Part shown: piece by piece, positions 1 through 44,551 of the stretch
How the letters are laid out: each line of letters opens with the position of its first letter
How positions within the stretch are numbered: the stretch's first letter is position 1
Source of the DNA: Bacteroidales bacterium
GTDB lineage: Bacteria > Bacteroidota > Bacteroidia > Bacteroidales > M50B96
Assembly (NCBI GenBank): GCA_018401015.1
Contig: JAGYLP010000016.1
Span: 1 to 44,551, forward strand
Direction of reading: 5' to 3'
Length of the DNA: 44,551 nucleotides
Notes under the pieces: model-generated
The model's database searches: none
What the model saw: only the letters and a program-made list of their open reading frames with translations
What the model was told of the DNA's origin: nothing
Program-made: the position numbers and the translations under genes

Positions 1-145
1 AAAAATTAACAACAACGAACTAGCAAAGAGGCGAATGCAGCAACAACGAACTGCCGCGCGACTCCCGGCGCGTGGCTTCTTTCTAATTCAAGGAAAATTA
101 AGCAACAACGAACTAGCCAACAGCCAACAGCCAACAGCCAACAAC
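1..145. repeat. Intergenic simple and direct repeats at window start
   Basis: The 145 bases beyond the stop codon of the M1 peptidase hold three exact copies of the 12-mer CAACAACGAACT at 10-21, 41-52 and 103-114, so the spacings are 31 and 62 bases. Four tandem copies of AGCCAAC follow at 115-142. Between the 12-mers lies a GC-rich imperfect hairpin, GCCGCGCG at 53-60 against CGCGTGGC at 69-76 (one G-T pair). No gene is visible here. The stretch looks like an intergenic repeat block cut by the window edge. Confidence 0.6.
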
Positions 146-2092
146 CTACTCCTTTACAAACCTCCGACCTAACACTCCTCCGGAATGATGAATTTGCAGC
201 AGATAAAAACCTGGTGTCAACGATTCTGTGGGAAGAAATACCTGATAATCCTGAACCGTAAATCGTGAAAGCATGCGTCCATCGATAGAGTATAAATCAA
301 TCGACTCCACGAATAACTCCGATTGAATATACAGCCGATTGCGAACCGGATTCGGATAAACACGAATATCGGCATGTGCCACCTCCTCATGAATTTGAAC
401 CAAACTATTATCGCCGGATAAAATCCAATAATCGGGATCAAAAACAACTTCCTCCACCTCAAAACCGGGATCAAGCTGAAACTGCTGACCGGAAAAAGTG
501 TGCTGCAAACGAACAAGGGTATCTTGTCCTCCGCCAATCAGTTGAACCGGAATATCCATCTCGAAAAAATCGACCGATGGATGGGAAGTGACCTGATCCA
601 CTTGCAAATCGAGCATTCCGTTAGCCATGCTCCAGGTAATATAATACGTAGGATAACCCTCGCCATAAAACCAATCGTTCAAGAACTCTTGCAAATCCAA
701 TCCGCTCTCCGATTCGTAATGCGCTTGCAAATCGGCTGTAGTGGCATAGCCGAAAGCTAAATCTTCGTCGTTTAGGTAGTTCTGCGATGCTTGATAAAAA
801 GCTTCATCGCCCATTAACCAACGCAACATGTGCAATAAATACGAGGCTTTCGCATAACTCAACCGTCCGTCGAATATCTGGTACACGGAAGTGGGATTCT
901 CAACATAAACGGATCCGTCGGTATAAGAAGTGATATAATTGATTTGGGATTGCTTCCAGTTTTTCCAATCTTGAGTCGTACCTAAGTACTCTTTCGACAA
1001 CCCGGTGAGATAAGTCGCAAAGCCTTCGTTCAGCCAAATATCTTCCCAGGAAGCACAGGTCACTTTATTTCCAAACCACTGATGAGCCAACTCATGTGCC
1101 TGTAAATCCTGCGAAAAACTTCCCATAAAACTCATGGTCTGATGCTCCATTCCTCCACCCCAACTAAACTGGGCATGACCGTACTTTTCTTCATAAAAAG
1201 GGTAGCGGCCAAACAACTCGTTGAATAAACTCAGCAATTCCAACGTAAAAGGTGTCTGGCTCTGAACATAAGCCAAATCCTCTGGATACACATAATTAAC
1301 CACCTCCAGGGTGTCGCCTCCGGGCATAACAAGACTCTCGGTGTAAATCTCGTAGTTCGTTACAGATATGGCTATCAAATAAGCAGTTATCGGATAACGG
1401 TGCTCCCATCGATACAGGGTATGAACGGAGCCAACATCCTCCGAAACAAGCAAACCATTGGTCGCAACGCGATAAGCCGATGGAGTAAGCACTTCTATAT
1501 CGATGGAATCAATCTTATCGTTCAGATCGATCTTACAAGGCCACCAGTCGCGGGCTCCGAAAGGCTGACTCAAGGTCCAAATAATCGGCACTCCGTTGTG
1601 ATACTCGCGTATAAACGAACCAAATCCGCTGTTATCGGGAACTCCCTCATAAACTACCTCTATGCTGTCGGTTGTCCCAACCACAAGGGGATCAGGTAAG
1701 GAACACTCCAGGGTATTGGCAAAGGTTTGAACAAAATTGAGACTCTGTCCATGATACTTCACTTCGCTCACCGAAAGACTTTGGGATAAGTCGAAAACAA
1801 TTTGGGCTAAACTATCCTCTACCGCACGAAAATAAGTTGTAACCCTCCCGGAAATAAACTGATAGGCCGGGTCGATTTCCCAAAACAAGCGATGATAAAA
1901 AATATCGTAACCATACGATTGCTGTGAAGCTTTTGCATCGAATACTTCCTGCTGATGATGGGCTTCCATACGGGAAATAGCACGATCGTCGTGACAAAAA
2001 TTATGGTTATGCTGACTCCATCCCGAGAGAGAAAAACTCGTTATTGATAAAACAAGCAAAAAAAGAGAAACGAGGTGATGGGCAATTCGCAT
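146..2092 (-). CDS. M1 family metallopeptidase (aminopeptidase N-like) with T9SS C-terminal sorting domain
   Basis: Predicted exported zinc aminopeptidase of family M1, which removes N-terminal residues from peptides outside the cell. The zinc site is HELAH (residues 333-337) with the downstream glutamate in NEGFA (E356). The substrate-binding loop reads GGGMEHQ (about 312-318), a variant of the usual GAMEN. An N-terminal signal peptide ends near SGWSQ. The last 71 residues (about 578-648) form a T9SS type A sorting domain beginning VYPNP and ending with GFYLLQI and a basic tail. The frame opens at a TTG at 2101, but the ATG at 2092 starts directly before the signal peptide and is preferred. 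It is the last gene of a minus-strand run starting at cysS, 56 bp after the carbonic-anhydrase-like gene. Family assignment is secure; substrate is unknown. Confidence 0.93.
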   Translation of the reverse strand: MRIAHHLVSLFLLVLSITSFSLSGWSQHNHNFCHDDRAISRMEAHHQQEVFDAKASQQSYGYDIFYHRLFWEIDPAYQFISGRVTTYFRAVEDSLAQIVFDLSQSLSVSEVKYHGQSLNFVQTFANTLECSLPDPLVVGTTDSIEVVYEGVPDNSGFGSFIREYHNGVPIIWTLSQPFGARDWWPCKIDLNDKIDSIDIEVLTPSAYRVATNGLLVSEDVGSVHTLYRWEHRYPITAYLIAISVTNYEIYTESLVMPGGDTLEVVNYVYPEDLAYVQSQTPFTLELLSLFNELFGRYPFYEEKYGHAQFSWGGGMEHQTMSFMGSFSQDLQAHELAHQWFGNKVTCASWEDIWLNEGFATYLTGLSKEYLGTTQDWKNWKQSQINYITSYTDGSVYVENPTSVYQIFDGRLSYAKASYLLHMLRWLMGDEAFYQASQNYLNDEDLAFGYATTADLQAHYESESGLDLQEFLNDWFYGEGYPTYYITWSMANGMLDLQVDQVTSHPSVDFFEMDIPVQLIGGGQDTLVRLQHTFSGQQFQLDPGFEVEEVVFDPDYWILSGDNSLVQIHEEVAHADIRVYPNPVRNRLYIQSELFVESIDLYSIDGRMLSRFTVQDYQVFLPTESLTPGFYLLQIHHSGGVLGRRFVKE

Positions 2093-2148
2093 AGCTATCA
2101 AATTTTAGTACAGGAAGTTAACCGAGCTTGATCCTTTTGGTTCAGGAT

Positions 2149-2691
2149 TCAGGATTGAATTTTTTGTCCGGCATCGGAGTCGTCGTACCACGAAGCGTAT
2201 TTCTGATACGAATTAGCAATGCGATGAATTTCTCCTTCGAGCAATTCAGGACTCAGACTTTTAATTTTTTTCGCAGGAGCACCGGCATAAACGCTTCCGG
2301 ATTCCACGCGGGTTCCTTTTGTTACCACCGCTCCGGCTGCAATTATAGCATTGCTCTCAATCACTACATCGTCGAGCACAATGGCTCCAATACCAATGAG
2401 CACGTTGTCGTGAATGGTACATCCATGCACCACTGCATTGTGGGCAATGGATACATTATTCCCAATGGTAGTCGGACTCTTCTGATAAGTAGCATGAATA
2501 GTGGCATTGTCCTGCACATTCACCTTATTCCCCATCTTTATAAAATGAACGTCGCCGCGAATAACCGCTCCAAACCAAACACTGCAATCGTCGCCCATTT
2601 CTACTTGTCCAATTATGGTCGCGTTATCGGCCACAAAACAATTTGTTCCAAACTTCGGACTTACTCCGTTTAAAGGTTTAATGAGTGCCAT
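2149..2691 (-). CDS. Gamma carbonic anhydrase family protein (left-handed beta-helix, YrdA/PaaY type)
   Basis: A 180-residue protein made almost entirely of hexapeptide repeats, the signature of a left-handed parallel beta-helix. Family members are homotrimers that bind a metal through histidines between subunits. Here candidate ligands are the histidines in GDVHFI (about 68), in SIAHNAVVHG (about 83-88) and nearby. The segment GAVIRGDV is typical of the YrdA/PaaY subgroup. Some members hydrate CO2, but many have no proven activity, so the enzymatic role is inferred only. It is cytosolic, with no signal peptide. The gene starts 6 bp after the M28 peptidase ends, so the two are probably co-transcribed. 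Confidence 0.9.
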   Translation of the reverse strand: MALIKPLNGVSPKFGTNCFVADNATIIGQVEMGDDCSVWFGAVIRGDVHFIKMGNKVNVQDNATIHATYQKSPTTIGNNVSIAHNAVVHGCTIHDNVLIGIGAIVLDDVVIESNAIIAAGAVVTKGTRVESGSVYAGAPAKKIKSLSPELLEGEIHRIANSYQKYASWYDDSDAGQKIQS

Positions 2692-2697
2692 AATGAT

Positions 2698-3744
2698 TTA
2701 TTTTTCACGATAAATAGTTTCCATAACCGTTTCGCCCACTGCACGCAAGGTAAAACGGTCTATAATTTCCATGTTATCGGCATGGGTGTGCCAATAACTT
2801 CCAAAACTGGAGCTACTGCCTGCCTCGTATTGAATAATGTTGATACATGGAATGCCGGTATTCCGGTTCACATACAAATGGTCGTCGGTAATTTGTCCGC
2901 CGGGTTTACGCGGAAACTGATTCCCATAACCCAACTCATGCGCAACGCTCCATACTTTATTCATGATCCCGGGAGCATAATACATCGAAACTTGTTCCTG
3001 ATGAAAAACCGCACCGGCCGCACCTACCATGTCGAGCAAAATACCATACCGGGGGAAATAACCCAGTTGGTGCAAGTTTCGGGTCCAGTATTGCGAACCC
3101 AAACACCAGGAATCTTCCACATAAGGTAATCCTAAATGGTCGGGCGTTCCGTGATCTTCGAGATCGAAAAAGATAATATCGACGCCCACTTTGGGCGGAT
3201 GAGCAGCCAAATGGCGGGCAACTTCGAGCAAAACACCTACCCCACTCGCACCATCGTTGGCACCTAAAATGGGAATGTCGCGCATCGCCGGGTCCGGATC
3301 GTAGTCGGCAACGTGTCGGCTATCCCAATGGGCACACAACAACACTCGCTTGGAGTTTTCGGGCTGAAACTGCGCAATGATATTCACTAACTGCATGTTC
3401 CGTCCATGATAAGCTTTCATCGAGCCTCGCTGCATGATTACCTCCGCTCCGTAGCCTTCCATCTTGGCCTGCAGGTATGCCGCACAGGCAGCATGCTCGG
3501 GTGTTTCGGGAACCCGTGGTCCAAAAGCAACCTGCTCGGCTACAAACCGGTAAGCCGAATCGGCATGAAAAGGAGGAACAACAACTTGCGGTTCCGATTT
3601 AGCTGCTTGCTTGGGGGGTGCTTGCTTCGATTCGGTTGAACAAGCATACATCCATAAAAAGCTAAACGCTATCAGGAGATTTAACACCGAAAAGCGGGGC
3701 AGAGAAAGTGCCCGATTGCTAGGATTTGATCCACTCTGCACCAT
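2698..3744 (-). CDS. M28 family peptidase / glutaminyl-peptide cyclotransferase-like lipoprotein
   Basis: A 348-residue protein with a lipoprotein signal whose lipobox is MYAC (C35), so it is probably anchored in an envelope membrane. The M28 core shows the expected metal-binding motifs: AHWDSR (H139), GANDGASG (D164) and FFDLEDHG (E196-D197). This spacing and the DLEDHG sequence resemble the glutaminyl cyclase branch, which converts N-terminal Gln to pyroglutamate. Periplasmic glutaminyl cyclases are frequent in Bacteroidota, where many exported proteins start with Gln after signal cleavage; that role is inferred. An aminopeptidase function cannot be excluded. Its ATG lies 26 bp inside the end of cysS, so the two genes overlap and are probably translationally coupled. 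Confidence 0.85.
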
Positions 3745-5191
3745 CTTTGGTATCTTTTATTTGAAAGCCCAGGGCTTGTAATTGATTACGGATTTTATCG
3801 GCTGTAGCCCAATCTTTATGCAATTTAGCTTCGTGTCGAACTTGCAAGAGCAATTGCATAATCCCATCGAGATCGGCGGTCGTATCCACCTTCTTCTCTT
3901 CAGTTTTCAGTCCTAAAATCTCTTCGAGAAAACGATGTACGAGTTGCTTTAGAGCATCCAAATCGGTCTGGGTTAAGTGCTCACGACCATCGGCCAGGGA
4001 ATTAATCCGTTTGCTCAAATCGAATAAATGAGCAATCAGCACCGGGGTATTCAAATCGTCGTTCATCGCCGCATAAAAAAGGGCTTCGTATTCTGCAGGG
4101 GAAAAATCAGAGACATCGGACGGTTTCACTTTATCCAACTGACTCATAGCTTGCATCAATCGCTCTAAGCCTTTTTCCGATGCTTGCAAGGCTTCGTTAC
4201 TAAAATCAAGAGTACTGCGATAATGAGCCTGTAGGATGAAGAAACGAATGGTCATGGCCGAATAGGCTCGGTCCAACAAAGAATGATTGCCCTGAAAAAA
4301 CTCATCCAGCGTGATGAAATTCCCTAAGGACTTGCCCATTTTCTGACCGTTAATGGTGATCATGTTGTTGTGCATCCAGTATTTAACCGACTCGTGACCG
4401 TGAGCAGCGGTCGATTGAGCAATCTCCGACTCGTGATGAGGGAATAATAAATCGAGCCCGCCACCGTGTATATCGAACTCTTTTCCAAGGTACTTGGTAC
4501 TCATAGCCGAACATTCCAAATGCCAACCGGGAAAACCATCGCTCCATTCCGAGGGCCAACGCATAATATGCTCCGGACTGGCTTTTTTCCACAACGCAAA
4601 ATCGAAGCTGTTTTTCTTCTCCTGCTGTCCGGCTAACTCACGAGTCGTAGCCAGTAACTCATCCACCACACGCCCGGATAATTTACCATAAGGATAATCT
4701 TCGTTGTATTTCGCAACATCGAAATAAATCGAACCATCGCTCTCGTAGGCATAACCGTGCTCCAAAATCTCGCGGATCATTTCCTGTTGCTCAATAATAT
4801 GACCACTCGCACGTGGTTCAATACTAGGCTTCAATACGTTCAAAGCATCCATGTTCCGATGGTAGCGGTCGGTAAAAAACTGAACCACCTCCATTGGCTC
4901 CACTTGCTCCAATCGAGCCTTCTTAGCAATTTTGTCTTCTCCTTCGTCGGCATCGTTTTCCAAATGCCCTACATCGGTGATGTTTCGTACATAGCGCACT
5001 TTATATCCCAAATGCTGCAGGTAGCGAAAGAGAATATCGAAGGTAATGGCCGGACGAGCATGGCCTAAATGCGCATCGCCATAAACGGTCGGACCACAAA
5101 CATACAATCCAACATGGGGAGGATTTAGGGGTTCAAAGACTTCTTTTCGCTTACTTAAGGTATTGTAAACATTCAACTTAGACACTTCCAT
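3719..5191 (-). CDS. cysS: Cysteine--tRNA ligase
   Basis: Class I aminoacyl-tRNA synthetase that charges tRNA-Cys in the cytosol. The HIGH-type motif reads AHLGHAR just after the zinc-binding VCGPTVY. Further zinc ligands are visible in WHLECSAMS and HHESEIAQ, and the KMSKS loop reads KMGKSLGN. The C-terminal part is the helical DALR/anticodon-binding region. The open frame extends 15 codons upstream to 5236, but the ATG at 5191 gives the normal N-terminus ([10 protein letters not shown]) and is preferred. The product is 490 residues, a normal length. The 3' end overlaps the start of the M28 peptidase by 26 bp. It is first in a minus-strand run of four genes. Confidence 0.97.
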
Positions 5192-5476
5192 ACGGGTTTT
5201 TATTTGAGCGGATAAAGGTAAACAAAATGCTGGCAAACCGAGGAGATTTCATTTCCTATCTGTCGGGGAAATCGGACAAGTTTCAAGCAGCAAATCGACC
5301 AAACACTTCCTGGGAAAAGAGCTCCACCCTGATGCTTCCTTTTTTCGTCGGTTTTCCCAGAATATTTATTTCCAATTCCGAACAATAATCCCGTGAACTC
5401 CTTACTTTTAAAGGCAGGATTATCCGCATTTTCCGTTAACCGAAACGATATCAACCTCAGCGAAAAATAACTACCT

Positions 5477-8218
5477 ATGATTAAACGTATCGCCCAACTG
5501 CTGCTCGCTCTTTTTCTGCTCGTATTAGCCGCCCTCATCATCATCCCAAATTTGTATAAATCGAGGCTGCTTCAGGAACTGCAAACAGCCATCAACAGCG
5601 AACTAAACGCCACCCTGCACTTTTCCGATGCCTCCCTCTCTCTTTTTCACGACTTCCCCAACCTTTCCCTCGAGGTGGAAGAACTGAGCCTCACCGGAAC
5701 ACAGGAATTTGCAGCCGACACGCTATTCCAAACCGAAAAACTGAGCTTCACGCTTTCTCTCACCGAACTACTTATTCGCCAAAATGCTCAGGTGGAAAAA
5801 ATCGAACTGCTGAAACCAAACCTGAAAGCCATCGTATTAGAAAATGGTCAATCAAACTGGGAAGCCATGATGGAAGCCGGATTGAGCGAACCGGACACCA
5901 GCTCTACTTCGTCGGGATCGGGCGAGTTTACCCTGAAACAGTTCCTGCTGCATCAAGCAAAAATTTCCTATACCGACCATCAATCCAAGCTGTATTTCGA
6001 AACAGCCGAAACCGATTTGTCGCTCCAGTTTCACCTAAAGGAAACAATCATGGATCTGCTGCTCGACTTATCGATGAAAAACCTGAATCTACAAGCATCC
6101 TCCATGAATTTGTTGAGCAATGCCACCATCGATTACTCCGCTGGAATCGAATTCGATACCGAAGCCTTCCGATTTCAATTCAACGAAAACCACGCAAAAA
6201 TTAACGAATTCCCCCTTAGTCTGAACGGATGGATTGCCATGCCCAACGAAAGCATCGACATGGATCTCGAAGTCGAAATTCCTTCCACCGAAATTAAACC
6301 ACTGCTCTCACTCCTTCCGCCGGAATTTCGTGCAGATTTCAACCAAATCGAAGCCATGGGAACACTCTCCTTCTTGCTCATGGCAAAAGGGACTTACCTC
6401 GACGAACAATTACCGGCCTTTCGCGCCGAACTCAAAGTCGCCAACGGATTCATCCAATACCCCGACCTACCACAAGCAATCAACCGACTTGAACTCGATT
6501 TCGTAGCCAGTAACCCGGGCGGAACAGCCGATCAAACGCACCTAAACCTCAAAAACCTCGAACTCCTGATTGGCCAAAACCCTCTCCAGGCAAGGTTCAC
6601 CCTCACCCAAGCCCTAAGCGATCCGAACATCGACCTCTACTGGAATACCAACCTGCAACTCGAGGATTTCCGCTCCGCAATGCCTCTTACCAACGAAGTG
6701 CTCGAAGGAAACCTCACCAGCGAAATGGAAATCCGCGGGAAGCTGAGCGATTGGGAACAAAACCGACTGGAAAACCTCTATGCGCAAGGATCACTCTCAC
6801 TTAAAAACTTCCTGTTCCAAACCGACGAGCTGCCCCATAGCATCCAAATCCCGCAGGCCGAAGCAGAACTGGGAACCCGAAACCTTATCGTCCGACAAGC
6901 ACTCCTCCAATTGGGAGAAAGCGATCTGGAAATTCAAGCCAATCTGTCGAACCTCATGCCCTGGCTACTCAGCGCCCAGGCAACCCTGTACGGCAATATC
7001 GACCTGAAATCGAACTATTGGAACGCCGACGAGTGGATGAGCGAAGACGAATCAGCCACCCCAAGCGATACCACCGCCATGAGCTTCGTGGAGGTCCCAC
7101 AGCACATCGAGCTCACGGGCAACATAAAAATGGATCAGGTCATTTACGACCAAATGACACTTGGCCAAGTTCGTGGGAATTTAAGTATTAAAGACCAAAG
7201 AATTAGTGTACTACCATTCGAGCTCGAACTATTTAAGGCGCATGTCCAACTGCAGGGGTTCTATCAAAGTAGTGCGTCGAAACAGGCCGACTTGAACATG
7301 AAATTCACCATCGATGGAATGGAAATAGAACCCGCCGTAAAACAGTTTAGCAACCTCGGACGGCTTGCCCCCATCCTGGCCTACACCCAGGGCAGCATCG
7401 ACGCCGAATTACAGCTCACAACCGAATTCGATAGCCTCATGAACATGAACCTCGATCGGACCGAAAGCAGCGGATTACTCCGATCGAACCAGCTGCGTAT
7501 CGTTCAAAACAACCTATTCGAACGCCTCGCAACGATTAGTGGCCGGGAGGAGCTTCGCGAACCGGAACTGAAAAATATTCAGGTCCGCTACCGCATCGAA
7601 AACGGAAACCTCTTCGTTGAACCCGTGCGCTGGCGCATCCTCAACCGCGAACTGGAATACTCTGGAAACCACTACCTGGCCGGAACCATCGATAGCCGAC
7701 TCCTGATTCCAATCCCTTTGAACGAAGCAATCGGACTCTTGCCCGAACTGGAAAACAACCTGCCAGCGGAATGGCTACCAACCACCAACGTCCCACTCTA
7801 CATCCACCTCGAAGGTCCGCTGAACCAACCCGAATTTCGATTCAGCCTAAAAGAATCAAGCAAATCCGGAAAAGAAATCATTCAAAACCAAGTCGATAAA
7901 CAAATCGATAAACAAAAAGAAGCGCTCGAAAAGAAAGCCCGCGAAATCCTTCGCAAAGCCGAAGAGCAAAAAAAGAAAGTACTCGAACAAGCCGACCGTG
8001 CAGCCAAAAAACTAATTCAGGAAGCCGACCTTCAAGCCGAAAAATTAATCCGGGAAGCATCGAACAAGTCGCTGTTGGAGAAAAAACTAGCCGAAAAAGC
8101 AGCGCAAAAAATTCGCGACGAAGCACGTAAGAAAGCGAACGATCTCAAACGCGAAGCCAACTCCCAGGCAGAGGCTATCATGAATAAAGCAGCAAAAGAA
8201 GTAGAAAACTTATCGTGA
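5477..8218 (+). CDS. AsmA-like envelope protein with C-terminal coiled-coil tail
   Basis: A 913-residue protein with one N-terminal membrane anchor (about residues 4-26) followed by an AsmA N-terminal segment (LHFSDASLSLFHDFPNLSLEVEELSLTG). The long beta-rich body fits the AsmA / repeating beta-groove family, whose members sit in the inner membrane and are implicated in lipid transfer or outer-membrane homeostasis. The AsmA-type C-terminal region lies around 600-790. The last about 110 residues are a highly charged heptad-like K/E/A-rich coiled coil (EALEKKAREI, KKKVLEQADR and similar). The exact cargo is unknown. The next gene, the PorE-like protein, starts 109 bp downstream on the same strand and is also an envelope component. 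Confidence 0.85.
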   Translation: MIKRIAQLLLALFLLVLAALIIIPNLYKSRLLQELQTAINSELNATLHFSDASLSLFHDFPNLSLEVEELSLTGTQEFAADTLFQTEKLSFTLSLTELLIRQNAQVEKIELLKPNLKAIVLENGQSNWEAMMEAGLSEPDTSSTSSGSGEFTLKQFLLHQAKISYTDHQSKLYFETAETDLSLQFHLKETIMDLLLDLSMKNLNLQASSMNLLSNATIDYSAGIEFDTEAFRFQFNENHAKINEFPLSLNGWIAMPNESIDMDLEVEIPSTEIKPLLSLLPPEFRADFNQIEAMGTLSFLLMAKGTYLDEQLPAFRAELKVANGFIQYPDLPQAINRLELDFVASNPGGTADQTHLNLKNLELLIGQNPLQARFTLTQALSDPNIDLYWNTNLQLEDFRSAMPLTNEVLEGNLTSEMEIRGKLSDWEQNRLENLYAQGSLSLKNFLFQTDELPHSIQIPQAEAELGTRNLIVRQALLQLGESDLEIQANLSNLMPWLLSAQATLYGNIDLKSNYWNADEWMSEDESATPSDTTAMSFVEVPQHIELTGNIKMDQVIYDQMTLGQVRGNLSIKDQRISVLPFELELFKAHVQLQGFYQSSASKQADLNMKFTIDGMEIEPAVKQFSNLGRLAPILAYTQGSIDAELQLTTEFDSLMNMNLDRTESSGLLRSNQLRIVQNNLFERLATISGREELREPELKNIQVRYRIENGNLFVEPVRWRILNRELEYSGNHYLAGTIDSRLLIPIPLNEAIGLLPELENNLPAEWLPTTNVPLYIHLEGPLNQPEFRFSLKESSKSGKEIIQNQVDKQIDKQKEALEKKAREILRKAEEQKKKVLEQADRAAKKLIQEADLQAEKLIREASNKSLLEKKLAEKAAQKIRDEARKKANDLKREANSQAEAIMNKAAKEVENLS

Positions 8219-8327
8219 ATTTAAATCCGTCTTCTTCCCGAAAACGCCAGAAAAACCGATATTTACGCCTCACTTTTTGAGTATGCGACACCAACCATCT
8301 ACAGCGCTGATTCATGCTTTCTTACCC

Positions 8328-10346
8328 ATGGTAAAAACATGGTTGCCAGTTGCTTTACTCTTACTCAGCTCACTATCCTTACAAGCGCAAGACGATTATG
8401 GATGCGAGGAACTTAGCTCTAAAAAAGCACAGAAAAAATTCAAGGAGGCCCTTGAACTACCTCGCGGAAAAGCCCGGGAGAGCTACGACCTGCTGCTGGA
8501 AGTAACCGAATTGGAGCCTGAATTTGCCGAAGCCTGGTACATCCTGGCCGAAACCAATCGACAAAAAGCAGAAACAGCCCACCCTCAGGCAGTTGCAACC
8601 TACCGCAAACGTGCATTCAACTACTACTCCAAAGTAGTGGAAACCTGTCCGGCATTCGACGATTACTACAGCTACTTTTTCCTGGCTACCTATTACGAAG
8701 CCGATGCCGACCAAGGAAAGGCAGCCGACTACTATCGTCGCTACCTCGAAGCGGAGCCACGTAACAGCGAACTTAAGGCAGCTGCACGAACACAACTCGA
8801 GAAAATTCAAACCTACCTCGACCTCTTCGAAAACCCGGTTCCCTTTAACCCGGAACCTGTGCGAGGAATCTCTCGTCAAACCGACGAATACCTGCCCCTC
8901 CTCAGTGCCGATGGAGATTTTCTGTTTTACACCGCACGCTTCCAAACACTCGATAAATACACCACCATTCAAAAACAAGTGGAAGAATTTACCATGAGTC
9001 AACGACTCGACAGCGAATCCGATGTCGATTTCAGCCAAGGAACCAAAATGCCCTTCCCATTTAACCAAGGGCATACACAAGGAGCCGGGTCGCTAACCAT
9101 CGATAACAACGAGATTTTCATCACCATTTGCGAATTTGTGCAAGCCTATGGGCAACCCTACAACAATTGCGATATCTACAGTTCCCGTTTCGAAAATGGC
9201 GAATGGACCGAATTTAAAAACCTCGGACCAAACGTAAACGGCGAAAATTCCTGGGAGAGCCAACCCTCTATCTCGGCCGATGGAAAAACCCTCTACTTTG
9301 CCTCCATTCGGGAGACCAATCTGGGCGCAAATGAAGGAATTTATACCAGCGATCTGTATAAATCGACCCGGAATGCGAACGGGAGTTGGTCCAAAGCAAT
9401 CAACCTGGGACCCGCCATCAATACCAAAGGCAATGAAAAATCACCCTTCATGCACTCCGATAGCAAAACCCTCTATTTCTCCTCCGACGGGCGAATCGGC
9501 GTAGGAGGCTACGATATATACCTGGCGAAACAAATCGGCGACAACGAATGGAGTGAACCTAAAAACATTGGCTATCCTATTAATACCGAGGACGATGACC
9601 TGGGGCTCATTGTGAGTCGCGACGGTAAAAAAGCCTATTTCTCAAGCAATAAGCTGAATGGAAATGGCGGTTGGGATATTTACTCCTTCGACCTCCATCC
9701 GGAAGCTCAACCCGATAAGGTTCTTTTCGTAAAAGGTCAGTTAACCGACGATACCGGCGTAGCCATCAACGATGCCGATTTAATCATTCAAAGTGCCAAC
9801 GGAGAGCGACAAGTATCCGGAATGGTCGATAAAATGACCGGAAAATACGCTGTTGCAATTGCCTACGAAGAACAGGATGAATTCCTCCTTACCGTAAAAA
9901 AACAGGATTATGCCTTTACATCGAAATATTTTCGACCCAAAGATGAAATCCTACTCGAACGGAACCAGGTTACCAACATCGAATTAAAACCGCTTCGCGA
10001 GGGTGTTAACGTAGAACTGAACGATATTCTTTTCGACTTTAACTCGGATTCCTTCGATAAAGGAAGCCAACTTATTTTACGGGAATTTGGAGCCTTTCTC
10101 AAGGAGAATCCCAGTTTACAAATTGCCATTCACGGGCATACGGATAATGTGGGAGGCACCGCTTTTAACCTCGATTTGAGCGAGCGCCGTGCCCGGGCTG
10201 TCGCTAATTATCTCATTGAACAAGGAGTAGCCGCTTCGCGTTTGGAGTGGAAAGGCTTTGGAGCCTCTCGTCCGGTAGCTACCAACGATACCGAACAAGG
10301 CAGAGCCCTCAACAGACGTACCGAATTCCTAATCCTGAAAAAATGA
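8328..10346 (+). CDS. OmpA-family protein with TPR, PD40 propeller and CarboxypepD-like domain (PorE-like)
   Basis: A 672-residue periplasmic or outer-membrane-associated protein. In order: signal peptide ending LSLQAQ; TPR region (about 30-165); beta-propeller of WD40/PD40-like blades with the recurring pattern SADGKTLYFAS / SDSKTLYFSSDG (about 180-455); CarboxypepD regulatory-like beta domain (about 465-540); OmpA peptidoglycan-binding domain (about 560-672) with GHTDNVG, NLDLSERRA and NRRTEF. This is the architecture described for PorE of the type IX secretion system, so an anchoring role in T9SS is inferred; other OmpA-like envelope proteins of Bacteroidota share it. Unlike PorE, the signal has no lipobox. 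The frame opens at a TTG at 8277, but the ATG at 8328 sits directly before the signal peptide. The stop overlaps the next start as ATGA. Confidence 0.9.
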   Translation: MVKTWLPVALLLLSSLSLQAQDDYGCEELSSKKAQKKFKEALELPRGKARESYDLLLEVTELEPEFAEAWYILAETNRQKAETAHPQAVATYRKRAFNYYSKVVETCPAFDDYYSYFFLATYYEADADQGKAADYYRRYLEAEPRNSELKAAARTQLEKIQTYLDLFENPVPFNPEPVRGISRQTDEYLPLLSADGDFLFYTARFQTLDKYTTIQKQVEEFTMSQRLDSESDVDFSQGTKMPFPFNQGHTQGAGSLTIDNNEIFITICEFVQAYGQPYNNCDIYSSRFENGEWTEFKNLGPNVNGENSWESQPSISADGKTLYFASIRETNLGANEGIYTSDLYKSTRNANGSWSKAINLGPAINTKGNEKSPFMHSDSKTLYFSSDGRIGVGGYDIYLAKQIGDNEWSEPKNIGYPINTEDDDLGLIVSRDGKKAYFSSNKLNGNGGWDIYSFDLHPEAQPDKVLFVKGQLTDDTGVAINDADLIIQSANGERQVSGMVDKMTGKYAVAIAYEEQDEFLLTVKKQDYAFTSKYFRPKDEILLERNQVTNIELKPLREGVNVELNDILFDFNSDSFDKGSQLILREFGAFLKENPSLQIAIHGHTDNVGGTAFNLDLSERRARAVANYLIEQGVAASRLEWKGFGASRPVATNDTEQGRALNRRTEFLILKK

Positions 10347-11128
10347 ACGCCCAGTCATTTTCCTTTTCCAAAGAAAACAAACTCTTCATCCTCCTTGCCG
10401 GCATCTTTCTCACCAATGCCATTATAGCCGAACTTATCGGAGTGAAAATTTTCTCACTCGAAAACACGCTGGGGTTCGATTCGCTCCAAATCAGTCTTTT
10501 TGGCTTCGATAACCTCAGCCTAAACATGAGCGTGGGCATCCTAATCTGGCCCATCGTTTTCATCTTGTCCGACGTGATTAACGAATATTTTGGTCGTTCG
10601 GGAGTGCGACGCATCAGTTACCTCACCGCCGGGCTCATTGCCTATTCTTTTGTCGTTATTCTGGCCGGAACGCATCTGACTCCTGCCGATTTCTGGCTCC
10701 AGGTGAATGCCACCGATGCAAACGGCCAGGCATTCGATATCGATTATGCCTATTCCACCATTTTTCGTCAAGGATTGGGAATCATTGTGGGCTCCATCAC
10801 CGCCTTTTTAGTCGGGCAAATCGTCGATATGCATACGTTTCATTTCCTGCGTCAATTAACGAACCATCGGATGCTGTGGTTGCGAGCTACCGGTTCAACA
10901 GTCGTTTCACAGCTTATCGATAGTTTTTTGGTCCTATTCATCGCCTTTTATTGGCTGGGAAACTGGAGCATGTCGCAAGTCCTGGCGGTCGGGCTCATTC
11001 AATACCTCTACAAAGTGGGAATGGCAGTTTTACTTACTCCGCTCATTTATGCCGCCCATCGAATCATCGATTCATGGCTCGGGAAAAATCAATCGGATAA
11101 TTTAATCGAAAAAGCCAGTCAAACTTAA
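10343..11128 (+). CDS. VUT family queuosine precursor transporter (YhhQ-like)
   Basis: A 261-residue integral membrane protein with about six hydrophobic segments. Family signatures are visible: NAIIAELIGVKIF near the N-terminus, PIVFILSDVINEYFGR in the second or third segment, and a late segment with RATGSTVVSQLIDS. The VUT/YhhQ family imports queuosine precursors (preQ0/preQ1) for tRNA modification. The start at 10343 overlaps the stop of the upstream OmpA gene by four bases (ATGA), which supports this start over the longer upstream frame and suggests translational coupling. The pairing with an envelope gene looks incidental. Family call is firm; exact substrate is inferred. Confidence 0.92.
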   Translation: MNAQSFSFSKENKLFILLAGIFLTNAIIAELIGVKIFSLENTLGFDSLQISLFGFDNLSLNMSVGILIWPIVFILSDVINEYFGRSGVRRISYLTAGLIAYSFVVILAGTHLTPADFWLQVNATDANGQAFDIDYAYSTIFRQGLGIIVGSITAFLVGQIVDMHTFHFLRQLTNHRMLWLRATGSTVVSQLIDSFLVLFIAFYWLGNWSMSQVLAVGLIQYLYKVGMAVLLTPLIYAAHRIIDSWLGKNQSDNLIEKASQT

Positions 11129-11166
11129 AAAGAGACTTTACCTTAGAGCCTTTTAACGCACCCAGT

Positions 11167-12063
11167 ATGATTTCTGTTTGCATTCCTATTTACAACCAAA
11201 ACCTGGTAAGCCTTGTTGCAGGCCTGGAAACTCAACTTCAGGAACTCAATCCTCCCGCCGAAATTATACTCATCGACGATGCCTCCGATACTACTTTTCA
11301 ACTTCAAAATCGACCGCTGGGGAAAAAACATACCTACGTCGAACTCCCTGAAAATGTTGGTCGCGCCCGAATCCGAAATCTCTTCTTAGAGCACGCCCGG
11401 CACGATTACCTGCTCTTCCTCGATGGCGATGCAGCCCTGCTCGGCAACAATTTGTTAAGCAATTACCGCGATGCACTTCAGCATTTTACCCCGGTGGTTT
11501 GTGGTGGCTCCATTTACCCAACCCAGAAGCCGCCTCGCAATCAACGGCTCCGCTGGAAAAACGGGCATTTTCGCGAAAGCAAACCCGCTTTTGAACGAAA
11601 TCAGCACCCGAACCAATCCTTCATGACAAACAATTTCCTGATTCACCGATCCATTTTCGAAATCATTCGGTTCGACGAACGATTAACTCAATACGGACAT
11701 GAAGATACTTTGTTTGGCTTCGAACTCAAGCAACAGGGAATCAGGGTTCTACACATTGAAAATCCGGTACTGAACCCCGATATCGATACCAATAAAATCT
11801 TCCTTTACAAAACAGAACAAGGAATCAAGAATTTAATCCGCATCGTGCGCGAATTCAATTATCCCGATCAACTCAAGGAAGAAATCAGCTTATTACGGGT
11901 TGCCGGACTCTTAGAGAAACGCAGTAGCTTTTTCCTCATCCTGCACCGAATAAGTAAAGGATTCTTCCGGCTCTGGCTGAAAAGTGGCTATGCACCGCTC
12001 TTCATTTTCAATCTCTACAAACTGGGATATTACCTGGAAAAAAATCAGCTTAAACTCTCTTGA
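11167..12063 (+). CDS. Glycosyltransferase family 2 protein
   Basis: A 298-residue cytosolic or membrane-associated GT-A fold glycosyltransferase. The nucleotide-sugar binding region shows IDDAS (residues 37-40) and the metal-binding DGD (86-88). The acceptor-side region has the NQSFMTNNFLIHR and GHEDTLFGFELKQQG segments typical of family 2 enzymes. It probably adds a sugar to a surface glycan or lipid carrier; donor and acceptor cannot be read from the sequence. It starts 38 bp after the VUT transporter and runs into folA, which is convergent and overlaps it by 14 bp at the 3' ends. No terminator separates the two. Confidence 0.88.
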   Translation: MISVCIPIYNQNLVSLVAGLETQLQELNPPAEIILIDDASDTTFQLQNRPLGKKHTYVELPENVGRARIRNLFLEHARHDYLLFLDGDAALLGNNLLSNYRDALQHFTPVVCGGSIYPTQKPPRNQRLRWKNGHFRESKPAFERNQHPNQSFMTNNFLIHRSIFEIIRFDERLTQYGHEDTLFGFELKQQGIRVLHIENPVLNPDIDTNKIFLYKTEQGIKNLIRIVREFNYPDQLKEEISLLRVAGLLEKRSSFFLILHRISKGFFRLWLKSGYAPLFIFNLYKLGYYLEKNQLKLS

Positions 12064-12550
12064 TTCGCTCCAACAGCATGAAAGTGGAGGGATAATCATT
12101 CTTTTCCGAGGCAGGAACAAAATCATGCTCCAACGCCTCCCATGCTTGCTCATCAATTTCCGGGAAAAAAGTATCTCCTTCCACCTGCGTATGCACTTTT
12201 GTTAAGTAAATCCGTTGTGCTAATGGCAGAAACTGTTCGTAAAGTTTACCTCCTCCTATGATGAAATTTTCATTGACGGACGATAAGTATAACAAGGCTT
12301 CATCGATGCTATAAACTACCTGGCAATTGGGGAAGTGGCTGTTCTTATTTCCGGTTAACACCAGATTCTCACGGTTAGGAAGAGCTCCGTTAGGCAGTGA
12401 TTCAAAGGTCTTTCGACCCATCAATATGGTATGGTCGGTTGTAAGTCGCTTGAAACGCTTCAAATCCTCCGACAAACGCCATGGTAACTGGTTTTTCATT
12501 CCAATTACTCGATTTTCCGACATGGCTACAATTATGGAAATCAATTTCAT
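12050..12550 (-). CDS. folA: Dihydrofolate reductase
   Basis: A 166-residue cytosolic enzyme that reduces dihydrofolate to tetrahydrofolate with NADPH. The N-terminus ISIIVAMSENRVIGMKNQLPW is the expected substrate and cofactor entry region, followed by ILMGRKTFESL (NADPH binding) and FIIGGGKLYEQFL near the C-terminal half. Length is normal for bacterial DHFR. It lies downstream of thyA on the same strand with a 246-bp gap, consistent with the usual functional pairing, since thymidylate synthase produces the dihydrofolate this enzyme recycles. Its last 14 bases overlap the convergent glycosyltransferase gene. Confidence 0.96.
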   Translation of the reverse strand: MKLISIIVAMSENRVIGMKNQLPWRLSEDLKRFKRLTTDHTILMGRKTFESLPNGALPNRENLVLTGNKNSHFPNCQVVYSIDEALLYLSSVNENFIIGGGKLYEQFLPLAQRIYLTKVHTQVEGDTFFPEIDEQAWEALEHDFVPASEKNDYPSTFMLLERIKRV

Positions 12551-12796
12551 AAATAATTCAATCGTTTAGGGTCAACCGACCTGATTTTGCCTGCCGCGTT
12601 TCCTTTCCAGGGGTATCTTTTTCTCTTCCTGTCGTGTTAATCCTGAGTTGTTGTGTTAATTCATTCGTTAAGGCTCCTCCGTATTAAACTCATTTTTTAG
12701 AAGGAGCGGTTTTTATGGTTAGCTATTTATTTTTCTTACTTTCCCAATTCATCTAATCCGTCGAGAACTAATTCCAGGCTACTCCAAAACAAATTC

Positions 12797-13591
12797 CTAA
12801 ACCGCAATGGGTGCTTTTATATGAGGATGCGCCTCATAATGAAGCAGTTCAACATCCTGATAAGTAAAATCGAAAAGGGATTGTATCGAATCGTTGAGTT
12901 TCAATTGGGGTAAAGCAAGCGGGCTTCGTTCCAATTGGAGTTTAGCCTGATCGAGGTGGTTCAGGTACAAATGAGCATCGCCTAAAGTATGTACGAACTC
13001 ACCAGCCTGAAGTCCGGTAACCTGAGCCATCATGTGGGTAAGTAGCGCATAAGAAGCGATATTAAACGGAACACCTAAAAAGATATCGGCCGATCGCTGG
13101 TACAACTGACAACTCAGTTTTCCATCGGCTACATAAAATTGAAACAAAATATGACAAGGCGGTAAAGCCATCTTATCCAAATCGCCAACATTCCATGCAC
13201 TTACAATATGTCGGCGGCTATCCGGATTGTTCCGAATACTCGCTACTACCTGCGAAATCTGATCGATTGCGCCTCCATCGGGGGTACCCCACGACCTCCA
13301 TTGCGATCCGTAAACCGGACCCAAATTCCCATCGGCATCGGCCCATTCGTTCCAAATTCTGACATTATTCTCTTGCAAATAGCGCACATTCGTATTGCCC
13401 GATAAAAACCACAGGAGTTCGTGCACAATCGAGTGAAAATGGAGCTTCTTGGTCGTTAAGAGCGGAAAGCCTTCGGCCAAATTAAAACGCATTTGATAAC
13501 CAAAAATAGAGCGTGTTCCGGTTCCCGTCCGATCCGATTTCGTAAAACCATTGTCGAGAACTTCCTTTAAGAGATTCAAATAGACCTTCAT
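12797..13591 (-). CDS. thyA: Thymidylate synthase (ThyA type)
   Basis: A 264-residue enzyme that methylates dUMP to dTMP using methylene-tetrahydrofolate. The catalytic cysteine is C146 in [11 protein letters not shown]. The phosphate-binding [10 protein letters not shown] loop is at 19-28, RRH at 126-128, and [17 protein letters not shown] forms the dUMP pocket. Length and cysteine position match the classical E. coli type enzyme. It is transcribed from the region it shares divergently with der and lies upstream of folA. The 246-bp gap to folA has no gene or clear terminator, so shared transcription is possible but not shown. Confidence 0.97.
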
Positions 13592-13683
13592 ACTTCAATA
13601 AGCAGCTTCAAAAATTTCAACTCCTAATAAAGAAAAAAAAGTCCAATCGGGAGAATCATCTTCCGAAGTTAACATTTACCGCT

Positions 13684-13691
13684 TACCTTTG
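13684..13691 (+). promoter_or_regulatory. Candidate Bacteroidota -7 box upstream of der
   Basis: TACCTTTG matches the Bacteroidota housekeeping -7 consensus TAnnTTTG exactly and lies 69 bp before the der start codon, in the divergent thyA-der gap. No TTG is seen at the expected -33 position, so this is a candidate only. Confidence 0.4.
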
Positions 13692-13760
13692 ACCCCGCTC
13701 GATTCTAATTGCTAATTCGCAAATTATCAATCGGCAACACTCTAAAATGAGAAGAATAAA

Positions 13761-15065
13761 ATGGGAAATATAGTAGCTATTGTAGGACGACCAAACGTGG
13801 GAAAATCCACCCTGTTCAATCGATTAACCGAATCGAGAAAAGCCATTGTCGATGAGGTGAGTGGTGTGACCCGCGACCGCCAATACGGAAAAGCTTTATG
13901 GAATGGTAGGGAGTTCTCGGTAGTCGATACCGGCGGTTATGCGATTAATACGGAAGATGTTTTCGAAGAAGAGATTCGGAAGCAAGTCATTATTGCTATC
14001 GAAGAAGCCGATTCGATCATTTTCCTGGTCGATGTGCAAAATGGCATAACCGACCTCGATCTCGAAGTGGCTCAACTGCTGCGTCGAGTTAAAAAACCGG
14101 TCCTCCTGGCAGTAAACAAGATCGATCATTCCAACCTGACTTACGAAGCTCAAGAGTTTTATAAACTCGGACTTGGCAACTTATACCTGCTCAGCGCCAT
14201 GAACGGCTCCGGAACCGGCGAATTACTCGACGATCTGGTTGCCGGTTTCAAAAAAGACGACCAGGACGAAGAATCAGAAACCCCTCGATTTGCTATTGTT
14301 GGCCGTCCAAATGTTGGTAAATCTTCCCTCATCAATGCGCTCATTGGCTCGGAACGAAACATCGTAACACCCATTGCCGGAACAACGCGCGATACCATCT
14401 ACACCCGATATCATAAATTCGGATTCGACTTCGAAATGATCGATACCGCGGGCCTAAGGAAAAAAAGTCGCCAAATGGACGATATCGAGTTCTATTCGGT
14501 GCTCCGAACCATTCGGGCTATCGAAAACTCCGATGTGTGCCTCCTCATGATCGATGCCGAACGAGGAGTCGAATCGCAAGACATGAATATCTTCCATCAA
14601 ATCGTGAAGAACCGAAAAGGAGTGGTAATCCTCGTCAATAAATGGGATCTAATTGAAAAACAAAACGATACAGCTAAAGCATATCAAAAAGCCATCGAGG
14701 AAAAAATAGCACCCTTCAACGATGTACCCATCCTCTTTATCTCCGCTACCGAGAAACAACGCATTCACAAAGCCCTCGAAACTGCTGTCGAAGTTTTTCA
14801 TAATCGTCGGAAAAAAGTCCCTACCTCCAAACTAAATGAGGTCATGCTCGAAGCCATCGAACAGTTTTCACCTCCATCGGTAAAAGGGAAGTTCATCAAA
14901 ATCAAATATGTAACCCAACTACCCAATTATGCTCCGGCCTTTGCCTTCTTTTGTAACCTGCCTCAATACATTCGGGAACCTTACAAACGATACCTCGAAA
15001 ACCGGCTTCGCGAACATTTCAACTTCTCGGGAGTTCCCATTCAAATCTTCTTCCGAAAGAAATAA
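13761..15065 (+). CDS. der: Ribosome biogenesis GTPase Der (EngA)
   Basis: A 434-residue double GTPase required for maturation of the 50S ribosomal subunit. Two complete G domains are visible: the first with GRPNVGKST (about 8-16), DTGG and NKID; the second with GRPNVGKSS (about 180), DTAGL and NKWD. A C-terminal KH-like domain follows and ends [13 protein letters not shown]. Length is normal. A candidate -7 box lies upstream. A small lipoprotein gene starts 37 bp downstream on the same strand. Confidence 0.97.
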
Positions 15066-15102
15066 TTGCCACTAAATTCGGTTAATGATAAAAACCTAGA
15101 TT

Positions 15103-15645
15103 ATGTCGAAGCTCGCTCAAAAACAAAACAAGTCGAATGCTCTTTCCTTCCTTATTTTAGGGCTGTTTTGGCTCAGCTTCCTACCCGCTTGCGACGAAAT
15201 AGAAACCTATTCGGAGATCCCGCAAATCGAATACATCGAAACGACTATTATCGATAGCACCGATGCTCTCGGAAATCCAAAAACCTTTGTAAAACTCTTG
15301 TTTACTGCCATCGATGGCGACGGCGATATGGGCTTAAACGACTTCGACACGATAAACCCGTTTACCGGCATGTACGAGTACAACTTTTTCTCCACCCTCT
15401 TTTTTGTCGATTCAGCTGGCTACGACTCAGCTCCCGTTCCAGCCTACAATTTTAGAATCCCCTACATCGAATTTGAAAACCATAAAGCGTATAAAGCCGA
15501 TATTACCGTAGAATTTCAATATTTCCGCGATTTCCTGGCAACCGACTCCATTGCCTACGAATTTTTCATCGTCGATCGCGCCTTGAATCACAGCGATACG
15601 GTGCTTACTCCGGCTATTTCCTTAAACCAGGTCAGCACACCCTAA
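15103..15645 (+). CDS. Small lipoprotein of unknown function
   Basis: A 180-residue protein with a lipoprotein signal: a hydrophobic stretch followed by the lipobox LPAC (C30). The mature part begins with acidic residues and contains AIDGDGDMGLND (about 66-77), an aspartate-rich loop that could bind calcium. The remainder looks like a beta-rich domain. I recognise the general type, short Bacteroidota lipoproteins with a DGDGD loop, but know no function for it. The gene is 37 bp after der and 24 bp before a glycosyltransferase, all on one strand. Confidence 0.8.
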   Translation: MSKLAQKQNKSNALSFLILGLFWLSFLPACDEIETYSEIPQIEYIETTIIDSTDALGNPKTFVKLLFTAIDGDGDMGLNDFDTINPFTGMYEYNFFSTLFFVDSAGYDSAPVPAYNFRIPYIEFENHKAYKADITVEFQYFRDFLATDSIAYEFFIVDRALNHSDTVLTPAISLNQVSTP

Positions 15646-15669
15646 GCGGCCTGAAACCTACCTTATGAC

Positions 15670-16800
15670 GTGACCGGGCATTCACATAAAAAACGGATTA
15701 TCATCAGCGTAAGTAATCACCTGGTGGCCGACCAACGCGTCCATAAAATTGCTTTAAGTCTGCAATCGCAAAATTGGGAGGTATTGCTCCTGGGCCGACG
15801 ATATCGGAACTCGCCTCCCATTGCAAAAAGAAGCTATCAAACGCACCGTATGCACTTACTTTTCCGAAAAGGATTTCTTTTTTATGCCGAACTCAACCTC
15901 CGTCTATTCTTCTTCCTTCTCTTCAACCGAAATGCCTTTCTCTATGCCAACGATTTAGATACATTGCCAGCGAATTTCCTTGCCAGCAAAATCGCCCATC
16001 GTCCCCTTTTGTACGATAGCCACGAGTATTTCACCGAAGTGCCGGAACTCGTCCACCGAAAAAGAGTTCAAGCAGTCTGGCTGCAAATAGAGCGCTTCAT
16101 CTTCCCCAAACTAAAGCATGCCATTACTGTTTGCGATTCGATTGCTGAAATCTACCGTGAAAAATATCAGATACCGGTAAGCGTGGTCCGGAACCTGCCT
16201 ATGCAAAAGCAAAGGGATTCGGTGTCAAGTAGCTACAATCTGGATTCCAGGGTTGTGCTCTACCAGGGTGCACTCAACTATGGCCGCGGACTCGAATTAC
16301 TCATCGAGGCCATTGCTCTCAGCAGTAAATTAGAATGTTGGATTGTTGGCTCCGGCGATTTGGAAGAAGCTTTGAAGCATAAAGTCCGGGAAATGGGATT
16401 AGAAGACCGGATTCGTTTCCTGGGACAAGTGCCTTTGGAAGAGTTATCGTCCATCACCCGGCAAGCAGCCCTGGGGGTAAGCCTCGAAGAAAACATCGGC
16501 TTGAACTATTATTTCGCCTTGCCAAACAAACTGTTCGACTACATACAAGCGGGCATCCCGGTGCTCTGCTCCGATTTACCGGAAATGACCAACATTGTAA
16601 GCGAGTGGAAGGTAGGGTGGACCGTTAAAGACCGAAGTCCGGAGAATCTAATAAAACAACTGGAATCTATCATACAGGATCCAATTGAACGCCTACAAAA
16701 ACACGAAGCCTGCATCGAAGCTGCCAAGGAACTGGTTTGGGAAAACGAAGTTGAAATCCTCTTTAAAACCATCAACCAACAACTGCCACATAAGCCTTAG
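15670..16800 (+). CDS. Glycosyltransferase family 4 protein
   Basis: A 376-residue GT-B fold glycosyltransferase. The N-terminal domain contains IIISVSNHLVADQRVHKIA and DSHEYFTEVPEL. The C-terminal donor-binding domain shows VVLYQGALNYGRGLELLIEA, the WIVGSGDLEE segment and the EENIGLNYYFALPNKLFDYI region with the family E-x7-E pattern. Sugar and acceptor are unknown; surface polysaccharide or lipid glycosylation is likely. The start is a GTG at 15670. The nearby ATG at 15665 is in another frame and stops after two codons, so the GTG is the only start that fits the N-terminal domain. Confidence 0.88.
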   Translation: MTGHSHKKRIIISVSNHLVADQRVHKIALSLQSQNWEVLLLGRRYRNSPPIAKRSYQTHRMHLLFRKGFLFYAELNLRLFFFLLFNRNAFLYANDLDTLPANFLASKIAHRPLLYDSHEYFTEVPELVHRKRVQAVWLQIERFIFPKLKHAITVCDSIAEIYREKYQIPVSVVRNLPMQKQRDSVSSSYNLDSRVVLYQGALNYGRGLELLIEAIALSSKLECWIVGSGDLEEALKHKVREMGLEDRIRFLGQVPLEELSSITRQAALGVSLEENIGLNYYFALPNKLFDYIQAGIPVLCSDLPEMTNIVSEWKVGWTVKDRSPENLIKQLESIIQDPIERLQKHEACIEAAKELVWENEVEILFKTINQQLPHKP

Positions 16801-16804
16801 GTGA

Positions 16805-17062
16805 CTATTGGCAAGTGGGTAGGACTATTCTCTCCTGTAGATTACCCTTAAAAAGTGTATCAGTAAATCGGTTGGCTACAACTCCATTTTCACAACACTT
16901 CAAATCAAAAGTCACCAAAGACAGTGAGTAAAACCACTGAGCTACTTTTGGATTAGGATTTCCATCTTGTTTCTGAAGCTGCGTTATGAAACAAATAGAT
17001 GAATCTATCAATCGATATTTGCCAGTAATAAAGTACCCTCCCGTCCTCGCTAGACATCGCCC
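16805..17062 (-). pseudogene. Possible C-terminal remnant of a lost gene
   Basis: The minus strand is open for about 85 codons from a stop near 17065 down to a TAG-type end at 16805, without an ATG start. The translation (for example SICFITQLQKQDG, WFYSLSLVTFDLKC, RFTDTLFKGNLQER) has the mixed composition of a real protein rather than the low-complexity look of a shadow frame. No upstream gene body remains. I do not recognise the family. It could be the degraded 3' end of a gene once convergent with the glycosyltransferase, or chance. Confidence 0.25.
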
Positions 17063-17073
17063 CTAAACCGTTT

Positions 17074-17081
17074 TATCTTTG
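17074..17081 (+). promoter_or_regulatory. Candidate Bacteroidota -7 box upstream of the T9SS-tagged protein
   Basis: TATCTTTG matches TAnnTTTG exactly, 117 bp before the ATG at 17198. This would give a leader of about 110 nt. No matching TTG at -33 is seen. Confidence 0.45.
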
Positions 17082-17197
17082 CAGTATTGAATTTGACTTC
17101 AATTCAAACAAACGGGTTCGCTTACCCCTGATTTCCATATTTTACACCGAGTGTCCGCATGGGCATTCCTGCCCCTTAACTTTTAAACTTAATCACT

Positions 17198-18220
17198 ATG
17201 AAAATACTCATTCAGAGCATGGTATTAATCGCTTGCGTTAGCCTGCTCACCAACAAAATCAAAGCACAGCCCAATTATCCGGTAGATTTCCAGATAAAAT
17301 ACTCCTTTACGATGAGTGAGGAGCATTATTACCTGACCGATGATCCATCCGAAATCCCAGTGCTCGATAAAATCCGCATGAGCAACTCCTTCCAACTAAT
17401 GGATGTAGTGAGGTATAAATTGCCCGACGATCAATTAACGAGCATTGTTTATCGCACTGCTTACACGGAAACGGAAGGAAGCGGAATTACACCACCCACA
17501 TGGATCATGATTGATCCGGATGCAACCTATACCTATAACAATCAGGGTGAACTCATTCAGCAGGTGGAACACACCGAGGATTACCTTGATTTGAAGGAAA
17601 ATGGCAACAGTCTCTTTGCAAATCTACCGGTGATAAACAACGAACGAATACAAGAGTTACAGGAGGCAGGACTTACGGTACTGTATGAAAACAACCAACT
17701 CACGATTCAAGCTCCCGCCTTCAAATTGATTATCGATTATGACCAGGCGTTCACCCTAATGCAACGATTCGATGAAAACCAGTCACTTTTGTATGAAGAA
17801 ATCAACTTTTACGAAACACTGACTGGTGGCGAACTTGTCCGGAAACTGCATCAGGAAAGAACACCGAAAAAACTAGAAAACGGTAGCTGTGTAGAAGAGA
17901 TTCTAACACGATATTATTCGAATCATGTGGTAGATTACGGCAGGAAATCAAAAACGCAAAGTATTTCAACCATCGAAGAAGATATCCAACTTTTTCCTAA
18001 CCCTGCACAAGATTGGATTCAATTACAAATCCACCCCGGCATACAGAAAAACTCTAAGCAAATCCAGTTGATTGCCAGCGATGGAAAAACGATTAAAAGC
18101 TGGAATCCAAATCAATGGGACAACCAACCGATTAACATTGAACAGCTGGCTCCGGGCCACTACTTCTTCCTGATTAAAGGAAATAATTTTCAGTACACCA
18201 AAGCGCTTATTAAACTCTAA
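17198..18220 (+). CDS. Secreted protein of unknown function with T9SS sorting domain
   Basis: A 340-residue protein with a signal peptide ending IKAQ and a C-terminal T9SS type A domain (about 265-340) containing LFPNPAQDW, the beta-strand pattern IQLIASDGK, and LAPGHYFFLIKG before a basic end. The body (about 25-260) is not recognised; it is beta-rich and hydrophilic, with one cysteine near 230. The next gene, a lipase-like hydrolase, starts 12 bp downstream, so the two are probably one transcript. A candidate -7 box lies upstream. Export to the cell surface is well supported; the biochemical role is not. Confidence 0.85.
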   Translation: MKILIQSMVLIACVSLLTNKIKAQPNYPVDFQIKYSFTMSEEHYYLTDDPSEIPVLDKIRMSNSFQLMDVVRYKLPDDQLTSIVYRTAYTETEGSGITPPTWIMIDPDATYTYNNQGELIQQVEHTEDYLDLKENGNSLFANLPVINNERIQELQEAGLTVLYENNQLTIQAPAFKLIIDYDQAFTLMQRFDENQSLLYEEINFYETLTGGELVRKLHQERTPKKLENGSCVEEILTRYYSNHVVDYGRKSKTQSISTIEEDIQLFPNPAQDWIQLQIHPGIQKNSKQIQLIASDGKTIKSWNPNQWDNQPINIEQLAPGHYFFLIKGNNFQYTKALIKL

Positions 18221-18231
18221 AACAATTCAAT

Positions 18232-19818
18232 ATGAAAACTATACATAACAAAAGCATATCCATCTATTTGATAGCGGGCATTTTACTAATCAACCTATTA
18301 CCCAGAGCTTATGCACAAAACAATTGTGAGGAAGAAAAACTGATACGCTATGAAAAGGGAGTAGAGTATTCCGAAAGCATTACACCCGTATTCTACACTC
18401 CTCCCGAGGTTACCTGGGATAACGGCTTCGACAGCACCCAATTCCGAATAGTATATTTTGTACATGGCTTAGCAGGAAATTCATCCTCTTTGGGCACCAT
18501 GGCCGAAAGCCTGGCGAGTACCCATAAAATTATTCCGGTTACACCCAATTATTCCGGGAATAATCTAACTGAGGCAGCCATCGATTTAAATAATTCGATG
18601 CATGCACTTTCCGACAACATCAACATTATTTTAAACCAACCAAATCCGTCCAGGAACTTCACCATCGCTCATTCTCAAGGGGGTATCATAAGTCGATCTC
18701 TTTTAGCCTATTACGACAGCCTAAATCTTCCCCTAGAGGAGCGATTGTATGGAGGGCTTGTAACGCTTGGAACACCACACCTTGGCTCCAAATTAATCAA
18801 TCACATGCCTGAACTGATTACCTATATCGGAACTTCTGCTGCAGCACTCATCGCCGGACCTTTGTGGGAGAATGTTCACGAACACTGGCTAAGCGGTCTC
18901 ATCGTTAGCGCTACAATTAGCCAAGATGGTATAGAAGCTTATGGAAGCGCAGCTGCTGTAAGACTCATTCCCTTAGGCTTTGACGATTATTTAAGCCCGC
19001 TACTTCCAAAATATGCGTTTAATAGTCCTGCCATCAATCAACTCAATGCACATCTTAGCGAGATTCCTGTTGTCGCAATGGCAGGCATCGAGGATCAACC
19101 TGTTTTATGGCGAACCCTCCATTCGTTAAGAAACGATCCGAACGATCAACCGGCCTTCACCGCCGACGACGACGCCGGATTTATCACCGAAGCGAATACC
19201 AATTATGCTTTCTACGATGCGAAGTATATCGCCTACTCTGAATTATACGATCACCTGAGCACCGCCCCTTGCTCTTTTATTCAATGGCTGATAAGTCCAC
19301 TTTATTGCAGCGGGTTAACTATCTGGGACGATATTTTAAATTTGGACAATGTATTTGGATTAGGCGAAGACGACGCAAAACAAATTAGGGATGGATATTT
19401 TGAAGGTCGAGAATGGTGGATAAATGCCAACAATTCCTTTCGTTACCTAATTGGAGCCTATGGCGATCAGGAAAGCATATCGGAAACCCATTACGTATGC
19501 CGATGCTCCTATAAACCATTACATATAACCATAAATACAACCTTACCCATTGGCGAACCCTGCACACATGAAATATTATGGAATAATTGTAACGAATATC
19601 CACTTTTAATTACTAATTTTACCAATCAACCTTCTGACGGAATCGTTCTTACTGAATCTGCTTACGGCCCTAGCGACAATATACATTTCTATCCGGTAAC
19701 ACTACAAGGGTCTAATCACCAGCAAATGAAAAATGACTCAAAGGTTGGAATTGAATTGAATAATTTACTCAACGGAAATTTTGGTAACTATTTCAAGACA
19801 AATGAACTACAAAACTAA
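18232..19818 (+). CDS. Secreted alpha/beta hydrolase, lipase or PGAP1-like esterase
   Basis: A 528-residue protein with a signal peptide ending RAYAQ. The alpha/beta hydrolase core shows the oxyanion loop FVHGLAG (76-82) and a nucleophile elbow AHSQG (S148), where alanine replaces the first glycine of GxSxG as in some lipases. The catalytic histidine is probably H496 in SNHQQMKN, near the C-terminus, so the fold spans the whole chain with a long insertion (about 200-440). LGTPHLGS (about 178) is typical of lipases and PGAP1-like proteins. Substrate is probably a lipid or other ester. There is no T9SS domain. It overlaps the next gene by 17 bp and follows the T9SS protein by 12 bp, suggesting a functional set. 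Confidence 0.8.
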   Translation: MKTIHNKSISIYLIAGILLINLLPRAYAQNNCEEEKLIRYEKGVEYSESITPVFYTPPEVTWDNGFDSTQFRIVYFVHGLAGNSSSLGTMAESLASTHKIIPVTPNYSGNNLTEAAIDLNNSMHALSDNINIILNQPNPSRNFTIAHSQGGIISRSLLAYYDSLNLPLEERLYGGLVTLGTPHLGSKLINHMPELITYIGTSAAALIAGPLWENVHEHWLSGLIVSATISQDGIEAYGSAAAVRLIPLGFDDYLSPLLPKYAFNSPAINQLNAHLSEIPVVAMAGIEDQPVLWRTLHSLRNDPNDQPAFTADDDAGFITEANTNYAFYDAKYIAYSELYDHLSTAPCSFIQWLISPLYCSGLTIWDDILNLDNVFGLGEDDAKQIRDGYFEGREWWINANNSFRYLIGAYGDQESISETHYVCRCSYKPLHITINTTLPIGEPCTHEILWNNCNEYPLLITNFTNQPSDGIVLTESAYGPSDNIHFYPVTLQGSNHQQMKNDSKVGIELNNLLNGNFGNYFKTNELQN

Positions 19819-21094
19819 CTACCTAAAGTTTTTATTAGGCATAATGTTACTAGGTAACGTAAGCTTAATTACCTCTTGTGAAAAAGAAAAAGAAACAGTA
19901 ACAGTGGAACCCCCCGGTGGGGGGACTCCACTTTATGTGGACACCCTCTACGAAAAGCCAGAGGCAATTTGGAGTAGCATGCTAAATCCCGACAGCTTAT
20001 TCTCCGAATCGATGGAAACAATCCTTTATAATAACCTCGTAATAAGCAGCAGCATTAATGCAAATGCTGCAGGGGTTGTTTGTGCGTTCGATCAGCATAG
20101 CGGACAATTAGTCTGGGAGTGGAGCGATTTCTTACCCGACGATAATCATCAATTTTTACTCCTCCGCCAAACGAACCAAGTCATTGACAATTACCTGTAT
20201 TGCCAAAATCGTAAAGCCCGATATTGCATCAACCTCGACAACGGCAATACCATCTGGAGAGCTTATGAAGACTGGAACGGATCATTTAGCAATACCTTCG
20301 AAAATAACATTCTGCGAACCATCACACATGGGAAAGAGGAACCCTATATCGATAGCACCGACTTTTATATTTCACCCATTTCTTCTAACGAATGGAAAAA
20401 AATCTATACCTTCCGACGAACCGACGATTACGACGCAAACGTGCCTAATTTCACCCTGGAAATTAATCCGGATGGCGATACCATTCTCTATTTTCAGGCC
20501 AGAAGATTGCGTCCTGATCCAAGTCTCCCTTACAGTGGACGCATCGACTTGTATGCTCTAAATCTAACGCAAGATTCAATACTCTGGGTTCAACAAAAAA
20601 TCAATGCCTCTGGTAACTCCAATGTACAACCACTCACCATAAGTAACGACTTGATTTACTTCGCTGGAAGTCATACGCTGTTCTGCTACGATAAAGAATT
20701 CGGCGATCCAATCTGGAAGCATCAGGCTCCATCCAGCCTCCTTACAAGCAATTACATCATTCACAACGACTTACTAATCTACAAAACCGATATTGGACAC
20801 ACACAAGCGTTGAATCGATTTACAGGAAATTTAATTTGGGATACCAATACGGTCTATTGTTGTGCCGGGTTTATTGCATCCGGTGATGTTCTGTGTCTGA
20901 ATGGAACCTACCTCTACCTTATCGACCTTAAAGACGGAAATATTCTTTACAAACTAAAAACACCCGGATCGCCTAACGGCTACTTCCATACACGCTTTGC
21001 CTGGGATCGGGAAAAAAACACAATCTATGGCCCCGATGGCTTCCAAATACACGAAATGATTATTCCTCCCATTGCTGGATTTAACGCACCCTAA
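19802..21094 (+). CDS. PQQ-like beta-propeller lipoprotein
   Basis: A 430-residue lipoprotein with lipobox ITSC (C26), followed by a Pro/Gly-rich linker (EPPGGGTP). The body carries at least five recurring blade motifs of the PQQ-like type: GQLVWEW, GNTIWRAY, GDPIWKH, GNLIWDTN and GNILYKLK. The fold is probably a seven- or eight-bladed propeller used for protein binding, as in BamB-like scaffolds; an enzymatic PQQ site is not evident. The ATG at 19802 places the lipobox at the right distance and overlaps the hydrolase by 17 bp, which suggests coupled translation. Partner and role are unknown. Confidence 0.82.
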   Translation: MNYKTNYLKFLLGIMLLGNVSLITSCEKEKETVTVEPPGGGTPLYVDTLYEKPEAIWSSMLNPDSLFSESMETILYNNLVISSSINANAAGVVCAFDQHSGQLVWEWSDFLPDDNHQFLLLRQTNQVIDNYLYCQNRKARYCINLDNGNTIWRAYEDWNGSFSNTFENNILRTITHGKEEPYIDSTDFYISPISSNEWKKIYTFRRTDDYDANVPNFTLEINPDGDTILYFQARRLRPDPSLPYSGRIDLYALNLTQDSILWVQQKINASGNSNVQPLTISNDLIYFAGSHTLFCYDKEFGDPIWKHQAPSSLLTSNYIIHNDLLIYKTDIGHTQALNRFTGNLIWDTNTVYCCAGFIASGDVLCLNGTYLYLIDLKDGNILYKLKTPGSPNGYFHTRFAWDREKNTIYGPDGFQIHEMIIPPIAGFNAP

Positions 21095-21326
21095 ATGCAT
21101 CTAAACCACTGACTTAAAAATTATTAATCCTACAGAATTAACTTATAACCCACTCGCTTGATCATGGAATTATCAAACGATGACATTCGAAATATCATAT
21201 AATTAAAAAAGGAATCTTTAACCTCAAGCAAGAAAACGCCCCTATGGCCTGGACTCTGAGCAATTAAACAAATGAGGCAGGATAAGAAGGATAGTTTCCA
21301 CTAATTAATAATTTAAACTTTAATCG

Positions 21327-22010
21327 ATGAGAAATTTAATTTATTTAACCCTGGTAATCTATGCATTTTCGTCATGCGACAATTCAGAAGCAGCTCAAAT
21401 TGAAAATATAATGAATGGACCAAATGACAATTCAATCATATCTTCAAAGCTAAAAGCGAAAGATGAAATACTGTCATATAGTGTGCACTGCTCAGGAACA
21501 TGTAGCAGTGGCCAAGCATGTGCATTAGAAGGAGTCCTGTATATAGGAGGAGATGGAACAGAAGAAGAATATGTACAATGCAAATGTGATAATTGCGTAA
21601 TGCATATCACCTATGAAACAGGTGAAAGCCCTCAAACCGAAGAAGAGAAACAGCAATTAATTGATAACCTAAACAATAAATATCTCTTCCTGGAAGAACT
21701 TGAAGAATTTGTTGCAACATACTATAGCGGAATTGCTTATGATATTACGTCAATTGAATTACAAGAACTAGGCAATACGTATATCCTATTATATGATATC
21801 GTAACGGCAAATAATAATGTTGAATCAGTTATGTATGCCTATCTTAATGTAGATGGTCCAGATGAAGAAAAACTTGAGATTGACTGTACTGGTGGTTGCT
21901 CCGATCCTAATGCATTATGTAGGGAACGGTACGTAATTACAACAGGAAGTGTAGAATGTACTTGCGAAGGATCCTGCAAAATGACTCTAACAAAACTTTC
22001 CAAAAATTAA
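21327..22010 (+). CDS. Lipoprotein with two six-cysteine modules, unknown function
   Basis: A 227-residue lipoprotein with lipobox FSSC (C17). The mature protein contains two cysteine modules of the same layout: C55, C59, C65, C85, C87, C90, and C187, C191, C198, C211, C213, C217, that is C-x3-C-x5/6-C then C-x-C-x2/3-C. Each is followed by a short Met/Thr-rich strand (CVMHIT, CKMTLT). Between them lies an acidic, probably helical segment (about 100-180) with no cysteine. Even cysteine numbers suggest disulfides; metal binding is an alternative. I do not recognise a named family. The gene is clearly more AT-rich than those upstream, which may indicate acquisition. A 232-bp gap separates it from the PQQ lipoprotein. 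Confidence 0.75.
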   Translation: MRNLIYLTLVIYAFSSCDNSEAAQIENIMNGPNDNSIISSKLKAKDEILSYSVHCSGTCSSGQACALEGVLYIGGDGTEEEYVQCKCDNCVMHITYETGESPQTEEEKQQLIDNLNNKYLFLEELEEFVATYYSGIAYDITSIELQELGNTYILLYDIVTANNNVESVMYAYLNVDGPDEEKLEIDCTGGCSDPNALCRERYVITTGSVECTCEGSCKMTLTKLSKN

Positions 22011-22486
22011 TACCAAAAGGAAAAGGATAAAATGTATTTATAGTATCCACTTCCATTTTTTTGTATAGTTGATCTTAGTACATGACAAGTAATCTCAAAC
22101 AATTCAAAACCAATTAAATATGCCAACATCTACTGTATAGCCTTAATCGTTTGATTTAGGTGAAAAACTGCGATATATAGTTCTTTAAGTTAGAAATCAC
22201 TACACTTTTGACTATGAAAACGATACTAAAAGAGCTCAAAGTTTCTTTAAATATGGTCCAGCTTTCTTAACTAATACATTGTTAACTAATAATTTGCATC
22301 AGTTTGAATATAAGTATAAATTTTTGTCATGTACTTAGATGAAACACAGTAATCTATAATCTAACAACTAACTCATCTTCTATCGAAAAAAATATCGCAG
22401 TTGTGTTTTATCAAAAGCAACCATCACCTAACGCCTCTACCAATTATGAAGCAATTAACCCAACTATAAACTCAAATTTGCAATAC
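22011..22486. other. AT-rich intergenic region with two interleaved inverted repeats
   Basis: No convincing gene in 476 bp. One inverted repeat pairs 22072-22088 with 22324-22340 (16 of 17 bases, core AGTACATGACAA). A second pairs 22166-22176 with 22392-22402 (11 of 11, AACTGCGATAT). The two are interleaved rather than nested. An 18-codon open frame at 22214 is too short to support. Confidence 0.55.
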
Positions 22487-23149
22487 ATGAAAAAAACAAT
22501 TTGCACACTCATCATCTCTCTCGCTGCTATCGGCCTAAATGCACAACAAGGGAAACTCAGTTTAAGCATTAACATGGCATCAGCTTATTCGCTCGATCAG
22601 GAATTTGCAACCTATCGAAATGCCTTCGGATTTGGAAAAGGCATCAACGGACAAATAACCTACAGCATAGGCAATTTCAGCATAAGCCTTACGAGTCAAG
22701 TCATGCGTCAGGACCAGTTCGATGTCGACCGTTTTAATTCCTTCGAACCAAACAAGACATACATCTTCGACGCAGAACCTGAAAAAACAAATGCCTCACT
22801 CAGTCTTCAAACCAACATTTATTTTTTACAAACCGACAAATGGAAACCCTATGCCGGCTTGGGATACGGAGGGGGTATCTCTGTTTACTCAATAGTTCTA
22901 GCAGAAAGTGAGTATGACGACCTGTACCAACCAAGCCAACTAAACTCTTACCTGTTTGGGACCCTACTGGCAGGAGTTCGTTATTACCTTACCCCGCAAA
23001 TGGGTTTACAGCTCGCTGTGGAAGGATCCTTATTTACCAATGCACTTAATTCTGTTAACCTTGATTATCAATCCAATAGCCTCTACCCAAAATCACCCTA
23101 TTACATTGATGTGCAGGGAAGCCTGGGAGTATTCATCACCTTACCTTAA
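22487..23149 (+). CDS. Outer membrane beta-barrel protein
   Basis: A 220-residue protein with a signal peptide ending LNAQQ. The mature part alternates short amphipathic strands with polar turns (GQITYSIGNFSISLTSQ, ASLSLQTNIYFL, YAGLGYGGGISVY, LAGVRYYLTPQMGLQLAVEG), the pattern of a small OmpA/OprF-like or PorT-like outer membrane barrel. It ends with a strand finishing FITLP rather than the classic terminal aromatic. The frame opens at 22403, but the ATG at 22487 starts directly before the signal peptide. A hairpin 45 bp downstream may terminate it. Function is unknown. Confidence 0.8.
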   Translation: MKKTICTLIISLAAIGLNAQQGKLSLSINMASAYSLDQEFATYRNAFGFGKGINGQITYSIGNFSISLTSQVMRQDQFDVDRFNSFEPNKTYIFDAEPEKTNASLSLQTNIYFLQTDKWKPYAGLGYGGGISVYSIVLAESEYDDLYQPSQLNSYLFGTLLAGVRYYLTPQMGLQLAVEGSLFTNALNSVNLDYQSNSLYPKSPYYIDVQGSLGVFITLP

Positions 23150-23193
23150 AAATCAACACTCCTGTTTCAAACCCCGCAAGGAGGCAATCCATT

Positions 23194-23231
23194 AGCGAAC
23201 AAGAAAACCTCTTGGCTATCTTGTTCGCTTT
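23194..23231 (+). terminator. Terminator-like hairpin after the beta-barrel gene
   Basis: AGCGAACAAGA (23194-23204) pairs perfectly with TCTTGTTCGCT (23219-23229) across a 14-nt loop. Only three T residues follow, so it may be a weak or factor-assisted terminator. Confidence 0.5.
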
Positions 23232-23552
23232 ACCGCAATTTTCCCCTATCTTCTCATGATTTTATGCTTGTTACTACCAACTTCCTCGCTCAAGGATCAC
23301 TTCCTCCCTATTGAAGCTCATTAGTGTCCAAAGGAAACCTGCACAAACCCTTGTAATCAATTGATATATTGCACATTGAAAGCTAAAACAACACGTGCCG
23401 ATTTGAATTAATTCCGCTTAGTTGCGGTCTAAATGAAACAACAGACAGTATGAATGGCGGAAAATACCCCTTCAGTCAACTCGTTGAGTTTTTGCCAAAT
23501 CTAAGCCTACACAGTCCCGCATGGAATAAACCAATGAAGCAAAAATAATGTG

Positions 23553-23690
23553 TCATAAGGCGCTCAAGTGCAGTCCCGTCGGGACGAAACCTTTGTAGTA
23601 AAAACGAACAAATATCCATTCTAGCTCCGTAGGAGCGACACAAAAACAATCATTATACCTATGCCCATCATTGGGTTCAAATCGGATGGG
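23553..23690. repeat. Palindrome pair, REP-like intergenic repeat element
   Basis: Two short perfect palindromic hairpins lie 51 bp apart: GTCCC-GTC-GGGAC at 23573-23585 and GCTCC-GTA-GGAGC at 23624-23636. Read on the minus strand, the block encodes peptides such as APTELEW and RFYYKGFVPTGL. From memory, these recur in annotated small hypothetical proteins of many Bacteroidota, which suggests a dispersed DNA repeat rather than a gene. Both hairpins have 5-bp stems and 3-nt loops, like REP elements. Copy number in this genome cannot be seen here. Confidence 0.55.
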
Positions 23691-23968
23691 CCGTTCAAGT
23701 GCGCTGTGATTAGAAAATTTGACTGCAGAAAAAATGGAAAAATTCAGTGGAGAACTATTCGAAAAATTCAATCCATAATGCTCCCATAACTCTTTCACAC
23801 CTATGCCCAAATCTCCTTGTAGTCGAATCAATTCAAGATATTTTTCTGCTTTCTGCATTTTTCATCCGCACGAAAGCTTAGCATCGCCTAAAAATAAATT
23901 AGGTAGTAGACCGAGTGGATACGTTCAATTTCAGTTTTTATTGGGCCACAATGATTGAAACTGTCTAA

Positions 23969-25072
23969 TTAGAAAAACAATCCAAAGTTTACGTAGTATT
24001 GACTAACATCTTCGTTAATCAGGTAATTATTCTGCCGATAATTGACTGAAACAAAATAATTATGATCCTCGATGTACTGAAGCCCTCCGATGAAATAATA
24101 ATGCTTGTCGGCTCCGGTTAATAGCAAGGTTCCGTAATCGATGCGAACAAATACACCATAGTTTTTATAAAAGTTGTACGAACTATAAGCGGAAAGCATT
24201 TCTCGATCGTGGTCGCATTCAAAGTTCGCGTTCTTCATGGAGTTGTATTCCACCCCAACCATCCACTCTTCGTTCTTATACCCTCCAAACAGCGACAAAA
24301 CTTCCTTATTCTCCTTCAGTAATTCCGGATGGATGGTCTCATAATCGTAGTACACATTAAACTGCCATCCCGGCCATGGCTGATACTCCAACTTGGCCAT
24401 GTATAAAAAATCCGACTCCTCATTCTGATACCGGAAAGGTCCCTCACCCTGAACAGCTCCAATTTTAATCTTCAACCGTGGATTAACCTGATAAGACAAA
24501 AGCGCTCCAAAATCGGCCGGCATCCCGTATCGAAATTTCTCCTGCGCTGTTACATCAACATAGCGTAAACCCCACCATAAATCGTTGGGGAGCAAATACT
24601 GAACACTCAAAATTTGCCCCACCGATAAGGTAAATCCCGGATAAAACTTCCAGTTAATTTGCCCCATCTTCAAATAGGCTGTGTACTTACTTCCTTCAAA
24701 ATAATTACTGATACCCAGTGAATCGGCATAAGCAAAATTCGTAGTACGAGTTACATCGTACATGATTGCTGCCGTAATCCGATCGTTGAGCTTGTAATCC
24801 AGTCCTAGAATACCGGCATCGAATAAAAAGGTTTTCCCCGGTTTTATTCGTGGATCGGCATTATAAACGAATCCGGTAAATATCCTGCCAAAAGGAGCAA
24901 TTTCACCCCAAGGTGTCGATAATTGGGCCTTCGCCCCCAAGCTGAAGAATAAAATCAAACTCAAAATGCTATACTTTATCGAAAATTTTCTCCCCAAAGT
25001 GTCCAATCCGACAAGGAAACGGTTCCTTCGAGTGTAAGTAAGTTTGTCCTTTCGGCTTAAAGCTAATTCCAT
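23969..25072 (-). CDS. Porin-like outer membrane protein
   Basis: A 367-residue predicted outer membrane barrel. A signal peptide (SLILFFSLGAKAQ, ending about residue 50) is followed by many alternating aromatic strands (for example WQFNVYYDYETI, YGVFVRIDYGTLLL), ending in YYVNFGLFF with a C-terminal phenylalanine as expected for barrel insertion. It resembles phosphate-selective porin-like and DUF-type Bacteroidota porins, but I cannot name the substrate. The ATG at 25072 has an AGGAA ribosome site about 7 bases upstream; it leaves an unusually long 28-residue basic n-region before the signal peptide, so a later TTG start is possible. It is divergent from the sodium symporter, and the two may serve the same solute. 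Confidence 0.78.
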   Translation of the reverse strand: MELALSRKDKLTYTRRNRFLVGLDTLGRKFSIKYSILSLILFFSLGAKAQLSTPWGEIAPFGRIFTGFVYNADPRIKPGKTFLFDAGILGLDYKLNDRITAAIMYDVTRTTNFAYADSLGISNYFEGSKYTAYLKMGQINWKFYPGFTLSVGQILSVQYLLPNDLWWGLRYVDVTAQEKFRYGMPADFGALLSYQVNPRLKIKIGAVQGEGPFRYQNEESDFLYMAKLEYQPWPGWQFNVYYDYETIHPELLKENKEVLSLFGGYKNEEWMVGVEYNSMKNANFECDHDREMLSAYSSYNFYKNYGVFVRIDYGTLLLTGADKHYYFIGGLQYIEDHNYFVSVNYRQNNYLINEDVSQYYVNFGLFF

Positions 25073-25199
25073 GATGCATTCCTAATAAATAATCACTTAT
25101 AAATCATCTGCAAAGTAATATGCCTTCCGGGACTCCTTCCGATTTTACCAGGTGTTTTACAATAGCTTTTTACCACACTCAGTTTCAATTCATTTTGGA

Positions 25200-25207
25200 T
25201 AGTTTTG
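25200..25207 (+). promoter_or_regulatory. Candidate Bacteroidota -7 box upstream of the sodium symporter
   Basis: TAGTTTTG matches TAnnTTTG exactly, 25 bp before the ATG at 25233. It lies in the 160-bp divergent gap with the porin-like gene. No clear -33 TTG. Confidence 0.4.
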
Positions 25208-25232
25208 ACTCCTCATTTGAACACATGGTAAG

Positions 25233-26696
25233 ATGGATATTAAAGTAATAGTTCTCACTCTTTACGCTTTGCTCACCTTCTGGATTGGTTATACCGGAAT
25301 GAAAAAAACCAAAACCTTCAACGACTTCTTTTTGGGAGGAGGAAATGTAGGCCCTTGGATGACAGCCTTTTCCTACGGAACAGCGTATTTTTCAGCAGTG
25401 TTATTCATCGGCTTCGCCGGAAAGATTGGCTGGTCCTTTGGCTTTTCCGGGCTATGGATCGCTCTCTTCAATGCACTGATCGGGGTATTGCTGGTTTGGA
25501 AAGTACTGGGATGGAAAATTAAAACCATGTCGGTCGAAATGAAAGTGGCCACGATGAGCGAATACCTGGAAAAAAGATACCAAAGCAAACACATTAAACT
25601 CTTGTCGGCACTGGTCATTTTCATCTTCATGATTCCATATTCCGCAGCCGTTTTTATGGGTCTGTCGTATTTGTTCACCAGCAGTTTTCAAATTGATTAC
25701 GGAGTCATTCTCATTGCAATGGGATTCTTCACAGCTACCTATGTTATCATGGGTGGTTATAAATCCATGGCGCTCATCGATACCGTTTTTGGAATCATCA
25801 TGGCCATAAGCGTGGTCATTTTATTCTATAGCACCATTCAAAAAGGTGGCGGAATGGGCACGATTGGAGAAAATCTAAGCCTGATTAATGAAAAACTGGT
25901 CGGACCGGTGGGCCCTCCGGGATTTATGAACCTGTTCTCGCTAATCTTCCTTACTTCGATGGCTCCATTAGCTATGCCACAACTGGTGCAAAAATTCTAC
26001 GCCATTAAAGATCAACGTTCGGTTAAAATCGGAATGTTTGCATCGACAATTTTCGCCATGCTCATTGGATTCATTGCCTATTACTTAGGTTCCACAACAA
26101 GGGTCTTTCTAACTCCCGAAACCACTCCTCAAGCATTCGAAAACGGACAACCTATCTTCGATCGCCTCATGCCCGAACTGCTTACATCGGTAATCCCGGA
26201 ATATTTATCAGTCATTATTTTATTGCTGATTTTATCGGCCTCCATGTCCACGCTGGCCTCGCTGGTGCTCATCTCCAGCTCGTCGTTTACCAAAGATTTT
26301 TGGGCCGGTTACATCCAGAAAAACATCAGCGACCGCTCCCTTACACGCCTCATGCGGATTATGAGCGCTGTTTTCATTGGCCTTGCTGTTTTACTGGCCT
26401 ATGTTGAACTCGATGTGATCGTCGAAATCCTCGGAATCAGTTGGGGTGCTCTCGGCGCTTTCTTTTTAGGACCTTTCTTCTGGGGACTATTTTCGAAGCG
26501 AACCAGCCGATTGGCGGCCTACGGATCTGGCCTAATCGGTCTGAGCATTACCTTGATTCTCTACTTTGTTGGTGTATCGACCCTTGAAACCATTAAACCC
26601 TGGTATTTTTCATCGCCCGGAGCAGGTACTTTAGGGATTATCGCCTCATTTGTCCTGGCTCCCCTCTTGAGCCTCTTTGCAAAAAACAAGGCTTAA
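25233..26696 (+). CDS. Sodium:solute symporter family protein
   Basis: A 487-residue inner-membrane transporter of the SSS family with about 12-13 hydrophobic segments. The N-terminus carries the typical KTKTFNDFFLGGGNVGPW segment. The conserved sodium-site helix reads SASMSTLASLVLISSSS (about 338-354), equivalent to the PutP MSTLS region. IMGGYKSMALIDTVFG is the other family hallmark. The family moves sugars, amino acids, sialic acid or other solutes with sodium; the substrate cannot be read here. It is divergent from a porin-like gene with a 160-bp shared upstream region, which suggests paired outer and inner membrane uptake. Confidence 0.92.
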   Translation: MDIKVIVLTLYALLTFWIGYTGMKKTKTFNDFFLGGGNVGPWMTAFSYGTAYFSAVLFIGFAGKIGWSFGFSGLWIALFNALIGVLLVWKVLGWKIKTMSVEMKVATMSEYLEKRYQSKHIKLLSALVIFIFMIPYSAAVFMGLSYLFTSSFQIDYGVILIAMGFFTATYVIMGGYKSMALIDTVFGIIMAISVVILFYSTIQKGGGMGTIGENLSLINEKLVGPVGPPGFMNLFSLIFLTSMAPLAMPQLVQKFYAIKDQRSVKIGMFASTIFAMLIGFIAYYLGSTTRVFLTPETTPQAFENGQPIFDRLMPELLTSVIPEYLSVIILLLILSASMSTLASLVLISSSSFTKDFWAGYIQKNISDRSLTRLMRIMSAVFIGLAVLLAYVELDVIVEILGISWGALGAFFLGPFFWGLFSKRTSRLAAYGSGLIGLSITLILYFVGVSTLETIKPWYFSSPGAGTLGIIASFVLAPLLSLFAKNKA

Positions 26697-26839
26697 AGAA
26701 TGATAATAAGCTAGTTATAAAAATAAACCAGCAACTAGGTTTCAAATAAAATCGTGCTTATACTTGCTGTCCGAAATTTAAGCTTGAGATGAAATATAAC
26801 AGGCCGAAATCCATTCACGGGGAGGATAAAAGCATCGAA

Positions 26840-28543
26840 ATGAGGGTAAGCCTTCCGTATTTTTCGTTCGTTTCAAAGCTATTGCTCTGGGGCATTCTAC
26901 TCGTATCTTATTCACTGTCAGCTCAAACCCAAGCTACCCTATCGGCGCAGGAATGGCTGCAACAACGCGGCGAGGTTTATTGTGCCATTCCTCTGCCCAT
27001 TGAGGCTGAATTACAACGCGGATTAGATTCCCTTACCTCGGTCGATAAACTACAGAACGATCAATTACTGCTCTATGCGAATGAAGCAGGTTATGCTTTC
27101 CTGAAGTCCAATCAAATTGCTCATGAGGTATTGCTTCCACCATCGCTTCAGCATTCGGAAGAGAGCTTGCTCCGAGCTCCTTCCTCCAATTGGGACTTCT
27201 ACCCCAGCCTGCAAGCCTACTACGAAATGATGCAAGAATTTGCCTTCGAATATCCCGAACTTTGTCGCCTCGACACCATGGGATATAGCGAAGAAAATCG
27301 ACCGATTTTATACCTCATTATTTCGACCGATTTAGACGAAACTCTTTCCTTGCCGGGAGTGTACCTTACTTCCACCATGCATGGCGATGAAACCTTGGGC
27401 TACCCCTTACTGCTTCGTTTAGCCGATTATTTGCTAAGCTCCTATGGATCAAATGCAAAAATCACTCAATTGATCGAAAAAACGCACATCTACTTAAATC
27501 CTCTGGCTAATCCCGATGGTACTTATGCGGTTAGCGAGAATTCTGTGTTCGGAGCCACTCGCTTCAATGCAAATCAACTCGATTTAAACCGAAATTTCCC
27601 CGATCCTTCGGTCGGAAACCATCCCGACGGAAATCCATGGCAAAGCGAAAACCTGGCACAAATGAACATGCACCAAAAGCATCGCATTCATTTATCGGGA
27701 AACATTCACGGCGGATTCGAAGTTCTCAATTACCCCTGGGATACCTGGTCGCACCCTCATCCCGACGACGATTTTTTCATTTTTCTATCCAGGGAATATG
27801 TCGACACTGCTCATCTTTATACCCAGCCCGATTTAGGGAATTACCTCAGCAGTTTTAACAATGGAATAACCAATGGCTATAGCTGGTACTACATTACCGG
27901 AAGCCGTCAGGATTATGTTACCTATTTCACCGGTGGGCGAGAGGTTACCCTGGAACTCAGCAATAATAAAATGCCGGCTCCCGGCCTCCTACCGCTTTAT
28001 TGGGAAGCTTCCTATCGATCCTTGTTAAATTACATCGACCGCAGCCATTATGGAATTCACGGATTCGTGAAAGATGCCGAAACTCAATTACCGCTTCGTG
28101 CCAAAATAGAGCTCTTGGTTCACGATTTCGATCAATCTTTTGTTTACAGCGATTCACTCAAAGGCGATTTTTATCGATTTGTATCACCGGGTGTTTACCA
28201 ACTACAGGTCTCGGCTCCCGGCTATCAGACGCAAGAGCTCTTTGTAAACCTGCAGGATTATTACACCACAGAGGAGGTAGATATTGATCTTCAGCCGCTC
28301 CTAAATGCGCACGATCACCGAAGCAAACCGCTGCAACTTTATCCGAATCCTTGTTCCGAAATCTTGTATATTGAATCGGCCCAGGCAATCGACGAAGTTC
28401 AAGTCTTCAACTTAAAAGGTCAATTACTCGAAACCCATCCCCTTTATCAGCAAAATTCCATTCCGGTTGGTAATCTTCCGGCAGGTGTTTATATACTCAA
28501 ATCGGCTAGCGATGCGACTTTTCATCGCTTCGTGAAGCAATAA
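26840..28543 (+). CDS. M14 family zinc carboxypeptidase with T9SS sorting domain
   Basis: A 567-residue exported metallocarboxypeptidase. Signal peptide ends SLSAQ. The zinc ligands H and E lie in MHGDE (about 180-183) with the third histidine in IHGGFE (about 289). Substrate-binding residues are in LDLNRNFPDP. The catalytic glutamate is in EVTLELSNNK (about 370). A CarboxypepD regulatory-like domain (GIHGFVKDAETQLPLRAKI, about 400-490) and a T9SS type A domain (about 496-567, LYPNPCSEILY to PAGVYILKS) follow. It probably trims C-terminal residues from peptides outside the cell, complementing the M1 aminopeptidase in this window. The frame opens at 26789; the ATG at 26840 gives the better signal peptide. 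Confidence 0.93.
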   Translation: MRVSLPYFSFVSKLLLWGILLVSYSLSAQTQATLSAQEWLQQRGEVYCAIPLPIEAELQRGLDSLTSVDKLQNDQLLLYANEAGYAFLKSNQIAHEVLLPPSLQHSEESLLRAPSSNWDFYPSLQAYYEMMQEFAFEYPELCRLDTMGYSEENRPILYLIISTDLDETLSLPGVYLTSTMHGDETLGYPLLLRLADYLLSSYGSNAKITQLIEKTHIYLNPLANPDGTYAVSENSVFGATRFNANQLDLNRNFPDPSVGNHPDGNPWQSENLAQMNMHQKHRIHLSGNIHGGFEVLNYPWDTWSHPHPDDDFFIFLSREYVDTAHLYTQPDLGNYLSSFNNGITNGYSWYYITGSRQDYVTYFTGGREVTLELSNNKMPAPGLLPLYWEASYRSLLNYIDRSHYGIHGFVKDAETQLPLRAKIELLVHDFDQSFVYSDSLKGDFYRFVSPGVYQLQVSAPGYQTQELFVNLQDYYTTEEVDIDLQPLLNAHDHRSKPLQLYPNPCSEILYIESAQAIDEVQVFNLKGQLLETHPLYQQNSIPVGNLPAGVYILKSASDATFHRFVKQ

Positions 28544-28574
28544 GTAAATACCTCTGAAACAATGAAAATATTTC

Positions 28575-28582
28575 TACATTTG
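28575..28582 (+). promoter_or_regulatory. Candidate Bacteroidota -7 box upstream of the carboxyltransferase
   Basis: TACATTTG matches TAnnTTTG exactly and lies 63 bp before the ATG at 28645, giving a leader of about 55 nt. CTG rather than TTG occurs near -33. Confidence 0.5.
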
Positions 28583-28644
28583 AATAGATATTTTACCTTC
28601 CCCACGCAACGACGAGGGAAAAGTATTAACTAAAAAGTAACATT

Positions 28645-30189
28645 ATGTCTTTAAAAGCTAAGATTAAAGAATTACAAAAGCGACGTGAAGAGGTAATTCT
28701 GGGAGGTGGAGAAGCTGCCATTGAAAAGCAGGTGAAAATGGGAAAAATGACCGCCCGCGAGAGAATTATCTCCTTGTTGGATCCCGAATCCTTTCAGGAA
28801 TACGATTTATTCGCTGCCCATGAAGCACGGGATTTCGACATGGACAAAAAGACGCTGCATGGCGACGGTGTAATTATTGGAACCGGCAGAATCTTTGGAG
28901 CGCCCATTTGTATTTATGCTCAAGACTTTACCGTTGCAGGGGGATCATTAGGTCTCATGCATGCCCGCAAAATAACCAAGATTATGGATCACGCCATGAA
29001 AATGCGCGTACCACTTATTGGAATCAACGACTCCGGTGGAGCTCGCGTACAGGAAGGGGTTAACTCACTGGCCGGTTATGGCGAAATCTTTTGGAGAAAC
29101 ACCCTGGCTTCCGGGGTTATTCCACAAATCTCGGTTATTCTCGGTCCTTGCGCCGGAGGTGCAGTTTATTCACCAGCCTTAACCGATTTCGTATTTGTAG
29201 TGGACAATATCTCCAAAATGTTCATTACGGGTCCCGAAGTAATTAAAACCGTGCTCGGCGAAGAAATCTCCATGGAAGAACTAGGTGGTGCACGCGTTCA
29301 TTGCGAAGTAACCGGAAATGCACACTTCTTTGCCGAAAGCGAAGCCGAATGCTTCGACCAAATTAAAAAACTGGTTACCTATATTCCGTGGAACAACACA
29401 CAAAAAGCCAAACCTTTCCCCGCTAAAAAACCAAAACGCGAATACAAAATCGATAGCATTGTACCGGGCGATCCAAAACAACCCTACGATGTACGAAACG
29501 TTATCAAATCGATTACCGATAACTCCGAATTCTTTGAAGTCCAAGAGCTTTGGGCTAAAAACATTGTCATCGGATTTGGCCGAATGGATGGCGAAACGGT
29601 TGGCTTCATTGCCAATCAACCGCTCGTGCTGGCAGGTGTACTCGATGTTGATTCATCCGACAAAGCAGCTCGTTTCATACGATTCTGCAATGCCTTCTCC
29701 ATTCCTATCGTAACCTTAGTGGACTTGCCGGGTTATTTACCGGGAATCGATCAGGAACATGCCGGTGTAATTCGCCATGGAGCAAAATTACTCTATGCGT
29801 ATTCTGAAGCAACGGTGCCAAAAATTACGGTAATCCTGCGTAAAGCCTATGGTGGTGGCTACATTGCCATGAACTCGCGGCACTTACGAGCCGATTTCGT
29901 CTTTGCCTGGCCAAGTGCCGAAATCGCGGTGATGGGGCCGGAAGGAGCTGCGAACATCATCTTCCGGAAGGAAATTATGACTGCCGAAGACCCGGAAAAA
30001 ATGCGCCAAATCAAAATTAAAGAATACAAAGACAAGTTTGCTAATCCATACGTAGCTGCCTCGAAAGGCTATGTCGATGCGGTGATTGAACCAACCGAAA
30101 CACGGAAGGTAATCCTGCATAGCATCGAAATCTCTGCCAACAAAGTGGCCGACCGTCCGATGAAAAAACATGGTATTCCTCCGTTCTAA
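28645..30189 (+). CDS. Acyl-CoA carboxylase carboxyltransferase (beta) subunit, propionyl/methylmalonyl type
   Basis: A 514-residue carboxyltransferase of the PccB/MmdA family. It transfers the carboxyl group between biotin and an acyl-CoA. Hallmarks are GKMTARERI near residue 35, the acyl-CoA site INDSGGARVQEGV and LGPCAGGAVYSPA (oxyanion GG), and the biotin-side site LVDLPGYLPG with RKAYGGGYIAM. The same protein family serves biotin-dependent carboxylases (with a biotin carboxylase) and sodium-pumping methylmalonyl-CoA decarboxylase (with membrane subunits). The next gene encodes the biotin carrier, 50 bp downstream, but neither a biotin carboxylase nor a membrane beta subunit is adjacent, so the complex cannot be assigned from this window. 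Confidence 0.93.
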   Translation: MSLKAKIKELQKRREEVILGGGEAAIEKQVKMGKMTARERIISLLDPESFQEYDLFAAHEARDFDMDKKTLHGDGVIIGTGRIFGAPICIYAQDFTVAGGSLGLMHARKITKIMDHAMKMRVPLIGINDSGGARVQEGVNSLAGYGEIFWRNTLASGVIPQISVILGPCAGGAVYSPALTDFVFVVDNISKMFITGPEVIKTVLGEEISMEELGGARVHCEVTGNAHFFAESEAECFDQIKKLVTYIPWNNTQKAKPFPAKKPKREYKIDSIVPGDPKQPYDVRNVIKSITDNSEFFEVQELWAKNIVIGFGRMDGETVGFIANQPLVLAGVLDVDSSDKAARFIRFCNAFSIPIVTLVDLPGYLPGIDQEHAGVIRHGAKLLYAYSEATVPKITVILRKAYGGGYIAMNSRHLRADFVFAWPSAEIAVMGPEGAANIIFRKEIMTAEDPEKMRQIKIKEYKDKFANPYVAASKGYVDAVIEPTETRKVILHSIEISANKVADRPMKKHGIPPF

Positions 30190-30239
30190 TCCTGTCGATT
30201 GCCCGACTGAATGAAATCGAAGGTTTTACTTAAAAAAAA

Positions 30240-30581
30240 ATGACTATGGACAATCCACAAGAAGCAAGCAAGAAACCCAGAATGAAATCGCTGGTCATCG
30301 ATGGTTCAAAATATAAAACTAACCTGACCACAAAATTCGAAAATCGTGTCAAATACGAAGCTCCTAATCCGAAACAAATGAAAGCGTTTATTCCCGGAAC
30401 AGTAGCTAAAATATTTGTTACCGAAGGGCAAAAAGTAAAGGCAGGAGCCCGACTGCTCATTCTGGAAGCAATGAAAATGAAAAATCGAATTGAAGCCCCT
30501 TTTTCGGGAAAGATTCTCAAGATTCATGTAAAAGAGGGAGATATCATCCCTAAAAATCATTTGATTATCGAATTCGAATAA
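30240..30581 (+). CDS. Biotin carboxyl carrier protein subunit
   Basis: A 113-residue biotinyl/lipoyl-fold protein. The biotinylated lysine is in EAMKMKN (about K81), inside the usual beta-hammerhead with IPGTVAKIFVTEGQKVKAG before it and APFSGKILKIHVKEGD after it. The N-terminal about 40 residues are basic and have no recognisable domain. It carries carboxyl groups to the carboxyltransferase encoded directly upstream. The ATG at 30240 follows a run of A; a second ATG at 30246 is equally usable. A strong terminator follows 18 bp after the stop, so the operon is these two genes. Confidence 0.93.
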   Translation: MTMDNPQEASKKPRMKSLVIDGSKYKTNLTTKFENRVKYEAPNPKQMKAFIPGTVAKIFVTEGQKVKAGARLLILEAMKMKNRIEAPFSGKILKIHVKEGDIIPKNHLIIEFE

Positions 30582-30598
30582 AAAATTCATCCACCTTT

Positions 30599-30629
30599 AA
30601 AAGAGCCTCTCACCAGAGGCTCTTTTTTT
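30599..30629 (+). terminator. Rho-independent terminator
   Basis: AAAAGAGCCTCT (30599-30610) pairs perfectly with AGAGGCTCTTTT (30615-30626) around a CACC tetraloop, followed by more T residues to 30629. It closes the carboxyltransferase-biotin carrier operon and separates it from mutS. Confidence 0.95.
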
Positions 30630-30683
30630 GTATCCGGCTCTTCCAATTCAAGTCGGTTCATGTATCTTTATTCGTTTTAAAAA

Positions 30684-33323
30684 ATGAAGACTTTGAGTAA
30701 AGAAAAAAATATCGTCCAAACGCCGCTCATGAAGCAATACTACAGCATCAAAGCCAAACACCCCGATGCTGTCTTGTTGTTCCGGGTTGGCGACTTTTAC
30801 GAGACCTTTTCCGACGATGCCATAAAAGCAGCCGAGATTTTGGGCATTACCCTAACTCGCAGGGCAAATGGCTCAGCATCCTATATCGAATTAGCCGGAT
30901 TCCCCTACCACGCGCTCGACACCTACCTCCCCAAATTGGTTCGTGCCGGCCAACGAGTGGCTATTTGCGAACAATTGGAAGACCCCAAAACGACTAAAAA
31001 AATTGTCAAACGAGGTATCACCGAGCTGGTTACTCCGGGTGTTTCCATCTCGGATTCGATTCACGATACGCGCGAAAACACCTTCCTGGCCAGCGTTCAT
31101 CTCGAAAAAAACCGGGCCGGTATCGCTTTCCTCGATGCCAATACCGGCGAATTCTTAACGGCCGAAGGAAACCTCGAATACATCGATAAACTAATCCAGG
31201 GTTTTCGTCCGAAAGAAATTTTATACGAACGAAGCAAAAAAACCTTCTTCCACGAAACCTTTGGCGATCGCTTCTATTCCTATCCCCTCGAAGATTGGGC
31301 ATTCCAAATCGAATCGGCCGAGGAACGACTGCTCAAGCAATTCCAGTCTAAAAATCTGAAAGGATTCGGCATCGATTCGCTTCAACTGGCAAGCACTGCA
31401 GCCGGAGCGATCCTTCACTACCTCGACCTTACCCGACACGAGCAAATTGCCCATATCCATTCCATATCTCGCATCGAAGAAGATCATTACGTATGGCTCG
31501 ATCGATTCACCATTCGAAATCTCGAACTCTTCGAATCGCTCAACGAAGGAGCTGTACCCTTCATCCGAATCCTCGATCGAACGGTCACTCCAATGGGTAG
31601 CCGAACGCTGAAACGATGGGTTGCCCTCCCGCTTAAAGACCTTGAACCCATCGAAAAGCGTCACGCTATGGTGGCCCATTTCCTTAAAAACCAGAATAAC
31701 TCGGAAGAAATCCTTCCAAACCTCAAGCTCATTGGCGACTTAGAACGGTTAGTTTCCAAAATAGCGGTTCATCGAATTAATCCTCGGGAGTGTCAACAGT
31801 TGAGAATCGCCTTGCAAGCCATTCAACCCATCGAAAAAACACTCCAAGAATCAGGAAATGAAGCGCTCGAGGAAATTGCTCGACAACTGCAACTGCTCCC
31901 CGAAGTGATCAAAACCATTGAACAACAAATCGTTGCAGAACCTCCGGCGCAAATCGGAAAGGGCATGGTAATTCAAGAAGGTATTTCGCCCGAACTGGAC
32001 GAACTTCGAAAGATTGCCTACTCAGGGAAAGATTACCTGGCTCAGATTCAAGCCCGCGAAATTGAATCGACTGGCATCCCTTCGCTGAAAATCAGCTTCA
32101 ACAACGTGTTCGGTTACTATATTGAAGTGCGCAATACGCACAAGGATAAAATCCCTTCGAACTGGATTCGAAAACAAACACTGGTTAGCGCCGAACGATA
32201 CATTACCGAAGAACTGAAGGAATACGAAGAGAAAATCCTGGGTGCCGAAGAAAAAATTCTTCACATCGAATCCCAACTATACCAACAACTCGTTGAATCG
32301 TTGCTCAAACACATCCCGGCTATCCAACGCAATTCGAACTTAATCGGGCAAATCGATGTGTTGCTCTCCTTCGCTGAAATTGCCGAACGTCACCAATACG
32401 TTCAACCGCAAATGACCGAATCGGACGAGTTGGAAATCCGGGAAGGCCGACATCCGGTAATCGAGCAAAAACTTCCCATCGGCGAAGAATACATTGCTAA
32501 CGATGTAACACTCAACAGTAATCAGCAACAAATCATCATCATAACCGGACCAAATATGGCCGGTAAATCGGCCTTGCTCCGCCAAACAGCCTTGATTTGC
32601 CTCATGGCTCAAATTGGCTCTTTTGTCCCGGCAAAAGCAGCACGACTGGGAATTGTCGATAAAATTTTCACCCGGGTTGGGGCTTCCGACAACCTGGCTC
32701 AAGGGGAATCAACCTTCATGGTCGAAATGAACGAAGCCGCCAGCATTCTGAATAATTTATCCGGGAAAAGCCTCATCTTGCTCGACGAACTAGGACGTGG
32801 GACCAGCACCTACGACGGCATTAGCATTGCCTGGGCCATTGCCGAATACATCCACGAACATCCGCGATTCAAAGCAAAAACACTCTTTGCCACCCATTAT
32901 CACGAATTGAATGAGATGGAAAAAACCTATCCTCGAATCAAAAATTATAATGTTTCGGTTAAGGAGGTTGATGGTAAAATTATTTTTCTTCGGAAGTTGA
33001 TGCGTGGTGGTAGTGAGCATAGTTTTGGGATTCATGTAGCTCAGCTCGCCGGGATGCCCCAATCGGTTATTTCACGAGCGAATCAAATTCTGAAAGAACT
33101 GGAACAACATCATCAGGGCTCGGAGGACGATCCTCAGCCTCCCACCGGACTGGGAGCTCAACGAGAGGGCTATCAGCTCAGCTTTTTTCAGCTCGACGAT
33201 CCCGTATTAGAGCAAATCCGCACTGAAATTGCGGGAATCGACATCAATAACCTCACTCCAATTGAGGCGTTGAATAAACTAAACGAAATTCGTAAGTTAA
33301 TTGGGACTAAGAAGAAGCGATAA
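30684..33323 (+). CDS. mutS: DNA mismatch repair protein MutS
   Basis: An 879-residue mismatch recognition ATPase. The mismatch-wedge motif is F38-Y-E40 in GDFYETF. The connector, lever and clamp regions follow, then the ATPase with Walker [12 protein letters not shown] (about 620), the STFMVEM segment, Walker [11 protein letters not shown] and the ATHYHEL motif. Length is normal for MutS1. The gene starts 54 bp after a strong terminator, and TATCTTTA at 30663-30670 is a near match to the -7 box. A stretch of about 110 bp (32941-33050) inside the conserved ATPase switches to T/G-rich codons unlike its surroundings. The 3' end overlaps a convergent gene by 17 bp. Confidence 0.97.
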
Positions 33324-33861
33324 GCATAAAGAGGAGCATTCCTAAAAGTGCAACTACAATGAGTAAGACATTCAGGAACCGCTTACGTTTAACTTTCCCT
33401 TCTATTCGCTCCAATTCTTGTTGATAAAAGTCGGCTCGGGTTGTTTCATTCAACCATCGCAACCGTTGTATTCCCGCTCGAATTTTCACTTTAAAAATCT
33501 GGGGTGAAAGATCAACATCGAATCCTTTTTCTGCCCCAACCAATAAGTCGTCGAGTTTCAGGGAAATATCGTCCACCGAGTTGGTATTAAAATCGATGGA
33601 AGCGGCAAGATCCATGAGTTCTTTCGTCATTAATTCCTTTGGGCTGGGTTCTGAAAGCTCTTCTTTTCCCGAACGTTCCGAAGCCTTACTCGAGCTACGA
33701 ATCTTTTTCGCAGCCTGTCCTGCCTCATCCGAATCGAAGATATGCCGACGAGGAGTTGCCCATCCGGTATTTCCAAAGATTTTATTACTCGCCCATTTAC
33801 CAGTATTCGTGCCCGTTTCTCTCCAAAAATTAACAAAAAAAGTGTTTTTCTTCTTAGCCAT
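33307..33861 (-). CDS. Conserved hypothetical protein with C-terminal membrane helix
   Basis: A 184-residue protein with an unusual N-terminal motif, [20 protein letters not shown], followed by a basic, serine-rich segment (about 45-75), a helical middle rich in Asp/Leu ([17 protein letters not shown]), and a single C-terminal transmembrane helix (about 162-182) preceded by KVKRKR. This tail-anchored layout suggests an inner-membrane protein with its soluble part in the cytosol. I do not recognise a functional family. It is convergent with mutS and overlaps its last 17 bases, and lies downstream of the multicopper oxidase on the same strand with a terminator between them. Confidence 0.7.
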
Positions 33862-33906
33862 AGGTTTCGATTGAGGATTGCTACAGTTTCAACCCAACAA
33901 AAATTG

Positions 33907-33945
33907 AAAAAATCTCATACAAATTATAATCGTAGGAGATTTTTC
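33907..33945 (-). terminator. Terminator downstream of the multicopper oxidase
   Basis: On the minus strand AAAAATCTC-C-TAC pairs with GTA-T-GAGATTTTT across an 11-nt loop with one mismatch, followed by T-rich sequence. It lies about 160 bp past the multicopper oxidase stop codon and before the 184-residue gene. Confidence 0.6.
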
Positions 33946-34105
33946 CATAACGGGTTAGCTTATTTACGAAAAGGTTCCATTAGGAAGTCCTTCCCAATAA
34001 GTCGAAAGACCAATAGGAAGGTAATCCATTTATTGAAGAAGAAATCGTTCGACCGCATTTATTGACCAAGAGCGATTTTCACAAATACACCTTATCCTTT
34101 TTTGC

Positions 34106-35824
34106 TTATTGAACCATCACTAAATGAGTTTGAACAGCACCTTCACCTTCTAAACGAAGTGCGTAAACACCTGGCGCTAACGAGCCAACCTGCAAGTCGA
34201 AAGCACCTGAGGAAGCACCTTGCATGATCTCCAACATCCTGGAATCGAAAAGCTTCCATTCCACCATCCCAACGCGATTGGAAAGCTCAATGTGCAAACG
34301 ATCCTGTACCGGGTTAGGAAATACCTTGCTGAAAGATTCTGCGTCGATATGCTCGTCGCTCAAAGGCTTGTAAACAATGAACTGACCCATCATCCCATGA
34401 TCTTCATGAGGAAGCAAATGGCAATGATACATGTAGGGGATATCTGGATTATAATGGGTAATGAAATGGAGAATAATCTCTACTTCTTCCATCGGATAGA
34501 CTAAAACGACATCTTTTCGTCCGCGCTCATTAATAGGCGGAGCAGCACCGTTACGCGACAAAATATAAAAGGGAACATCGTGCACATGGAAGGGATGAGC
34601 CATAGCCGAATTATTTCGCAAGGTCCATGTTTCCATATTGTTGAGCGGTATCTCATAATTAATAACGTCCATACTAAAAGACTGATTATTAATTAAAAAA
34701 TGGCTATTCAACTGGTTCATTCCCATCATCATGGGACTAAATTCCAACACACGCTTTAAGTCACGTTGATTGGGATTATGAGGCTCTACCTCCGTTAGAA
34801 AAGCCGGCAATTCAGTATTTGCCTGATTATTAGACTCAACCACCTGGAATTGGAGCATCTGAAAATTGGCTCCGTTGAGCGGATTTGGATGATAGTTATC
34901 CAATGCCATATTTGGATTCATGCCAGGATTTTGAGCACCAAAAATACCCGAGGGAATTTCCGAAGCATAGCTCATCAGGGAGAGGATGCTATCTTGCATC
35001 GTAGCGAAATTAATCATCAATTCGGCCCTTTCGCCCGGCGAAAGCAATAAACGATTGGTCGGATACGGTTCCTCCAGTAATCCGGCATCCGAGGCTATTT
35101 GATAAAACAGGCTTTGGTTAGAAAGGCCCAAATTAAAACTGCGTTGCGAACTACCATTCAGCACACGAAACCGAACCCATTGAGCTGGAACTTCCAATAC
35201 CGGATCGACCGTAGCGTTAACCATGGGCAACCAATCCTGGTTCGAATTGGGATCGATCTGATGCAAACTATCTAAATGCTTGGTTTGCAACACTAAAGGA
35301 AAATCATCTACTCCGTAAGCACGGGGCAAATTCAAGCTTTGCTCTACCGAATCGCGAACGAGGATGAGTCCGCTTAGTCCCATCGTAACATGGTAATTGG
35401 TCCGATGATGCAAATGGGGATGATACCAATAAGTGGCTGCCTCGTCGCGTACCTTAAAACGAGGATTCCAAACCTCGCCCGGAGCAATACTGGTATGGGG
35501 ACCACCATCGTTCTCCGGAGCAACATGTAATCCATGCCAATGAATGGTCGTGGTATCTCCAATAGAGTTTTTAACGCTTAAATGAATCGAATCGCCCTTG
35601 TTGATTATTAAAGTTGGACCTAAGATTGAGCCATTTGCACCCATAGTGGCAGATGAAGTTCCCGGTAAAAATGAATGCGTACCATGCTGCAACTCCAGGT
35701 AAAACTCTGTTCCCGACATCGTATCAGGAATCATGAGCGGATGCTGCCCATATACCTCTAAACCAGCGAACAATAATGAGATTATTAGCATTTTAAACCG
35801 TAAACGTCTCATCATTTCTTCCAT
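34106..35824 (-). CDS. Multicopper oxidase with T9SS sorting domain
   Basis: A 572-residue exported copper oxidase. Copper ligands are visible in all four expected clusters: HWHGLH (95-100), YHPHLHH (134-140), HPFHVHD (about 411) and YHCHLLPHEDHGMM (about 468-481), the last containing the type 1 copper Cys-His-Met set. The C-terminal about 70 residues form a T9SS domain (VFPNPVQDRLHIEL to LAPGVYALRLEG). The signal peptide ends EVYGQ. It probably oxidises metals or phenolics, or protects against copper, at the cell surface. The methionine-rich stretch FSPMMMGMNQLNSHF and QNPGMNPNMA recalls copper-resistance oxidases. Starts at 35824, 35815 and 35812 are all possible. Confidence 0.93.
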   Translation of the reverse strand: MEEMMRRLRFKMLIISLLFAGLEVYGQHPLMIPDTMSGTEFYLELQHGTHSFLPGTSSATMGANGSILGPTLIINKGDSIHLSVKNSIGDTTTIHWHGLHVAPENDGGPHTSIAPGEVWNPRFKVRDEAATYWYHPHLHHRTNYHVTMGLSGLILVRDSVEQSLNLPRAYGVDDFPLVLQTKHLDSLHQIDPNSNQDWLPMVNATVDPVLEVPAQWVRFRVLNGSSQRSFNLGLSNQSLFYQIASDAGLLEEPYPTNRLLLSPGERAELMINFATMQDSILSLMSYASEIPSGIFGAQNPGMNPNMALDNYHPNPLNGANFQMLQFQVVESNNQANTELPAFLTEVEPHNPNQRDLKRVLEFSPMMMGMNQLNSHFLINNQSFSMDVINYEIPLNNMETWTLRNNSAMAHPFHVHDVPFYILSRNGAAPPINERGRKDVVLVYPMEEVEIILHFITHYNPDIPYMYHCHLLPHEDHGMMGQFIVYKPLSDEHIDAESFSKVFPNPVQDRLHIELSNRVGMVEWKLFDSRMLEIMQGASSGAFDLQVGSLAPGVYALRLEGEGAVQTHLVMVQ

Positions 35825-36210
35825 TAAATTAAATAAAGCCCCTCCTCCATCCTCCTATATCTCCCCCATGCAACAATTTCTGGAACAGATAGTTTATCTT
35901 ACCCTAAAAGAGATTATTCCCACAAGCAGCCTAACTCATCGACTAAAAGTAACTGGATCATTCAGCCTGTTCATTTCTTCCTTAGAGTTAATTTTCACCT
36001 CGCTTTAAACAGCTCTGCTCAAAGTGATTACCTATCATTTTGCTTCTTACAGGATGCGTTAGTGAACTAATTACAAGCTGATATTACCTTCAACCACCTC
36101 AACATATCTGGATAGATAGACTTCGATCAGGAATAGCTGGAATCGGTTTTTTTATGGCCTGGGTGTTTCATTTTTAATGCCCAATCGTATATTTGAACAA
36201 AAACAAAAGC
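35825..36210. other. Intergenic region between divergent genes
   Basis: A 386-bp gap between the multicopper oxidase and a small membrane protein. A 46-codon open frame at 35868-36008 (plus) has no ribosome site or recognisable sequence and is not called. A -7 promoter box lies at 36188. Nothing else is seen. Confidence 0.4.
36188..36195 (+). promoter_or_regulatory. Candidate Bacteroidota -7 box deciding the start of the small membrane protein
   Basis: TATATTTG matches TAnnTTTG exactly. The TTG that opens the reading frame at 36193 lies inside this box, so if it is the promoter, translation must begin at the ATG at 36211. Confidence 0.45.
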
Positions 36211-36717
36211 ATGCTAAACGATTTGGGAATCAATATTCGGAAAAACTACCATTCCGACTTGTCAATGGAGGCCATCCAGCGTAGCTTTAAGGAAACTACC
36301 CACGCTGAAAACCCGGATTTCATTGTTCGAACTGGAAACAACAAAGTTTTCGTTAGTTTTCGTAATCATCTGAAAAAATGGTGGTCGCCGGAGCTAACCC
36401 TTACCCTCGATGAAGGATCGGATAACACTCAAATCCGCGAATTACTCGGACCTCATCCCGCTACCTTTACCATGACCATGTTTTTCCTAACCGGAGGAGT
36501 CGTCATCTTCGGGCTCGCTATCATGTTAGCAATTTCCCAAATCAGCTTGGGTTTATCGGCCAGCCTATCTTTTATAACCGCTCTGGTTGCTATCATTTTT
36601 ATGGCCGGAGTGTATATCTTTCTCCTCACCGGCCGCATCCGTGGAAGCAGCCAAATGGATCAACTCCATCAATTTTGGGTGAATCAACTCCCCTCAAAAC
36701 CTAGCCTTCAGGAATAA
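36211..36717 (+). CDS. Small membrane protein of unknown function
   Basis: A 168-residue protein with a soluble N-terminal half (about 1-85) and two adjacent transmembrane helices (about 86-108 and 112-136), followed by a short cytosolic tail. The soluble part contains a basic/aromatic stretch, NHLKKWWSPELTLTLDEG. I do not recognise the family. The frame opens at a TTG at 36193, but this overlaps a -7 promoter box, so the ATG at 36211 is preferred. The Fur-family regulator begins 132 bp downstream on the same strand; no functional link is evident. Confidence 0.7.
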   Translation: MLNDLGINIRKNYHSDLSMEAIQRSFKETTHAENPDFIVRTGNNKVFVSFRNHLKKWWSPELTLTLDEGSDNTQIRELLGPHPATFTMTMFFLTGGVVIFGLAIMLAISQISLGLSASLSFITALVAIIFMAGVYIFLLTGRIRGSSQMDQLHQFWVNQLPSKPSLQE

Positions 36718-36849
36718 ATTTGAGCCTGGAGTAAATTAAAGCGGTTAAAAATCGACTACCCCACAAGCCATTACTCCTATTTGTTCTAAATAAAAATTGG
36801 AGGAATGAATATTTTTAGCATTTTTGAGTGATTAAAATCACTGAATGCT

Positions 36850-37305
36850 ATGATTTGCGAAGACACCAAAACAACGGTTAAACAAATGTTTACCGAATAC
36901 CTTCAGAAGAAAGGACACCGTAAAACCCCGGAACGATATGCTATTCTAGACGAAATTTATTCCCGAAACGGACATTTCGACATTGAATCGCTCTACATTT
37001 TCATGAAGAACAAGAATTATCGGGTTAGCCGGGCAACACTCTACAATACCATCGAACTTCTTCAGGAATGCGGATTAGTGATTAAGCATCAGTTCGGTAA
37101 AAATATTGCCCAGTTCGAAAAAGCTTACGAATGCCGTCAGCACGACCACCTCATTTGCACCAAATGTGGCAAAATCACCGAGTTCTGCGACCCTCGTATT
37201 CACGAAATTCAGACTACAGCCGCCGAACTGAACGATTTTCATGTGGTTTACCACTCGTTGTATTTTTACGGAACGTGTAAAGAATGCACCCAGCAGGATG
37301 CCTAA
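36850..37305 (+). CDS. Fur family transcriptional regulator
   Basis: A 151-residue metal-sensing repressor. The N-terminal winged helix contains [15 protein letters not shown] and the recognition helix [13 protein letters not shown]. The dimerisation and metal-binding part has [12 protein letters not shown], with a first CxxC (CTKC), and a second CxxC in GTCKEC at the C-terminus, so a structural zinc site is present. It could be Fur, Zur or PerR-like; the regulatory-site histidines do not decide between them. It is followed 15 bp later by an exported esterase, probably on the same transcript, and the multicopper oxidase lies divergently upstream, which makes metal regulation of these neighbours plausible but unproven. 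Confidence 0.93.
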
Positions 37306-37320
37306 GGCTCATTTGACAGC

Positions 37321-38193
37321 ATGAAACTCCGCTTCTTTTCCCTTTTGATTCTAACAGTCTTCTTGTGCAACACCGCTTATGCACAAAGTCGGATCGATTC
37401 CACTCGAACCACTTACAGCTCCATTCTGGGAAAAACAAAAGAATGGGCGGTGTATCTTCCTCCCTCCTACCAATCGAATCCAACTGATTCCTTTCCGGTG
37501 CTATATCTGTTGCATGGTTTGGGTGGAAATCATACCGATTGGATTCGTAAAGGGAAAGTGCAAGCCACGGCCGATTCCTTGCTAGCTATTGGTGCTATCG
37601 AGCCGCTCATTATCGTGATGCCCGATGCCGAGCGAACCTACTACATGAATCGCAGCAATGGCAGCTATTCCTTCGAAGATTATTTTATCCGGGAATTGAT
37701 CCCGGCGGTAGAATTCCAATATCGAATCAGAAGCAAGCGATCCGAACGATTCATAGCAGGCCTCTCCATGGGCGGACACGGCGCTTTGCTCTATGCCTGG
37801 CATCACCCTCACCTATTCAGTGTTTGCGCTCCACTCAGCGCAGCCATTCGTACCGATAAAGAAATACAAAACATGCCGGATTCCGTGTTTTTCGAACGAT
37901 ACGGATTAGCTGCCGGATTTATTCCGCAGGGCGAAAACCGCATCACTCCTTTTTGGCAACAAAACAATACACTCTACCTCGCTGAAACCCTCCCCGAAGA
38001 AACGCTGCGCTCTATACGCTATTACATCGATATCGGCGACGACGACTACATCTTCCGCGGAAACAGTTACTTGCACATCCTCCTCAGCGAACGAGAAATT
38101 CCGCATGAATATCGGGTGCGCGATGGAGCCCATAATTGGACCTATTGGAGAGCCTCCTTGCCCAGTGTGCTCAAATTTTTACATGCTGAATAA
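37321..38193 (+). CDS. Secreted esterase of the alpha/beta hydrolase (esterase D / feruloyl esterase-like) family
   Basis: A 290-residue exported hydrolase. Signal peptide ends TAYAQ. The oxyanion segment is LYLLHGLGGN (about 60-69), the nucleophile elbow GLSMGGHG (serine about 143), the acid probably in DIGDDDYIF, and the histidine in DGAHNWTYW (about 272). The sequence matches the PF00756-type esterases that include acetyl-xylan and feruloyl esterases and the S-formylglutathione hydrolase relatives. It probably removes ester groups from carbohydrates, which would fit the glycan-active fusion protein downstream, but this link is inferred. It follows the Fur gene by 15 bp. Confidence 0.88.
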   Translation: MKLRFFSLLILTVFLCNTAYAQSRIDSTRTTYSSILGKTKEWAVYLPPSYQSNPTDSFPVLYLLHGLGGNHTDWIRKGKVQATADSLLAIGAIEPLIIVMPDAERTYYMNRSNGSYSFEDYFIRELIPAVEFQYRIRSKRSERFIAGLSMGGHGALLYAWHHPHLFSVCAPLSAAIRTDKEIQNMPDSVFFERYGLAAGFIPQGENRITPFWQQNNTLYLAETLPEETLRSIRYYIDIGDDDYIFRGNSYLHILLSEREIPHEYRVRDGAHNWTYWRASLPSVLKFLHAE

Positions 38194-38255
38194 TCTGTTT
38201 CTCCATCAGGCAGGATGATTCATTTTGCTTATGTTCGAAGCATAAGATTTAATCA

Positions 38256-38357
38256 ATGAAACACCTCAAATTGCTTCCTATCCTAATCCTTTCCGGATTC
38301 TTTTACTCCCTTTCATCGATGAAATTATTGCCGAATAAGCTCCTTTCAAAATTTTAA
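38256..38357 (+). CDS. Small hydrophobic open reading frame upstream of the PNGase-fucosidase fusion
   Basis: A 33-codon frame (MKHLKLLPILILSGFFYSLS...) that reads like a signal peptide with nothing after it. It stops five bases before the frame of the next gene opens. Its beginning resembles that of the next gene's own signal peptide (MKHLLLLSFIILF). It may be a leader peptide or the remnant of a duplicated gene start. There is no evidence that it is translated. A short inverted repeat, CTTATG/CATAAG, lies just before it at 38228-38246. Confidence 0.25.
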   Translation: MKHLKLLPILILSGFFYSLSSMKLLPNKLLSKF

Positions 38358-38362
38358 AAGCT

Positions 38363-41300
38363 ATGAATCCAAGCAATCGTTTACTAAAGAATATTTTCCG
38401 CATGAAACATCTCCTACTTCTGTCGTTCATCATTCTTTTCACCGCTTCCTTCCAGTTCAAACTGAAAGCACAAGATACCCTCCGAATCTTCTCGCATCGA
38501 AACGAAGTAATCGTTACCGACCCATCGGAAGGTATTAAACACCACCCTCATTGGACGGTCTTCCCGGATGAAAACACTCCTATTCGTCAAATTTTAATGT
38601 ATGCCCACTTTGCTTGTCCCGATACCATGCGATGCGCCGACTGGGATTACCTGGACCGAATCATGCTCGTCAAACAATCCGATAACAAACAAGATACCCT
38701 CAACCTGGAACTTGGAAAACTCATCACTCCTTATGGAGGATTCTTTAAAAGTGACTGGGCCTTCACCTGGGAAATGGACCTGACCGACTTCCGATTGTAC
38801 TTGCACGACAGTGTCCTGATCGATTACATCCACTCCGGTTACGAACCCAATCACGATCGAGGATGGAAACTCAACCTGGAGTTTGCTTTCATAACCGGAA
38901 CACCCGCAGCAAAACCAGTAAAAATCCACACTATTTACAACGGACGTTACGAATATGGCAACCCCGATAATCCAATCGATCAACTATTAGCCCCAATCTC
39001 ATTTCAGACCAGCCCAACCACCACACATGCGCGCCTGCGTATTCTTCAAACCGGTCATGGTATGGATTTACCCGACAACTGCGCCGAGTTTTGCAGCAAA
39101 TACAGGGAAATATGGTATAACGGAGAGTTAATCTCCACACGCAATTTGTGGAAAAAGTGCGGCGATAACCCCGTTTTCCCTCAAGCCGGAACCTGGATCT
39201 TCGATCGTGCGAATTGGTGTCCCGGAGATTTGCTACCCGGTGAGTTTTTCACCCTACCTTTAAAAGAAGCATCAAATCATACCGTCCAGTTCCGCATGGA
39301 ACCTTATGAGGCGACCGAAATTAATCAGGGAGCACAAATGATTTCAGCCTATGTAATCGAATACGAGCAACCCATTCATTCGTTGGATGCACATCTTAGC
39401 GATATTCACCGACCATCCGATAAAGATATCCATTCCCGCATCAATCCAGCTCTGAGCAATGCCACTATCAGCATCATTAACCGTGGCTCCGAGCCAATTA
39501 CTGCACTTACCATCCGATATGGCACAATCGGCTTTGAAACGAACGCCTACCAGTGGCAAGGACTTATCCAACCTTTTGACAAAGACACGATTGTCTTGCC
39601 GGGAATAATTGATACCAACCCTTCCAATAATCGTTTTTTTGCCGAAGTAAGCAGGGTGAATGGTCAAAAAGACCCGTATCCGCTCGACAATCGTAAGGAA
39701 ATAGCCTTCACCCCGGCGCCCGTTCATCAAGCTTCACTAATCTTCAAATTAAGAACGAACCGGGAGCCCGAACAAAACCAATGGACCCTCACCCGTCTTG
39801 AAACACAGGAAGTACTGCATCGGAGCGATTCAGTGCTCGAAGCTGAAAAGACCTATTTGGACACCTTTCAGCTTCAAACGGGTGCATATCAATTGGAATT
39901 CACCGACGCTGGAGGCGATGGACTAGAGTTCTGGTTCAATGCAGCAGGCGGCAGAGGTGAAGCTATTCTGCTCAACGCAGAGGGTTCACTCCTACATGCT
40001 TTTGAATCCGACTGCGGATCGGGTTGGGCTTACGCTTTCACCATCAGCGAAAATGCTCCGCCAATCGATTCATCCCTCTTGGCAACCAGCATGTATCCCG
40101 GCAGAACAAGCGATTCCGTTAAATGGAGGTATTTAGGGAATGCACCCGGCAACTTGCTCGTTCAGCTTAGCGATGAATCGGGCAACATCCTCGAAGAACA
40201 CCGCTACCCGAATGTTTCAGAAAAAAACATCAGCTTCTCCCTCCTACCCTATGCATACGGTCGCTTCCGCTTTCAGGTTTTCCGAAACGATTCCCTCATA
40301 CTTCGCAAACGAATTCGTTTCGTTCCTCCAGATTCTTCATCGGAACCTGCTTATGTACCACCAAGCGATCCGGCAGTAAAAGCCAAATTGGAAACCTGGC
40401 AGGATTGGAAATTCGGAGCCATCATCCATTGGGGTACTTATTCCGCATGGGGAATTGTGGAAAGCTGGAGTCTAGCGCCCGAAGACGAACCCTGGTGCGA
40501 ACGCAAAGGCCCATACGCCGAGGATTACAACACCTATGTGCAAGAATATGAAAAACTTCCCGAAAGCTTCTATCCGGAAAAATTCAATCCGGAAAACTGG
40601 GCAAAAGCATGTCGGGAGGCTGGAATGAAATACCTGATTTTTACCACCAAGCATCACGATGGATTTAGCATGTTCGATTCCAAACAAACCGATTATACCA
40701 TTTCGAATCCACGCAGTAAATTCTCCAAACACCCCCGAAACAACATCAGCCTCGAGGTATTTAATGCTTTTCGAGAAGAAGGCTTGGCCGTTGGAGCCTA
40801 TTTCTCGAAAGCCGATTGGCATCATAACGATTACTGGTGGCCCTACTTTCCGCCAACAGACCGGAACGTAAATTACGATCCCAAAAAATATCCTGAGAAA
40901 TGGGAACGATTCAAGGACTTTACCCACCGACAAATTGACGAATTGATGAGCGATTACGGTCCTTTGGACATTTTATGGCTCGATGGCGGCTGGGTTCGAC
41001 CCGAAGGCAGCTTAACCGAAGAAACTCGTCCGTGGCTAGGGAAGAATCAGTGGATTCAGGACATCGACATGGAGCGAATTGCGGCTAACGCACGTTCAAA
41101 ACAGGAAGGCATTCTACTTGTTGATCGCACCGTGCATGGTCCGTTCGAGAATTATCGTACTCCGGAGCAACAGATTCCCGAGGAAATTCCTCCCTATCCC
41201 TGGGAAAGCTGCATTACCCTGGGTTCAGGATGGTACTCCTCCGGGCCCGACGATCCGGTTAAGTCGCTCCACTGGGCCGTTCATACCTTGGTCCAAATTG

Positions 41301-41713
41301 TGGCTAAAGGAGGGAATTTACTGCTCGGCATTGGACCCGACAAAACAGGAGCTCTTCAACCCAACGTATTGAAGCGTTTAGAAGAAATTGGAAGCTGGGT
41401 TTCGCAACATGAAGAAGCCATTTATGCCACCAGGCCACTCGCTCCATATCAGGTTGAATCCTTCGCCCTTACTCAGAGTAAGGACGAACAACATGCTTAC
41501 CTGTTTTACTTGATGGAAGAGGATCAAACCCTTCCGAAAAAGCTTTATATCCCTGAAGGGGTCGACCTGTCGTTTCATGAAACCCAGTGCTTGCTTACGA
41601 AAGAAATCATTCCATCCGCAGAGGATAAAAACGGGAAATACCTGGCCATTAGCAAGCAGTTGCAAAAAAAATCCAAAGGTGTTCCGGCTATTGTTTTCAA
41701 GGTAAAACGATAG
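38363..41713 (+). CDS. Fusion of PNGase F-like N-glycan amidase and GH29 alpha-L-fucosidase
   Basis: A 1116-residue exported protein. After a signal peptide (ends FKLKAQ, about residue 37), residues 45-335 resemble peptide-N-glycosidase F: CADWDYLDRI (91-100), LITPYGG, and GHGMDLPDNCAEFC (231-244), where E242 would match the essential Glu206 of PNGase F and D95 its Asp60. Residues 360-560 are beta-rich linker domains. Residues 575-654 look like a degenerate T9SS sorting domain. Residues 670-1025 are GH29: DWKFGAIIHWGTYS, the TTKHHDGFSMFDS motif (762-773) and LDILWLDGGW with the nucleophile D874. A short C-terminal beta region follows. The combination would remove N-glycans from glycoproteins and fucose from the released glycan. 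No T9SS domain is at the C-terminus. An ATG at 38402 gives a tighter signal peptide. Confidence 0.85.
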   Translation: MNPSNRLLKNIFRMKHLLLLSFIILFTASFQFKLKAQDTLRIFSHRNEVIVTDPSEGIKHHPHWTVFPDENTPIRQILMYAHFACPDTMRCADWDYLDRIMLVKQSDNKQDTLNLELGKLITPYGGFFKSDWAFTWEMDLTDFRLYLHDSVLIDYIHSGYEPNHDRGWKLNLEFAFITGTPAAKPVKIHTIYNGRYEYGNPDNPIDQLLAPISFQTSPTTTHARLRILQTGHGMDLPDNCAEFCSKYREIWYNGELISTRNLWKKCGDNPVFPQAGTWIFDRANWCPGDLLPGEFFTLPLKEASNHTVQFRMEPYEATEINQGAQMISAYVIEYEQPIHSLDAHLSDIHRPSDKDIHSRINPALSNATISIINRGSEPITALTIRYGTIGFETNAYQWQGLIQPFDKDTIVLPGIIDTNPSNNRFFAEVSRVNGQKDPYPLDNRKEIAFTPAPVHQASLIFKLRTNREPEQNQWTLTRLETQEVLHRSDSVLEAEKTYLDTFQLQTGAYQLEFTDAGGDGLEFWFNAAGGRGEAILLNAEGSLLHAFESDCGSGWAYAFTISENAPPIDSSLLATSMYPGRTSDSVKWRYLGNAPGNLLVQLSDESGNILEEHRYPNVSEKNISFSLLPYAYGRFRFQVFRNDSLILRKRIRFVPPDSSSEPAYVPPSDPAVKAKLETWQDWKFGAIIHWGTYSAWGIVESWSLAPEDEPWCERKGPYAEDYNTYVQEYEKLPESFYPEKFNPENWAKACREAGMKYLIFTTKHHDGFSMFDSKQTDYTISNPRSKFSKHPRNNISLEVFNAFREEGLAVGAYFSKADWHHNDYWWPYFPPTDRNVNYDPKKYPEKWERFKDFTHRQIDELMSDYGPLDILWLDGGWVRPEGSLTEETRPWLGKNQWIQDIDMERIAANARSKQEGILLVDRTVHGPFENYRTPEQQIPEEIPPYPWESCITLGSGWYSSGPDDPVKSLHWAVHTLVQIVAKGGNLLLGIGPDKTGALQPNVLKRLEEIGSWVSQHEEAIYATRPLAPYQVESFALTQSKDEQHAYLFYLMEEDQTLPKKLYIPEGVDLSFHETQCLLTKEIIPSAEDKNGKYLAISKQLQKKSKGVPAIVFKVKR

Positions 41714-41781
41714 GCTTAACGACGTACTTAGCGGCAGATTATCAAGGCAGATCGACCTCCATTTCGCGTAAGGAAATCTTG

Positions 41782-41850
41782 TGCACCCGGTAAAATAGGC
41801 TATCGATAAAAGAAACAAGAAAGGCTCGAAGAATTTCTTAGCCGGGTGCA
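41782..41850. repeat. Inverted repeat upstream of the tRNA-linked array
   Basis: TGCACCCGG (41782-41790) is the exact reverse complement of CCGGGTGCA (41842-41850), separated by 51 bases. It lies between the fusion gene's stop codon and the -7 box at 41870. It could be a terminator stem, a regulator site or an end of an inserted segment. There is no T-tail. Confidence 0.5.
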
Positions 41851-41869
41851 ATAAAATTGCCAGAATAAT

Positions 41870-41877
41870 TATCTTTG
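41870..41877 (+). promoter_or_regulatory. Candidate -7 box driving the repeat array and tRNA-Leu
   Basis: TATCTTTG matches the Bacteroidota -7 consensus exactly. The first repeat unit starts nine bases downstream, at 41887, about where transcription should begin. It is the only convincing promoter box before the tRNA, 487 bp upstream of its mature 5' end. Confidence 0.55.
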
Positions 41878-41886
41878 CCGCCCGAA

Positions 41887-42363
41887 GCCCAGATGGCGAA
41901 CCCGACGTAGGAGAGCTCGCCATCCTTGACGAAGGAGGGCAATGAAATGGTGTACGCCCAGATGGCGAACCCGACGAAGGAGAGCTCGCCATCCTTGACG
42001 GAGGAAGGCAATGAAATGGTGAACGCCCAGATGGCGAACCCGACGTAGGAGAGCTCGCCATCCTTGACGAAGGAGGGCAATGAAATGGTGAACGCCCAGA
42101 TGGCGAACCCGACAGAGAGCAGGCCATCCTTGACGAAGGAGGGCAATGAAATGGTGAACGCCCAGATGGCGAACCCGACGAAGGAGAGCTCGCCATCCTT
42201 GACGAAGGAGGGCAATGAATTGGTGAACGCCCAGATGGCGAACCCGACGAAGGAGAGCTCGCCATCCTTGACGAAGGAGGGCAATGAATGGTACGCCCAG
42301 ATGGCGAACCCGACGTAGGAGAGCTCGCCATCCTTGACGAAGGAGGGCAATGAAATGGTGAAC
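41887..42363 (+). repeat. Seven tandem repeats, each starting with the 5' end of the adjacent tRNA-Leu
   Basis: Seven units start at 41887, 41956, 42025, 42094, 42160, 42229 and 42295, with lengths 69, 69, 69, 66, 69, 66 and 69 bp. Every unit begins with GCCCAGATGGCGAA, identical to the first 14 nt of the tRNA-Leu that begins at 42364 in register as the eighth copy. The rest of each unit is a 52-55 bp cassette. Inside a unit GATGGCGA can pair with TCGCCATC (17-nt loop), and TCCTT with AAGGA around GACG. Unit 4 has lost the first pairing (AGGCCATC). Units differ by a few substitutions (GTAGG or GAAGG) and by 3-bp deletions. This is a direct repeat, with no unique spacers. Confidence 0.97.
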
Positions 42364-42450
42364 GCCCAGATGGCGAAATTGGTAGACGCGCTGGTTTCAG
42401 GGACCAGTGACCTTACGGTTGTGCAGGTTCGAGTCCTGTTCTGGGCACCA
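42364..42450 (+). tRNA. tRNA-Leu (anticodon CAG), CCA encoded
   Basis: A class II tRNA of 87 nt. The acceptor stem GCCCAGA pairs with TCTGGGC, followed by discriminator A and an encoded CCA. The D-arm has a GCG/CGC stem with AAATTGGTAGA. The anticodon stem CTGGT/ACCAG closes the loop TTCAGGG, giving anticodon CAG, which reads CUG. A long variable arm (GACC-TTAC-GGTT) marks it as leucine type. The T-arm is GCAGG-TTCGAGT-CCTGT. The gene is the last, in-register member of the upstream tandem array, which repeats its first 14 nt. Its nearest promoter box is 487 bp upstream, before the array. Confidence 0.97.
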
Positions 42451-42660
42451 AAAATAGTATTGAGTTTTGAGAACTGAGCACGAGGAAGCAAGCTCTTTTC
42501 CGACCAGTTTCTTCCCTTAATACTCAATACTCACACTCAATACTCTTTCTCCGTTCCTCCTTGATGCCTTAATTGATAACGACACCTTCTCAATTCATAC
42601 TTGACAGAGATTTTTCCCGATTTCACCTTATTTTAGATACCGCTTAAAACCTATTAATAA

Positions 42661-44415
42661 ATGGCGGAAACTACGATTAAGGCACGACTAGGGAAAATAG
42701 TGCACCGGGGTGCCTTTCGGATTGCTATTTATTTCGGACATCAACCTCAATTACAATCCTGGTTGAAAAGTAAAGGATGCCAATGGAGTCGAACACACCG
42801 CTGTTGGTACATGGATTATTCGAAGGAATCCTTTTTAATATTAAAATCCTATCCTGCAGAATGGATTTTACCCAATGGGAGTAAAATGGAAACTCAGGTG
42901 GCCGGCGAAGAAAGCCGTGAAATTCCACCCATAGCGAACAGCGAACAGCGGCACCCGCACACGATTAGTTCGGACAAGGCCGATCATAAGCCTCTCAACA
43001 AGGCTAAAATACCTTCCGGATTACAAATCCTCGAATCGGTGGGGAAATATTGGGTTTTTACAATGGATTACCGGCAAACGGTGGTACGTAAACTGCTGGC
43101 TATAAAAGGAGTGTATTGGAATAAAAGCTATCGGGCCTATATGGTCATTCAGCACCCCAAAGTGAGAGAAGCAGTGCACCGGGTGCTGGGTAAAACGGAT
43201 TTTTTGCCGGAATACACAAAACCAGCTACCTCTCCAAAAACTACCAACTTAGTCATTCGAATAGAAGTCCATCGAGCCGATTCGAGAATGATGCAGGTGC
43301 ATTTGCCCGAGTCCATCGTTTTCTATGATAAAATAAAACGCTTCAGCTACAGCAGGTATAGCAAAGCCGACGACTGCTATTTGCTTCCCGCTGCACCCAT
43401 GGTATTGGAATCTATTCGCATGCTTTTCGAACCCGAAAAAGTTCAGATCCAGCTTAATCTTCCCAAGGGCTATTTGCAGGCGCGCAATCAACCCAATCGG
43501 AAGCAGTTGGACCTTAGCCGGAGCAGAAGCCGCATGCTCGATCAAGTGCCGCCCGATAAACGCGAAGTTCTGGAGACCTTTATTGATTTTCTGTTAGCCA
43601 GGAATTTTAGCTCTTCCACTGTAAAGAATTACAGCAATGCTATGATTCGCTTTATGCGCGACACCAATCGGGAACCGGATAAAATGCAGGAGAAAGAAAT
43701 TATTCGCTACCTGGCAGGTATTATGAGCCGAGGGCAGCAAAGTGCCAGCGGTAACATGATGGTGAATGCGTTGAAATGCTATTACCGCGACGTATTAAAG
43801 AGAACCGGCTGGCAACTTCATCTGCCCCGTCCGAAGAAGGAGAAGAAATTACCGGCAGTTTTGAGCAAGGAAGAGTGTGTGCGGATTTTCAAGAGCGTGC
43901 GCAACATCAAGCATCAGCTCATCTTACTACTCACTTATGGTTCCGGATTGCGGGTGAGTGAAACGTGCAATTTACGCTGGGGTGATATCGATTTCGATAC
44001 CTACCAAATCCATTTAAAAGCAGCGAAAGGGAAAAAAGACCGAATAGTAGTCTTGCCACTCATGATTTTGCAAAGCTTACAACATTATCGCGGTTTGCAG
44101 CAACGAATTCAGGCCGACGATTTTGTTTTCGAGGGTCAGTATATTGGCGAGCCCTACAGTTCGAGTAGCGTACAGCAGGTGATGCGCCGGGCTGTAGCGG
44201 CAGCAGGAATCAGCAAGCATGCCACCGTTCACACTCTGAGGCACAGTTTTGCCACCCATTTGTTAGAGAGCGGCACCGACATACGTTACATCCAAGCCTT
44301 ACTCGGCCACAGCAGCATCAAAACCACCACCATTTACACCCATTTACGTTCCGACAAGCTAACACGAATCCACAGCCCCCTCGATAGTTTGAAGCTGGAT
44401 GACCAGGCTTCTTAA
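42661..44415 (+). CDS. Tyrosine recombinase (XerC/D-like) with three N-terminal repeat-like modules
   Basis: A 584-residue site-specific recombinase, nearly twice the length of XerD. The catalytic residues are all present: R431 (GSGLRVSE), K456 (AAKGKKDR), H524 and R527 (VHTLRHSF), H550 (LLGH) and the nucleophile Y559 (TTTIYTHL). The core-binding SAM-like domain is at about 295-385. The first about 270 residues hold three imperfect modules (about 20-65, 128-177 and 198-256) with a shared pattern of LxxIKGxxWxxxxRxY, which resembles HARP-like DNA-annealing modules; this resemblance is an inference. It starts 211 bp after tRNA-Leu, a common location for integrases. No excisionase, phage or conjugation genes are seen before the window ends. 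Role: chromosome dimer resolution or element mobility. Confidence 0.9.
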   Translation: MAETTIKARLGKIVHRGAFRIAIYFGHQPQLQSWLKSKGCQWSRTHRCWYMDYSKESFLILKSYPAEWILPNGSKMETQVAGEESREIPPIANSEQRHPHTISSDKADHKPLNKAKIPSGLQILESVGKYWVFTMDYRQTVVRKLLAIKGVYWNKSYRAYMVIQHPKVREAVHRVLGKTDFLPEYTKPATSPKTTNLVIRIEVHRADSRMMQVHLPESIVFYDKIKRFSYSRYSKADDCYLLPAAPMVLESIRMLFEPEKVQIQLNLPKGYLQARNQPNRKQLDLSRSRSRMLDQVPPDKREVLETFIDFLLARNFSSSTVKNYSNAMIRFMRDTNREPDKMQEKEIIRYLAGIMSRGQQSASGNMMVNALKCYYRDVLKRTGWQLHLPRPKKEKKLPAVLSKEECVRIFKSVRNIKHQLILLLTYGSGLRVSETCNLRWGDIDFDTYQIHLKAAKGKKDRIVVLPLMILQSLQHYRGLQQRIQADDFVFEGQYIGEPYSSSSVQQVMRRAVAAAGISKHATVHTLRHSFATHLLESGTDIRYIQALLGHSSIKTTTIYTHLRSDKLTRIHSPLDSLKLDDQAS

Positions 44416-44551
44416 AGATTTGATTTTCGAAAAGCGACTTTAGTAGGTAGGACATCATGAGGAAGAAAGGAATGGGGTTTCCCGAACTTCTTGCCTACCC
44501 AGGATTTTTCTTTCCATTCCGGTTCATTCAACTATTTTGAGGATCGATTAA

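Follow-up and report, generated by a model that had tools for sequence, protein, structure and literature searches.

Tandem copies of a tRNA 5' end ahead of tRNA-Leu(CAG) in a Bacteroidales genome as probable relics of partial tRNA duplication

Introduction

How does a tRNA gene come to stand behind seven copies of its own 5' end, and do these copies have a function? The question is raised by a tRNA-Leu(CAG) locus in the window, by which we mean the whole stretch of DNA analysed here (44551 bases), one complete contig (C8) of an 84-contig, 2.88-Mb draft genome (G000) from the order Bacteroidales. In the part of PMC9897764 drawn upon here, tRNA gene fragments are described as arising via integrative elements or CRISPR acquisition, and the portion of PMC7661048 that concerns us describes the birth of bacterial tRNA genes by tandem duplication. 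Among the titles and abstract openings of the open-access literature, no account of hairpin-bearing tandem copies of a tRNA 5' end was evident.

Results

ARAGORN places tRNA-Leu(CAG) at 42364-42450 of the forward strand and finds no other tRNA in the window; the gene, also recognised by Rfam, is intact and encodes its CCA. Directly ahead of it, on the same strand, lies an array of seven units of 66-69 bp (41887-42363), which TRF reports as a repeat of period 69 at 41887-42377, with 7.2 copies, 93% matches and a score of 877. All seven units open with GCCCAGATGGCGAA, the exact nucleotides 1-14 of the tRNA-Leu, and the tRNA follows in register; the 52-55 bp past this copy are slightly variable. 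Unit 1 (41887-41955, 69 bp) has a 15-nt linker, unit 2 (41956-42024, 69 bp) carries the GACGGAGGAAGGC variant, and unit 3 (42025-42093, 69 bp) has the same sequence as unit 7 (42295-42363, 69 bp), which abuts the tRNA. Unit 4 (42094-42159) is shortened to 66 bp and is predicted to fold more weakly, unit 5 (42160-42228) is again of 69 bp, and unit 6 (42229-42294) reaches only 66 bp because its linker is shortened. TCGCCATC is present in six of the seven units, its place in unit 4 being taken by AGGCCATC as the 3' arm. Thus ARAGORN, TRF and unit-by-unit reading confirm what an earlier note on this DNA had described, i.e. an array of seven units bearing the tRNA 5' end, with TCGCCATC in every unit but the fourth. 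A hand count gives no change within the 14-nt copy and roughly 10 elsewhere in the units, numbers too small to speak for or against purifying selection on the copy. As the repeat is long, its units are non-identical and arrays of like design occur in other genomes, a chance origin can be dismissed, and the array is a real, uncommon structure. Rfam covariance models, run over 41500-43000 at E up to 1, matched RF00005 (tRNA) only; a known structured RNA such as a riboswitch, T-box or ribozyme was set aside for want of any covariance-model match apart from tRNA.

The flanks of the array deserve a brief description. The stretch that follows the tRNA (42451-42530), with agctcttttccgaccagtttcttcc and its neighbours, resembles what directly follows two tRNA-Arg genes (L007, L017) in the source genome and may be a further repeat associated with tRNA 3' flanks. 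Upstream, 38363-41713 of the forward strand encodes a 1116-aa protein, in which a match to the PNGase F C-terminal domain is joined to an alpha-L-fucosidase domain.

The Bacteroidota -7 promoter consensus is TAnnTTTG in the section of PMC7366714 used here, and between 41601 and 42363 the window holds a single box of this type, TATCTTTG at 41870-41877 on the forward strand, which ends 9 nt ahead of unit 1 and 486 nt ahead of the tRNA-Leu. No such box stands directly before 42364. Among the 29 tRNA loci read in the same genome, 21 have a TAnnTTTG box within 60 nt upstream, at a median gap of 16. One same-genus genome, about 60% complete (G001), carries a tRNA-Leu(CAG) that is 97% identical to that of the window and has no array (L119). 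There, a TATTTTTG box is followed by 9 nt (CCGCCCAAT) and the tRNA; in the window, the TATCTTTG box is followed by 9 nt (CCGCCCGAA) and unit 1, and further upstream the two sequences diverge. Since the box-to-tRNA gap in the array-free genome is the same 9 nt, the simplest account is that the array was inserted ahead of the tRNA and downstream of a promoter that was kept, and this single same-genus genome offers the ancestral state without duplication. The position proposed for the array, downstream of the promoter and upstream of the tRNA, is borne out by the sole box 9 nt before unit 1 and by the empty site. A pre-tRNA leader of about 480 nt, the other part of the proposal, is judged probable on the same two grounds, and the array is probably transcribed together with the tRNA from the box at 41870. 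A search with one arbitrary upstream-element pattern found nothing.

Folding predictions were made for the unit alone and for the unit joined to the tRNA. A 69-nt unit folded alone is predicted to form a three-way junction with a GCCC/GGGC stem, a TGGCGA/TCGCCA arm and a TCCTT-GACG-AAGGA hairpin (the elements also assigned to unit 1), and the 14-nt tRNA copy takes part in this predicted intra-unit fold, which is closed by GCCC/GGGC. Eight pairs between GATGGCGA and TCGCCATC are permitted by the unit sequence. Pairing of the 14 nt was equalled by none of 100 shuffles in units 1, 3 and 5, by one in unit 6, by two in unit 7, by seven in unit 2 and by 18 in unit 4. For the joined molecule, the predicted probability of the native acceptor stem is 0.98 for the tRNA alone and 0.80 behind the 9-nt window leader alone; at equilibrium it falls to 0.15 behind one unit, 0.006 behind two units and 0.005 behind all seven. 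When the part of unit 7 outside the copy was shuffled, the mean dropped to 0.001, compared with the natural 0.150, and 0 of 200 shuffles reached the natural value (1 of 120 in a repeat of the test); permuting TCGCCATC alone gave a mean of 0.028, with 6 of 100 reaching the natural value. These probabilities and shuffles together indicate that, for a unit of its kind, that of the window invades poorly, although the predicted equilibrium still favours invasion of the tRNA. The earlier note had suggested that the complement, present in every unit except unit 4, could pair with the tRNA 5' half or compete with its acceptor stem. In a unit folded alone, the complement is predicted to pair instead with the copy in its own unit; when the unit is joined to the tRNA, the copy is predicted to invade the tRNA 3' half at equilibrium (0.15 versus 0.98), so that competition of the units with tRNA folding is possible. 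Insulation of tRNA folding by the units was also assessed over 42 loci, two of them scored on one comparison each, after leaving out 28 entries (25 with copies under 12 nt, three without a complete tRNA). The median p of 0.34 and KS p of 0.028 give it weak support, and insulation as a general rule was not adopted.

The earlier note had proposed a search for the unit in relatives and at other loci. The array has no match in the 59 relatives searched, the source genome aside. Within the source genome the unit recurs only at the end of contig C9, the other genome matches having E values of 0.3 or more. Contig C9 stops 34 nt into a unit, GCCCAGATGGCGGACCCGACGAAGGAGAGCCCGC, which lies 66 nt after a TACTTTTG box. 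Compared with the window unit, A13 is replaced by G and the T opposite by C, and the arm pairing is retained. Neither tRNA-Leu(CAA) nor tRNA-Leu(TAA) was found among the tRNA matches of this genome, for which 150 of 204 candidates were scored, or by start pattern. A C9 copy without a matching tRNA in the draft fits an assembly broken by an array; we infer that one of these two genes follows the copy, and beyond the contig end we would expect more units and then a tRNA-Leu starting with GCCCAGATGGCGGA. Viral contigs yielded no exact match to the core pattern of the unit, and the plasmid and phage records among the matches listed (8 of 62 and 8 of 53, respectively) align to the tRNA part only. 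The window unit was also considered as a mobile palindromic element dispersed at unrelated loci; its only recurrence in its genome is at the C9 end, and viral contigs have no exact match to its core.

Copies of tRNA ends beside their own genes were surveyed at 277 distinct tRNA loci in nine genomes, by masking the tRNAs and recording exact same-strand self-matches of at least 12 nt within 350 nt. The tRNA lists held at most 150 scored candidates per genome, so some tRNAs may be missing; for G024, 35 distinct loci were read of 51 matches, and the copies at L121 (G003) and on C9 were left out of the counts, as the stretch ends there. In the family to which the window belongs (G000, G002, G003), 8 of 92 tRNA loci have an upstream self-copy and 6 of 92 a downstream one, the window locus included, compared with 2 and 1 of 108 in three other members of the order (G010, G018, G024). 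Counting either side, the difference is 11/92 versus 3/108 (Fisher p 0.013); for upstream copies alone it is a modest excess (p 0.046). Two further genomes, G284 and G346, had been chosen for having hits and were excluded from this comparison. As a control, tRNAs were matched against the flanks of other isotypes, which gave 1/774 (G000), 10/1340 (G002) and 0/570 (G003) pairs upstream and 0/774, 12/1340 and 0/570 downstream. Across the nine genomes, 10 of the 14 upstream-copy loci have a copy starting at tRNA nucleotide 1; none of the 10 downstream-copy loci does so, and at seven of these the copy reaches the 3' end. That upstream copies mostly keep the 5' end and downstream copies the 3' end is expected of tandem duplications that spare one intact gene.

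The closest parallel to the window is the tRNA-Val(TAC) of G002 (L142, L263, L264), which follows 80-bp units bearing its nucleotides 1-28, with three full copies within 350 nt. The tRNA itself lies on contig C67; contig C61 holds further Val units, with a TATCTTTG box before the first of them. Allowing for overlap of the contig ends, a hand count over both contigs gives at least five units, the number needed because one C67 unit has a variant palindrome missing from C61. Like the window, this array thus combines a promoter-like box, tandem 5'-end units and an intact tRNA; it differs in its 28-nt copy, its 80-bp unit, the replacement of the anticodon arm by TCCCGATTTTACATCGGGA and its incomplete assembly. 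Within the source genome, a tRNA-Met has a self-copy of its nucleotides 1-27. Upstream copies occur at tRNA-Met (L018, L164, L168, L184, L195), tRNA-Gly (L173, two copies), tRNA-Leu (L126, L158) and tRNA-Cys (L310), and downstream copies at Lys (L010, and L148 with two copies), Asn (L152), His (L196) and Ser (L224); the terminator is also duplicated at several downstream-copy loci. Flanking leader within the unit is clear in L164, where 22 nt of leader are repeated ahead of the copy and ahead of the tRNA; the window linker shows no visible copy of its own leader. The T-loops of the downstream Lys and Ser pseudo-tRNAs of G284 (L148, L224) are filled by the related TCCCGAAGGGATGCCTTTGGCAGA and TCCCAAGGGGATGCCTTCGGCAGA. 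A separate tandem repeat of TCCCGAAAGCTATCGGGA-type units, with no tRNA in the stretch read, occurs at a contig end in G003 (C120; L255).

Beyond the order, tRNA-Leu genes with a second copy of their 5' start 54-84 nt upstream were sought in a contig collection covering 84,980 species. The scan returned 61 loci, in records titled Bacteroidota, Ignavibacteria, Calditrichota, Patescibacteria and Proteobacteria and in one Balneolaceae MAG; inside the order, the same pattern is found in 4 of 393 genomes, the source genome among them. All but two of the 61 loci (L060 and L092) were found again, and in 34 of the 59 the own copy is identical over at least 12 nt. By 12-mer match, L106 has four copies, L088 three, and L065, L099 and L110 two each. 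Three loci (L084, L094, L103) carry identical copies of 48-52 nt with no added palindrome visible. Most of the remaining copies are shorter, and in many of them a hairpin cap is present or a palindrome has taken the place of an arm. A perfect stem of at least 6 with a short loop is present in 20 of 33 own-copy units, compared with 1.9 expected, two of the 35 units having been dropped as too short, and a few of these stems are the native anticodon arm (e.g. L112); the other 25 units include 18 with such a stem, against 1.3 expected, many being the native anticodon arm. The design seen in the window, in which the copy pairs to a nearby complement, recurs in L087, L100, L117 and L126, where the helices span 6-9 pairs and include a single G-U in L100 and another in L126; units of L065 and L118 are closed by GCCCA/TGGGC, and L054, L062 and L095 have weak helices only. 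For these single units, pairing of the 14 nt is not strong against 100 shuffles, as 7 to 10 reach it in L054, L062, L065, L075 and L087, five in L095 and 41 in L100. At pair 13 the window has A-T where L087, L100, L117 and L126 have G-C, and pair 11 is C-G, or T-A in L117. Such matching pairs could reflect selection, or template switching in which inverted copies are generated afresh at each event; the matching fits both alike and decides for neither. A 67-nt tRNA-Leu 5' half with its anticodon arm intact stands directly before tRNA-Leu(CAA) in L056, L066, L085 and L098, identical in records that carry different Bacteroidota names, and L071, L076, L078 and L107 are similar. These identical halves may reflect strong conservation, transfer or mislabelled bins.

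Discussion

We propose, with a probability of about 0.6, that the array consists of stacked pseudo-tRNAs within the pre-tRNA leader, relics of partial tRNA duplication that were capped by hairpins, amplified by slippage and serve no dedicated function. A same-strand fragment identical to the adjacent tRNA end, the mark of a tandem partial duplication, is found in all seven units and in register. The process would begin with a short tandem duplication having one break inside the tRNA-Leu, so that a 5' fragment would come to lie downstream of the promoter and ahead of the intact gene. The fragment would then shed the rest of the tRNA and acquire a hairpin and a sequence complementary to its start; each unit would thereby fold on itself and interfere less with the folding of the real tRNA. 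Finally, slippage or unequal exchange would multiply the 66-69-bp unit to seven; slippage-driven expansion, one of the explanations offered in the earlier note, fits the tandem, near-identical units. The leader, probably transcribed from the 41870 box, would be cut off by RNase P and discarded. The simplest series would thus run from a fresh fragment through a decayed, capped fragment to a tandem array. Loci with no added palindrome visible (L084, L094, L103) would represent the young stage and the stem-bearing own-copy units (20 of 33) the old stage. Several observations count against the duplication reading: about 41 nt after the 14-nt copy have no evident source, matches elsewhere in the genome having E of 0.3 or more apart from the C9 end; the linker is no visible copy of the leader of the window locus; the insulation statistics over the 42 loci are weak and invasion is predicted in the window; and the family excess is modest (upstream p 0.046). 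Moreover, copies from distant phyla share hairpins of related sequence, a recurrence poorly explained by chance decay.

These recurring hairpins raise an alternative that we think unlikely, in which mobile palindromes insert in hairpin loops, chiefly those of tRNA arms, and the tandem pseudo-tRNAs are their landing sites or by-products of their movement. A palindrome TCCCGAT-N2-8-ATCGGGA occurs at 39 sites in four genomes (6 in G000, 9 in G002, 12 each in G003 and G284), of which, by manual reading, at least 16 lie inside pseudo-copies at seven tRNA loci; five of the 16, however, belong to one Val array on two possibly overlapping contigs, and, in the stretches read, most sites outside the pseudo-copies have no tRNA nearby. 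At position 676 of L258 (G284, contig C136), TCCCGATAGCTATCGGGA occupies the loop of a terminator-like hairpin, which suggests a preference for hairpin loops in general, and the CCTGCCTGCCGGCAGGCAGG type is exact in 5 of 114 loci examined, in copies from different taxa; yet the hairpins of the window belong to neither palindrome type. A distinctly doubtful extension would have palindromes homing to tRNA-gene hairpins in Bacteroidales and several phyla, with self-sealed pseudo-copies stacking into a transcribed leader that alters tRNA maturation or protects the essential gene against further insertions. We hold in similarly low regard a regulatory leader, in which the tRNA 3' half would be contested between the units and the tRNA's own 5' end, with the outcome determining the yield of mature tRNA-Leu(CAG). 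The predicted fall of the native acceptor stem from 0.98 without leader to 0.15 with one unit and 0.005 with seven speaks for it, as does the probable transcription of the array, but the array is missing from a same-genus genome, copies occur at several isotypes and downstream of tRNAs too, Rfam matches the tRNA only, and local hairpins would presumably form earlier during transcription.

The neighbourhood of the locus makes integration worth weighing, as a tyrosine recombinase of 584 aa (42661-44415, forward strand) begins 210 bp downstream of the tRNA, near the contig end; PF00589 and a SAM-like N domain lie in its second half, and its N-terminal 300 or so residues have no Pfam match at E 0.001. 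This or another integrase might have copied the tRNA 5' end on integration, leaving attachment-site remnants, and integration is a source of tRNA fragments in the section of PMC9897764 cited above. The fragments in that section, however, flank elements of about 9-23 kb and not 55-bp tandem inserts, and the unit core has no exact match in viral contigs. By tblastn at E 1e-3, the recombinase hits none of the 61 tRNA-Leu scan loci; 11 hits outside the window fall at other tRNA-region loci (24-53% identity), many loci consisting of short flanks only. We therefore regard attachment-site remnants as very improbable, and the idea that a small element integrated again and again at the tRNA 5' end, another suggestion of the earlier note, loses ground for want of recombinase linkage at the scan loci and of an exact viral core match and because downstream 3'-end copies exist. 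An integrative-element remnant bracketing cargo or an integrase does not apply either, with 52-55 bp between copies and the recombinase outside the array. An assembly artefact is hardly probable at all: tandem repeats in an 84-contig draft can be mis-assembled and the unit count may be off, but the units differ from one another and other genomes carry the same design.

If relic duplication is the right reading, the array would exemplify a recurring, little-noticed route by which pseudo-tRNAs gather in tRNA leaders, and such loci would be natural test cases of how the correct tRNA is made when seven copies of its 5' end precede it in one transcript. Such units may also break assemblies at tRNA genes, as contigs C9 of G000 and C61 and C67 of G002 end inside units. 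Were the palindromes to home to tRNA genes after all, each event would leave a tRNA-shaped pseudo-copy flanking an intact tRNA on its outer side, and the seven here would be one stack of these.

Known systems share single features with the window. At the E. coli tyrT locus (rtT RNA), tandem repeats carry the tRNA 3' end and lie downstream of the tRNA. The window likewise has tandem repeats bearing part of the adjacent tRNA gene, but these repeat the 5' end, upstream and inside the leader, in units that are each self-complementary, so that the array does not qualify as a repeat of the rtT/tyrT type. Small palindromic elements, such as the Rickettsia palindromic elements, are inserted in genes. 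They are, like the hairpins of the window, short hairpins inside genes; in the window, however, the hairpins sit in duplicate pieces of a tRNA and leave the functional tRNA intact, as far as its sequence tells. The fragments treated in the relevant part of PMC9897764 are, as here, partial duplicates of a tRNA gene, but a mobile element of about 9-23 kb separates them from it, or a CRISPR spacer contains them, whereas those of the window are 52-55 bp apart, in tandem and hairpin-bearing. Finally, the tRNA copies in the portion of PMC7661048 considered here also come from tandem duplication; there, duplications of 45-290 kb add whole tRNA genes, whereas in the window duplications of tens of bases would yield fragments.
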